DNA from: Candidatus Hydrogenedentota bacterium | Lineage (GTDB): Bacteria; Hydrogenedentota; Hydrogenedentia; Hydrogenedentales; SLHB01 | Length of the DNA stretch: 44,190 nt | Direction: 5' to 3' | Assembly (NCBI GenBank): GCA_019695095.1 | Contig: JAIBAQ010000029.1 | Coordinates: forward strand, 1 to 44,190 | Shown here: one piece after another, positions 1 through 44,190 of the stretch | How the letters are laid out: the number at the start of each line of letters is the position of its first letter | Position numbering within the stretch: the stretch's first letter is position 1 | The notes under the pieces: model-generated | What the model was told of the DNA's origin: nothing | The model's database searches: none | The model's input: the letters and a program-made list of their open reading frames with translations, nothing else | Program-made: the position numbers and the translations under genes

Positions 1-2
1 CA

Positions 3-602
3 GCCCTGCGCGACGAAGGCAAGATCCGCGAAATCGGCGTGTCGAACTTCGGCGCGACGGACTTGGCCGCATGGATGAGCGAGGGGACGTGCGTGTCCGA
101 CCAACTCGGCTATAACATCCTGTTTCGCGCCATCGAACACGAGGTGGTTCCCGCCTGTCGACAGCACAATCTCGGCATTCTGGCCTACCTGCCCTTGATG
201 CAGGGACTCCTCGCGGGTCGCTGGGATAGCGCCGACGACATGCCCATACCGCGGCGGCGATCACGGCACTTCTCGGGTGCCCGAGAAGGCACGCGGCACG
301 GCGAGCCCGGTTGCGAAGAACTGACCTTTCAAACGCTCGCGAAGATCCGCGCCGTGGCCGACGGTCTCGGACAACCCATGGCCAATGTTGCGCTGGCCTG
401 GCTCATGGCCCAACCCGGCGTAACCAGCGTCATCGTCGGCGCGCGCAGGCCCGATCAACTCGCTCGGAACCTCAAGTCCGTGGAATTGACGCTATCGAGC
501 GATACCTTGAAGGAGTTGGACTCAATCAGCCAACCACTGAAAGACTACTTCGGACTGAATGCAGACTTGTGGCTGGCGGAGAAAGAGCGGCGCGTGTTGT
601 GA
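3..602 (+). CDS. Aldo/keto reductase, C-terminal part (cut by window edge)
   Basis: The frame is open from base 3 and begins ALRDEGKIREIGVSNF, the strand-loop that follows the catalytic region in NAD(P)H-dependent aldo/keto reductases. About 200 residues are visible. The C-terminal half shows the cofactor-binding signature of the family (GVTSVIVGARRPDQLARNL), followed by the usual C-terminal helix. The residues that make up the catalytic tetrad (Asp, Tyr, Lys, His) would be mostly upstream of the window, so activity cannot be judged. The methionine-like GTG at 39 is internal, since the conserved GKIRE-IG stretch precedes it. The enzyme would reduce aldehydes or ketones in the cytoplasm; the substrate cannot be told from sequence. 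It is followed after 22 bases by the K+ channel gene on the same strand. Confidence 0.9.
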   Translation, partial: ALRDEGKIREIGVSNFGATDLAAWMSEGTCVSDQLGYNILFRAIEHEVVPACRQHNLGILAYLPLMQGLLAGRWDSADDMPIPRRRSRHFSGAREGTRHGEPGCEELTFQTLAKIRAVADGLGQPMANVALAWLMAQPGVTSVIVGARRPDQLARNLKSVELTLSSDTLKELDSISQPLKDYFGLNADLWLAEKERRVL

Positions 603-624
603 TGTCAACCACTGGGAGGCCACG

Positions 625-1416
625 ATGGATATTAGACGTCGCATTTGGGAGATCATTGAAGTCTCACGTGAGGGGGATAAGCTGAGCTATCTAGAGGATC
701 TTCTGATACTGGTCCTCGTTCTGCTAAGTGTGTCAGACACTGTGCTGATGTCTGTGAAACCACTCGCGGAGCAATACGGAGAGTTGTTCAATGGATTCGA
801 CACGTTTGTCATTGTTGTCTTTAGCGTCGAATATGCGGCCCGAATTCTCTTCTGTACGAGTGACCCTGAGTACAGACACCCAATATGGGGGCGGCTGCGC
901 CAAGCGTCTCGACCTCTCGTTATTCTCGATCTCCTGTCGATACTGCCTTTCTACATAAGCTGGTTGAGTCTTGACCTTATCTTTCTACGGGTATTTCGCG
1001 TCGCGCGAATCCTGCGGGTTGCTAAATTGGCTCGGTATGTGAGCGCATTCAACCTTATGACAGATGTTGTCCGCCGGAAACGTGAAGAGCTACTGGTGAC
1101 ACTGGGAATGATGGCGCTGCTTGTCATCGTGTCGTCCTGCCTGCTTTACGAAGCTGAGAATTCGGTGCAACCCACCAAATTCCCCGACATTCCTTCTAGC
1201 ATGTGGTGGGCAATCGCGACACTGACAACCGTTGGATACGGTGATGTATATCCAATTACCGGTATGGGGCAGTTTCTAGCATCCGTTACAGCAATTCTCG
1301 GAATTGGATTCTTTGCGCTTCCCACGGGAATTCTGGGTGCCGGATTTGTCGAAGAGATTCAGCGGAAGAAGGCTCCGCAACATTGTCCTCATTGCGGGAA
1401 AGCCATCCACAAATAA
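625..1416 (+). CDS. Voltage-gated-type potassium channel (Kv-like, 6TM)
   Basis: A 263-residue ion channel. The frame is open upstream to 559, but the ATG at 625 has a GGGAGG ribosome site at 614-619 and lies just after the reductase stop, so I chose it. Helices S1-S3 lie at about 23-112. An arginine-rich S4 follows at about 120-135 (FLRVFRVARILRVAKLARY). The pore carries the K+ selectivity filter TLTTVGYGDVYP (TVGYGD at 202-207), followed by S6. The protein ends in CPHCGKAIHK, half of a zinc-ribbon (two cysteines only), which could pair across subunits of the tetramer. It would sit in the inner membrane and conduct K+. Its codon use looks less GC-rich than the flagellar genes next to it. Confidence 0.93.
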   Translation: MDIRRRIWEIIEVSREGDKLSYLEDLLILVLVLLSVSDTVLMSVKPLAEQYGELFNGFDTFVIVVFSVEYAARILFCTSDPEYRHPIWGRLRQASRPLVILDLLSILPFYISWLSLDLIFLRVFRVARILRVAKLARYVSAFNLMTDVVRRKREELLVTLGMMALLVIVSSCLLYEAENSVQPTKFPDIPSSMWWAIATLTTVGYGDVYPITGMGQFLASVTAILGIGFFALPTGILGAGFVEEIQRKKAPQHCPHCGKAIHK

Positions 1417-1526
1417 TGCCGCAGCGTTATAGTCCGACCACACTTGTTATGCTGCTACGAAATAAAGGTGGCGCCGAGTGAGCATAATTGTAAACACAAG
1501 CGATCAAGCTGTGTGCGAACGATATC

Positions 1527-1551
1527 AATCCAAAATCCAAAATCCAAAATC
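1527..1551. repeat. Heptanucleotide tandem repeat, 3.5 copies of AATCCAA
   Basis: Three perfect copies of AATCCAA plus AATC. Read on the minus strand the array begins one base after the flhG stop codon and runs away from it as TTGGATT units. A near-identical array with the same TC prefix lies at 43094-43125, also directly behind a minus-strand stop codon. Confidence 0.9.
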
Positions 1552-1552
1552 A

Positions 1553-2416
1553 CTACCCGTTGCTTGCTAGCCCCAGGTTTTCCGCAATACGCCGGAAGAA
1601 CCCGGGCCGGTTCTCTTGAATGTCGCCGCGTTGGCGCTGCAGACGGAGCGCCAGTTCCTGCACACACCGCGTTGCAGGCGCCGCCGGATACCGCAGAACG
1701 AATGGATACGATTGCATGACGCTCTGCTGCACATGCGGGTCGCGTGGGATATAGCCCAGATACGACAAGCTGCGGCCCAGGAACTGTTGCGTCACATACG
1801 ACAGTTTGCTCGCTACGGCCTTCGCTTGCGCTTCGCTGACCACTTGATTGATGACAAGACGAAACACGGCATCGTCTCGGGTTTGATGAATCGTCTTGAT
1901 GGTTGCGTAGGCATCGACGATGGACGACGGTTCAGGAGTCGTTACGAGCAGTACTTCATCGGCCGCAGCCGCAAATGCCACCGCATTCTGGCCAATGCCG
2001 GCCATCGTGTCGATGATGATGAAGTCGTGTTCTTCCTGCAATTCGCGCAAGCCTTCAAGGACGTTGTTGCGCGCCGTCGGGCCCATATCGGCCATACGCG
2101 CCAACCCCGAACTCCCCGGAACCACTTTCATGTCGCCGGGCCCGTTCACCAGCACCTCTGCAATTTTGCGTTCGCCGAGTATCACATGTTGCAGGTTGTA
2201 GAGCGAGTTGAGCCCCAGCAGGACTTCAACGTTGGCCAGGCCGAGGTCCGCGTCCAGCACCACAACGCGCGCCCCGTTGTTCGCCAATGCGATCCCCAGG
2301 TTCACGCTCGTATTGGTCTTTCCGACGCCGCCTTTGCCGCTGGTGACGGCCATCACGCGCGCGCCGCGCTGATGATTCTTTACGAAGTCTCGAAGTCGTT
2401 GTGCTTGATCGGCCAC
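1553..2416 (-). CDS. flhG: FlhG, MinD-like ATPase controlling flagellar number
   Basis: A 287-residue ParA/MinD-family ATPase. It starts at a GTG (2416). Residues 3-9 read DQAQRLR, the N-terminal DQAxxLR motif that in this family stimulates the FlhF GTPase. The deviant Walker A is GKGGVGKT at 27-34, followed by the switch segment VVLDADLGLANVEVLLGL and the Walker B-like region around FIIIDTMAGIG. The C-terminal part contains hydrophobic residues suitable for a membrane-targeting helix. FlhG shuttles between membrane and cytoplasm and limits flagellar number and placement together with FlhF. It is the last gene of the flagellar operon, nine bases after flhF. No chemotaxis or fliA gene follows, which is unlike many operons of this type. 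Confidence 0.95.
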   Translation of the reverse strand: MADQAQRLRDFVKNHQRGARVMAVTSGKGGVGKTNTSVNLGIALANNGARVVVLDADLGLANVEVLLGLNSLYNLQHVILGERKIAEVLVNGPGDMKVVPGSSGLARMADMGPTARNNVLEGLRELQEEHDFIIIDTMAGIGQNAVAFAAAADEVLLVTTPEPSSIVDAYATIKTIHQTRDDAVFRLVINQVVSEAQAKAVASKLSYVTQQFLGRSLSYLGYIPRDPHVQQSVMQSYPFVLRYPAAPATRCVQELALRLQRQRGDIQENRPGFFRRIAENLGLASNG

Positions 2417-2425
2417 GGGTGCACC

Positions 2426-3787
2426 CTACCTTCCGTACAAAGTTCCGACTCGCGTCGAGCGGCCCTTCAAGACCAGCTCGGTAACGATATCGGATTGCGC
2501 CAAAACCAAGTCGTCGGGAACGTTCTGTCCCACGCTGAGATAACTGATCGGCAAGCCGCATTCGGCAGACATCGAGAAGAGCGTGCCGTAGCGGCGCGTC
2601 TCGTCCAGCTTCGAGTAGAACACCGAAGAGGGCGACAACGGCGCGAAGTTCGAGACAATCTGCTGTTGATCGTCCAATTGGGTGTTTGCCGCAAGCATCA
2701 ACATGATTTCGTGCGGATCACCCGCCACGAGCATTTCGCGCAACTCCCGCAATTGCCCCTTGTTGAACTGGCTGCCGCCCGCCGTGTCAATCAACACAAG
2801 ATCGTACGAATGAAACGCCGCGATAGCGCTCGCCATCTCCTTCGCGTCGTTCACGACCGTCATCGGAATGCCGATGATGTTCGCGAATACGCGAAGCTGT
2901 TCCGGGGCCGCCACGCGATAGGTGTCGGCCGTAATCAACGCGACCTGCATCCGTTCGCGCACGGCATACCGTGCCGCCAATTTGGCGAGGTTCGTCGTCT
3001 TTCCGACTCCGGTCGCTCCCACGAGCGCAATCCTGCGGCACGTGCCCGCGGTGACCGCGATTCCTCCCGTCACTCGCACTTGCCGTTGAACCTCATTCGC
3101 GAGCCGCTCCGCAAACACGCGCGGATTGCGCATCACTTCACGATCGCTATCGCGCACCGCAGCTGCCAACAAGGCCGCTGCTATCTTGCGCGACACCCCG
3201 GCATCAAGCAGCATCTTGTAGTGCGAGGCGTACTCGGTTGGCACGTTCGCGCCGGGAGTCTCCGCCACCAGCATCTCGACCAACTGCCGCAAGTCCGCGA
3301 TTTCCCGGCGAAGTACATCCGTCATGTTGGGCGCGGGCTGGGGGCGCTTAAACGGGACTACTGGAGATGGCGCGGCCTCGGCGGACTCCACCGGCCTCGG
3401 CGCAGGTTGCGAGGCAATGCGGCGCTGCGCTTCCGACACCAATTGCCTGAAATACGCCACGCTGTCGGCCACGGTTTCGTCCGAACCAACCGGGGCGTTC
3501 TCCTTGGCGGCGGGAGGGACGGTACGTGGCGCAGGAGCCAGATTGCCCGAAAGCGTGTTGGCGTATTTGCGCTCCGCCGCGCCAAGACTCCGCGTCGGAA
3601 ACTCTTTCCGCGCGACCGGGGCCGATGCAGTCAGTTCTACGAGCTTCTTTCCAAGGAAACCCAGCACGCCACCCTCCCTCACATGCGTAGTTCGAATCAC
3701 GACAGCGTCATCTCCAAGCTTCCGGCGCATCAAGGTGTACGCGTCGTCAAACGTCGATCCCCTGAATCGATGGAACTCCTGGGTCAT
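2426..3787 (-). CDS. flhF: FlhF, SRP-type GTPase for flagellar placement
   Basis: A 453-residue signal-recognition-particle family GTPase. The N-terminal basic region (about 1-60) is followed by a Pro/Ala-rich linker, then the N helical domain and the G domain. The P-loop is GATGVGKTT at 257-265, the next motif is ITADTYRVAAPEQLR, and the G3 motif reads DTAGGSQF at 334-341. Relatives usually have DTAGR here, so a conserved arginine is replaced by glycine (bases 2771-2788). The C-terminal part has the TKLDE-like motif as SKLDETRRYG. FlhF recruits the first flagellar components to the chosen site. Its ATG (3787) lies one base beyond the flhA stop (TAACATG), indicating translational coupling. 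Confidence 0.95.
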   Translation of the reverse strand: MTQEFHRFRGSTFDDAYTLMRRKLGDDAVVIRTTHVREGGVLGFLGKKLVELTASAPVARKEFPTRSLGAAERKYANTLSGNLAPAPRTVPPAAKENAPVGSDETVADSVAYFRQLVSEAQRRIASQPAPRPVESAEAAPSPVVPFKRPQPAPNMTDVLRREIADLRQLVEMLVAETPGANVPTEYASHYKMLLDAGVSRKIAAALLAAAVRDSDREVMRNPRVFAERLANEVQRQVRVTGGIAVTAGTCRRIALVGATGVGKTTNLAKLAARYAVRERMQVALITADTYRVAAPEQLRVFANIIGIPMTVVNDAKEMASAIAAFHSYDLVLIDTAGGSQFNKGQLRELREMLVAGDPHEIMLMLAANTQLDDQQQIVSNFAPLSPSSVFYSKLDETRRYGTLFSMSAECGLPISYLSVGQNVPDDLVLAQSDIVTELVLKGRSTRVGTLYGR

Positions 3788-3788
3788 G

Positions 3789-5870
3789 TTACTTGCTCAC
3801 CTGTCCTTCGCTCTCAAGTTTCACGGCCGGGTCGATCTCGTTAAACGACAACACGACTACTTTCGGAATCTTCCGCTCAACGATCCGGCGGAAATACCGG
3901 CGCACCTGCGCCGAAGTCAGTACAATGGGTTCTTGCCCAGCCATTACGAGTGGTTGAACGGCCTGCACCGTGTTACGCGCAATCGCGTCGGCGCGCGCCG
4001 GTTCCAAGGGAATGTACTCGCCCGTTTCCGCCTGCCGGATCGCGTCTATGATCTCCTTCTCCAGGTCCGGAGCCAGCGTGACCACGTGCAGACGGCTTTC
4101 GTCGTCAATGTATTCCGCGCAAATGTGTCGCGCCAACGCATGCCGCGAATATTCGGTAAGGATCTCCGGATCTTTCGTGCGTGGACCAAAGTCCGCCAGC
4201 ACTTCGAGTATTGTCTCCAAGTTTCGAATGGAGACGCGCTCGCGCAGCAGGTTCTGCAAGACCTTCTGCACTTCGCCCAGCGTCAAGATGCCCGGCACCA
4301 GCTCTTCAGTGACGCTCTTCGCCGTTTCCTTGATGTGATCGACAAGTCCTTGGACATCCTGACGCGTGAGGAGTTCGGGCGCATATGTCATCAGCAGTTC
4401 CGTGAAGTGCGTCGCCAATACCGCAGACGGTTCGACAATCGTGTAACCCAGGCGTTCTGCCCTGTCACGCTGGTTTGCGGCGACCCATACCGCCTTCAAT
4501 CCGAAGGCCGGTTCAACCGTCGGTATACCTCCGACTTCCTCCTCCACAATCCCGGGATTCATCGCGAGATAATGGTCGGGAACGATCTCGTAGCGCGCGA
4601 TTTCCGCGTCGCGCAGCTTGACTCGATACTCATTCGGCCGAAGCCGCATGTTATCCACAATCCGCACAACGGGGACGATGAATCCCATTTTGGAAGCCAT
4701 TTGCTGGCGGATAATTTGAATGCGCGTGAGCAAGTCGCCGCCTTGTTTGGGGTCGGCCATCGCGATGAGCCCGTAACCCAATTCGATCTTGAGCGGATCG
4801 ACTACCAGCAGCGCTTCCGTCTTCGGCGGCTCCTCTTTCACCTTCGCCTGGCGTTCCGCGGCCTCTTTCGCCTCCGCGGCAGCCTTGTCGCGTCGCGCGG
4901 TTGCGCCGGATTGATAAGCCAGTGCACCCAACAGTGCCGCCACGATCATGAACGGCAGCGTCGGCATCCCCGGCACAACGCCAAACAACGCCAACAGCAC
5001 CGCGCTCAGTCCGATAGCCCGCGGATACCGCGTCAATTGCTTTGTCATGTCGGCGCCGAGATTGTCTTCGGTGGCTGTGCGTGTAACGATAAGGCCCGCT
5101 GCCGTCGACACAATCAGCGCCGGCACCTGCGTAACCAGTCCATCGCCGATGGTTAACCGCGTGTACACTTGCACGGCATCGGTAAGTTCCGTGCCCATCA
5201 TGACGACCCCGATGAACAAGCCGCCCAGAATGTTCACAATCGTGATGATCAGGCCCGCAACCGCGTCGCCGCGCACGAATTTCGTCGCGCCGTCCATGGC
5301 CCCATAAAAGTCGGCTTCCCGCTCGATGGTGCGCCGGCGTTGCCGCGCCTGTTGCTCGGAGATAAGTCCTGCGTTCAGGTCCGCGTCCACGCCCATCTGC
5401 TTACCAGGCATGGCGTCCAACGTGAAGCGGGCCGCGACTTCTGAGATGCGCGTCGCGCCTCGCGTAATCACCACGAACTGAATGATGACGAGGATCGAGA
5501 AGATTACGATACCTACAACGTAGCTGCCGCTCGTCACGAATGTCCCGAATGCCTCAATCACCTTGCCCGCGTTTGCGTTCGATAGAATCAACCTCGTTGA
5601 CGCAACGTTAAGACTCAAGCGAAACAGGGTTAACATAAGTAACAGCGATGGGAAGACCGCGAAATCCAACGGATGCTGTAGGTAGATCGCGCCCATCAGC
5701 ACCACCACGGAAAGAGAGATGTTCAGCGTGAGCAGAATGTCCAGCATCCACGTGGGTATCGGAAGCACGAGCACAAGCAGAATACCCACCGTGCAGACGG
5801 CCAACGCAATGTCCTGATTGCGGAAAAGGGCCGGCCGCTGGTCCAGCATCTCTTGTTGCGATACCGCCAC
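3789..5870 (-). CDS. flhA: FlhA, flagellar type III export gate protein
   Basis: A full-length 693-residue FlhA of the FHIPEP family. The N-terminal half holds about eight membrane helices, starting at LAVCTVGILLVLVLPIPT. It includes the cytoplasmic FHIPEP signature loop RFTLDAMPGKQMGVDADLN, where conserved charged residues couple export to the proton gradient. A linker rich in Lys/Glu/Ala follows at about 320-350, then the cytoplasmic domain that forms the nonameric ring and docks export chaperones (from about 355). The GTG start at 5870 fits the family; an in-frame ATG seven codons later is the alternative. The gene is 35 bases after flhB and one base before flhF. Confidence 0.96.
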   Translation of the reverse strand: MAVSQQEMLDQRPALFRNQDIALAVCTVGILLVLVLPIPTWMLDILLTLNISLSVVVLMGAIYLQHPLDFAVFPSLLLMLTLFRLSLNVASTRLILSNANAGKVIEAFGTFVTSGSYVVGIVIFSILVIIQFVVITRGATRISEVAARFTLDAMPGKQMGVDADLNAGLISEQQARQRRRTIEREADFYGAMDGATKFVRGDAVAGLIITIVNILGGLFIGVVMMGTELTDAVQVYTRLTIGDGLVTQVPALIVSTAAGLIVTRTATEDNLGADMTKQLTRYPRAIGLSAVLLALFGVVPGMPTLPFMIVAALLGALAYQSGATARRDKAAAEAKEAAERQAKVKEEPPKTEALLVVDPLKIELGYGLIAMADPKQGGDLLTRIQIIRQQMASKMGFIVPVVRIVDNMRLRPNEYRVKLRDAEIARYEIVPDHYLAMNPGIVEEEVGGIPTVEPAFGLKAVWVAANQRDRAERLGYTIVEPSAVLATHFTELLMTYAPELLTRQDVQGLVDHIKETAKSVTEELVPGILTLGEVQKVLQNLLRERVSIRNLETILEVLADFGPRTKDPEILTEYSRHALARHICAEYIDDESRLHVVTLAPDLEKEIIDAIRQAETGEYIPLEPARADAIARNTVQAVQPLVMAGQEPIVLTSAQVRRYFRRIVERKIPKVVVLSFNEIDPAVKLESEGQVSK

Positions 5871-5905
5871 GCCTTACACGCTCCCCATTGTCGCTAAGCC
5901 GTACA

Positions 5906-7021
5906 TCATCGCGCGCCTGCCAGAGTGGACATGTTGCGCGCCCGCTCACGACGCTTCTCTATGCGCCGATCGATGCGATACACGAATGACAACACCTCGG
6001 CCACCGCCCGGAAGAGATTCTCCGACACCGGCTGACCCACTTCGATGTTCTTGAACAAGGCTCGCGCCAGTTCGGGTTTCTCTACGATGGGCACCTGATT
6101 CTCTTCCGCGATTTGGCGGATGCGCTGCGCCAGCAATCGCGCTCCCTTGGCAACGACGACGGGAGCGGCCATGGTGTCCATGTCGTACCGCAACGCGACG
6201 GCGAATCGGACCGGGTTGGTAATAATGACGTCTGCTGTGGGCACCTCAGCCATCATGCGCTTCATCGCCATCTGGCGCTGTATCTGCCGAATCCGCTGCT
6301 TGATGCGCGGATCCCCTTCCATGCTGCGCGCTTCTTCCTTGGCTTCTTGGACTGTCATCCGAAGATCCTGCCGGTGCTGCCAGTACTGGTATCCGAAATC
6401 CGCCAAGCCCAGGATGAGCATCGCAAGGACTACTCGCAGCCAAATCGCCGCCGCAAGCGATGCGATGCCCGATATTGCTCCCATCGGCGTCAAGTAGGCT
6501 ATCCCATAAATCTCGTCGATGCGGTCGCGCATGGCTACATAAACGATATACATGATGAGCACAAGCTTAAGAACCGATTTGACGAGTTCCACGAGCGTTC
6601 GCGGCGAGAAGAACTTCTTGAACCCGCTAATTGGATTCAACCGGTTGAATTTCGGCGCCAGCGCTTTGGGCGTATACACGAAACCGGTCTGAATCACGTT
6701 CATCGTCGTGCCCGCCAACAGCATTAGAACGCAGAACGGCAAGAGCAAACGGCCCAGGCGCAACAGCGTGAACATGGCCAAATCGATGAACGCGTCCGTG
6801 TCCGGAGAAAACTGCGTTATATTGCCGAAGAAGAACTGGGTGCTTTCCACGAGGCCTTCGAACATGTCCGAACCCGAATACCAGAAGATGCCAAGCGCGA
6901 CCGCCAACGACCATGCCGCGTTGAGGTCCTGACTCTTGGCAATGTTCCCTTCCTCGCGCGCCTTCGATATCTTCTGCGCTGACGCGGGTAGGGACTTCTC
7001 TCCACCGGTATCTTCGGCCAT
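5906..7021 (-). CDS. flhB: FlhB, flagellar export switch protein with a variant cleavage motif
   Basis: A 371-residue FlhB/SctU-family protein. It opens with the typical GEKSLPASAQKISKAREEG segment, then has four membrane helices between about 35 and 215, a basic linker (KEEARSMEGDPRIKQRIRQ) and the cytoplasmic domain. FlhB normally cleaves itself between Asn and Pro of a conserved NPTH motif, switching export from hook to filament. Here the site reads NPVR (269-272, bases 6206-6217): Asn and Pro are kept, Thr and His are lost. Flanking residues fit the family well (ADVIIT before, FAVALRYD after). The ATG at 7021 follows fliR by six bases. I see no frameshift, so the change is a true substitution. 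Confidence 0.95.
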   Translation of the reverse strand: MAEDTGGEKSLPASAQKISKAREEGNIAKSQDLNAAWSLAVALGIFWYSGSDMFEGLVESTQFFFGNITQFSPDTDAFIDLAMFTLLRLGRLLLPFCVLMLLAGTTMNVIQTGFVYTPKALAPKFNRLNPISGFKKFFSPRTLVELVKSVLKLVLIMYIVYVAMRDRIDEIYGIAYLTPMGAISGIASLAAAIWLRVVLAMLILGLADFGYQYWQHRQDLRMTVQEAKEEARSMEGDPRIKQRIRQIQRQMAMKRMMAEVPTADVIITNPVRFAVALRYDMDTMAAPVVVAKGARLLAQRIRQIAEENQVPIVEKPELARALFKNIEVGQPVSENLFRAVAEVLSFVYRIDRRIEKRRERARNMSTLAGAR

Positions 7022-7027
7022 GTCCCG

Positions 7028-7798
7028 TTATGCCATCCCTCGTATCGCCGTACCCACATTCTCGAACATCCGCTCGAACATGCCGTCCAGCAGACTCAAG
7101 TACGCCGTCAACGATATCGCCACCAGCAACAACGCCATCGCGATTGTCACCGGGAATCCCACGACAAAAAGGTGTACCTGCGGGATGAGGCGACTGAGAA
7201 GCCCCATCGTCAGGTATGCCAGCAACAGCGCTCCCACTGCGGGCGCCGCAATCATGATTCCGTCGTAGAACATGGCTCGTCCCCACGAGCTTACTTCCCA
7301 CAAGAGGGCGGGATTTGCCTGAAACCCACCCAGGGGGATCGTTTCGAAAGACGCCGCCAGCGCCCGAATCATCAGGTGATGCGCGTCCAGCACGAGCAAG
7401 TACAGCGCCGCCAGCAGAAACAGAAAGAAGCCGAAGATGGGTACCTGTGTCTCCAGGGCCGGATTGAACACGTTGATTAACGAGAATCCGCTCATCATGT
7501 CCAGAATTTGTCCCGCCACTTGAATCGCCGCGAACGTCAGCGTCATGACGAACCCAATGACGATCCCAATCAGCAATTCTCCCATTCCGTACAACGCAAA
7601 CCCCACGGCATCATCCGGAATCGGCGTATCCAACCGCCCGATTGCCGGAGTAATCAACATTGCCGTCAGGCCAACCAAGCCAATCTTCGCCGTGGTTGGA
7701 AAATTGCGCGAGCCAATAACCGGCGCTGTCATGATGAGCCCGCTGAAGCGCACCACGACCAGGAGGAAGACTTTGAAAACCTCAACCTCGAATACCAT
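7028..7798 (-). CDS. fliR: FliR, flagellar export channel subunit
   Basis: A 256-residue, six-helix membrane protein of the FliR/SctT family. The N-terminus (VFLLVVVRFSGLIMTAPVIG, then SRNFPTTAKIGL) and the middle segment ELLIGIVIGFVMTLTFAA are diagnostic. FliR builds the helical entry portal of the flagellar export channel with FliP and FliQ and contacts FlhB. The gene lies between fliQ (56 bases upstream) and flhB (six bases downstream), the standard fliQ-fliR-flhB order. Confidence 0.95.
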   Translation of the reverse strand: MVFEVEVFKVFLLVVVRFSGLIMTAPVIGSRNFPTTAKIGLVGLTAMLITPAIGRLDTPIPDDAVGFALYGMGELLIGIVIGFVMTLTFAAIQVAGQILDMMSGFSLINVFNPALETQVPIFGFFLFLLAALYLLVLDAHHLMIRALAASFETIPLGGFQANPALLWEVSSWGRAMFYDGIMIAAPAVGALLLAYLTMGLLSRLIPQVHLFVVGFPVTIAMALLLVAISLTAYLSLLDGMFERMFENVGTAIRGMA

Positions 7799-7854
7799 GC
7801 GATCGTGTCATCCCGATTCACACGGTCCTCACCCCAAGGCCGGACCGCGAATCG

Positions 7855-8124
7855 TCATCTCACTATGGACATAAACCCGCCGAAGATCGGCTCCACATAG
7901 CCCAACAACATACCCACCATCCATGGCATGAACAGCACAAAGGCCGCCATCACCACCACGATCTTTGGTACGAACGTGAGAGTGATTTCCTGTATCTGCG
8001 TTACCGACTGAAAAATGCTGATGATTAGCCCCACCACCATCCCGGAAAGCAGCATCGGCGCCGACACCAAGAGGGTGATGTACATGGCATTGCGGCCAAG
8101 TTCGAGGACGGTGTCTTCAGTCAT
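7855..8124 (-). CDS. fliQ: FliQ, flagellar export channel subunit
   Basis: An 89-residue protein with two membrane helices, the normal length of FliQ/SctS. The motif IISIFQSVTQIQEITLTFVP between the helices is characteristic. Four copies normally wrap a FliP5FliR1 core. It is the first gene of the operon. The ATG at 8124 is preceded on the minus strand by GGGGACTGGGA as a possible ribosome site. The gene that usually comes just before it, fliP, is not in this window: the upstream 360 bases are non-coding and then the strand reverses. Confidence 0.95.
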   Translation of the reverse strand: MTEDTVLELGRNAMYITLLVSAPMLLSGMVVGLIISIFQSVTQIQEITLTFVPKIVVVMAAFVLFMPWMVGMLLGYVEPIFGGFMSIVR

Positions 8125-8236
8125 ATTCCCAGTCCCCTGCTCGCGAGTAAGCTAACCTGTTGAAATAGAATGATATAGTTCAAAATAGCCCCCCAATCCG
8201 GACCGGCCATCCCACCGGTAGGGACTGGTTTTGTCT

Positions 8237-8272
8237 AGCAGGCAAGATACCACAATATATAGAGGTTGTCAA
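8237..8272 (-). promoter_or_regulatory. Sigma-70 promoter of the fliQ operon
   Basis: On the minus strand a perfect TTGACA (8272-8267) is followed by a 17-base spacer and TATCTT (8249-8244), with a TGG extended -10. Transcription would start near 8237, giving a leader of about 110 bases before fliQ. The -35 box lies inside the 14-base perfect palindrome TTGTCAATTGACAA (8266-8279), a likely operator. I found no sigma-54 (GG-N10-GC) or sigma-28 (TAAA-N15-GCCGATAA) match here. Confidence 0.7.
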
Positions 8273-8397
8273 TTGACAATCGTCCATAATTTGGGGTTTT
8301 TCTAATCGCCCCTTCCGTATCTTGTAGGTGCCCGAAATCGATCCCGCACCGTGCTGATGCCCGGAAGGTCCGAACTTGCCCTCGCCTGGAAGCTGAG

Positions 8398-8426
8398 TTG
8401 CGCTGGCGCAAATTGCGGGCTATGCT
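8398..8426 (+). promoter_or_regulatory. Possible promoter of the AGCS symporter gene
   Basis: TTGCGC (8398-8403), a 17-base spacer, then TATGCT (8421-8426), about 60 bases before the chosen start at 8486. The -35 region lies in the inverted repeat TTGCGctggCGCAA (8398-8411). The match is moderate, but spacing and position fit. With the fliQ promoter it accounts for the 360-base non-coding stretch 8125-8485. Confidence 0.4.
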
Positions 8427-8485
8427 TGTCACCTCTGGCGAGCGCCTGGGTTGGGGATCGCCACGCCAATCCCAAGGGGGTATTC

Positions 8486-9841
8486 ATGGCTACTATCGAG
8501 GCATTCTTAGGTTGGCTCAGCGGGATCGTGTGGGGCCCGCCGATGCTAATCCTGCTTTTCGGCACCCATCTTTACCTGACCTTCCGGTTGCGGTTCATCC
8601 AACGCTATATCTTTAAGGCGATCAGGCTCTCTTTTGAGCGCACGCCCGGAGAAGCCGGAGACATCAGCCATTTTGGCGCGCTGACAACCGCGTTAGCCGC
8701 GACTATTGGCACCGGCAACATCGTCGGCGTTGCGACTGCCATCGCCGTTGGCGGACCCGGCGCCGTCTTGTGGATGTGGCTAACCGGTGTCTTCGGCATC
8801 GCCACCAAGTACGCCGAAGCCGTACTCTCGGTGAAATACCGTGTTAAGACCGCTAAGGGTGAGATGGCCGGCGGCCCCATGTATGCCTTGGAACGTGGAC
8901 TGGGCTGGAAATGGCTTGGAATAGTATTCGCCGCCTTTACCGTCATTGCCTCGTTCGGAATCGGCAACATGGTTCAAGCGAATTCTGTATCGGATCTGGT
9001 TTCGGAGACCTTTAAGGTCTCTCCGTGGATCACCGGTTTGGTGATGACAATCCTCACCGCGGTTGTGATTCTCGGCGGAATACGTTCCATCGCGCGCGTG
9101 TGCGAGAGACTCGTGCCATTCATGGCCATCGGTTACGTAATCGGCTGCATCGTCCTCCTGACCATTCATTCCTCCACGCTTCCCGACACCATCGCGCTGA
9201 TCATTAAGAGCGCGTTCACCGGCCATGCCGCCGTGGGTGGATTTGCGGGCGCAGGCATCATACAAGCGATGCGCATGGGCATTTCGCGCGGTCTCTTCTC
9301 GAACGAATCCGGCTTGGGTAGCGCACCCATCGTTGCCGCCGCCGCCCAGACACCCAACCCTGTGCGCCAGGCTCTCGTATCGTCAACCGGCACCTTCTGG
9401 GACACGGTCGTCGTCTGCCTGATGACTGGTCTCGTCATCGTGAATTCCGGCGACTGGCAGGGCAACCTCAACGGCGCAGCCCTCACCAAGTCAGCGTTTG
9501 CCCACGTGCACACATTGGGGCCCGCGATTCTCAGCTTCGGTTTGCTGACCTTCGTTTTCTCGACAATCCTGGGATGGTCGTACTACGGCGAGAAAGCCTG
9601 CGAGTATTTGTTCGGATCGCGGGCAATCCTCCCGTATCGGCTGGCCTGGGTCGCCGCAGTCATGGTCGGGTCCGTCGTCAAGCTCAAGGTAGTCTGGGAT
9701 TTTGCGGACGTTGCCAATGCGTGTATGGCCATTCCCAATCTCGTGGCGCTACTGCTGCTCACGTCCGTCATCGTCAACGAAACCAAGACGCACCTGTGGG
9801 AAGAGAATTACTCCGTGCCGGTGGAAAAGGAATCTGCTTAG
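8486..9841 (+). CDS. Sodium:alanine/glycine symporter, AGCS family
   Basis: A 451-residue secondary transporter with about ten to eleven membrane helices. Family signatures are GDISHFGALTTALAATIGTG near the N-terminus, the GGPGAVLWMWLTG stretch, and GISRGLFSNESGLGSAPI in the middle, which forms part of the substrate and Na+ site. It would import alanine, glycine or related small amino acids with Na+. The frame is open from 8351, but the ATG at 8486 has an AAGGGGG ribosome site five bases upstream, and the preceding residues are not hydrophobic or conserved. The adenylate kinase gene follows 46 bases after its stop on the same strand. It is divergent from the flagellar operon. Confidence 0.93.
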   Translation: MATIEAFLGWLSGIVWGPPMLILLFGTHLYLTFRLRFIQRYIFKAIRLSFERTPGEAGDISHFGALTTALAATIGTGNIVGVATAIAVGGPGAVLWMWLTGVFGIATKYAEAVLSVKYRVKTAKGEMAGGPMYALERGLGWKWLGIVFAAFTVIASFGIGNMVQANSVSDLVSETFKVSPWITGLVMTILTAVVILGGIRSIARVCERLVPFMAIGYVIGCIVLLTIHSSTLPDTIALIIKSAFTGHAAVGGFAGAGIIQAMRMGISRGLFSNESGLGSAPIVAAAAQTPNPVRQALVSSTGTFWDTVVVCLMTGLVIVNSGDWQGNLNGAALTKSAFAHVHTLGPAILSFGLLTFVFSTILGWSYYGEKACEYLFGSRAILPYRLAWVAAVMVGSVVKLKVVWDFADVANACMAIPNLVALLLLTSVIVNETKTHLWEENYSVPVEKESA

Positions 9842-9887
9842 CACGGTTTCAATCGCATCCAACATGTTTGAACAGGAGATAGAGATC

Positions 9888-10646
9888 ATGAGTAATCAAG
9901 GAGACAGGGCCGCCTGGTTGAAAGCGGGCGGTTCCGTTTGCGCACGTACCGATATTGCGCCGCAGCGCCCCTACCGGATGGTTCTGCTTGGAGCCCCTGG
10001 CGTCGGCAAAGGGACCCAAGCCGAACTCATCAGCGAACGGCTGCATGCGTGTCAGTTGTCCACCGGCGACGTCTTCCGCGCCGCCTCGTGCGACGGAGCC
10101 GACTCCCTCAGCGCCGCCCTCAAGGAAGCCATGGAGAGCATGCGCGCGGGTAAACTGGTCTCGGACGATACCGTCATCGAGATGGTGCGCGAACGTAGCC
10201 ACTGCCTATCCTGCCGCTTCGGTTTCCTGCTCGACGGATTTCCGCGCACCGTACACCAAGCCGAGGCGCTTGGAGAGATGCTTGCCGATCTCGATGTAGA
10301 GTTGGACGCGGTACTCAACTACACGCTGCCCATTGAGGATGTCGTGAAGCGTCTCAGCGGACGCCGCACGTGCCGTTCCTGCAAGACGACGTTCCATATC
10401 GAGGGTAAGCCACCGAAGGTCGAAGGCGTGTGCGACAAGTGCGGCGGCGAACTCTACCAGCGCGACGACGACCAGGCCGAGTCCATCCGCACGCGCCTGC
10501 AGGCCTACGCCGAAAGCACCGCTCCGCTCGCCGAGTACTACGACAAGAAGGGACTGCTGTGCACCATCTCCGCCGAAGGCGACCCCGAAACGGTCTTCGG
10601 CCGGACTACCAAAGCACTCCAGGAACGCCTCGGCGCAACCATGTAG
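9888..10646 (+). CDS. adk: Adenylate kinase with zinc-binding LID and N-terminal extension
   Basis: A 252-residue nucleoside monophosphate kinase. It interconverts ATP + AMP and 2 ADP in the cytoplasm. The P-loop is GAPGVGKGT at 35-43; the AMP-binding segments are QLSTGDVFR and GFLLDGFPRT. The LID has four cysteines (162, 165, 182, 185) in CxxC pairs, as in zinc-containing adenylate kinases. About 28 residues precede the first strand, where most family members have almost none. An ATG at 9864 would lengthen this further. I chose 9888 because AGGAG at 9874-9878 is well placed. The CLSCRFGFLL segment adds a third CxxC not seen in standard enzymes. A second adk elsewhere in the genome is possible. 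Confidence 0.88.
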   Translation: MSNQGDRAAWLKAGGSVCARTDIAPQRPYRMVLLGAPGVGKGTQAELISERLHACQLSTGDVFRAASCDGADSLSAALKEAMESMRAGKLVSDDTVIEMVRERSHCLSCRFGFLLDGFPRTVHQAEALGEMLADLDVELDAVLNYTLPIEDVVKRLSGRRTCRSCKTTFHIEGKPPKVEGVCDKCGGELYQRDDDQAESIRTRLQAYAESTAPLAEYYDKKGLLCTISAEGDPETVFGRTTKALQERLGATM

Positions 10647-10676
10647 TACCCGTTACTTCGTGTTATCAATCTGACG

Positions 10677-10709
10677 GACGCCGCGCACGGCACTACCTGG
10701 CGTGGCGTC
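10677..10709. terminator. Hairpin between convergent adk and methyltransferase genes
   Basis: GACGCCGCGC (10677-10686) pairs with GCGTGGCGTC (10700-10709) over ten bases with one G-U, with a 13-base loop. It lies between two converging genes and could serve both. The following tract on the plus strand is only moderately T-rich. Confidence 0.4.
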
Positions 10710-10719
10710 TCTTCATCAC

Positions 10720-11727
10720 TTACGGCTTATCGACGATCCACAACCGCGTCTGTGGCGTTAGATCGACTACCTTGCCGTCTGCAAATCCCGCTTCCTTCGT
10801 CCACGACGCTACTTCGTCGAAGGTGTACGTGTCTCCTTCGTCCGTCATGAGCAGCATGCGTAGCGCAAAGATAAGGCTGAATGCCGGTCCCGAACGGTCG
10901 TTATCGACGAGGAAGTCTTTGATGATGAGCGTGCCGCCGCTCTCCAGCGCATCGAAGCATTTGCGCACGATCGCGCGATTACCATCCGGACTGAAGCTGT
11001 GGATAATGTTCGAAACCAGAATCAGATCGTATCCAGATCCATACGTGTCTGTCGCAATATCGCCGGCCAGAAACGAAAAGCGATCTGCGACGCGCGCTTC
11101 CGCCACTTGTTCGCGCGCGATTTCAATCACTTCGGGCCGGTCAAACTCCGTTGCGCGCATCTGCGGATGCGCTTTCAGAAAGGCAATAGAGTACGTCGCG
11201 GGTCCGCCGCCCAAGTCAAGCACGTGGCGGTAGCGTGACAAATCAAGCGCTGCCAAAATCTCGTGCGCGCTGGTGACCCCGATGTCGCGCATACCCAGTA
11301 TAAACGCCCTCAACTCGTCTCCGGAACGCCGCATGGTCGTTCCGGCCGCGGACTTGCCGGCGCGCACCGAATCAATCAAACGCGCAGATGCGTCCCAATA
11401 ATTCGCGTTGTGGTCCAGAATGTTTCCCTGGTAATGCGCCTTGCCAGGAACAAGACATGCCGATGCCGCCGGTCCGTTCGTGTACGTACCATTCGATTTC
11501 TCAACGAGCTTCAAAGCAACCAAAGCATCCAGAAGGATGCGCGTGCCGCGCAGGTCCGCATGTATGACGCGCGCGACTTCCTCAGCCGTGCGCGGTTCCT
11601 CCAACTGCGCGAACACATTTGCACGATGCGCCGTAAACAGGACTTGCGAATGGATGAAGCCTATCGAGAGCGCGTTAATCGCATTGCCAAAATCGCGAAT
11701 GGATGCCGTATTGGAACGGAATGTCAT
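10720..11727 (-). CDS. SAM-dependent O-methyltransferase-like protein
   Basis: A 335-residue protein of the acetylserotonin/hydroxyneurosporene methyltransferase type. The N-terminal 90 residues form a winged-helix dimerisation domain (RTAEEVARVIHADLRGTRIL). The SAM-binding motif I is VLDLGGGPATYS at about 169-180, followed by the acidic ATEFDRPEV and AGDI motifs. In this family a His/Glu pair usually acts as base. The HSFSPDG segment fits the post-motif region, but I cannot prove catalysis. The frame is open to 11826; the ATG at 11727 has GGAG upstream and starts where family alignment begins. The substrate is unknown. It is convergent with adk. Confidence 0.85.
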   Translation of the reverse strand: MTFRSNTASIRDFGNAINALSIGFIHSQVLFTAHRANVFAQLEEPRTAEEVARVIHADLRGTRILLDALVALKLVEKSNGTYTNGPAASACLVPGKAHYQGNILDHNANYWDASARLIDSVRAGKSAAGTTMRRSGDELRAFILGMRDIGVTSAHEILAALDLSRYRHVLDLGGGPATYSIAFLKAHPQMRATEFDRPEVIEIAREQVAEARVADRFSFLAGDIATDTYGSGYDLILVSNIIHSFSPDGNRAIVRKCFDALESGGTLIIKDFLVDNDRSGPAFSLIFALRMLLMTDEGDTYTFDEVASWTKEAGFADGKVVDLTPQTRLWIVDKP

Positions 11728-11874
11728 GAATGGTCTCCGGGTAAGGTTGTGGCCCGTGTCCGCCTCTGATACAGGCCAAACAATCGGATTCATAATGCCG
11801 TTTGGGTGAGCGGCACTCAAGCACATCTAACCGGTTACGACGTTAAAGTACCTACTGGCATCGCCGCACACGTC

Positions 11875-12945
11875 TTAGCTCAGGACTCTCTTCACATAGA
11901 CACGCATGGGCATTTCGAACCGCTTCCAGGTAAACCACGAAACGGCCATGCAAATTCCACTGTAGACGGCGAGCACAAAAGGACTGTCATACGGGATCAC
12001 GATTCCGGTTGCGGCCGTGCCTGTCAACAGCATAAGTTCCAATGGAAAGTGCACAAGGTAGAGTGAAAAAGAAATGTCCCCGAGAAAGCGCAGTGTCCGT
12101 AGTCTCAGAATGCTCCCCGCGATCCGCGTCCGAAGCCCCAGTAGCACAAGAGCTGGAAAGCACACGACCGCCAGTACGTAGAACGCCAGGCGAGATTCGG
12201 GTATGCGAAACAAGTATGCGCACAATCCGCAGATGGCAAGGAACAAGATGTCCGAAATCCTTGTGTTCAACCGTAGCGACGGAAGCCAATCCTGGGCGGC
12301 TCGTGCCAGCAGACCCATTCCAAAGCACAAGAAGCAAGAGAGTAGACCCTGGAGTGATCGCAGGCTCGGCTGTTCTCCGCTCCACCCGAGACTAGCGTCC
12401 ATCGCGGCGGCAAACAGGACCAGTCCGCAACCGACCCAGATATAGCGGCGAGGATGCGCAAGAGCGAGACCCAGAAAGACCACATTGACGATGAATTCCG
12501 TCGAAATGGACCAGGCTGGGCCATTAAATGAATAACCGGTCTGAAGCCCTGAATCGTTCAGCATTAGAACATTGAGAAACAGATGCCAAAGGTCATTGTA
12601 AGGGTACATGAACACGTACCCAGTCAGGATTACGTGAAGCTTCTGCAGCGCGCCAACGACAACCAATGTCAATATATGCAGTGGATAGAGACGCGCAATG
12701 CGGGAGACTACAGCGCTTCGAAACGTCGGATAGCGCCCTTCGACCGCGTAGATCTGAGCGAGAATGTACCCCGAAAGCACGAAGAACAGGGGTACAAACA
12801 GAAATCCGCCCTTATAAATCGGGGCGAGGATCGAACGAAACGGATCACCTCCAAGATGCGTGGAGTAGTGGTGCAGCACAACGCCCATGGCCGCAATCCC
12901 TCGAATCCCATCCAATTCGCGTATTCGCGGCCCTGTGGATTCCAC
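11875..12945 (-). CDS. Membrane acyltransferase, OafA/acyltransferase-3 family
   Basis: A 356-residue integral membrane protein with about ten helices. The N-terminus RIRELDGIRGIAAMGVVLHH carries the conserved LDGxRGxA and the catalytic-type histidines of family 3 acyltransferases. Later motifs include FFVLSGYIL and LRFLGDISFSLYLVHFP, both typical. These enzymes move acetyl or other acyl groups onto exopolysaccharide, O-antigen or other extracytoplasmic sugars. The start is a GTG at 12945 with a GGGGG ribosome site four bases upstream. It is downstream of the penicillin-acylase-type gene on the same strand after 64 bases, but I see no functional link. Confidence 0.9.
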   Translation of the reverse strand: MESTGPRIRELDGIRGIAAMGVVLHHYSTHLGGDPFRSILAPIYKGGFLFVPLFFVLSGYILAQIYAVEGRYPTFRSAVVSRIARLYPLHILTLVVVGALQKLHVILTGYVFMYPYNDLWHLFLNVLMLNDSGLQTGYSFNGPAWSISTEFIVNVVFLGLALAHPRRYIWVGCGLVLFAAAMDASLGWSGEQPSLRSLQGLLSCFLCFGMGLLARAAQDWLPSLRLNTRISDILFLAICGLCAYLFRIPESRLAFYVLAVVCFPALVLLGLRTRIAGSILRLRTLRFLGDISFSLYLVHFPLELMLLTGTAATGIVIPYDSPFVLAVYSGICMAVSWFTWKRFEMPMRVYVKRVLS

Positions 12946-13009
12946 CTTTCCCCCGGCAATGTCCTGGCTTGAGTGCTCTCTGCGATTACAGTCTCACCTT
13001 GTAAAGGAC

Positions 13010-15205
13010 TTACATGCTGGATTTCAATGGTGTCTCACGTGTCCCGCCGATTTCTTCACCCGGACGATACTCTCGCTCCAGGTTCGCCCGGATAGCCGCC
13101 TCGTCAAACCACACGGGTTTGGTCTGGCGCGCAATGAACAGCGGCACTTGATCCGCGTAATGTGGCGACTCCGGACGGCTCGTGGCGCTGCCGTACTGGT
13201 GAATACTGCGTGAGTGTACCTTGCCCTCTTTGTCCCATGCAGCAATCAACACGTAACAGTCTCCTGCCCGTCCGTGAACTTGGCCGTTTTCAAGGCCTTC
13301 CAGCTTTCCGTCACTGACGCGAAAACCGTACACCGCGTGCAACACGTCTGGCCCGCCGCCGAGACCTACATTGACCTTGCCGCGGTGCAGGCGATTCACT
13401 TCGCTCCACGGCACGTCGATCTTTCCAAAATGATCTTTCAGTGCCTGCGCATTGCCCTTCAACAGCGCCAGAGCTTCGTCAATGTCTCCGCTCTGCGTTT
13501 CATTATCCGAACCCGGGCTGATGGTCAGCAGTGTAATTGCGGCAGCTGTGTTCTCGGGGTTGGTGTTCAAGTCCCACTTTCGCACGACGTCGAGTGCCTC
13601 ATTGGTGAGCGCGTCATCGGACTTCGCGGCCTTCAGCTTCTCCCACATCTTGGCGATTTCAGAGTCCTTGGAGTACGCCATGTCGTACTTGTATGCATAG
13701 AACTCTTCTTCCGTGATCGAAGGGTCGGCGCTCAACAACTCAAACGCCCGCAATGCCCGGTTCGACATGTGCGTCTCAATGCCGAGCGTTGCCGAATAAT
13801 CCTCCGGCTTGGGATTCTCAGGATCCAGCGTCGTGCGAAACGGCGTGCTGTTGCAGTTCTGCACAAAGCCTGACGCAGGATTCTCCACGCGCGGATCCGC
13901 GTCCCACGGCAGGTACTCCGTCCACAACGTATCCGATGTGGTTCCCGGAAGATACTTGCGCCAATCGTAACCTTCCGCCCGCTTCGGAAAGCGCGCGTTG
14001 TACACGTAGAGAATGTTGCCTTCGCGGTCCGCGTAGGCGCAGTTGAACGACGGAATTGCCTGCATACGCATGGCGTCCTTCCATTCAGCGATGTTTCGGG
14101 CTTTGTCCATCCGGTACCACTGCTCCACCGCGCGGATGTCGCCCATGCCCGCATACCGAATCGCATATACGCCGTGCTTCTGACGCACCGTAGGTCCATA
14201 CACAGACCAGAGAATCTCGCGCTTAAACGTCCACGAAATCGGCCCCCAGAGCTTCACTGTGATGGGAGCCTTCGCGACTTCTAAGTCGCGCCACTGTCCA
14301 TCGAACTTGTACTGGTTTGGATTGGCGGGATTCATCTCCAATACGAAGATGTCCACGAGATCGGGTTTATTGACCGTGTGTGCCCAGCCTAGATTCTCGT
14401 TGTGCCCATGCAACACGACCGGGGTGCCCGGAAACACACCGCCGACTGCGTTCCAGCCTTCTTCGCTGTGCAGGTGCGCTTCATACCATGCGACCGGCCC
14501 TTCCCACGGCTGATGCGAATTGATGTTGATGAACGTGCTGCCATCCGCGGAGCGTTTTGGGCTCACCGCAAACGTATTGGATCCCACGGGCAAATCGTCA
14601 GTCAGATACAAGCGCGCAGCCTGGGCAGGATTCTTCTCTGAAACTTCGTGACGGCGCGTGTCGCCGAACAGTTCCTTCACCGCCTTCTCCACGCCAAAGA
14701 AGAACGGCGCCTTGAACACAAACCCGGCAACGACGTCCTTCCCCGTAATCGGCAACACGCCGCGCGGGACTTCACTGGGATGCAGCGCCGCATAATGATT
14801 GACGCCATCCGCATACGCCTCGCACACGGCGCGAGTCTCCGGTGAAAGATCCGATTCGTACTTCGCGTTGACCGTCGGCCACACGCGCATCAACGCCACC
14901 ATGTAGTCAATCGGCGCGGAGTCCTTCCCCTTAATCGATGCCAGCTTGCCTCGCGATGTCAGCAACGCCTCCATGATCGTGGGCATGTCGTCTTCGCAAT
15001 GTGCATACCCTAGCCCATACGCCGTGTCCGCGTCTGTTTTGCCAAAGACGTGCGGCACGCCCCACGTATCCCTGAGGATATGCACGCTGTACGTCTTACC
15101 TTTCGCAATGAGTTCCGCGCGAGAAGGTTCGCTGCTCCCCGCAAACGCGTACACACCTGCGGCGAGGACAAGAATGATGGTTACAGCAATAAGGAGTTTA
15201 CGCAT
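13010..15205 (-). CDS. Secreted penicillin-acylase-family Ntn hydrolase
   Basis: A 731-residue precursor. Residues 1-22 are a signal peptide (LLIAVTIILVLAAGVYAFA). The region YSVHILRDTWGVPHVFGKTD is the typical start of the alpha chain. Self-cleavage is expected between Gly208 and Ser209 (DDLPVGSNTFAV), freeing Ser209 as catalytic nucleophile. Downstream HLHSEEGWNAVGGVFPGTP and HGHNENLGWAHT supply the oxyanion and binding residues. Members cleave amides such as penicillins, acyl-homoserine lactones or lipopeptides; the substrate here is not known. It would act in the periplasm. It is divergent from the acyl-CoA dehydrogenase. A perfect TTGACA at 15251-15246 is upstream, but its -10 is poor. 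Confidence 0.92.
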   Translation of the reverse strand: MRKLLIAVTIILVLAAGVYAFAGSSEPSRAELIAKGKTYSVHILRDTWGVPHVFGKTDADTAYGLGYAHCEDDMPTIMEALLTSRGKLASIKGKDSAPIDYMVALMRVWPTVNAKYESDLSPETRAVCEAYADGVNHYAALHPSEVPRGVLPITGKDVVAGFVFKAPFFFGVEKAVKELFGDTRRHEVSEKNPAQAARLYLTDDLPVGSNTFAVSPKRSADGSTFININSHQPWEGPVAWYEAHLHSEEGWNAVGGVFPGTPVVLHGHNENLGWAHTVNKPDLVDIFVLEMNPANPNQYKFDGQWRDLEVAKAPITVKLWGPISWTFKREILWSVYGPTVRQKHGVYAIRYAGMGDIRAVEQWYRMDKARNIAEWKDAMRMQAIPSFNCAYADREGNILYVYNARFPKRAEGYDWRKYLPGTTSDTLWTEYLPWDADPRVENPASGFVQNCNSTPFRTTLDPENPKPEDYSATLGIETHMSNRALRAFELLSADPSITEEEFYAYKYDMAYSKDSEIAKMWEKLKAAKSDDALTNEALDVVRKWDLNTNPENTAAAITLLTISPGSDNETQSGDIDEALALLKGNAQALKDHFGKIDVPWSEVNRLHRGKVNVGLGGGPDVLHAVYGFRVSDGKLEGLENGQVHGRAGDCYVLIAAWDKEGKVHSRSIHQYGSATSRPESPHYADQVPLFIARQTKPVWFDEAAIRANLEREYRPGEEIGGTRETPLKSSM

Positions 15206-15476
15206 GGAGGGGACTCCCGATTGAGATTTGGACAGCGCTGTATCCTGTCAAGTCCCGGCAGGTGAGTCAAGACTATGCAGAGGCCCAATGGCAGAGCCCT
15301 TAGATCGCCACTCTATGTGCGTCTCTATAGCGGTAATCGCATCAAGACACTCATCGCATGCGGAGCATTCGTCCCATCCGTCCATGTCTTCCGCGCGAAA
15401 CACGCGCTTGCAAACCCGTGCCCGCCCTCCGATAATAACACTGTCCTGTGTGAAGGCTGAATGTGGGAGACCTGTC
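15206..15476. other. Divergent intergenic region between the acylase and acyl-CoA dehydrogenase genes
   Basis: The region carries a minus-strand TTGACA (15251-15246) with a weak AATCTC 17 bases downstream, possibly the acylase promoter. It also carries a good plus-strand promoter for the dehydrogenase, listed separately. A minus-strand frame with a CSACDEC cluster is also open here (see rejected items). Confidence 0.4.
15408..15436 (+). promoter_or_regulatory. Promoter of the acyl-CoA dehydrogenase gene
   Basis: TTGCAA (15408-15413), a 17-base spacer, then GATAAT (15431-15436). The expected start point near 15443 gives a short leader of about 34 bases that includes GGGAGA in front of the ATG at 15477. 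Confidence 0.6.
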
Positions 15477-17381
15477 ATGAGTCAGCATGTCAGCGAGTTG
15501 GAGTCCCGCAAAGTCGCCGAAGCGTCCCGGCAAACGGAATGGAGACAGCCCAGTTTCCTGCGCGAACTTTTCTTGGGCAACTTCCGGCCGGACTTATTGC
15601 CGCCGTATCCAACCCGTGCGTTCCGCCCCGAATTCCAAACCACGTTCGACGCGTTCAAGCGATTCCTGATCGAAGAAGTCGACGCAACCGAAATCGACGA
15701 GACCGGCGAATACCCAAAACGCGTGCTCGACAAGCTTGCCGCCATGCGCGCCTTCGGTTTGCTTGTACCCAAAGACTACGGCGGCCACGGACTCGACAAA
15801 GTCGAGTGGTGCAAGTTGATGGAACTGCTTGCGAGTTACGAGGGCAATTTGCTCGGCCTGTTATCGCCACACCAATCGGTCGGTGTGCCGGAAACCATTA
15901 AGCAATTCGGAACACCCGAGCAGAAGCAGAAATACCTGACGCGTTGCGCGGCGGGTGACATCTCTGCGTTTGCGCTGACGGAACCCGACGTTGGCTCGGA
16001 CCCCGCGCGTCTCGCCACCACGGCGCAGATCACCCCAGACGGCGACGCGTACATCCTCAACGGCCTCAAGCTCTGGTGCACCAACGGGACCCTCGCGAAA
16101 CTGCTCATCGTCATGGCGCGTCACCCTGATACGAAGAAGATCAGCGCATTCGTCGTGGAGACAGAGTGGGAGGGGGTGACCGTCGAGCACCGCTGCCACT
16201 TCATGGGATTACGCGCGCTGGCAAACGGTGTAATCCGCTTCAACAACGTGCGCGTACCGAAAGAGAACCTCGTCGGCGGCGAAGGCAAAGGACTCAAGAT
16301 CGCGCTTACCGTGCTCAACGTGGGGCGCTTGTCGGTGCCCTCGGGTGCGGTCGGTACGGCGAAGAAATGCATTGAAATCTGCCGCCGCTGGGCGGGCGAA
16401 CGCGTGCAGTGGGGCAAACCCATCGGCAAACACGAAGCAATCTCACACATGATCGCCGATATGACAACGACTGTGTTCGCGATGGAAGCGATTGCCTATC
16501 TCGCCGCCGAAATGGCCGTGCGCGGCACATACGACATCCGGCTCGAAGCGGCCGCCGCAAAAGAATGGAACACCTGCCGCAATTGGGAGATCGTGGATAA
16601 CACCTTCCAGATCCGCGGCGGACGGGGATACGAGACTGAACGTTCCCTCGCGCAACGCGGCGAAGAACCCATACCCGTTGAACGCATGATGCGCGACTCG
16701 CGTATCACGAAAGTCTTCGAAGGCGCAAGCGAAATCATGCACCTCTTCATTGCGCGTGAGGCCGTGGACAAGCACCTCCAGATCGCCGGCGCCATGGTCG
16801 ATCCCGAGGCATCGCTTTCAACGAAGCTCGCCGCATTGCCCAAAGCCGCTACCTTCTACGCGGCGTGGTATCCCTCACGGTGGCTCGGCTGGGGACATTG
16901 GCCGCGCTACGCCGAATATGACGCCCTCGCGACGCATTTGCGTTTCATCGAACGCAACAGCCGCAAGATGGCGAGACAGATCTTCCACGGCATGATGGTC
17001 TATCAAGGCAAGCTCCAACACAAGCAAGCATTCCTCTTTCGAATCGTGGACATCGCCATGGAACTCTTTGCCATGTCGGCCTCCGTGGTTCGCGCACAAA
17101 CGCTCCTCAAAGAAGGCCACGCGGACGCGCAGAATGCCGTCTCCCTTGCGGACATGTTCTGCAAAACCGCTCGCCGCAAGGTGCGTCATCTGTTCCACGA
17201 CCTTTGGCACAACGACGACGCAGCAAAATATCGGACCGCGCTCAGCGTGCTCGACGGTACGCATACGTGGATCGAAGAAGGCATCATCGCCCACGACGAA
17301 GAACCATTCCCGCCGAGCCTGAAACGCGGAGGAGAACTCCCTGGAACTGACTGCGTGATTCACTCGCATGCGTTGAAATAA
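15477..17381 (+). CDS. Acyl-CoA dehydrogenase, long form with C-terminal extension
   Basis: A 634-residue FAD enzyme that introduces the alpha,beta double bond in acyl-CoA and passes electrons to ETF. The N-terminal helical domain (about 50-160) contains the GLLVPKDYGGHG loop. The FAD-binding strand domain shows FALTEPDVGSD at 165-175. The C-terminal helical domain holds GGRGYETE and FEGASEI at 414-420, where Glu415 is the expected catalytic base. A further helical stretch of about 200 residues follows, as in very-long-chain-type enzymes that form dimers. The frame is open from 15228. The ATG at 15477 has GGGAGA six bases upstream and a promoter before it. A related fatty-acid gene (AMACR-like) lies 0.9 kb downstream. 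Confidence 0.92.
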   Translation: MSQHVSELESRKVAEASRQTEWRQPSFLRELFLGNFRPDLLPPYPTRAFRPEFQTTFDAFKRFLIEEVDATEIDETGEYPKRVLDKLAAMRAFGLLVPKDYGGHGLDKVEWCKLMELLASYEGNLLGLLSPHQSVGVPETIKQFGTPEQKQKYLTRCAAGDISAFALTEPDVGSDPARLATTAQITPDGDAYILNGLKLWCTNGTLAKLLIVMARHPDTKKISAFVVETEWEGVTVEHRCHFMGLRALANGVIRFNNVRVPKENLVGGEGKGLKIALTVLNVGRLSVPSGAVGTAKKCIEICRRWAGERVQWGKPIGKHEAISHMIADMTTTVFAMEAIAYLAAEMAVRGTYDIRLEAAAAKEWNTCRNWEIVDNTFQIRGGRGYETERSLAQRGEEPIPVERMMRDSRITKVFEGASEIMHLFIAREAVDKHLQIAGAMVDPEASLSTKLAALPKAATFYAAWYPSRWLGWGHWPRYAEYDALATHLRFIERNSRKMARQIFHGMMVYQGKLQHKQAFLFRIVDIAMELFAMSASVVRAQTLLKEGHADAQNAVSLADMFCKTARRKVRHLFHDLWHNDDAAKYRTALSVLDGTHTWIEEGIIAHDEEPFPPSLKRGGELPGTDCVIHSHALK

Positions 17382-17449
17382 CGCACGCTATGGAAGGAAT
17401 GGGGGAATCGAGCGTGCTATGCTATCCTCAATTCCAAGGGGTTGATTGC

Positions 17450-17788
17450 ATGAAAAGGAAAGAGACAAGTGAGTCCGGTGATGCACTCATTAGGCAAATG
17501 GTGCAACGTATAGTCCGCAAGTTCGACCCAGAACGGATAATCCTGTTTGGCTCTCATGCGCGTGGGAATCCCGGTCCCGATAGTGACGTGGACCTCATGG
17601 TTGTGGTTGATGTGCCGGGTTCCAAGAGAGAGCGGCAACTTGAGATTCGCATGGCTCTCCACGATATCCGTGTGCCAAAGGACATCATCGTTACGGCTCC
17701 CGAGGAGTTCGTGTGGCGCAAGGATATCGCTGGTACGCTAGAAGAACCAGCAGCCCGCGAAGGAATTGTCCTCTATGCCAGGCAGTGA
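17450..17788 (+). CDS. Minimal nucleotidyltransferase, MntA-type antitoxin
   Basis: A 112-residue DNA-polymerase-beta-like nucleotidyltransferase. The catalytic motif GSx10DxD is intact: Gly34-Ser35, Asp46 and Asp48 in ILFGSHARGN and DSDVDLMVV. In MNT/HEPN pairs this protein modifies the HEPN toxin with AMP and silences it. The ATG at 17450 with AAGGGG eight bases upstream is preferred over the open frame from 17390. Its stop overlaps the HEPN start by 14 bases, so the two are translated together. Confidence 0.85.
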   Translation: MKRKETSESGDALIRQMVQRIVRKFDPERIILFGSHARGNPGPDSDVDLMVVVDVPGSKRERQLEIRMALHDIRVPKDIIVTAPEEFVWRKDIAGTLEEPAAREGIVLYARQ

Positions 17789-18200
17789 GCTTCACCTCGC
17801 TGTCGTGCGCGAGTGGGTCCAGAAAGCCGAAAATGACTTGACGACAGCTGTTCATACGCTCAAGTTGCGTGAAGACTGTCCCACAGATGCGGTTTGTTTT
17901 CACGCCCAGCAGTGCGTCGAGAAGTATCTCAAGGCATTTCTGGTGTATAGAGGCATTCACTTTCCTCGCGTACACAATATTGAAGAGTTGGTGGCGCTGG
18001 TGCCGAGAACGGATCGTCCTGATTTGAGCGCAGTGGAACAGGAGCGGTTGACGGACTTCGCGACGGCGACCCGCTACCCCGGCGACTACGACCCGATTCC
18101 GCTACGTGATGCACGTGTGGTTGTTGCTACTGCGCGGCGGGTGAGAAGACATGTACGTCGATTACTCCCCAAGACGACCACTGTCCGTCGCCGAAAGTGA
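17775..18200 (+). CDS. HEPN-domain protein, probable RNase toxin of an MNT/HEPN pair
   Basis: A 141-residue, all-helical HEPN protein. The N-terminus WVQKAENDLTTAVHTLK and the segment CFHAQQCVEKYLKAFLVYRG are hallmarks, as is RYPGDYDPI at 100-108. Near the C-terminus R121-X4-H126 matches the HEPN RNase motif Rx4-6H. The Tyr that follows His in toxins silenced by AMPylation (RX4HXY) is absent (HVR), so this pair may be controlled differently or belong to the weaker HEPN subfamily. The ATG at 17775 lies within the end of the nucleotidyltransferase gene. Confidence 0.83.
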   Translation: MPGSELHLAVVREWVQKAENDLTTAVHTLKLREDCPTDAVCFHAQQCVEKYLKAFLVYRGIHFPRVHNIEELVALVPRTDRPDLSAVEQERLTDFATATRYPGDYDPIPLRDARVVVATARRVRRHVRRLLPKTTTVRRRK

Positions 18201-18255
18201 TGTGAAATGAAAGTGCGTTCATTCGATTCGCTCGCCACGTGGGAATGGACTGTGC

Positions 18256-19428
18256 ATGCCTAACGCCCTTTCCGACATCAAGGTCATCGACTGCACCCGG
18301 CTCTTGCCGGGCGGCCTGTGCACCATGCTGCTGGGCGACCTCGGCGCGGACGTAATCAAGGTCGAGGAGCCGGGCCGTGGCGACTACATCCGTACCATGC
18401 CGCCGTTTGCGCAAAACGAGAGCTACATGCATCTCGTGCTCAACCGCAACAAGCGCAGCATGACGCTCAACCTAAAGACCGAAGCCGGATGCGACATCCT
18501 GCGCGAGTTGGTTCGTCACGCTGACGTGCTGGTCGAAGGCAACCGGCCTGGGGTAATGGACCGCCTCGGCGTCGGATACGAGAATCTGAGTCGAGTCAAT
18601 CCGGGCCTCATTTATTGCGCCATCACTGGCTATGGCCAAGACGGTCCCTACGCGCATCTGCCCGGCCACGACATCAACTATATGGGCATCGCGGGAGCGC
18701 TGGAATTGTCCGCTCGAAAAGGCGATACGCCTCTGCCGCCAGGCCTGACCGTTGCCGACATCGGCGGCGGCGCACAGATGGCTGCTATCGGCATTCTGGC
18801 GGCGCTGCACGCGCGCCGCGTATCTGGAAAAGGGCAGTTCATCGATATTTCCATGACCGACGGCGTCGTGTACTGGCTGTCATTGTTTGCCGCATGGCAA
18901 TTCGGATTCGGTACGAGCCCTCGCGGCGGTGAGCACGTCCTGCTGGGTCAGTTCCCATGCTACGCCGTGTATCCCGCATCAGACGGTAACCTCACAGTCG
19001 GCTGCCTTGAGCCGCACTTCTGGGCGAACCTTTGCGCAGCCCTCGCGCGTCCGGAGTACGTCGAAAAGCAGTTCTCCCTGGAAGACGCTGCCGCGATATA
19101 CGAAGACCTATGCGGTCTGTTCCGAGCCAACACGCGTGCGGAATGGGTGGCATATTTCGCCGACAAGAACGTCTGCGTCGGGCCTTCGAATCTCATCGAC
19201 GAGGCCATGAAGGACCCGCACGTTCAACACCGGCAGATGTTCACAACAACGCAGCATCCCACAGAAGGCGAAATCCATCAGCTTGGAATTCCCATCAAGC
19301 TATCGGGCACACCCGGCACCGTGCGAAGGCCCCCGCCAAGGTTGGGTGAACATACAGAAGAAGTTCTTTTCGGGCTTGGCTATACTCCATCGTCTGTCGC
19401 ACAATTGAATGATCGCGGAGTCATTTGA
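18256..19428 (+). CDS. CoA-transferase III family protein, alpha-methylacyl-CoA racemase-like
   Basis: A 390-residue protein of the CaiB/BaiF family. The N-terminal part shows LLGDLGADVIKVEEPGRGD. The sequence GYGQDGPYAHLPGHDINYMG with His138 and Asp139, and Asp168 in TVADIGGG, match the catalytic His and Asp of alpha-methylacyl-CoA racemase better than those of CoA-transferases, which have their nucleophilic Asp elsewhere. AMACR inverts the alpha carbon of 2-methyl acyl-CoAs so that beta-oxidation can go on. This fits the acyl-CoA dehydrogenase on the same strand. The ATG at 18256 has no clear ribosome site. A CoA-transferase role remains possible. Confidence 0.85.
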   Translation: MPNALSDIKVIDCTRLLPGGLCTMLLGDLGADVIKVEEPGRGDYIRTMPPFAQNESYMHLVLNRNKRSMTLNLKTEAGCDILRELVRHADVLVEGNRPGVMDRLGVGYENLSRVNPGLIYCAITGYGQDGPYAHLPGHDINYMGIAGALELSARKGDTPLPPGLTVADIGGGAQMAAIGILAALHARRVSGKGQFIDISMTDGVVYWLSLFAAWQFGFGTSPRGGEHVLLGQFPCYAVYPASDGNLTVGCLEPHFWANLCAALARPEYVEKQFSLEDAAAIYEDLCGLFRANTRAEWVAYFADKNVCVGPSNLIDEAMKDPHVQHRQMFTTTQHPTEGEIHQLGIPIKLSGTPGTVRRPPPRLGEHTEEVLFGLGYTPSSVAQLNDRGVI

Positions 19429-19456
19429 GAACTCGTCACGGAGAACTACACCATTC

Positions 19457-20149
19457 ATGGTTGAGAATGAGATCATCTCGTATCTTGAAATGTGTCGAAG
19501 AGAAGGCATGAGCCTACAGCGGGGAATGAACTTTCGATTGAAAGATGGCTACTCAGTGATCCTTATGTCGGTTCAACCTAATGCTCCATATAAAGACCGT
19601 TATGAGGACTCTGGGGCTGTACTGATATACGAAGGGCACGATGTTCCACGCTCGAACTCAGAGACTGACCCAAAAAGATGTGACCAGCCATACTACACAG
19701 CTTCGGGAAGACTGACAGAGAATGGCAAATTCTATGAGGCAGCGAAAGCCTCTATGCAGGGCGTGGGTGAAGATCACTTTGTAAGGGTGTATGAAAAGCT
19801 ACGGCAAGGGATCTGGTCGTATAACGGAGTGTTTCGGCTCGAGGATGCTGATATAGAGCACGACGGGCATCGTAATGTGTTCAAGTTTCGCCTCAAAGCA
19901 ATCGAAGAACCAGACCGCGGTTTCACCAAAAAAGAAAGTTTGAAGGGAAGGCAACGCATTATCCCTACAGCCGTTAAGCTGGAAGTCTGGAAGCGAGACA
20001 AGGGTAAATGTGTAATGTGCGGTTCAGATGATGAACTGCACTTTGATCATATTATCCCATATTCCAAGGGAGGGACTTCAGTATCCGCTGCAAACGTGCA
20101 ACTGCTTTGCGCAAGGCACAATATACAGAAATCTTCAAAAATAGAATAA
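19457..20149 (+). CDS. SRA-like/HNH protein, probable modification-dependent endonuclease
   Basis: A 230-residue protein. Residues about 30-148 resemble the SRA (YDG) modified-base-binding fold: GAVLIYEGHD, DQPYYT, HFVRVYEK, then SYNGVFRLEDA and VFKFRL. In SRA proteins the matching stretch reads YDGLYRVxDYW. The C-terminus is a standard HNH nuclease: LEVWKRDKGKCVMCG (Cys186, Cys189), HFDHIIPYSKGG (Asp197, His198), LLCARHN (Cys218, His221). SRA-HNH enzymes cut DNA carrying 5-methylcytosine or related marks. The gene is visibly richer in A and T than its neighbours, suggesting recent transfer. No methylase is adjacent. I chose the ATG at 19457; the open frame from 19409 overlaps the preceding gene. 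Confidence 0.8.
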   Translation: MVENEIISYLEMCRREGMSLQRGMNFRLKDGYSVILMSVQPNAPYKDRYEDSGAVLIYEGHDVPRSNSETDPKRCDQPYYTASGRLTENGKFYEAAKASMQGVGEDHFVRVYEKLRQGIWSYNGVFRLEDADIEHDGHRNVFKFRLKAIEEPDRGFTKKESLKGRQRIIPTAVKLEVWKRDKGKCVMCGSDDELHFDHIIPYSKGGTSVSAANVQLLCARHNIQKSSKIE

Positions 20150-20180
20150 ACGCTACAACTTGATTGAGGCTTGAACAAGT

Positions 20181-21257
20181 ATGAAACGCTGGCGCATTGC
20201 AGGAATCAACTTCGATCACATGCACATGGGCGACAACCTTCGCATGGCGAAGGCGCACCCGCACGTCGAGATAGTCGGAATATGCCACGAAGAGACCGGG
20301 CGCATGCAGCAGACGATCCAGAGTCTCGGCATCCCTTCCGATCGTGTCTTCACCGATTACCGCGCGTGCATCGAGACGACGAAACCCGACATTGTGATGC
20401 TGTGTCCCGCGACAGCGCGGCACGGCGAATGGACGGAGAAGGTCGCCGAGTACGGCGTGCACATCATCATTGAAAAACCATTCGCCGCTTCGCTGGCCGA
20501 AGCTGACCGCATGGTGGATGCGGTAGCGCCCACCGGCAAACTGCTCGCCATCAATTGGCCGATGGTGTGGCGGCCTTCACACCGAACCACAAAACGCCTC
20601 ATTGATGAGGGCGTTATCGGCGAAGTGCTGGAAGTCCACTACTACAACGGAAATCGTGGCCCGCTCTGGCACGTCGCCGACAAGGTGGAGGTCAGCGCCG
20701 AGGAAGTGATTCGCCAGAAACCGTCGAGCTGGTTCTACAAGAAGGGCCACGGAGGCGGATCGCTCCTGGACTACCTCGGCTACGGCGTCACCCTCGGCAC
20801 CTGGTTTCAAGGCGGTCGCAAGCCCATCGAAGTCACTTGTGTCGTAGACGAACCTCACGGGTTGGAAGTCGACGAGCACAGTGTAACCGTCGCCCGTTAT
20901 GCGCACGGCCTCTCGAAATTCGAGACGCGCTGGGGCACGTTCACCGATCCCTGGACCCACCAACCACAACCGAAATGTGGCTTCGTAATCGTGGGCACCG
21001 AAGGTACCATCGGCAGCTACGACTACGATCAAACCATTCGCCTGCAACGCGCCGAATGCCCCGAAGGCCGCGACGTGCCAGTCGATCACCTGGCCGCGCC
21101 ATTCCAAGATCCCATACAGACCGTTATCCACTGCATCGAAAACGACATTGAACTCGATGGACCGCTCGCGCCCGCGGTATCGCGCATCGGCCAGCAACTT
21201 GTGGATTCCGCCGTCCTGAGCGCTCGCGAAAAGCGCACCGTTCCCTTGGTGGAGTGA
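20181..21257 (+). CDS. Gfo/Idh/MocA-family oxidoreductase
   Basis: A 358-residue cytoplasmic dehydrogenase-type protein. The N-terminal Rossmann strand reads RIAGINFDHMHMGD, so the usual GxGxxG is degenerate. The signature Glu98-Lys99-Pro100 (IIIEKPFAAS) is present. The C-terminal half is the alpha/beta substrate domain with GGGSLLDYLGYGV, in place of the GGG-x-DxGxH of the family: the conserved His is a Tyr or Gly. Typical substrates are sugars, inositols and related polyols; this one is unknown. The ATG at 20181 follows GAGG by 12 bases. The next gene overlaps its end, giving a pair of related but unequal subunits. Confidence 0.88.
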   Translation: MKRWRIAGINFDHMHMGDNLRMAKAHPHVEIVGICHEETGRMQQTIQSLGIPSDRVFTDYRACIETTKPDIVMLCPATARHGEWTEKVAEYGVHIIIEKPFAASLAEADRMVDAVAPTGKLLAINWPMVWRPSHRTTKRLIDEGVIGEVLEVHYYNGNRGPLWHVADKVEVSAEEVIRQKPSSWFYKKGHGGGSLLDYLGYGVTLGTWFQGGRKPIEVTCVVDEPHGLEVDEHSVTVARYAHGLSKFETRWGTFTDPWTHQPQPKCGFVIVGTEGTIGSYDYDQTIRLQRAECPEGRDVPVDHLAAPFQDPIQTVIHCIENDIELDGPLAPAVSRIGQQLVDSAVLSAREKRTVPLVE

Positions 21258-21262
21258 CGCGT

Positions 21263-22369
21263 ATGTCACAAGACCGAGAATGCCGTGCCGAACAAGATGT
21301 ACCTGTAGTCGCCGCGCCGGACTTGCCGTATCTGCCCCGCGACCCTGAAGGTTACCGGCCGGTCATCGGATTGATCGGCTGCGGCGGAATCGCCCCCTAC
21401 CATCTTCGCGCCTACCGCAAGGCCGGCTATCGCGTTGCAGCCCTGTGCGATATCGCCGCCGCGCGCGCGGACGAATTGCGTAACGAGCACTACCCCGACG
21501 GAATATGCACTACGGACTACCGTGAAGTGCTGGCGCGATCGGATGTCGATGTCGTCGACATAACCACACATCCTTCTGAGCGCACGGCGATTATCACCGA
21601 CGCGCTGCGCGCGGGTAAGCATGTGTTAAGTCAGAAGCCCTTTGTGACGGATATTGACGAAGGCCGCCGTCTTGTCGGTTTGGCGGAAGAATGCGGGCGT
21701 AAGCTCGCGGTGAATCAGAACGGACGCTGGGCGCCGCACTTCAGCTACATGCGCCACGCCGTAGACGCGGGGCTGATCGGCGACGTGACCGCAATTCACC
21801 TTGCCCTTCGTTGGGACCACAACTGGACCGCCGACACCCCGTTCAACGACGTGAAACACCTCATCCTCTACGACTTTGCCATCCATTGGTTCGACATCGT
21901 GACCTGCTTTATGGGTGACCGAAAACCTCTATCCATTTTTGCTTCCACGGCCCATTCACCTGCCCAGAGAGCCAAGCCCTATCTGCTGGCGCAGGTCCAA
22001 ATTGAGTACGACGGGGCTTTAGTGTCGTTGTCATTCGACGCAGATACGCGCCATGGCGCGGAAGACCGAAGCGTGGTCGTCGGCACGAAAGGCACTCTTG
22101 TCAGCTTCGGCCCCGATCTGAACACCCAGACGGTCACACTGCAGACCGCCGACGGTATCGCGACCCCCACGCTTGAAGGCGACTGGTTTACCAACGGATT
22201 CCATGGAACCATGACCGAACTGCTGTGCGCCATCGAGGAAAATCGCGAGCCCTACAACAGCGCCCGGCACAACCTGCGTAGCCTCGCGCTCTGTTTTGCG
22301 GCGGTTGCCTCCGCCGAACAACGCCAACCCATCGCGCCCGGGACTGTTTTGCGGCTTCCGGGAACTTGA
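21263..22369 (+). CDS. Gfo/Idh/MocA-family oxidoreductase with SQKP variant
   Basis: A 368-residue protein. Residues 1-30 precede the NAD-binding strand GLIGCGGIAPYH (36-47), a proper GxGxxA/G fingerprint. The EKP motif is replaced by QKP (VLSQKPFVTD, 124-126); Lys125, which holds the cofactor and substrate, is kept. The C-terminal part includes DFAIHWFDIV with the conserved His-Asp pair. The ATG at 21263 lies six bases past the preceding stop, with GGTGGAG upstream; a GTG at 21254 would overlap by four bases. Close coupling with the preceding gene suggests they act on one pathway, perhaps as a dehydrogenase pair. Confidence 0.9.
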   Translation: MSQDRECRAEQDVPVVAAPDLPYLPRDPEGYRPVIGLIGCGGIAPYHLRAYRKAGYRVAALCDIAAARADELRNEHYPDGICTTDYREVLARSDVDVVDITTHPSERTAIITDALRAGKHVLSQKPFVTDIDEGRRLVGLAEECGRKLAVNQNGRWAPHFSYMRHAVDAGLIGDVTAIHLALRWDHNWTADTPFNDVKHLILYDFAIHWFDIVTCFMGDRKPLSIFASTAHSPAQRAKPYLLAQVQIEYDGALVSLSFDADTRHGAEDRSVVVGTKGTLVSFGPDLNTQTVTLQTADGIATPTLEGDWFTNGFHGTMTELLCAIEENREPYNSARHNLRSLALCFAAVASAEQRQPIAPGTVLRLPGT

Positions 22370-22479
22370 CAGACCTTTCGCGGATAGATGAATACACAGG
22401 CGTCGAAGATCGTCTGATTGAACGAAGCGACTCGCTTCACGTTGTATCGCCTGGACCGCACCGCGTAAGGAGACTGGCT

Positions 22480-22572
22480 ATGATGGCCGGCGTGACTGCT
22501 CGACACCTGCTCATCTTCATCCTGCTGTTTGCGATGCTGCTTGTGCTGCACACGGTGGCTGAGGCCTTGTAG
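22480..22572 (+). CDS. Predicted 30-residue single-pass membrane microprotein
   Basis: The ATG pair at 22480/22483 is preceded by AAGGAGA (22467-22473) at ideal spacing. The product MMAGVTARHLLIFIL followed by LFAMLLVLHTVAEAL is almost one transmembrane helix with a short polar N-terminus. It lies 110 bases after the Gfo/Idh gene, so it could be co-transcribed. I do not recognise a family. A longer in-frame version from 22366 starts at TTG and has no ribosome site. The strong ribosome site and the hydrophobic composition are the only evidence. Confidence 0.45.
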   Translation: MMAGVTARHLLIFILLFAMLLVLHTVAEAL

Positions 22573-22733
22573 CAGCCGATTCCCGGCGCGTTCTCGCACA
22601 GGTACCGCACCTGAGTTCCGCGTCGCGCTTGGATGTGCCTCTGGTGTGCCCGGCTTCTCCGGCTGCCCGCAGCAATGTGCTACACTTCGCCCTGCGCCAA
22701 CCTCTCATGATCTGGCAGCTTGAGGAAAATCCG

Positions 22734-25187
22734 ATGCATTCTTGGTTGCGTGCATTCGCACTGTGCATCCTTCTTGGGATTCCATCCATCCCCGCGTACT
22801 CAAATCCCGAATTCTCACAGCTTGCCGCCCACGCCGACGATTATGTGTTCGGCTTCTATCCCTACGGATGGCGCAACCGGGATCCTCAGGGTGACATCGT
22901 GTTTGCCGTGCAGGGTATGCGGTACGCCCTTCTTCTGAATGCGTCGCGGGCCTGCATTGAAAAGGCGGGGAACATCGACTCGACTTTACCCGCGCAACAG
23001 GCGGCCCATCAGGGCAATCACGCTATCCTGGATCCTCTCCCCGCTACCCCGGTCCGCTTTGAAGTTCGTATTGACGGCAAGATCTACCAGGTGGCCGCAG
23101 GAGCCCCCCGGCCCGAATCAGTCCTGATCCAGCGCATGGGCAAGTTTGTGGTCAATGTGGAAGTGCGAGACATTACGCTTCGATCGGCCGACGGAAAGGA
23201 CCTCGAAAACACAAGAGCCGACCTGATCGCATTCTGCTGGCCAGACCACGCACGGCTCACCTTTCGACTGTCGGCGGAATCTTCCCTCGCCGACGTTGCG
23301 GTTGCCGCCCGGTATGCGCCAGGAACTGCGGGCATGCCGCTGACAGCCGTAAACCTGTTGCCGGAAGCGCAGTCGATGCGTGAGGAAGGGGCCGAAACCT
23401 TCCTGGAAAGCAGTCTCGTTTCGCTGAATCCCGGCGAGACGGCGACGGTTTCCCTTGCCCTCCTCTCCAGGGACTCGCAGCTTCCGGATGCGGATTCGCT
23501 GCGTGTGCGCGCAACGGGGATTGCCCCGTACACACAGGACCTCCTCGTCACGTACGACCCGGCCGCCGGATGGTTTCAGGTCATGCTTGGAGAGAACGCC
23601 GACATCTGGACCACGGAACGCATCCAATTGTCTGCCGAAAACCCCACCGAAAAGACCCTCCCTCTGCCCCTCGCGTTCAGCAAGCGCCGAGGCGGTTTCG
23701 GAATCACTGGGATGTCCCCTGTCTTGTGCGATGAGTCGGGTGCGCCAATCGGACTGCCGGTTCAGATTTCAAAGAACTGGCACTGCAAACCCCCGTGGTT
23801 CGATGGAGTCACGGTGCTTAACATGGGATCCCGGGCACAATACGCGCTCCAGTTCCGGCTTGCCTACGCAACATGGGGAGGAACCTTTGCCGTCTCGCAT
23901 GCCCAGCTCGCCCTCGAAGGATGGGGCACCCATCAGCTTTGGGACGAGTGCGCCATCGGCTCGTTTGGGGAAAGCATCACCTACGACCCCGACATCAACC
24001 TGAATCGTTCCATGGTGGATGACATCCGGCCTTTGATGGTCTGGGGCATGGGCAAGGAACCGCAGCGCAAGTGGTCGTGGACACACAATGTCGGCGGCGC
24101 GGACTTTCTCGTGCTCGAGCAGGATGGGAAGCGGCAGATTCTCGGCAGGCAGAAGACCGAATACGAAGCCGTGGGGCCGGTGCTGACCACGGTCCGATAC
24201 TCGGGGGAGACCCCCGGCGGCGCACTTCAGTCTCACGTCACGACGCAGTCATGGAGTAGCGATGACTGCGTGCGCGCCCTGTACACGCTAAGGTATGACG
24301 TATCCGCACCCGTCTCGTTTTCTCGACTGGCCTTCTTCCAGCTCGGCGCGGACAACTACAACACAAATCTCTTCAAAGAGATCTCGCGGGGAAACCTAAA
24401 TGGGGTTCAGGAGACGTGGACGCCGCCGATGGGTGGGAAGCAATACAGTCGACGGCACGAGCCGCTGATCGGTGACGTCCCTTGGTTGGCCATCACGGGC
24501 AACGAGAAGAATCCGCCGCCGTTTATCGCCGAGGGCGACCAGGGGGCCTGGGCCGACCGCGGCATGATCGTGCGCCGATGGTCGGCGCGGCTTGGTGGCG
24601 TGGACGTTCCCCTGCCGCACTACGCCGTCTTTGGCACTGAAGATGGGGGAGTGCCGAGCGCCATTCTCGAATTGTCTCCTCCACCAGGCCTGACAACGCT
24701 CAACGCCGGAGACTTCGTGGATGCCCAGGTGGAAATGGTCATCCTGCCGCAACGTGCCGAAGACTACTACGGTCCCAACGCCGCCTTTGCCGCAGCCCTT
24801 CGCGAATACGGCGGCGACTGGCGCCTGGTGCATCGCGAAGCCAAGGGCGGCACGCTGAAAGTCACTGCCGAAGCCGCCACCGTCGTTTCGACCCGCCCCG
24901 TCGTTCTTCGCGCGACCCATGGAGCGAAGGGCGTTTTCAGCATAGAAGGCGGCTGTGGTCCACTTGCCATCACTATCACCAACCTCAAGCGGTATACGCC
25001 ATTTTCCTTACACCGGCGTCATGAGGGTGAGACCATACCTGTTCTGTCGTCGTCCGATTTGGGCTGTTGGCAATCCAGATACCACCCGTCAAACGGCACC
25101 TACGATATTACTTTCATCTTGCCGCTCGATTTGCCTGGTGGCATCTCCGAAATGCAGACCTTTGTCTGGTCATGTGACGCGAGCTAA
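22734..25187 (+). CDS. Large exported protein of unknown family
   Basis: An 817-residue protein I do not recognise. The N-terminus (WLRAFALCILLGIPSIPAYS) is a signal peptide with cleavage near residue 24. The frame is open from 22629, but the ATG at 22734 has GAGGA seven bases upstream and places the signal peptide at the start. The rest is rich in aromatic residues and beta-type segments, such as WGGTFAVSHAQLALEGWGTH, ECAIGSFGESITYDPD and YYGPNAAFAAALREYGGDW. This composition is common in carbohydrate-binding or -cleaving proteins, but I find no known catalytic signature. It ends convergent with the DUF4153-type gene, 26 bases away. Function is open. Confidence 0.85.
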   Translation: MHSWLRAFALCILLGIPSIPAYSNPEFSQLAAHADDYVFGFYPYGWRNRDPQGDIVFAVQGMRYALLLNASRACIEKAGNIDSTLPAQQAAHQGNHAILDPLPATPVRFEVRIDGKIYQVAAGAPRPESVLIQRMGKFVVNVEVRDITLRSADGKDLENTRADLIAFCWPDHARLTFRLSAESSLADVAVAARYAPGTAGMPLTAVNLLPEAQSMREEGAETFLESSLVSLNPGETATVSLALLSRDSQLPDADSLRVRATGIAPYTQDLLVTYDPAAGWFQVMLGENADIWTTERIQLSAENPTEKTLPLPLAFSKRRGGFGITGMSPVLCDESGAPIGLPVQISKNWHCKPPWFDGVTVLNMGSRAQYALQFRLAYATWGGTFAVSHAQLALEGWGTHQLWDECAIGSFGESITYDPDINLNRSMVDDIRPLMVWGMGKEPQRKWSWTHNVGGADFLVLEQDGKRQILGRQKTEYEAVGPVLTTVRYSGETPGGALQSHVTTQSWSSDDCVRALYTLRYDVSAPVSFSRLAFFQLGADNYNTNLFKEISRGNLNGVQETWTPPMGGKQYSRRHEPLIGDVPWLAITGNEKNPPPFIAEGDQGAWADRGMIVRRWSARLGGVDVPLPHYAVFGTEDGGVPSAILELSPPPGLTTLNAGDFVDAQVEMVILPQRAEDYYGPNAAFAAALREYGGDWRLVHREAKGGTLKVTAEAATVVSTRPVVLRATHGAKGVFSIEGGCGPLAITITNLKRYTPFSLHRRHEGETIPVLSSSDLGCWQSRYHPSNGTYDITFILPLDLPGGISEMQTFVWSCDAS

Positions 25188-25213
25188 CGGCCTTCCGGAT
25201 GTGGACAACGTCA

Positions 25214-26737
25214 CTAACGGATTCGCGAGATTGCCTCATATGCCCTCTGACGCGACCAACTCCACGCGCGCCAGCCGCCGATGTCCAGCCGTTGGCTGTA
25301 CTGCACCCTGGCGTCTTCAGGGTCGAAATCAATCCGTTGCACCAGCGCACTTCTAAGATGCTCACGTTCTCGCTCGGGCAATCGATCCAGGAGAGCAACC
25401 AATGCCGGGGCCGCGTCATTGCTGAGTCGTAACAAGTACTCGATGTCGAGCGCTTCCACGCTATCGGTTCGCGACGCATTGACCTCCACTATGATTCGCT
25501 CAGGGTTAATGAAGTTGAATACGGTCACAAAAACGCATGCCAACGCCAATGCGGGGAATAGAAACCGCTCGCGTCTTCCCTTTATCACGACCAGTAAGAA
25601 CCACGCCAACGCCCCTGCCAGCCACAGCATGAACGCGGTCGTATAGAACCGTAATGTCGTGAGCCCGTACGCCGAAGTGTAAAGCGCCATACGATGCAGC
25701 GCGCTCGCCATGACAACGAAGACCAACGCCACCAGTATGGCCGTGAAGCTGTGCAGTGCGCGGCGCCCCCGGGGAGACGCATCTCGCCCCAGCCAATCGG
25801 CCACAAGCAACACACACAGTGCCAGCGCGGCCACGGCCACCAATTGAAAGAACCCTTCCCTTGCATACGTTGCATAACTCGGCCCGGATTCCGTCTGCAC
25901 AACCGCATTTCCGCCAAAGAAATAAGGGATTTGCATCGCGATGAACGCGCCAAAGAGGGCGATGAGCGACCCCAATGGAATGAGAATGGCCAGGGCGTCA
26001 AGACGCACGCCCTGTAATGCCGATTCGGGCGACGACGCCATTTGCCGTTTCAGGAATGCGGCATACAAGTAACCCGCAGTCACCCATGAGGTAATTCCAA
26101 TGGTAAACGCATGCTCGATGAGCACCTCCCAATTGAGGTGGAAGATCTCGCTGACCCACGCACGAAAGGCAGTGTCTGCAGAGGTGAATAACGCTCCGAA
26201 TATCAAAAGCAGCGGGAACGAGATCAGCATCCCAATTGAGACACTCCATGCGTGTCGCCTCAGGAGCACTGATTGTGAGTCATCCATATCATTCCGAATG
26301 CCTCGGACTTGTCGCGGAACATCAGTGGTAACCATAGACGGCAGCCCGGCAACGACCCCCAGAGCGCCGTCTATGAGAGCCACCGCGTAGTTCAGGAATC
26401 CGGTGCGCAGCAGTGACTTCACGTCAGGCCGCAGAACAAGCGTCGCGCATAAAAGGAATATAACGGCAATATTCAGAAGCTTGAGCATGGGCGCGTCCCA
26501 CCATGAAAGCATCACTCCAAACAAGGCGATGAGTGGAACACACCAGCGCCGGTTCTTGGGCATTATCGTATCCGAATCTCGCGACAGCACCCACACGGCT
26601 ACGGCAAATGCCGCAGTCCACAAGGCTGCATTAAGCCCCCACGGCCCCACCTTCAACAATAGGTCGGCCAGAACTCCGAGTGCCGCCGCACATGCGAGCA
26701 CCCGAAACACCCTATTCCAAAGCGGCTGCTTGTCCAT
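25214..26737 (-). CDS. DUF4153/DUF4173-type polytopic membrane protein
   Basis: A 507-residue protein with about twelve membrane helices. Features such as the second half FLLVVIKGRRERFLFPALAL and the end NPERIIVEVNASRTDSVEALD match the DUF4153/4173 group of unknown function. The soluble tail (about 425-507) ends with RRQRAYE-like basic helices. The ATG at 26737 has GGGGGAA upstream. It starts 14 bases after the uppS stop, so the two are likely co-transcribed. No biochemical role is known for this family. Confidence 0.8.
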   Translation of the reverse strand: MDKQPLWNRVFRVLACAAALGVLADLLLKVGPWGLNAALWTAAFAVAVWVLSRDSDTIMPKNRRWCVPLIALFGVMLSWWDAPMLKLLNIAVIFLLCATLVLRPDVKSLLRTGFLNYAVALIDGALGVVAGLPSMVTTDVPRQVRGIRNDMDDSQSVLLRRHAWSVSIGMLISFPLLLIFGALFTSADTAFRAWVSEIFHLNWEVLIEHAFTIGITSWVTAGYLYAAFLKRQMASSPESALQGVRLDALAILIPLGSLIALFGAFIAMQIPYFFGGNAVVQTESGPSYATYAREGFFQLVAVAALALCVLLVADWLGRDASPRGRRALHSFTAILVALVFVVMASALHRMALYTSAYGLTTLRFYTTAFMLWLAGALAWFLLVVIKGRRERFLFPALALACVFVTVFNFINPERIIVEVNASRTDSVEALDIEYLLRLSNDAAPALVALLDRLPEREREHLRSALVQRIDFDPEDARVQYSQRLDIGGWRAWSWSRQRAYEAISRIR

Positions 26738-26751
26738 GATTCCCCCTGTCT

Positions 26752-27513
26752 TTAGTGAAGCCAGTGTTCAGTCAACGCGCCCACGGCAATCGGTAACGCC
26801 TGCACCGCGCCGAACCGCCGTTGCCGCCGGCGAAACTCCGCCATTGCGGCAGCCAAATCGCCGGGGCCGAAGTCCGGCCACATCGTCGGCGTGAAGAAGA
26901 GTTCCGCGTAGGCGCACTCCCAGAGCAGGAAGTCGCTCAGCCGCTGCTCGCCGCCCGTGCGGATGAGAAGGTCCACGTCGCGATGGGCGCATCGCGCCGT
27001 TCCTTCACCGTTGAGCCGCTGCGCGAAATCGTCCCGAGTCAAGCCCCGCGTTCGAGCCAACCGTCGTGTCGCCGCAAGAATCGTGTCACGGGATGAGTAA
27101 TCGAGGGCGATACGAAGCTCGATCGTGCGGCCCGCATGCGTCGCAGTCTCGGCAGCGGCTATGGCGTGGCGCAACGGCTCACCCAGACGCGCACGCGATC
27201 CGATTACACGCAATCGAACACCCTGTTCGATGCACGAGGCCCGCTCGGATTCAAGGAATTCCCCGATGAGGCCCAGCAGGTTTGCCACCTCCTCAGGAGG
27301 ACGGCTCCAATTGTCCGAAGAGAAGGCGTACAGCGTGAGCAAGTCAATGCCGTGGCCGGGCGCAGCCTCCACAATACGGCGCACCGATGTGACGCCTGCG
27401 CGGTGCCCCTCCCAACGAGGCAGGCCTCGCGCTTCGGCCCAACGGCCGTTCCCGTCCATGATGATCGCTACGTGAAGGGAACTGCGCCCCGGTTGCGTAG
27501 ATCGTGGTCCCAT
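26752..27513 (-). CDS. uppS: Isoprenyl (undecaprenyl) diphosphate synthase
   Basis: A 253-residue cis-prenyltransferase that adds isopentenyl units to farnesyl diphosphate to make the lipid carrier for cell wall and O-antigen synthesis. Diagnostic parts are [17 protein letters not shown] with Asp20, the GHRAG motif, the [13 protein letters not shown] segment, and [18 protein letters not shown]. The frame is open to 27567 with a TTG. I prefer the ATG at 27513 because GAGAGG lies nine bases upstream and the length then fits the family. A second ATG at 27522 sits directly on that ribosome site. It is not next to cdsA, frr or dxr as it often is; here a regulator precedes it. Confidence 0.95.
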
Positions 27514-27540
27514 ATCAGGCATCCTCTCGTTGTGTAAATT

Positions 27541-27557
27541 ACTTTGCAATACAAAGT
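27541..27557. promoter_or_regulatory. Inverted repeat upstream of uppS, operator-like
   Basis: ACTTTGcaataCAAAGT is a perfect six-base inverted repeat with five bases between arms, in the 70-base gap between the winged-helix regulator gene and uppS. The eight bases GCAAAGTA recur on the same strand just upstream of the -35 box of the regulator operon (near 28585-28593). Confidence 0.45.
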
Positions 27558-27583
27558 TTAATCCCAAAAAAAGAGAACGGGTT

Positions 27584-27943
27584 TCATCCTTCTCGCACGC
27601 GACGAATAAGCGCTTCCATATGGCTCAGGTGTTTTTCGAGCGCTTTCCGCCCCAGAGCCGTCAGTTGGAACTCGGTCTTTGGCACCCGCCCCTCAAAATG
27701 TTTTTTGCACGAGATATAGCCGGCGTCCTCCAGCTTGCGCGTATGAACGCTCAGATTCCCGTCGGTGGTCTTCAGAATACGCTTGAGGTCCGAAAAGGAC
27801 ATTGACGTATTGACGGCCAGCGCGCTCACGATTGCCAGGCGCAACCGCTCATGAATGATCCGGTCAAATTCCACCGCCTCGACGGGTTCGGTGGGACCGG
27901 AAGCCGCGCGCGTTTTCTTTGCCGTATTGTCTCTAGCCGCCAT
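27584..27943 (-). CDS. Winged-helix transcriptional regulator (HTH_34/ArsR-like)
   Basis: A 119-residue DNA-binding protein. After a basic 25-residue tail it has the winged helix: [12 protein letters not shown], then the recognition helix region [20 protein letters not shown] and the wing [16 protein letters not shown]. The [15 protein letters not shown] segment is diagnostic for the HTH_34 group. No metal-binding cysteine cluster is present. Its start overlaps the end of the upstream membrane protein by 11 bases, and such regulator/membrane-protein pairs occur in other bacteria. It may bind the inverted repeats in front of uppS and its own operon. Confidence 0.88.
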
Positions 27944-28550
27944 GTTTCCTCGCGATCAGCAGTCCGAAAAGGACATTGAGCCCGCCAAACCCCGCGGCCA
28001 TCCACGCATCGCCCCAATGCGGAGGCGACACAAACGCCGCAATTCCGAATGCCATGAAGAAAGCACCCATGACCGGAAGTATTCGAACACTGAAGGCCCC
28101 GCCCGCCATGACCGCTGCACCGTAGAGAAGCAGCCACATGGGGGGCATCAGGGGATGCAGATTCAGGGGCGCAAACACAACGGTGAGAATCAACCCGCAA
28201 CTCAAGGTCGGGAGCATCCCCAGCGCAAATCGCCGCGCGGGGCCCGCAAAGATGGACTCATCGATCCGGCGCGCCTTCAGGACCATTGTGACGACGCCAA
28301 TTGCCATCGCAATAAACGCCGTCGCGAGCCATGCCGCCAGCCACAATTCAGGCGTGGACATCACCAAGGCAACACCCGTGCCTGCAAACGCCACACACCC
28401 CATGGCGACCGTACCCCAACCGGGAAACGCGGTAAACGACGTCGATCGCTCCATGGTCTCGCGGATGAAACGCAAATTGTCCATCGCATGCACGTGCAAC
28501 TGCACAGGCTCGGAAGACGGTTCGTGTCGTGTCGGCTGCGCTGCACTCAT
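27933..28550 (-). CDS. Membrane protein paired with the winged-helix regulator
   Basis: A 205-residue protein. The N-terminal 40 residues are soluble and include NLRFIRETMERSTSFTAFPG, a short stretch conserved in a family of unknown membrane proteins found beside HTH_34 regulators. Six membrane helices follow (from about 45). I know no function; the pairing suggests it senses a membrane or ligand signal for the regulator. The ATG at 28550 coincides with the expected transcription start, with no leader for a ribosome site. The stop overlaps the regulator gene. Confidence 0.8.
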   Translation of the reverse strand: MSAAQPTRHEPSSEPVQLHVHAMDNLRFIRETMERSTSFTAFPGWGTVAMGCVAFAGTGVALVMSTPELWLAAWLATAFIAMAIGVVTMVLKARRIDESIFAGPARRFALGMLPTLSCGLILTVVFAPLNLHPLMPPMWLLLYGAAVMAGGAFSVRILPVMGAFFMAFGIAAFVSPPHWGDAWMAAGFGGLNVLFGLLIARKHGG

Positions 28551-28585
28551 ACGAGAAGTTTACCGGTATTGCACGTAGATGTCAA
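28551..28585 (-). promoter_or_regulatory. Promoter giving a probably leaderless mRNA
   Basis: On the minus strand TTGACA (28585-28580), a 17-base spacer and TAAACT (28562-28557) are followed by six bases and then the ATG (28550). The start point would fall at or within two bases of the A of ATG, so the transcript would be leaderless. Confidence 0.6.
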
Positions 28586-28661
28586 GTACTTTGCGCCGCC
28601 AAGCATGTTGCGCGTGACCCGCCTGGCAGCACGCGTATCCGTACGCTTACGTCACAAAAAT

Positions 28662-28700
28662 TGCGGGGTGGCAAAGGCTATCGCCTTCCGCCACCCCGCA
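28662..28700 (-). terminator. Strong hairpin terminator after the SBBP protein gene
   Basis: TGCGGGGTGGC (28662-28672) pairs perfectly over 11 bases with GCCACCCCGCA (28690-28700); an inner AAGGC/GCCTT stem extends it. In the minus direction a run of five T follows (AATTTTTGTG), so it should terminate the 28725-32675 transcript. Confidence 0.8.
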
Positions 28701-28724
28701 CCCTGTCGCGCTAACCCGCCTCGG

Positions 28725-31700
28725 CTACGCCTGGAATCCCCTGCGTCTCCGTGCGCGAATGAATACTCCAGTCCCTACGCACAACAGCACTACCAGAGTT
28801 GACGCGTAGCCCACGGGAACCGAATCCATCGGCGTACTTGAGTTCAAATACGGATCGGAGCCAGCCAGATTCTCCTCGGAATCGGAGAATCCATCTGCGT
28901 CCGAATCCAGGTCTAGCAGATTCGGGATCAGGTCGCCATCCGGATCGCCCACCCCTTCAACGCTGTCCAGGATTCCGTCGCCGTCGTCATCCGAATCCAC
29001 GTCATTCCGCTGCCCGTCATTGTCCCTGTCGAACAGGAACGAATCGGACGTGTCCACTATGCTATCCCCATCGTCGTCGGTGTCGGATACATTGGCCGTT
29101 CCGTCGTTATCTGTGTCTAGAAGGCTCGGATCGCTATTATCCAGCACACCGTCGGAGTCATCGTCAGGATCGGTGTCGTTGACGATACCGTCATCGTCTG
29201 TATCCAGGGGGAACGAGTCGGAGCCATCCAGAACTCCGTCATTATCGTCATCCGTATCGATATCGTCCGTGGTACCGTCTCCGTCTGTGTCTACCGGACC
29301 GCCAATCCCATACAGCGAGAAGTGGTCAACCTTAAAGGTAATCGTGTTCAGATCCGTGTCGTGCGCCAGAATGTCTCCTGGCGGAATGGGTTCATACTTC
29401 AATGTGCCCGAGTTGTACAGGTATACCGTCAGCGTCGCCTCGCTCGCCCCATTCAACTCCGCTTCTGTATAGGCGATGGTCACGGACAGCGGCGGAGAGA
29501 ATGTCGTTCCATCGGGGCCAAAGTCGCGTACGATGGTCATCTTGTCCACACCTGCGGGCAATTGCTCGGGAGGAACCGGATCCGTGGGTGTGCTGATGCT
29601 TATCTCCTGCGGCACCGCCGGCGGAAAGTCGATGACCGTGTTTGCCGGAATGTCGACAACGGTGTTCGAAACATCACTCACAACCGTGTCATTGTCGGTT
29701 ACCACATCGTTTACACCGTCGTTGCCTGCGCCGTTTTGATCGGCCGGCGCGGGCACACCCGGTACCAGCGTGGCCGCCTCCAGGCGCGCTGTGAAGATAT
29801 CAAACGCGGAACCGTTTGCGCCGTGCGCCGAATCGTCGATGTACGCGATACGCGCACCGCCGCTGGATACCCGCGCGATGCCCTGATTACCCGCGGCGGG
29901 AATCACCGTCACCGAGCCGCTTCCGTCGGCGGGTGCATAGGCAATTTCGAAGTTGGTTGACCCAAAATTCGAGGTGTACGCATTAAATGTTCCCGTGACA
30001 TCTTTGGAATAGATGACCGTCTCGCCATCTGGAGTAAGTACCGGTTGCACTTTGTAATCGGAGGTGGTATCAACGAACTTGAGTCGCGGATCGCCAAGGT
30101 CTATCGGTGCAGTCACAAGTCCGTTCAGCGTATCGAGCACGCGCGTCAGTGTCACCACGCTACGTGTGATCGCGCCGTCGTCCGAAGGGAAGTAAACGAG
30201 AGCAACCCGATCGCCGTCCGGTGTGAAGTGCGGTTCGGAAAAGCCCTCTCCCGTGTTGAACGCGATATTCGTGATTCGTGTCTTTTCGGTGATGCTCTCC
30301 AGAAGTCCCTGTTCCGATATGGACAATGACTCAATGTTCCAATCGTCGCCCTTAGCGTACGCGATAAAATTGGTCCCTGAGCGATCGGTGATAGAGGGGG
30401 TGCCAATCTGAGCGATCGATCCAGAACTATTTAAAGTGACGCTCGGAGACAGGAGAGTCTCAACAAGGCGATCTCCATACACATCATGGATGTGCCAAAG
30501 CGATTGATCGCCATAACCCCACGCGATGCCCCGCTTGAATCCGCACGTACCCAGACTGACGGGAGCGGTCGAACCGTCGGCAGGCACGACATACCGCACA
30601 TCAGGGCCGAAGTCCTCGAATGCTATCTTTGTGCCATCATGCGACCACTCAAGTTGGAATGGGGCCATCCCAGTGGTACCGGTGACGATCTTCGTGGCAC
30701 CTGTAATGCTCAGTGTCTTTGCCGGATGCAGTTTGAAAGAAGCATTATCGATAGGACTGGTACCGTCTCGGAATTCAACCTTGTTCGCAATCCCATCTCC
30801 ATCATAGTCATTGCTACCGTCGCTTACGCTATCGCCGCTATTGGACCCGCCATCGCCCGTGGTGTCCGGACTCATCGGGTCGAACGGATTCTGTACACCA
30901 CCAGCCACACCATCCAGGTCTATCACCTCTTCTCGGTCCGTCAACCCATCCAGATCGGAGTCCTTTTGCTTCGGATTTGTTCCATACGTGTTGATTTCCT
31001 CGCCGTCTGTCAACCCGTCGCCATCCGGATCGGCCTTGACCGGGTTTGTATCCTCCGTGAATTCCTCAAGATTGGTTAGTCCGTCCACATCGGGATTCGC
31101 ACCGGCATCGTTGCTCAGGTGATCGAGCAAATACTTCTTCTCCCACCAGTCCGGCATGCCATCGCTGTCCGTGTCCCGAGTCGCCGTGGACGGGTCAAGC
31201 TTCAGCGCGAACGTGTCTCCCGTAATCACACCGTCTCCGTTGAACGTTGTATCGTAGGCCCCCGGCGTCGTCGGAAAGTTCGAGGACCACGCCGTGCCGC
31301 CCGCATACACGAACCCGCCGGATACGGCAATGTGCGCGGAATAGTCCACGCCAAATCCGCCAATAAACGTGGAATACACCAACGATGTGAGCGACGAATT
31401 GATGCACGAGATGTAGCAGTCGTTGTCCCCACCGTTGAATGTTACGTCGTACGCACCCCGCGTCGTCGGATAGGCGGTTGAACGCGTCTCGCCGCCCCAC
31501 CACACGTTGTCATTTTCGTCCACGACGCCACCCACGACGCCATCGGACTGTATCCCTCCTACGACCGTACTCGCGAGTACACTTGTGGCCGTCGAGTTGA
31601 TCTTCACGACATACGCGTCATTGACTCCGTTGTACGTCTCATCAAAGGCTCCGGATGTCGTCGGAAAGTTGGCGCTCCGCGTGATGCCCAGACAGAACAG

Positions 31701-32675
31701 ATCGCCGGTCGAGGCGGGCAATATGGACCAACCTACGTCGTTACCCGTTCCGCCCAGATACGAAGAAAAGACTAGGGCGGTCCCGCCGGCATTGATCTTC
31801 GTCAGATACACATCGCGCGCACCGCCACTGGTGGGCTGAAAGACTCCGCCAGTTACCGGAAAGTTTGTGCTGTCTGTTCTGCCCGTGACCAGCATTTCGC
31901 CCGATGGAAGCAGGGTCCCACCCAGAAGCAAGTCGTTTGACGACCCACCCACATACGTTAAATAAGAAAGCGCGTTGCCCGTCGGCGACAGTTTCCCCAC
32001 CGCACCGTCATTGCCCCCAGCGTTAAGGGTCTGAAAGGCGCCTAAGGAAACCGGAAGGTCCGTTGAAGTGGTGTGCCCGCCAAAGTACACGTTGCCGGAA
32101 CCATCCACTCCCAGGCAGGTGTTCTCCCAGGTCACATCGTCGCCGGACCCGCCCACAAACGTGCTGAAGACGAGGCTGGTTCCCGTCGGGTTGAGCTTGG
32201 CAATGTACCAGTCCCAGCCTCCGTTGATCGTGGTGTCAAAGGCCCCCGGCGTAACCGGAAAGTCCGACGATTCCGTGTAGCCGAAGCAGTAGATGTTGCC
32301 CAAGCTGTCAATTACTACCTTGTCCAACTCCTCGTCTCCCGAACCCCCAAGATAGGTCGAGAAAAGGACGTCGCCTGTCGCCGGATTGAGCTTGGTGATG
32401 AAACCATCTCCCACCCACGGCGACCCATTGTTGCCTGATCCTCCATGGTTCGTCGGCTGATACGCGCCGGCAGTCACGGGAAAGTCGGTCGAAAGCGTAA
32501 TTCCATAGACCCACACGTATCCGGAAGAGTCGACCACAATACCCTGATTGACTTCTTCCGCGGATCCTCCCAGGAAGGTGCTCCAAGAAAGGGCGTCTGG
32601 ATTCTGTGCGTATGCGATTATCGGTGAAAAAATCAGTGCTATGATCCAACTGCCCAATCGTACTTTTGGCTTCAT
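28725..32675 (-). CDS. Giant SBBP-repeat / thrombospondin-3 surface protein with C-terminal anchor
   Basis: A 1316-residue exported protein. The signal peptide is at 1-23. About nine SBBP (beta-propeller) repeats run to about 465, each with the pattern STFLGGSG...TDFPVT.GAF...KLN (e.g. STYLGGSGDEELD). A first set of thrombospondin type-3 calcium repeats follows (DPDGDGLTDGEEINTYG), then a TolB-like propeller (WSHDGTKIAFED), a beta sandwich, and a second run of about ten DTDNDGTAN-type repeats near the C-terminus. The last 31 residues (VPVGYASTLVVLLCVG then RARRRRGF) are motif, helix and Arg cluster, as in sortase/exosortase-type sorting signals. The ATG at 32675 has GGAGG five bases upstream. 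The protein lacks the N-terminal domain normally fused to SBBP repeats, which is the next gene upstream. Confidence 0.88.
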   Translation of the reverse strand: MKPKVRLGSWIIALIFSPIIAYAQNPDALSWSTFLGGSAEEVNQGIVVDSSGYVWVYGITLSTDFPVTAGAYQPTNHGGSGNNGSPWVGDGFITKLNPATGDVLFSTYLGGSGDEELDKVVIDSLGNIYCFGYTESSDFPVTPGAFDTTINGGWDWYIAKLNPTGTSLVFSTFVGGSGDDVTWENTCLGVDGSGNVYFGGHTTSTDLPVSLGAFQTLNAGGNDGAVGKLSPTGNALSYLTYVGGSSNDLLLGGTLLPSGEMLVTGRTDSTNFPVTGGVFQPTSGGARDVYLTKINAGGTALVFSSYLGGTGNDVGWSILPASTGDLFCLGITRSANFPTTSGAFDETYNGVNDAYVVKINSTATSVLASTVVGGIQSDGVVGGVVDENDNVWWGGETRSTAYPTTRGAYDVTFNGGDNDCYISCINSSLTSLVYSTFIGGFGVDYSAHIAVSGGFVYAGGTAWSSNFPTTPGAYDTTFNGDGVITGDTFALKLDPSTATRDTDSDGMPDWWEKKYLLDHLSNDAGANPDVDGLTNLEEFTEDTNPVKADPDGDGLTDGEEINTYGTNPKQKDSDLDGLTDREEVIDLDGVAGGVQNPFDPMSPDTTGDGGSNSGDSVSDGSNDYDGDGIANKVEFRDGTSPIDNASFKLHPAKTLSITGATKIVTGTTGMAPFQLEWSHDGTKIAFEDFGPDVRYVVPADGSTAPVSLGTCGFKRGIAWGYGDQSLWHIHDVYGDRLVETLLSPSVTLNSSGSIAQIGTPSITDRSGTNFIAYAKGDDWNIESLSISEQGLLESITEKTRITNIAFNTGEGFSEPHFTPDGDRVALVYFPSDDGAITRSVVTLTRVLDTLNGLVTAPIDLGDPRLKFVDTTSDYKVQPVLTPDGETVIYSKDVTGTFNAYTSNFGSTNFEIAYAPADGSGSVTVIPAAGNQGIARVSSGGARIAYIDDSAHGANGSAFDIFTARLEAATLVPGVPAPADQNGAGNDGVNDVVTDNDTVVSDVSNTVVDIPANTVIDFPPAVPQEISISTPTDPVPPEQLPAGVDKMTIVRDFGPDGTTFSPPLSVTIAYTEAELNGASEATLTVYLYNSGTLKYEPIPPGDILAHDTDLNTITFKVDHFSLYGIGGPVDTDGDGTTDDIDTDDDNDGVLDGSDSFPLDTDDDGIVNDTDPDDDSDGVLDNSDPSLLDTDNDGTANVSDTDDDGDSIVDTSDSFLFDRDNDGQRNDVDSDDDGDGILDSVEGVGDPDGDLIPNLLDLDSDADGFSDSEENLAGSDPYLNSSTPMDSVPVGYASTLVVLLCVGTGVFIRARRRRGFQA

Positions 32676-32784
32676 TGCTACCTCCCCGCCGTTTGATGAA
32701 AAGTCATAGTCTTCCAAAGAAACCGCTATCAATCATGGGCCGAACGCAACGCCCATAAACTCAGAAGATGAGCCAAAGACAACC

Positions 32785-33594
32785 CTACTTGTCTTTACCG
32801 ATATCGACACCAACCGAAGAGCCCCCCTGCAACGTATAGCGGGCCATAACTGGACCTATACCTGTGGGATCGCTCTTGTAACGGACATAGACGGGCGACT
32901 CCTGAATCACACCAATGGCTGTCAACAACTCAAGCTGTCCGCCGTCACCCATCCGCATATTCTCGACACCATCGTACTTGAAGCGAACGCGGTCCAATTT
33001 CGCGCCCTGGTCAAGCACAAGCGTCCTTTGAAGACCATCTTTCCCCGCCCGGCACTCCAGATCGATGCCGGGAAAGACGTCGTGATAGACAACGCCCCCA
33101 TACCGCCGAATGTCTTTCAGCGCCTCTGGGTTCTCCCCGTTCGGGCGAACCACATTGGCCTTCCCCTTCTGCTCATCGATCCCTTCCAGGGAGGGATGCA
33201 GTTTTGCACCATCAAACTGGATGCGAACGACAAGTCCTACTCCGGTTCCTTGCTGCGAGTTCGGTCTATCTTCATCAGAGTCAGTGGCCCTTCCTCTAAT
33301 CGGCGTCACATTGAGAACGATTTCAGAAGGAGTGAAGAACAGTACCGATCGTGTTCCTGGCATATAGAATTTGACAGGATCGGCAACCTGACCTTTGTTC
33401 TCAAGAACGGCGTGCGACGAAGTCGTGAAGCGGGCGAGTGAAGCTTGCGCGCTTGGAGGGACCTCTCCGGGGGATTGGGCGATTGCCACAGTTCCCGTCA
33501 CGATCGCGCTCGTGATGGCGGCCAACCGCACGGCCCAAACGAAGGACCCGGGTTTGTGTAGAAACCGCGAATCGGGTAGCTCTGAAGAAAGCAC
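32785..33594 (-). CDS. Detached N-terminal domain of SBBP proteins (DUF7948-like)
   Basis: A 269-residue exported protein. A signal peptide ends near residue 40 (AITSAIVTGTVAIAQ). The mature part has the signature steps of the domain that normally begins SBBP-repeat proteins: AVLENKGQVADPVKFYM, YHDVFPGIDLECRAG, DQGAKLDRVRFKYDGVENM and VMARYTLQGGSSVGVDIGK. In relatives the chain then runs on through a short VIDP-type linker into STYLGG repeats; here it stops at GKDK, and the repeats begin in the next gene, 109 bases downstream. The start is GTG (33594) with GGAGGG upstream. The two proteins may reassemble outside the cell. Confidence 0.8.
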   Translation of the reverse strand: MLSSELPDSRFLHKPGSFVWAVRLAAITSAIVTGTVAIAQSPGEVPPSAQASLARFTTSSHAVLENKGQVADPVKFYMPGTRSVLFFTPSEIVLNVTPIRGRATDSDEDRPNSQQGTGVGLVVRIQFDGAKLHPSLEGIDEQKGKANVVRPNGENPEALKDIRRYGGVVYHDVFPGIDLECRAGKDGLQRTLVLDQGAKLDRVRFKYDGVENMRMGDGGQLELLTAIGVIQESPVYVRYKSDPTGIGPVMARYTLQGGSSVGVDIGKDK

Positions 33595-33765
33595 GACACA
33601 CCCTCCCTGTTCGACGCAGCCAGACAGCTCAAGACAAAGTTGCAGCCAACGTTACTAATATAGCAAAACTCGCGCCAAGAGTTAACGAGGATGGAAACGG
33701 GTGTTATTTGACTGATATACACTGACTTAATAGCTTTCGAGATAGAAGCCGCATCGATAGCCGAA

Positions 33766-33789
33766 TGTCCAATTTCTGAAATTTGGACA
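33766..33789. promoter_or_regulatory. Inverted repeat upstream of the SBBP gene pair
   Basis: TGTCCAA (33766-33772) and TTGGACA (33783-33789) enclose TTTC-T-GAAA plus one unpaired T, giving 11 paired bases with one bulge. It lies about 170 bases in front of the GTG at 33594, so it could be an operator. Confidence 0.4.
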
Positions 33790-33888
33790 CGCATTGTCTG
33801 GAATTTAGGAATAATTTCTAGGTGATGAGAGCTGGATGACTGGAATGCGACGTCTACGGCGCTCGCGCCCCCGTGAGACTAAACAACG

Positions 33889-33920
33889 CCGCCGCCAGAC
33901 CTGTACAGGTCCGGCGGCGG
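33889..33920 (-). terminator. GC-rich hairpin after the acetylesterase gene
   Basis: CCGCCGCC-A-GACCTG pairs with CAGGTC-C-GGCGGCGG around a central TA; the 14-base core GACCTGTACAGGTC is a perfect palindrome. In the minus direction it is followed by GTTGTTTAG, a fair terminator tail for the 33977-35536 gene. Confidence 0.55.
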
Positions 33921-33976
33921 ATGGTGTACGGTGTGCGAATCGGCCCTGAGGCCTGTCGCGGTCTCAGAAATAGAGA

Positions 33977-35536
33977 CTATTTCGCCTCGATGGTTATCCC
34001 CGGCCACGTGTCGGTGCGGAAGGGAGAAGCGGGAAGTCCCGGCTTGTTGTAGAGGGTACAATCGGGATTGTCGCCCCAGCCGTAGCGTACCGCCACCGGC
34101 TTCGCGACATCGTCCGCCCAGACTACCACTTCATCGCCCTCGATCTTGGTGTTTGCCCACACGAACTTCTTGTCTTCACCGGCGACCGCAAAACCGCGTA
34201 CCGGTTCTCCGCCATTGGCCATGAGACCGCCAAACGTATTCTTGAACTTCACGTGAACCTTGTTGCCGTCGACTCGCATGGATTCATAGGTCGGTCCGGA
34301 GTAAACGGCGCCTTCCAGGTGATACACGATCTCCCATGCGGCCTGAGTCAGCCGCGCACCAACGTCTTGCTTGTTCCGCGGATGAATGTCCTTCGCCTCG
34401 CCGATGTCGATAATGACCGCCTGCCCCGTATTCGCGAGCGAAAGGGTCATCGACTGCGCCTCGCGCAGTTCGGCCCAGGCGGATGGTGCATTTGCATCCG
34501 GATTTCGTTCCATGAAATTGGCAAGCTGGACAAACAGGAATGGAAACTCGTCCGAACCCCAATTCTTTCGCCAATCCTGAATCATCGCAGGGAACAGCTT
34601 GCGATACTGATAAGCCCGGCCCGCGTTGGACTCGCCCTGGTACCAGATCGCACCCCGAATCCCATACGGAATAAGCGGCTTGATCATGCCGTTGTACAAT
34701 CCCGAAGTCCGGTGCGGATGAGCAGGCCCTGCCGGCTCGCCCGGTTTCTTCGGTTCCGCCTCGCCTTTCGCTTTCGCTTCATCCGCCGCTTTCTGCCACT
34801 CGGCCAACGCCGCATCGTACTGCTTCTTGGCTTCCGGATACTTCGCGATCGTATCGTCCCATCGCTTCACGATGACGTCGAGATCGGGGTCGGCCTCCAA
34901 GGTCGGACGGCTGGTCCACGCTTCTGCCGGCGTCCCGCCCCACGAGGAATCGATCAAGCCAACAGGCACTTTAAGGATCTCATTTAGCCTGCGGCCAAAA
35001 AAATACCCCACGGCCGAGAAATCCTTGACCGTCTCAGGCGAACACAATGCCCACGACCCCGAACACCCATCCAACGGCTCGCCGGAAACTTTCTTTGCCA
35101 CCGTGAACAATCGCACCTCGGGATGGTTGGCCTCGGCGATTTCTTTCTCGGCATTGTTCACGAGCGAAACGGGCCATTCCATATTGGACTGCCCCGAGCA
35201 CACCCACACCTCACCCACGAGCACATCGTGGATGACCGCCGTTGCCCGGCGAGACTTAATTGTCAAGTCGTAGGGACCTCCAGCCGTCATAGGCTCCAGA
35301 GCCACCTTCCACGCCCCAGTCTCGTCAGCACGCACGCTGGCAGACCTGGAGGCCAGCGTTACTTGGACCTTCGCTTTCGGTGCGGCCTTGCCCCACACCA
35401 TGACCGGTTTCTGCTGTTGCACAACCATGTGGTCGCAGAACATTGACGGCAAAGTGATTTCAGTTGTCGCGGCTTTCGGCTGAAATGTGGCGCAGCCAGC
35501 GCCAAGCACGCATAAAGCAATGAGGATTCCCCGCAT
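33977..35536 (-). CDS. Sialate O-acetylesterase-family (SASA) esterase, exported
   Basis: A 519-residue SGNH-type esterase. The N-terminus ILIALCVLGAGCATF is a signal sequence with a possible lipoprotein cysteine at 15. An Ig-like domain follows (about 26-105). Catalytic Ser117 is in VCSGQSNMEWP; the Asp-His pair is in IGEAKDIHPRNKQDVG. A GAIWYQGESNAG block provides the oxyanion residues. An insert rich in Lys/Glu/Pro (about 255-285) breaks the fold between them. Enzymes of this group remove O-acetyl groups from sialic acids, xylan or other glycans outside the cytoplasm. It would act with the sugar-processing genes in the window, though not in their operon. Confidence 0.9.
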   Translation of the reverse strand: MRGILIALCVLGAGCATFQPKAATTEITLPSMFCDHMVVQQQKPVMVWGKAAPKAKVQVTLASRSASVRADETGAWKVALEPMTAGGPYDLTIKSRRATAVIHDVLVGEVWVCSGQSNMEWPVSLVNNAEKEIAEANHPEVRLFTVAKKVSGEPLDGCSGSWALCSPETVKDFSAVGYFFGRRLNEILKVPVGLIDSSWGGTPAEAWTSRPTLEADPDLDVIVKRWDDTIAKYPEAKKQYDAALAEWQKAADEAKAKGEAEPKKPGEPAGPAHPHRTSGLYNGMIKPLIPYGIRGAIWYQGESNAGRAYQYRKLFPAMIQDWRKNWGSDEFPFLFVQLANFMERNPDANAPSAWAELREAQSMTLSLANTGQAVIIDIGEAKDIHPRNKQDVGARLTQAAWEIVYHLEGAVYSGPTYESMRVDGNKVHVKFKNTFGGLMANGGEPVRGFAVAGEDKKFVWANTKIEGDEVVVWADDVAKPVAVRYGWGDNPDCTLYNKPGLPASPFRTDTWPGITIEAK

Positions 35537-35674
35537 TTCCGTTCCCTTTCCCGGTTAAGGACGCGCGGGCCACGGCCCGCCACGCCAGTCAGAAGAGCAT
35601 TGTATCGCTCTGCGGGCGGGTACGGTCAACTCGTTTCTTTGCCCGCGATGCCGCACGCGGTGTAGCATGTCCGC

Positions 35675-37264
35675 ATGGGAGATTTCATAAAACGCGCATT
35701 CGATTCTCTTGAACGGGGACGCCGGTTCGTTACCCACGATATCTGGTACATCGGCCGTCCCGGCGAGCAGATTCCCCACGGATTCATCATCAAGCAGGTG
35801 CGCGTCATCATTTTGCTTATGCAAAACCTGCTCCAAGGCGCGCTGCTCCTGCGCGCCGCCGCGCTCACTTTCACAACAACGCTCTCCATAGTGCCGTTTT
35901 TGGCCATCATCTTCTTCGTGATCCAGGAACTGAACCTCGGAGCCGACATATCGAACTTCGTTGTCTCCATGCTCGAAGAGAGCCGAGCTCAACCGGTTGT
36001 GACCACTTTAGACTCCCAACCTCAGTCACTGTTGCCTTCTCAGGAAACCGGCGGCGAGAAGTCCGCGGATACCCTGGACCCCAACGAGCGAGCCGCCAAA
36101 ATGCTCAACGAACGAGTTGCCAATATGCTCGTCGAGTGGGTCTTTCCCGAACTGAAGAACGAACTACCCAGCGACAAAGCCGCCGACCCCGTCGCATGGA
36201 TCGTTCAGAGAGCTCAGCAAGGCGTGGATCTGCGCGCCATGGGAACCTTGGGCATATTCTTCGTCCTTGCCACGGTGTTTGGACTCATGTGGAATATTGA
36301 GTCGGCTTTCAATGCAATTTGGGGCCTGAAGTCCACCCGCTCCTGGTACCGCATCTTCAGCGATTACATGATGGTCGTGATCTTGCTCCCGTTCCTCGTG
36401 GCGGGCGTCTTGAGTGTCACCGCTGTGCTGACAAGCGGACCCCTGGCAGAACGCCTCGGAATCCTCGCCTACGGTCTTCGAGGCATTCAATACATCGTCA
36501 TATGGCTTGCCTTTGCCGTGCTCTACGCGATGGTGCCCAACACAAAGGTGATGTGGCGCTACGCATTACTCGGAGGGGTCGTGGCGGGCACGATGTGGTG
36601 CCTCACCTCGTGGGCATACGTCGAACTCCAGATCGGCGTGAGCCGCAACAGCCTCATCTACTCAAGCTTCGTGCTATTCCCGCTCTTGCTCATGTGGATT
36701 CACATCAGTTGGATCATCCTGCTCTTCGGCGCCGAACTGACGTTCGCCTACCAGAACGAAAAGACCTTCGCGATGGAACGCCACGCCGCGGGCGCGAGCC
36801 ACGCCTATCGCGAAGCCGTGGGACTCCGCGCGATGGTCGAAGTGTGCCGACGATTCGATGCCGGCGAACCCGGTATGTCCGTTTCGGAAGCGGCCGAAGA
36901 CTGGAACGTCCCCACGCGCCTGATAAACCAGACCCTCGACCTGCTTGAAGATGCCGGACTCGTGCGCCGCTGCGGCACGGAGCCGGTGACCTACGCGCCC
37001 GCGCGCTCCATCCACAAGATCACCATCGGAGACGTCGTCCATTCGCTTCGCGAAGCCGGACGCGAACCTTCCGCGCTACGCCAGGATGAACTTCTGCGTC
37101 CCCTGTTGGAAGAGGTCTCCGCGGCGGAATCGGTACCCCTTCGTGCGAACATGTCCGACCTGATTCACCGGTTCAATCCGCCCTTGCCGCTTATCGCGCT
37201 GGATGATGAGGAAGCTCCCGAAGAACTCGAAGATCAATCCGGAAACACGCAACCGGTTTCATAA
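35675..37264 (+). CDS. YihY/BrkB-type membrane protein with C-terminal winged helix
   Basis: A 529-residue protein. Six membrane helices match YihY/virulence factor BrkB: LLLRAAALTFTTTLSIVPFL at about 58, the FGLMWNIESAFNAIWG segment, and LYAMVPNTKVMWRYALLGG. After about residue 360 a soluble tail carries a winged helix (SVSEAAEDWNVPTRLINQTL then LEDAGLVRRCG) and an acidic end. Plain YihY proteins are about 290 residues, so a long insert (about 100-175) and the tail are extra. The family has no agreed function. The start ATG at 35675 has no clear ribosome site. It is divergent from the acetylesterase gene. Confidence 0.85.
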   Translation: MGDFIKRAFDSLERGRRFVTHDIWYIGRPGEQIPHGFIIKQVRVIILLMQNLLQGALLLRAAALTFTTTLSIVPFLAIIFFVIQELNLGADISNFVVSMLEESRAQPVVTTLDSQPQSLLPSQETGGEKSADTLDPNERAAKMLNERVANMLVEWVFPELKNELPSDKAADPVAWIVQRAQQGVDLRAMGTLGIFFVLATVFGLMWNIESAFNAIWGLKSTRSWYRIFSDYMMVVILLPFLVAGVLSVTAVLTSGPLAERLGILAYGLRGIQYIVIWLAFAVLYAMVPNTKVMWRYALLGGVVAGTMWCLTSWAYVELQIGVSRNSLIYSSFVLFPLLLMWIHISWIILLFGAELTFAYQNEKTFAMERHAAGASHAYREAVGLRAMVEVCRRFDAGEPGMSVSEAAEDWNVPTRLINQTLDLLEDAGLVRRCGTEPVTYAPARSIHKITIGDVVHSLREAGREPSALRQDELLRPLLEEVSAAESVPLRANMSDLIHRFNPPLPLIALDDEEAPEELEDQSGNTQPVS

Positions 37265-37310
37265 CACTCGCCACTGACTCCAGGATGTCCGTGCCCGCCC
37301 ATGCCCGCCC

Positions 37311-37340
37311 GTGTCAGTCCGTGTCAGTCCGTGTCAGTCC
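37311..37340. repeat. Ten-base tandem repeat, three copies of GTGTCAGTCC
   Basis: Three perfect copies plus a partial GTG after them, with degenerate CCGTGCCCGCCC units before (37290-37310). It lies between the 3' ends of the YihY and GCS2 genes, where no coding frame is expected. Confidence 0.9.
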
Positions 37341-37423
37341 GTGCTGTGGCGTGGTCTCCTGACCGCGCCACTCTTACGACCGAAGGTCTCCACTGCGTCC
37401 GGCGCTCGTCCGTGTGCTCTCCC

Positions 37424-38668
37424 CTAAAACATCTCGCCCGCCGCCAGGCACTCGCACAGCTTCCCATAGACCTCTTTCACACGCAGCCGCGATAAATCTC
37501 CATCCAACGCGCGTAATATTCGACGGGCTAGTGACCCCTTCTGCGCAATACGATTCAAGGGAATCATAACCTCGGGGGACGCGTCGGTGAGCACGGACTC
37601 AAACAGGTGCTGCCACAGCTCACCGGCGGTGGCTGAAGCAGTATCCAATCCGAACGCACTCAGATAGTGCCGATTCGTGATCACCGCCGACTCCGCATCG
37701 CAAACTGCGGCCTGCAGGATCGCAAAGAGCGGTTCCACGTCCCACGTCTTCTGTTCCGCGTACGAAAGGAATCGCTCTTCACACAATGCACGCAACACGT
37801 CCGCGATTGCCGTCACTATGGCCAGATCGGCCTGCGGACATTCTTGAATGTCCAGCACGCGAATTTCGATCGTGTTGCGATCGAATCGCGCGATCGCTCC
37901 GCGCGCATTCAACCACTCCTCCTGCAACGTGCCCTCGGAATCATACGGCGCAATGTCCCGGTACATCCGCTGCAAGATCTCTCTCTCGTAGGCTTCGGGC
38001 GAGAACACCGCCTCCGGGATCACACGACCCGTCACCGAAGGCACTTTCGCGCAGTTGCCCCGGTACGCCTCCATGCGATTGTCTAGAAACTCGCCCGCCA
38101 TCAGTTCGAACACAGGCGAACTTGCTGCCAACGCAGGCATAACCGGCATCAGCATGCGTATCGCCGCATGAAGCCGCCCAAACTCGTCCGCGTTCGCAAA
38201 CGGCAGATTAAGATGCACGCTCTGCAGATTCGACCAGCCGTGCCCCTGACACCCGAAGATCCGGTCAAAAGCGTTGTAGATCTCCATGTTCTCGTGAGGC
38301 CACAGGCGCGTCTCCGTGAGCGGATCCATCCACGGATGCATCGCCGTCGGCATCAGCCGCGCGTTCAGCGGCTGGAGCAGACTGTCTATCTCGACAATCT
38401 GCTCCTGAAACGTCTTATACACGCCATCCAACGCGGAGACTGGATTCGTCGTCTTCAATTCCACGACGTGCAGCGCCAACTCGTTCGACCAGCTTAAGAG
38501 ACCCCGATCGACCGATATTTCCGGACCGCTTTCGGCGCCTTCGCCCGCGGCAGCCGCCAGCAGGCGATCGGCAATCGGCAAAATCGAAAGCGTCTCGCGG
38601 TCGACGATCATGTACTCCAATTCGACGCCATAGCCCTTGAATAAATGCAGGCAAAGGGGAGAAGTCAT
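37424..38668 (-). CDS. Carboxylate-amine ligase of the GCS2 (glutamate-cysteine ligase 2) family
   Basis: A 414-residue protein of the glutamine-synthetase-like amidoligase fold. The N-terminal FKGYGVELEYMIVDRETL is the GCS2 signature (GxExE type); WSNELALHVVELKTTNP follows. The catalytic core includes HPWMDP and the metal-binding GWSNLQSVHLNLPF. The C-terminal arm has RFDRNTIEIRVLDIQE. Members use ATP to form amide bonds, classically glutamate plus cysteine, but the role in this cassette is unknown. Its ATG (38668) overlaps the stop of the RimK-like gene by four bases (ATGA), so the two are coupled. Confidence 0.88.
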   Translation of the reverse strand: MTSPLCLHLFKGYGVELEYMIVDRETLSILPIADRLLAAAAGEGAESGPEISVDRGLLSWSNELALHVVELKTTNPVSALDGVYKTFQEQIVEIDSLLQPLNARLMPTAMHPWMDPLTETRLWPHENMEIYNAFDRIFGCQGHGWSNLQSVHLNLPFANADEFGRLHAAIRMLMPVMPALAASSPVFELMAGEFLDNRMEAYRGNCAKVPSVTGRVIPEAVFSPEAYEREILQRMYRDIAPYDSEGTLQEEWLNARGAIARFDRNTIEIRVLDIQECPQADLAIVTAIADVLRALCEERFLSYAEQKTWDVEPLFAILQAAVCDAESAVITNRHYLSAFGLDTASATAGELWQHLFESVLTDASPEVMIPLNRIAQKGSLARRILRALDGDLSRLRVKEVYGKLCECLAAGEMF

Positions 38669-40140
38669 TTTTCGGGTCTTGCTTCCGTGAGTTTCTCAAG
38701 GCGCCGCAGAAAGACCTCCATGACCTTGAGGTACAATTCGTCTTTCAGCACGCGATCCTCGAACCCGGCTTCAACGCTGGGGTTGTCGTTTACCTCGATG
38801 ACGTATGTGCGCCGCCCGCTTTCCTTGAGATCGACGCCGTAGAATCCGTTTCCGATGAGTTTTGCCGCGCGCAACGCGGTGCTGACGACCTGCGCCGGCG
38901 CTTCGCTCACGGGCAGTGTGTCCACCTTGCCGTAGTGTTTCTTGCCGACCTGGTCCGTGCGTTGAATCTGCCAATGATTCTCGGCCATGTAGTACCGGCA
39001 CACATACAGCGGTTTCCCGTCAAGTATCCCCACGCGCCAATCGTATGGCGTCGGCAAGAACTCCTGCGCCAACACCAAATCCGATTCCGACAACAGCTCT
39101 TCGACTTTGTCGTGAAGGCTTGCCTCGTCCGCCGCCTTATAGACTCCGAGCGAAAACGAGCTGTCGGGCTTTTTCAGAATGCACGGAAGACCTATTTTCG
39201 GAATGATGTCTTCGACATTGGCCTTGTGCACAATCAATGTCTTCGGGATGCGCACCCGGTGCAGATCGAGCAGTTCCGTCAAATACACTTTGTTGCCGCA
39301 TTTGACGATAGAATCCGGATCGTCGATGACCACCATTCCCTCCGCAAATGCCCTGCGCGACCAACGGTAGGTGTGGTGATCAACAAGCGTCGTCTCGCGT
39401 ATGAACAAGGCATCGTACTGCGGCAACGAACCGTAATCGTCTTTCTCCAGCAACTCCGCGTCCATGTCGAGTTCCCGCGCCGCCTTGATGAACTTGTTCA
39501 GCGCGCGTTCGTTCGAAGGCGGATCGGATTCTGTTGTGCTGTGGAGAATCGCGATGTCATAGCGCGATTGCGTACGCCATGTCGTTCCAGCACGATACCG
39601 ACGGAAATAGTCCGTCGCGAGTTCGATGACGAACGGATGATGCGTCTCCGGAATCTCGTTAGCGGAAATAACGCGCAAACTGCGCAACTGCCACCCTTCA
39701 TCTTCCGTGTGCACGAAGTTGGCGCGCATTAGCGGACACTGGAACAAACGGAAAATGTACCCGGCCAACTTATCGTAACGCTTGGCCACGTTGCGCCCGA
39801 AATAGATGCTCAGCGTGAATTCGTGGGAGTGAATGTGCTTCAGACTGTTCTGAATCAGCTCGTCCAGTTCGTCCGATGCCAGCCGGATGATGGCTGCCGT
39901 CTTGATGTCCTGAATCGTTTCGATGCTCGGCAGGGGCTTGTGCCCTCGCGCCGTCGCCAACAACGACACGTAGTACCCCGTGCTCTGATACCGGTACGTC
40001 CGGCACAGATTGAACACCCGCGCGCCCCGCAAGCGGTAGTACTTGGGGTCGGTCAGATAATCCCGCGCGGCAACGACTTCGCATCCCGAAATCTTCAGGG
40101 GCCAATTGCGGGGTTTGTTAACGACTATAAGAACCGACAT
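38665..40140 (-). CDS. RimK-like ATP-grasp ligase with RLAN N-terminal domain
   Basis: A 491-residue ligase. The first about 200 residues (VVNKPRNWPLKISGCEVVAA to NEIPETHHPFV) match the RLAN domain that precedes some RimK-type ATP-grasp enzymes. From about 205 the ATP-grasp proper follows: DALFIRETTLVDHHTYRW, the ATP-binding lysine segment GLPCILKKPDSSFSLGVYK, and the metal-binding end YVIEVNDNPSVEAG. These enzymes couple carboxyl groups to amines, including adding glutamates to peptide tails. The gene directly abuts the C39-like gene (stop 40141) and overlaps the GCS2 gene. Confidence 0.92.
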   Translation of the reverse strand: MSVLIVVNKPRNWPLKISGCEVVAARDYLTDPKYYRLRGARVFNLCRTYRYQSTGYYVSLLATARGHKPLPSIETIQDIKTAAIIRLASDELDELIQNSLKHIHSHEFTLSIYFGRNVAKRYDKLAGYIFRLFQCPLMRANFVHTEDEGWQLRSLRVISANEIPETHHPFVIELATDYFRRYRAGTTWRTQSRYDIAILHSTTESDPPSNERALNKFIKAARELDMDAELLEKDDYGSLPQYDALFIRETTLVDHHTYRWSRRAFAEGMVVIDDPDSIVKCGNKVYLTELLDLHRVRIPKTLIVHKANVEDIIPKIGLPCILKKPDSSFSLGVYKAADEASLHDKVEELLSESDLVLAQEFLPTPYDWRVGILDGKPLYVCRYYMAENHWQIQRTDQVGKKHYGKVDTLPVSEAPAQVVSTALRAAKLIGNGFYGVDLKESGRRTYVIEVNDNPSVEAGFEDRVLKDELYLKVMEVFLRRLEKLTEARPEK

Positions 40141-40854
40141 TCAGCTCTTGTTGGCCTTTGGCTCGATGAGCAGCAAGTTTCCGTCGTAGGTCAGGACGCC
40201 CAGCAAGATAGCGCACAGCACCCGATCAATACTAACCGAATAGAAGTGATCCTTCGCAAACGGATTTGGTTCCAACGGATCGGCCACCAGCACTTCTCTG
40301 TGATCCGAATCGTACCCGCACAGGACCACAAAATGCCCTTGGGGATCCCCGCGAATATCGTCCCACTCGTTCTTCGGCCCGTATTCGCGCGGACACTGGT
40401 ACAAATACGTCGAACTCAATCCCGTCAACACCGGTGTCGATTGAGTGAGGATTCGCTCCAGAAGGCTTACCGTCAGCTCCTCAAAGAGGACGCGCCCTCC
40501 AAGCTTCAATACATCGATGTACGCGCGCACCGCCTTCTTGCGCTTCTCCGAGCGCGAGTAATGCAGCCGGCTCTCCAACTTGTCAATCAGAGCGACCGGC
40601 GGAAGCGACTGCCACGTCGGATCGAATATGCGCAGGTTGTACGAATAGAGCGACACATCGTACCCCCGGCGCAACGCATGACCCGCCAACAGCGATGCCA
40701 GCGTGCCGCCTTCTTCCAGGCTGGGAGTCTCTTTGATGACCTGGTCGAGCTCTATATCGTCCCCAAAATAATGATATACAGCATGCAGACATGTCGGTCC
40801 GCATGTTGTGTCGTCGGGCTGCGGAAGTATTTCAAGATGCGTCGCGCTGTTCAT
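40141..40854 (-). CDS. C39-like papain-fold peptidase
   Basis: A 237-residue cysteine peptidase. The start QPDDTTCGPTCLHAVYHYFG gives the oxyanion Gln12 and catalytic Cys18. His174 lies in PQGHFVVLCGYD and Asp192 in VADPLEPN, completing the triad. There is no membrane helix or ABC domain, so it is not a bacteriocin exporter; it would act in the cytoplasm. It is the first gene of the three-gene cassette and its stop abuts the next start. The ATG at 40854 has a weak AGG four bases upstream. The role may be to trim or reverse the modification made by the ligases. Confidence 0.87.
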   Translation of the reverse strand: MNSATHLEILPQPDDTTCGPTCLHAVYHYFGDDIELDQVIKETPSLEEGGTLASLLAGHALRRGYDVSLYSYNLRIFDPTWQSLPPVALIDKLESRLHYSRSEKRKKAVRAYIDVLKLGGRVLFEELTVSLLERILTQSTPVLTGLSSTYLYQCPREYGPKNEWDDIRGDPQGHFVVLCGYDSDHREVLVADPLEPNPFAKDHFYSVSIDRVLCAILLGVLTYDGNLLLIEPKANKS

Positions 40855-40884
40855 CGCCTGATTCAGATATGTGTTCCATCCAAG

Positions 40885-42147
40885 TTATGCCACGCGATGG
40901 TGCGCACGGCCTAAGACAACTTGCTCCGTGGCCGGATCGAAATAAAGCGTGCGGCCTTGCTTGAATGCCTCGACCCCCATCCCGATAGCCACCATCGTCC
41001 TGTAAGACATCTCTTCATCACACACGCACTTCTCGCGCGTACGGATGCATCGAACCCAATTGTCGAAGTGCTCTTCCCGTTCGCCCGCGGGGAGCTCGAT
41101 GCCCCGTTCCTGGCCAAACCGCGCTTGCACGTCCTTGCGAAATTCGTACTCGGCCTCGATGGTAAGGCCGCTTTCGGCTACGTACATCGTCGCCTCACGC
41201 CCACGAATGACCGCCGGCAACTCCCCTGCGCTTGCTGCCGACGACGCAAGAACCACCGTGCGGCTGTTGGGAAACTCGCAAGTTACCACAAACGAGTCCG
41301 GCGCCTCGCGACCATCCTGCGCATACACACCGCCCGCCGCCGACACGCGAACCGGGAACTCCGCCCCGAGGGCGACCATCAAACCGGCCAGCTTCTCGTA
41401 ATGCTGATCGGTCGCGACGCCGCCGCTGTAGTCCCAATACTTGCGCCATCCCAAATATCGGTCTTCGGTGAATGGGCGCTTCTCCGCGGAACCCACGAAT
41501 GCGTCCCAATCCAAAGTCGCCGGAGTCACATCGCGGAAATCCTGCGCTACCTGCGCCTGCGCCGCGCGTGGACGGTAATTCTCCTGACTCCACAGAATCG
41601 GTCCCAGCTTCCCCGACGCAACAATCTCATGCGCCGCATGCCACTGAGGCTCCGATGCCGATTGCGACCCGATCTGCACAACACGTTTTGTGGTGGCTGC
41701 GGCGTCCCTGAACGCCCTGGCCTCCTCGATGCTGTGCGCCATTGGCTTTTCGCAGTACACGTCCTTGCCTGACTGCATCGCCGCAATCGCGATAGGCGCA
41801 TGCCAATGATCTGGCGTTGCGATTACGACCGCATCGATATCCGGACGTTCAACGAGATCCTGCCAGCGATGCAGCAGTTCTCCGCCGCTCGCGGCTTGTG
41901 CGCGCAGCTTGCGCGGCTCGAAGATGTCGCACACCGCCGCCACGCGGACGTTCAGCGACGCGCTCTTGGCCGTCGCTTCGCGAAGCAACTGCATACCGCG
42001 GTTGCCCATCCCAATGATGCCCAAGCGTATCCGGTCATTCGCGCCCAATGTGCGCGCGGCGGCCCTCGGCGCGCCTGCCGCAACACCCGCCGCCAACGCC
42101 GCCGAAAGCGAGATGAACTTCCGTCGCGTGATTCCGGTTTGCTTCAT
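40885..42147 (-). CDS. Tat-exported Gfo/Idh/MocA oxidoreductase
   Basis: A 420-residue protein. Residues 1-31 are a twin-arginine signal (TRRKFISLSAALAAGVAAGA, Arg8-Arg9). The NAD-binding fold reads GIIGMGNRG at 43-51. VIATPDHWHAPI and the signature YCEKPMAHS (Glu133-Lys134-Pro135) are intact. The C-terminal domain has HYEKLAGLMVALG and conserved GREAT-type turns. Export suggests the NAD(P)-bound, folded enzyme oxidises sugars in the periplasm. It ends 30 bases before the C39 gene, so some read-through is likely, and follows the DUF1080 gene by 109 bases. Confidence 0.92.
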   Translation of the reverse strand: MKQTGITRRKFISLSAALAAGVAAGAPRAAARTLGANDRIRLGIIGMGNRGMQLLREATAKSASLNVRVAAVCDIFEPRKLRAQAASGGELLHRWQDLVERPDIDAVVIATPDHWHAPIAIAAMQSGKDVYCEKPMAHSIEEARAFRDAAATTKRVVQIGSQSASEPQWHAAHEIVASGKLGPILWSQENYRPRAAQAQVAQDFRDVTPATLDWDAFVGSAEKRPFTEDRYLGWRKYWDYSGGVATDQHYEKLAGLMVALGAEFPVRVSAAGGVYAQDGREAPDSFVVTCEFPNSRTVVLASSAASAGELPAVIRGREATMYVAESGLTIEAEYEFRKDVQARFGQERGIELPAGEREEHFDNWVRCIRTREKCVCDEEMSYRTMVAIGMGVEAFKQGRTLYFDPATEQVVLGRAHHRVA

Positions 42148-42211
42148 CGTATCCTCTACCAGACAACCGCACTCGGTCGCCGCCGACCTGTTTACTGCAC
42201 GTAGTCAATCA

Positions 42212-42246
42212 ACCCATCGGACCCATAGGTCCCATACGACCCATAG
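42212..42246. repeat. Nine-base tandem repeat behind the DUF1080 gene
   Basis: Four units of ACCCATcgg / ACCCATagg / tCCCATacg / ACCCATag. Read on the minus strand it starts ten bases after the DUF1080 stop codon, in the gap before the Gfo/Idh gene. Confidence 0.85.
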
Positions 42247-42256
42247 AGTCTTCTAC

Positions 42257-42955
42257 TTACTTCTTAGCCGGAAGCGTCTTAATCCGCAGATTACGGAACT
42301 CCACCGAATCCGAATGGCTCTGCAGACCGATATACCCCTTTGCCGGGCGGTTATCTGCAGGCTTCTGCCATTCCTCTTTTACGGTGTCCTTCGTGAAGTC
42401 AGTGACCTTCACGTCATAGACTTCCTGGCCATTAAGGATGGTCTTGATTCGTGGGCCGTCGGCCATGACTTCAACCGTATTCCATTCGCCAAACGGTTTG
42501 TCGGCTTCCACCTTCACCGGTTGCACCGCGTACAACGAACACGCCCGCTGATACGGCGTCGGCCAACCAGGACGCAGCACCTGAATCTCAAATCCGTCAA
42601 ACGCGGGATTGCCTACCTTGGGCGCGCGAATGCCAACACCCGAGTTGCCTTCGCCGGACACGCAACGGTATTCATAACGAAGAACGAAGTTGTCGTACTC
42701 TTCGTTTGTGAACATCCAATCGCCGCCCTCTTTCCCCGTCACGAGTATCTTGCCGTCTATTGCCTGATACGCTTCTTTGTTCGTGCCGCGAATCCACCAG
42801 CCATCGAGATTCTTGCCGTTAAACAGCGGAACAAATCCGTCCTTCGCCTCATCCGCCGTGAGAATCCCCTGCGCCACATAATCCGGTTTTTCCTGCGCCT
42901 GAACCATCGCCATGAACCCGAGCATAAGCGCAAAAACAACGACTGTTTTCTTCAT
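42257..42955 (-). CDS. DUF1080 (3-keto-disaccharide hydrolase-like) secreted protein
   Basis: A 232-residue exported protein. Signal peptide 1-19 (TVVVFALMLGFMAMVQA). The jelly-roll domain begins DGFVPLFNGKNLDGWW, the diagnostic start of DUF1080, with WMFTNEEYDNFVLRYEYRC, SGEGNSGVGIRA and FDGFEIQVLRPG following. Some members cleave 3-keto-glycosides made by Gfo/Idh dehydrogenases, which are encoded on both sides here. The frame is open to 43063; the ATG at 42955 has AAGGGGG upstream and puts the signal peptide first. Confidence 0.9.
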   Translation of the reverse strand: MKKTVVVFALMLGFMAMVQAQEKPDYVAQGILTADEAKDGFVPLFNGKNLDGWWIRGTNKEAYQAIDGKILVTGKEGGDWMFTNEEYDNFVLRYEYRCVSGEGNSGVGIRAPKVGNPAFDGFEIQVLRPGWPTPYQRACSLYAVQPVKVEADKPFGEWNTVEVMADGPRIKTILNGQEVYDVKVTDFTKDTVKEEWQKPADNRPAKGYIGLQSHSDSVEFRNLRIKTLPAKK

Positions 42956-43050
42956 ACCAACCCCCTTGTGCCAATTGCCGGCCGTGTGCGCCATGCCGCG
43001 AATCAGAGACTCCGGCCCTTGCTTTCCAGCCGAATATGCCATTTTGAAGA

Positions 43051-43079
43051 CTGGCGGCCCCACATCGCGAGGCCGCCAG
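43051..43079 (-). terminator. Hairpin between the Gfo/Idh and DUF1080 genes
   Basis: CTGGCGGCC (43051-43059) pairs perfectly with GGCCGCCAG (43071-43079) across an 11-base loop. On the minus strand TCTTCAAAATGG follows, so termination may be partial. The heptamer repeat 43094-43125 lies just before it. Confidence 0.55.
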
Positions 43080-43093
43080 TACGCAACTAACTC

Positions 43094-43125
43094 AATCCAA
43101 AATCCAAAATCTAAAATCCAAAATT
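43094..43125. repeat. Heptanucleotide tandem repeat, 4.5 copies of AATCCAA
   Basis: Copies AATCCAA, AATCCAA, AATCTAA, AATCCAA, then AATT. It begins seven bases after the stop of the Gfo/Idh gene when read on the minus strand. The unit and the TC prefix are identical to the array at 1527-1551. Confidence 0.9.
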
Positions 43126-43132
43126 CTTCACC

Positions 43133-44190
43133 TTAGGCTTTCCAACCCTCAAAATACGGCGCCTTCAACGACCAGCCATTCTGATACGGACGGTACGCCC
43201 ACTCATTCGCGATCTTGACACCCTCGGCATCGCCGCCCGTGAACTTGACTGTCTTCGGGTCCCACTTCAACTTCGCGCCGCTGAGATACGCGCACTTACC
43301 CGTCAAGCAAATCAGCGCCGTGCGATACGCGACGTCGATATTGCAGATCGGCGCTTGGCGCGAACGCACGCAATCCGCGAAGTTTGCCCAGTGGCCATTG
43401 TTCATGTCGCCCTCGGCGGCGTCGTTCTTGAGAACAGGTTCGCACCCGCCGTTGTCGCGGAACGGGAACACCTGATAGCCCTTCCGGTCCACGCGCATGC
43501 TCCCCAACGTCCCGTGGAAGAAAATTCCATGTCCCGGGCTCTTCTCCACCCAATCCGGATTCCACGCGCGGTTCGAGAAGCTCAACGAATAGTCCTCGAA
43601 CTCCCACACCACATCCAGCGTGTCCGGCGTTGTCCGGTTATCCTTCAACACGAAATTGCCGCCCGCGCCCGTGACCGTCTTGATGTCCTTATCCTGGCCC
43701 ATGGCCCAAATCGCGATGTCGAGCAGGTGCGTGCCCCAGTCCGTGATCTTCCCGCCCGAATAATCCGTGAACCAGCGGAAATTGTAGATATACCGGTTCT
43801 TGTTGTACTCGACCTTCGGCGTCCAGCCAATGTATCGATCCCAATCCAACCAATCCGGCTTCGGGTCGGTCGGATTGCCAATGCCTTCCACCTTCGACCA
43901 GTCGTTGTTCCAGCACTCCACGCGCCCAACCTTGCCGATATACCCCTTCTGGATCATATCGACCGCTTCCTGGAAATACTTGCCGCTGCGCTGCATCGTG
44001 CCCGACTGATACACCTGCTTCGAAGACTTGATCTTGTCACGCAGCGTATTGGCCTCTTCGATGGTCGCGCACAAGGGCTTTTCGCAATACACGTCCTTGC
44101 CCGCGTCAATCGCCATCAACGTCGGCACCGTGTGCCAGTGATCCGGCGTAACGACCACGACCGCATCCACGTCCTTATCCGCAATGACTT
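43133..44190 (-). CDS. Gfo/Idh/MocA oxidoreductase, C-terminal part (cut by window edge)
   Basis: At least 352 residues are visible; the frame stays open to the window end (VIADKDVDAVVVVTPDHWH). The EKP motif is intact in DVYCEKPLCATIEEA. The substrate domain includes FRWFTDYSGGKITDWGTHLL with the conserved Asp-x-x-x-His pair, and GTLGSMRVDRKG. The set of residues closely matches the group of exported dehydrogenases found in Planctomycetota and related phyla. The NAD-binding N-terminus and any Tat signal lie outside the window. The gene is upstream of DUF1080 and the Tat Gfo/Idh gene on the same strand. Confidence 0.92.
   Translation of the reverse strand, partial: VIADKDVDAVVVVTPDHWHTVPTLMAIDAGKDVYCEKPLCATIEEANTLRDKIKSSKQVYQSGTMQRSGKYFQEAVDMIQKGYIGKVGRVECWNNDWSKVEGIGNPTDPKPDWLDWDRYIGWTPKVEYNKNRYIYNFRWFTDYSGGKITDWGTHLLDIAIWAMGQDKDIKTVTGAGGNFVLKDNRTTPDTLDVVWEFEDYSLSFSNRAWNPDWVEKSPGHGIFFHGTLGSMRVDRKGYQVFPFRDNGGCEPVLKNDAAEGDMNNGHWANFADCVRSRQAPICNIDVAYRTALICLTGKCAYLSGAKLKWDPKTVKFTGGDAEGVKIANEWAYRPYQNGWSLKAPYFEGWKA

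Follow-up and report, generated by a model that had tools for sequence, protein, structure and literature searches.

The window (the whole stretch of 44,190 nucleotides of Hydrogenedentota DNA that was analysed) contains a run of flagellar genes on the minus strand, in which fliR lies upstream of flhB, and flhA, flhF and a flhG-like ATPase gene lie downstream. The features that matter here are the following (papers cited by PMC number, in this list and below, are drawn on in excerpt):

7028-7798, minus strand: fliR, export gate (above the TIGR01400 cut-off)
5906-7021, minus strand: flhB, flagellar export-gate switch protein of 371 aa (above the TIGR00328 cut-off; PF01312 at full length)
6206-6217, minus strand: self-cleavage site N269-P270-V271-R272 (NPVR, not NPTH), by direct reading and alignment with relatives
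5906-6214, minus strand: predicted cleaved C-terminal fragment FlhB-CC, from Pro270 to the stop, with pocket residues A286, P287, A341 and L344 kept (alignment columns; pocket as given in PMC13344023)
6137-6139, minus strand: Arg295 codon in a KGxR turn, statistically linked to loss of His272 (alignment)
3789-5870, minus strand: flhA, export gate (above the TIGR01398 cut-off)
2426-3787, minus strand: flhF (above the TIGR03499 cut-off)
1553-2416, minus strand: MinD/ParA-type ATPase, below the minD equivalog cut-offs and putatively flhG from its place behind flhF

According to the list of open reading frames, no other recognised flagellar gene adjoins this run (1553-7798); fliP and fliQ, if present, lie outside it. 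Elsewhere in the window, 28725-32732 (minus strand) encodes a long protein (1335 aa) that looks secreted and carries Asp-rich repeats of a calcium-binding-like kind close to the C-terminus, as judged by eye.

The flhB frame (371 codons, 7021 to 5906) passes the flhB equivalog TIGR00328 with 376.4 bits (cut-off 349.25) and matches PF01312 (Bac_export_2) with 414.7 bits (cut-off 24.4) over profile positions 2-335 of 335. An identity as injectisome SctU was rejected, the score against TIGR01404 (312.6 bits) being below the cut-off of 358. Read on the minus strand, positions 6217-6206 are AAC (6217-6215), CCG (6214-6212), GTC (6211-6209) and CGA (6208-6206), in frame as N269, P270, V271 and R272. 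An earlier sequence-only reading had reported exactly this motif, with Asn-Pro kept, Thr and His lost and both flanks typical, and it proves correct on each point: the Asn-Pro scissile bond is present, the Thr-His that should follow it is absent, and the site is bordered by VIIT before and FAVALRY after.

The same reading had reckoned with a second, canonical flhB elsewhere in the genome. None was found in the assembly (a metagenome assembly of 405 contigs, 95% complete): the sole other PF01312 match is a 98-aa, C-terminal-only paralogue on contig C37, which has no N-P site and is encoded behind a FliK-like gene. Its best match is TIGR00789 (FlhX / flhB_rel), and since the score (102.6 bits) is below the cut-off of 117.35 we call it FlhX-like only. 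The FliK-like gene in front of it (L002:32-1758) is a second, weak one (Flg_hook 23.3 bits, below cut-off) that overlaps the FlhX-like gene at the latter's start; across Hydrogenedentota, Flg_hook matches are found repeatedly in the vicinity of FlhX-like genes. A proper FliK is encoded elsewhere in this genome, which also has four Flagellin_N matches. A missing FliK can be ruled out as an explanation of the variant site, given a Flg_hook match in 45 of the 46 FlhB-bearing Hydrogenedentota genomes.

Within the phylum, 48 of 68 genomes match the query: 46 have FlhB itself and the other two an FlhX-like gene only. These 46 genomes yield 47 FlhB sequences, as G001 has two (one of them nearly matches the FlhB of G016 and of G022, which may reflect contamination). 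The site is spelled NPVR in 8, NPTT in 8, XPTT in 1, NPTE in 8, NPTR in 6, NPTH in 6, NPVT in 5, NPIR in 3, NPTQ in 1 and NPTK in 1. His is thus kept in 6/47 and lost in 41/47, Thr is kept in 31/47, and Asn and Pro are constant in all 47 (one Asn being an unread X). A survey of relatives for NPVR had been proposed; it returns seven further Hydrogenedentota FlhB sequences with this spelling. The motif singled out earlier therefore recurs, although it was too narrow a description, as the phylum has eight spellings without His, NPVR among them.

The source, a metagenome assembly in many contigs, could in principle raise the suspicion of an assembly or sequencing error, for which NPTH in all relatives would have been expected. 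Instead, independent assemblies at about 65% protein identity share NPVR, which refutes this reading; we regard its probability as negligible. Contamination as the source of the sequences was likewise rejected, as all 47 Hydrogenedentota FlhB form one clade in the FlhB tree. NPVR is real, and is neither chance nor a sequencing error.

To place the loss on the tree we used an alignment of 162 sequences. The counts exclude duplicate loci, L105 (a second FlhB of G095, with NPTH), L108 and L109 (which recur as G021 and G020) and L127 (broken frame). Outside Hydrogenedentota, and apart from the phylum of G091 and family f71, His is found in 107/107 readable sequences among the matches listed. It is kept in 30/30 loci in the phylum of G095 and 30/30 in that of G077 (30 loci each, among the matches listed), in 3/3 in the phylum of G096, in 20/24 in the phylum of G092 and in 24/24 readable others (one of 25 such rows has no readable motif and is not in the 107). 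The four exceptions in the phylum of G092 all belong to family f71 (L207, L209, L216 and L225), which has His in 0/4 and reads NPTS, NPTS, NPTL and NPMA. In the phylum of G091 His is found in 0/3 (NPTS, NPTF and NPTT). Several phyla tolerate other residues at the Thr position (NPDH, NPEH, NPAH, NPSH, NPVH and NPQH). Since Thr is free in this way and His is missing in 41/47 Hydrogenedentota sequences, the survey argues against Thr-His as a defining feature of FlhB.

The G091 group is sister to Hydrogenedentota in the FlhB tree (support 0.997), so that His has been lost at least twice, once before Hydrogenedentota and the G091 group and once in f71. Parsimony infers 14 changes at site 272 within Hydrogenedentota and 5 at site 271, against none at 269 (one X apart) and 270; a model in which His is never regained needs 14 losses. 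Site 272 changes more often here than 80% of the 142 domain sites (14 changes, 47 tips, tree length 16.2), whereas it does not change at all in the G095 clade (31 tips, tree length 14.9), where N-P shows no changes either. Had cleavage been abandoned, N-P should have drifted as well, yet it is constant, which argues that cleavage was retained.

A second position varies together with His272. The KGxD turn sits where the helix that follows strand 3 begins (model residue 83), and among the matches listed its Asp295 is present in 65/113 His-bearing FlhB against 0/48 His-less FlhB with a residue there; Asp295 never occurs without His272 (65/65, among the matches listed). In both independent losses of His the Asp is also gone, replaced by Arg, Lys or Tyr. 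Arg295 can nonetheless coexist with His, as it does in 13/30 in the phylum of G095 (among the matches listed) and in 6/6 in Hydrogenedentota. With only two independent losses, and Arg295 found beside His, the association is a lead and no proof; a contact between His272 and Asp295 as the normal role of His would be plausible from these alignments.

NPTH has been called strictly conserved (PMC2615192) and, in another excerpt, conserved in all known homologues (PMC4875606). The excerpts on mechanism ascribe cleavage to cyclisation of the Asn in a turn held by the folded domain (PMC2615192, PMC3040844). In Xanthomonas HrcU, N264A abolishes cleavage, whereas T266A and H267A have a slight effect (PMC3040844), and Shewanella putrefaciens FlhB, with a natural NPEH, self-cleaves (PMC7771051). 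The PDB entries of EscU T264A (3bzv) and H265A (3bzx) include chains of 83 residues whose first residue aligns with Pro270, and which are hence cleaved products. This argument runs in one direction only, since a single-chain record is no proof that cleavage is lacking: the entries of native YscU (2jli) and Shewanella FlhB (6z0w) likewise have one chain. The sequence-only reading had held that NPTH drives self-cleavage: for the Asn, which does the chemistry, and the Pro, which helps, this stands, whereas Thr and His matter little according to the HrcU mutants (as excerpted in PMC3040844) and the EscU chains. Cleavage can be weak under some conditions, as described for A. aeolicus FlhB in Salmonella at 37 C (PMC3430611). 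A 2026 paper argues that the importance of the cut lies in FliK having to take away the C-terminal fragment; it also names A286, P287, A341 and L344 as the early-substrate pocket residues of Salmonella (PMC13344023).

The window FlhB keeps the Asn, the Pro, the flanking strands and all four pocket residues. The predicted structure of its domain (pLDDT 84.7) matches solved FlhB and EscU domains, with 48% identity and an rmsd of 1.2 against 6z0w. These kept features and the HrcU, EscU and Shewanella precedents make cleavage with Val-Arg the most likely state, and with the mutants, the PDB chains and the constancy of N-P clearly favour the first of the two alternatives offered earlier, that cleavage proceeds without Thr and His. 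No cleavage assay was found for an FlhB whose site lacks His in this way.

Overall, the window protein appears to be an ordinary flagellar FlhB that would cleave itself between Asn269 and Pro270, with Thr and His dispensable for the cut; we give this a probability of roughly 0.8. Asn269 would cyclise in a strained turn and so bring about the cut, for which the residues after the Pro would not be needed. The constraint on His was presumably lifted in the ancestor of Hydrogenedentota and the sister phylum, probably while the KGxD Asp was replaced by a basic residue; afterwards residue 272, and to a lesser extent 271, would have drifted among Arg, Thr, Glu, His, Gln and Lys. The cleaved FlhB-CC should serve as the usual dock and lock for early substrates, released by FliK at hook completion. 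That the window FlhB is cleaved is an inference, as are its rate of cleavage, the link between His and Asp, and the downstream switch. Cleavage may be slower here, and the switch might work differently beyond that step. The window FlhB has lost both Thr and His (to Val and Arg), whereas each of the tested mutants carries one Ala change. Arg272 beside the scissile bond could slow the reaction, and the turn's shape, not cleavage, could be the reason why N-P is kept.

It might be argued that cleavage is lost or greatly slowed, that the free-standing 98-aa FlhX-like protein supplies the C-terminal half in trans, and that the site is decaying. An FlhX-like protein is indeed present in 41/46 FlhB-bearing Hydrogenedentota genomes, with the pocket kept (A341, L344 and P287 in 43/43, A286 in 41/43). 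Helicobacter pylori HP1575 reportedly replaces the FlhB C-terminal domain. For HrcU, the C-terminal part is able to act in trans (PMC3040844). The invariance of N-P amid drifting neighbours speaks against a decaying site, and the distribution of FlhX is at odds with a causal role: f71 lost His, yet FlhX was detected in 0/24 matching genomes, and the phylum of G077 retains His (among the matches listed) though most FlhB genomes there have FlhX. FlhX was therefore rejected as the cause of the loss, and as its presence does not track the loss it is unnecessary to explain it. We consider a loss of cleavage very improbable, while the FlhX-like protein could take on part of the C-terminal fragment's work. 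The FlhX-like sequences themselves (L053-L095) have Arg or Lys at the place of His272 in 39/43, and Gly or Arg, never Asp, at that of residue 295.

Cleavage might instead be kept while residue 272 is adapted, being exposed after the cut and taking part in a contact peculiar to the lineage, with FliK, FlhX or early substrates. The Pro, Thr and His side chains of Spa40 are surface-exposed after cleavage, and a role for the loop surface has been proposed (PMC2615192); PMC3542141 and PMC3640470 both quote a model with FliK docked on the loop after its cleavage. A single spelling (VR, TE, VT or TT) persists for long in some clades, but close relatives carry opposite charges (Arg, Glu) or none (Thr), which looks like drift, so that adaptation seems rather unlikely. 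The self-cleaving, drifting FlhB favoured above would also leave room for a rewired export switch in Hydrogenedentota, in which a contact that needs His272 (possibly with the KGxD Asp, or with FliK) is replaced, the identity of the residue is irrelevant and the work of FlhB-CC is divided between it and the FlhX-like fragment; this extension we regard as unlikely.

If such rewiring were true, Hydrogenedentota would be a natural experiment on the purpose of the conserved His. A phylum in which Asn-Pro is kept and His is mostly lost sets the residues that the cut requires apart from one that is conserved for another purpose, and the partner change at KGxD offers a concrete test of what His serves. 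For annotation, NPTH is unsafe as a rule for recognising a functional FlhB. This is a new, natural and phylum-wide variant of a known switch protein; a natural His-less FlhB is unreported in the titles and abstract openings of the open-access papers searched.

Compared with known systems, the window protein is closest to the flagellar FlhB of Salmonella (NPTH) and the solved domains of Salmonella (3b0z) and Shewanella (6z0w), which it resembles in its full-length family match, N269-P270, flanks, pocket and fold; even the numbering coincides with that of Salmonella FlhB (N269, P270, Y279 and P287 in PMC3640470). It differs from them in Val for Thr271, Arg for His272 and Arg295 where Asp is commonest elsewhere. 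The Shewanella putrefaciens FlhB (NPEH, PMC7771051) is a natural case of a change after N-P with cleavage kept, though there only Thr is changed and His is kept, whereas here both are changed. EscU T264A/H265A and HrcU T266A/H267A likewise keep N-P and have Thr or His replaced, but these are laboratory substitutions of one residue by Ala, in injectisome proteins. Paralogues of the FlhX / YlqH type are homologous to the fragment after the N-P site; they are encoded by a separate gene, have no membrane domain attached, and are neither a cleavage product nor a second canonical FlhB.

Follow-up and report, generated by a model that had tools for sequence, protein, structure and literature searches.

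A widespread cassette of two amide-forming ligases and a C39-family peptidase as a candidate make-and-break module for a small amide

Introduction

Two sequential ATP-dependent ligases, one with the glutamate-cysteine ligase fold and one of the ATP-grasp type, form the glutathione enzyme pair, which occurs as separate proteins (GshA and GshB) or fused (GshF). In GspSA (glutathionylspermidine synthetase/amidase), an ATP-grasp-type ligase and a papain-like amidase act on the same amide bond; this amidase is of the CHAP family and is fused to the ligase, and the enzyme has no GCS2 or FGase partner. RimK-type ATP-grasp ligases are also found beside a dedicated protease that opposes them, as in RimK/RimB (PMC11957791) and in RloC/RloA of the RloABC system (PMC12239564).

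Here we describe a three-gene cassette from Candidatus Hydrogenedentota bacterium that resembles these systems and departs from them. It differs from GshA plus GshB and from GshF in its RLAN domain, its RimK-type ATP-grasp and its dedicated C39 and FGase hydrolases and, where its two ligases are fused, in their domain order, RimK then GCS2. From RimK/RimB it is set apart by a protease that is a papain-like C39 enzyme and not a retropepsin, by the addition of GCS2 or GNAT as second ligase and by an RLAN N-terminus; the lack of a RimB-type retropepsin partner speaks against ribosome modification of the RimK/RimB kind.

Results

Layout of the cassette and its three proteins

The window, by which we mean the whole stretch of 44,190 nucleotides analysed, is one entire contig of a 6.77 Mb genome. 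The three genes lie head to tail on its minus strand in the order C39 peptidase, RLAN-RimK, GCS2. The initial annotation had described them as packed without a gap and then with a four-base overlap, and the coordinates agree base for base: the peptidase stop codon TGA occupies 40143-40141 and the RimK ATG starts at the adjoining base, 40140 (a gap of 0 bases), and the RimK stop TGA (38667-38665) is overlapped by the GCS2 ATG (38668-38666), giving a 4-base ATGA overlap. The genome holds a single RLAN gene and a single GCS2 gene, and a search of it found no FGase. Genes of the Gfo/Idh-DUF1080 kind adjoin the cassette, and they recur only in close Hydrogenedentota (loci L008 and L010).

The first gene (40141..40854, minus strand) encodes a papain-like cysteine peptidase or amidase of the C39 family, 237 aa long and without transporter domains, which matches the Pfam profiles Peptidase_C39_2 (4.9e-10) and Peptidase_C39 (3.8e-7). 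It carries the Q-C-H-D catalytic set of the Peptidase C39 superfamily as Q12, C18, H174 and D192, all invariant in an alignment of 39 relatives, so that the catalytic residues C18, H174 and D192 picked out from the single sequence are indeed kept. A role as the C39 leader peptidase of an ABC exporter was ruled out, the protein being a single domain with no conserved small ORF near it.

The second gene (38665..40140, minus strand) encodes a 491-aa RLAN-RimK ATP-grasp carboxylate-amine ligase, in which an RLAN domain (residues 25-172, 39625..40068, minus strand; PF14401, E 7.3e-50) is followed by a RimK-like ATP-grasp catalytic domain (residues 283-458, 38767..39294, minus strand; PF08443, E 6.3e-10) that includes D437, E449 and N451. 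These three residues, together with K284 and K323, are invariant among 46 aligned RLAN-RimK sequences, in line with the early remark that both ends of the ATP-grasp are intact, and the GVD and E-x-N residues align with those of the solved Pseudomonas RimK. The predicted model (pLDDT 88) resembles RimK, LysX/ArgX and Ddl over ~300 residues, corresponding to the ATP-grasp half only, with a TM-score of ~0.47 by query length; matches in a fold search with the whole model were confined to this half, with none over RLAN. Orthology to GshB was rejected, the NCBIfam glutathione synthase score being 18.9 against a cut-off of 272. As to a phage origin, no match was found among 50,697 phage records, and viral contigs yielded only three relatives, which match outside the RLAN part.

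The third gene (37424..38668, minus strand) encodes a 414-aa GCS2-family carboxylate-amine ligase of the gamma-glutamyl ligase type, with a PF04107 match above cut-off (E 2e-22), the ELE motif and a carboxylate-amine ligase fold. E16 and E18 of its ELEY motif, already noted as intact in the initial annotation, are invariant in 41 GCS2 proteins, as are H111, N154, R264, E268 and R270. The nearest solved folds to the predicted model (pLDDT 94) are YbdK and the plant and E. coli glutamate-cysteine ligases (E 1e-12 to 1e-11), and then GshF (3ln6/3ln7), whereas Dop and PafA match more weakly (1e-5 to 1e-4); pupylation was rejected on these values. GshA orthology was also rejected (NCBIfam gshA_cyano score 28.7, cut-off 249). 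The fold relatives suggest that glutamate is the carboxylate donor of this enzyme.

Conservation of the trio

Scanning one genome per species, we obtained at least 549 relatives of the ligase and kept the best 80 loci; these are the closest relatives, and the sample is therefore biased to the GCS2 version of the system. The full-length trio was adjacent in 61 of the 66 loci with enough flanking DNA, and chance adjacency was rejected on this count. The loci represent at least 17 named phyla, one of them through an archaeal MAG, with the caution that some MAG phylum names are doubtful and that phyla counted once need care. The trio is thus conserved well beyond the window, and the grouping of two different amide ligases with a papain-like peptidase, first noted at one locus, proves to be one conserved unit. 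The order C39, RLAN-RimK, GCS2 was kept in nearly all 61 trio loci, one of the 61 being reordered; in two Chlamydiia loci the peptidase gene is found at the 3' end instead, still within the cluster. Median gaps were 5 bases between C39 and RimK, -4 bases between RimK and GCS2 and -8 bases between GCS2 and FGase. Between proteins of the trio, pairwise distances are correlated (Mantel r 0.61-0.72, with 0 of 500 permutations as high), which in part reflects shared organism history. The wider neighbourhood is unrelated among loci, and the ligase gene is patchy within Hydrogenedentota (9 of 68 genomes). A strong GCS2 match (E < 1e-80) was present in 57 of the 294 Planctomycetota genomes sampled; a GCS2 search in eight genomes gave no match and, having no positive control, was not counted as evidence.

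A fourth partner and fusion of the ligases

The initial annotation had proposed looking for a fourth conserved partner, and one was found, though the window genome lacks it: in 44 of the 61 loci with room for it, an FGase-family amidohydrolase is encoded directly after GCS2. All 31 of the 31 proteins tested match PF05013, the nearest solved structure is 2odf (E 1.9e-36), and by homology the enzyme would be called an N-formylglutamate hydrolase. A relative from the same family as the window genome (L091) has the gene, and in another locus (L022) it is fused to a Nudix domain. Where the operonic copy is lacking, FGase is usually missing genome-wide (15 of 16 genomes), and we therefore regard it as an optional addition.

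A single stop-free ORF of 974-1022 aa encodes both RLAN-RimK and GCS2 in loci L175-L179, all five from planctomycetes, and matches the two profiles in the order RimK then GCS2. The C39 gene lies directly upstream of the fused ligases in L178 and L179, and FGase directly downstream in L179. The fusion in planctomycetes, together with the overlap of the two ligases where they are separate genes, is the strongest evidence that they may act in consecutive steps.

A sister version with GNAT in place of GCS2

RLAN was carried by 62 of 349 Pseudomonadota genomes, from which we fetched 40 loci, favouring higher RLAN scores. In 39 of the 40 a GNAT gene adjoins RLAN-RimK, in 31 of those 39 as a GNAT-C39 fusion (DUF3335, PF11814), and neither GCS2 nor FGase was found nearby in any of the 40. 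Six of 8 GNAT-only genomes were without DUF3335. The GNAT partners are members of Acetyltransf_1, a general family. In a tree of 83 RLAN-RimK proteins, built with a quick method and a simple model, the partner changes once between GCS2 and GNAT, and the GCS2 side has a support of 100. An hhalign comparison (probability 96.9, E 1.6e-10) shows homology between the window-type C39 protein and the C39 domain of the GNAT-C39 fusion, and Q12, C18, H174 and D192 align opposite the corresponding Q, C, H and D. The GNAT-DUF3335 system therefore has in common with the cassette a homologous C39 domain and a ligase from a sister clade of the same RLAN-RimK family, but it has GNAT for GCS2, no FGase and a fused peptidase, and is often divergently transcribed. 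Since GNAT swaps for GCS2 in this clade, the constant theme is RLAN-RimK with an N-acylating enzyme and a C39 hydrolase.

Core and optional parts

Three Hydrogenedentota genomes (G056, G112 and G113, 82 to 98% complete) carry RLAN-RimK and GCS2, and no such C39 protein was found anywhere in them. Judged by gene content, the two ligases are the core of the cassette and the hydrolases are dispensable. That the synthetic pair can stand without a hydrolase argues against an obligatory cut-then-cap order and for hydrolases that recycle or tune the product.

No conserved ORF of 15-80 aa was found within 900 bp of 67 full cassettes, the matches obtained being FGase fragments or restricted to three closely related loci, and the early impression that no precursor peptide adjoins the cassette therefore extends to its relatives. 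The companion remark that there is no exporter holds for the window locus but not throughout, as 4 of 80 relatives (L026, L034, L049 and L084) have MFS transporters from a single subfamily next to the cassette, a link that could be due to chance. We found no conserved upstream partner, a co-directional ORF lying close upstream of the peptidase in only 15 of 68 loci and being of unrelated kinds, and no target gene travelling with the cassette in the neighbourhoods or in the small-ORF search of the relatives.

Discussion

Recurrence in at least 17 phyla makes it very likely that the cassette produces and recycles a single small compound or protein tag. Our preferred reading, to which we assign a probability of roughly 45%, is a cytoplasmic module, complete in itself, that makes and breaks a small non-ribosomal amide. 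GCS2 would use ATP to join an amine to a carboxylate, glutamate's gamma-carboxylate being the most likely, and RLAN-RimK would activate a second carboxylate and couple it to another amine, so that the two ligases together would yield a short gamma-glutamyl peptide or amide by the two-step logic of GshA then GshB, or of GshF. The C39 enzyme would hydrolyse one of those amide bonds, much as RimB opposes RimK, making the level of the product adjustable, and the FGase metal amidohydrolase would provide a second breakdown step in many relatives, although not in the window genome. The substrates, the order of the steps and the action of the peptidase on the ligases' own product are what we infer here from the genes observed. 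We lean to a free small molecule as the product because there is no precursor gene and because the MFS transporter recurs. The initial suggestion of making and trimming is compatible with these data, but making and breaking, or recycling, is better supported because the ligases are core and the hydrolases dispensable.

More tentatively, RLAN-RimK may be the hub of a two-version system, with GCS2 in one version and GNAT in the other and C39 in each, that makes and recycles N-capped small peptides or amides. About one in five of the sampled Planctomycetota and Pseudomonadota genomes carries an RLAN-RimK system and, if this wider proposal is right, these carriers would share a new family of cytoplasmic metabolites with a spread similar to that of the minor thiols or the dipeptide osmolytes.

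A small amide is not the only use to which these parts could be put. RimK itself modifies a protein, adding glutamate to RpsF that RimB then removes (PMC11957791, PMC12239564), and a tag that stays in place for good would likewise agree with hydrolases being optional. We therefore considered a reversible protein modification, in which RimK would cap or lengthen a target encoded elsewhere at its C-terminus, GCS2 or GNAT would do so at an amine, and the tag would be taken off by C39 as it is by RimB on ribosomal protein S6. The solved relatives of RLAN-RimK include the protein-modifying RimK and LysX/ArgX, the GNAT partners fall in a general acetyltransferase family, GCS2 is a remote fold relative of Dop and PafA, and a spread over many phyla would suit a universal protein target. 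On the other hand, the cassette is not accompanied by a target gene, the closest folds to GCS2 are YbdK and the glutamate-cysteine ligases and not PafA/Dop, the ligases can be fused, as for one small-molecule pathway, and a transporter is sometimes linked. On balance we consider such a tag rather unlikely, though it is the rival that survives best.

The likeness to the glutathione enzymes raises the question of a stand-in, that is, a low-molecular-weight thiol made in organisms without glutathione. The pairing of GCS2 with an ATP-grasp, the fold relationship to GshF, the parallel between GshF and the ligase fusion and the lack of any other GCS2 in the window genome would all agree with it. However, a true glutathione synthetase (PF02955, E < 1e-50, weaker matches not being counted as GshB since other ATP-grasp proteins reach such scores) coexists with the cassette in 10 of 48 genomes, and glutathione is unlikely as the product in those carriers because GshB is already present. 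RLAN-RimK is moreover far under the NCBIfam cut-offs for a GshB orthologue, and since GNAT takes the place of GCS2 in the sister clade, the family as a whole does not require gamma-Glu-Cys. We judge this alternative improbable.

Less probable again is a cut-and-cap process, in which C39 would cut a peptide or protein and the ends so exposed would be capped, the amine by GCS2 or GNAT and the carboxylate by RLAN-RimK. In its favour, the N-acyltransferase and the peptidase of the sister clade usually form one polypeptide, but cassettes without any such peptidase exist and cutting is therefore not an obligatory first step. Graspetide-like RiPP maturation with a leader peptidase is very improbable and largely refuted by the small-ORF search around the 67 full cassettes, for although graspetide loci do contain ATP-grasp ligases as well as peptidases of the C39 family (PMC8939145), the cassette has no conserved small ORF beside it, no C39-ABC transporter and no maturase, and its ligase is of the RimK/RLAN type with its own clade. 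An NAGGN osmolyte operon was rejected as well, none of the three proteins matching its GNAT-ATP-grasp, amidotransferase or M42 peptidase NCBIfam models at E values up to 0.1.

Literature searches under the family names found no paper describing the gene set or its product. Iyer et al. (2009) reportedly described links between diverse amidoligases and peptidases, and the trio of C39, RLAN-RimK and GCS2 may already be drawn there; links of this kind have probably been published. The GNAT-DUF3335 link is already in print, such fusions appearing in a later paper (PMC10318531) that refers to Iyer et al. (2009) for them. Our own additions are the ligase fusion, FGase as a partner together with its counts, the one clean swap of partner and the dispensability of the hydrolases, parts of which may also have been published. 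Its catalytic residues are invariant over at least 17 phyla and its ligases are fused in some lineages, so the cassette must yield a product that is worth both retaining and degrading, and with three to four soluble proteins, no precursor gene and no membrane parts it would offer a compact route to a new metabolite or tag. Cultured carriers include Tautonia sociabilis and Rhodohalobacter sulfatireducens and, for the sister version, Azospirillum.

In a plasmid record of P. aeruginosa, a solo RLAN-RimK gene, which we take to be PA1345, lies near ggt, an asparaginase gene and a glutamate transporter gene. PA1345 is listed with an upstream CpxR-type site (PMC12802237), which, if the two genes are the same, hints at an envelope stress role for the sister version.

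Genes flanking the cassette

Upstream of the cassette, and on the same (minus) strand, the window carries two Gfo/Idh/MocA oxidoreductase genes and one 3-keto-disaccharide hydrolase gene of the DUF1080 type (40885-42147, 42257-43063 and 43133-44188), with 30 bases between the end of the first (40885-42147) and the peptidase start. Because similar Gfo/Idh/MocA and DUF1080-type genes likewise precede the cassette in two close Hydrogenedentota loci (L008 and L010), their position here is probably a matter of lineage synteny. Just 3' of the GCS2 stop, at about 37310-37345, lies a short direct repeat of some 10 bases (ccgtgtcagt).

Among the relatives, four of 80 loci, from two phyla, have an MFS transporter of one subfamily near the cassette, on either its upstream or its downstream side (L026:7837-9273, L034:7691-9169, L049:6157-7548 and L084:14585-16009). 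The FGase-family amidohydrolase, whose gene follows GCS2 in many relatives, is extended to about 400 aa in L022 (5520-6728) and L029 (12913-14127); a domain scan of the L022 protein, the one scanned of these two, identified the added part as a Nudix domain.

GNAT genes and RimK-like genes in other contexts

In Pseudomonadota (L102, L135-L174), GNAT-C39 (DUF3335) fusions adjoin RLAN-RimK (for instance L102:6763-7989), the two genes often being divergently transcribed from a shared short intergenic region. In one Pirellulaceae MAG, an inserted gene for a GNAT-carbon-nitrogen hydrolase fusion (L014:8302-9861) separates the C39 gene from that of RLAN-RimK. Contigs classed as viral carry RimK-like ATP-grasp genes that lack the RLAN domain (L097/L098:5977-6912 and L099:6040-6918); apparent phage structural genes surround that of L097, and that of L099 overlaps a GNAT gene.
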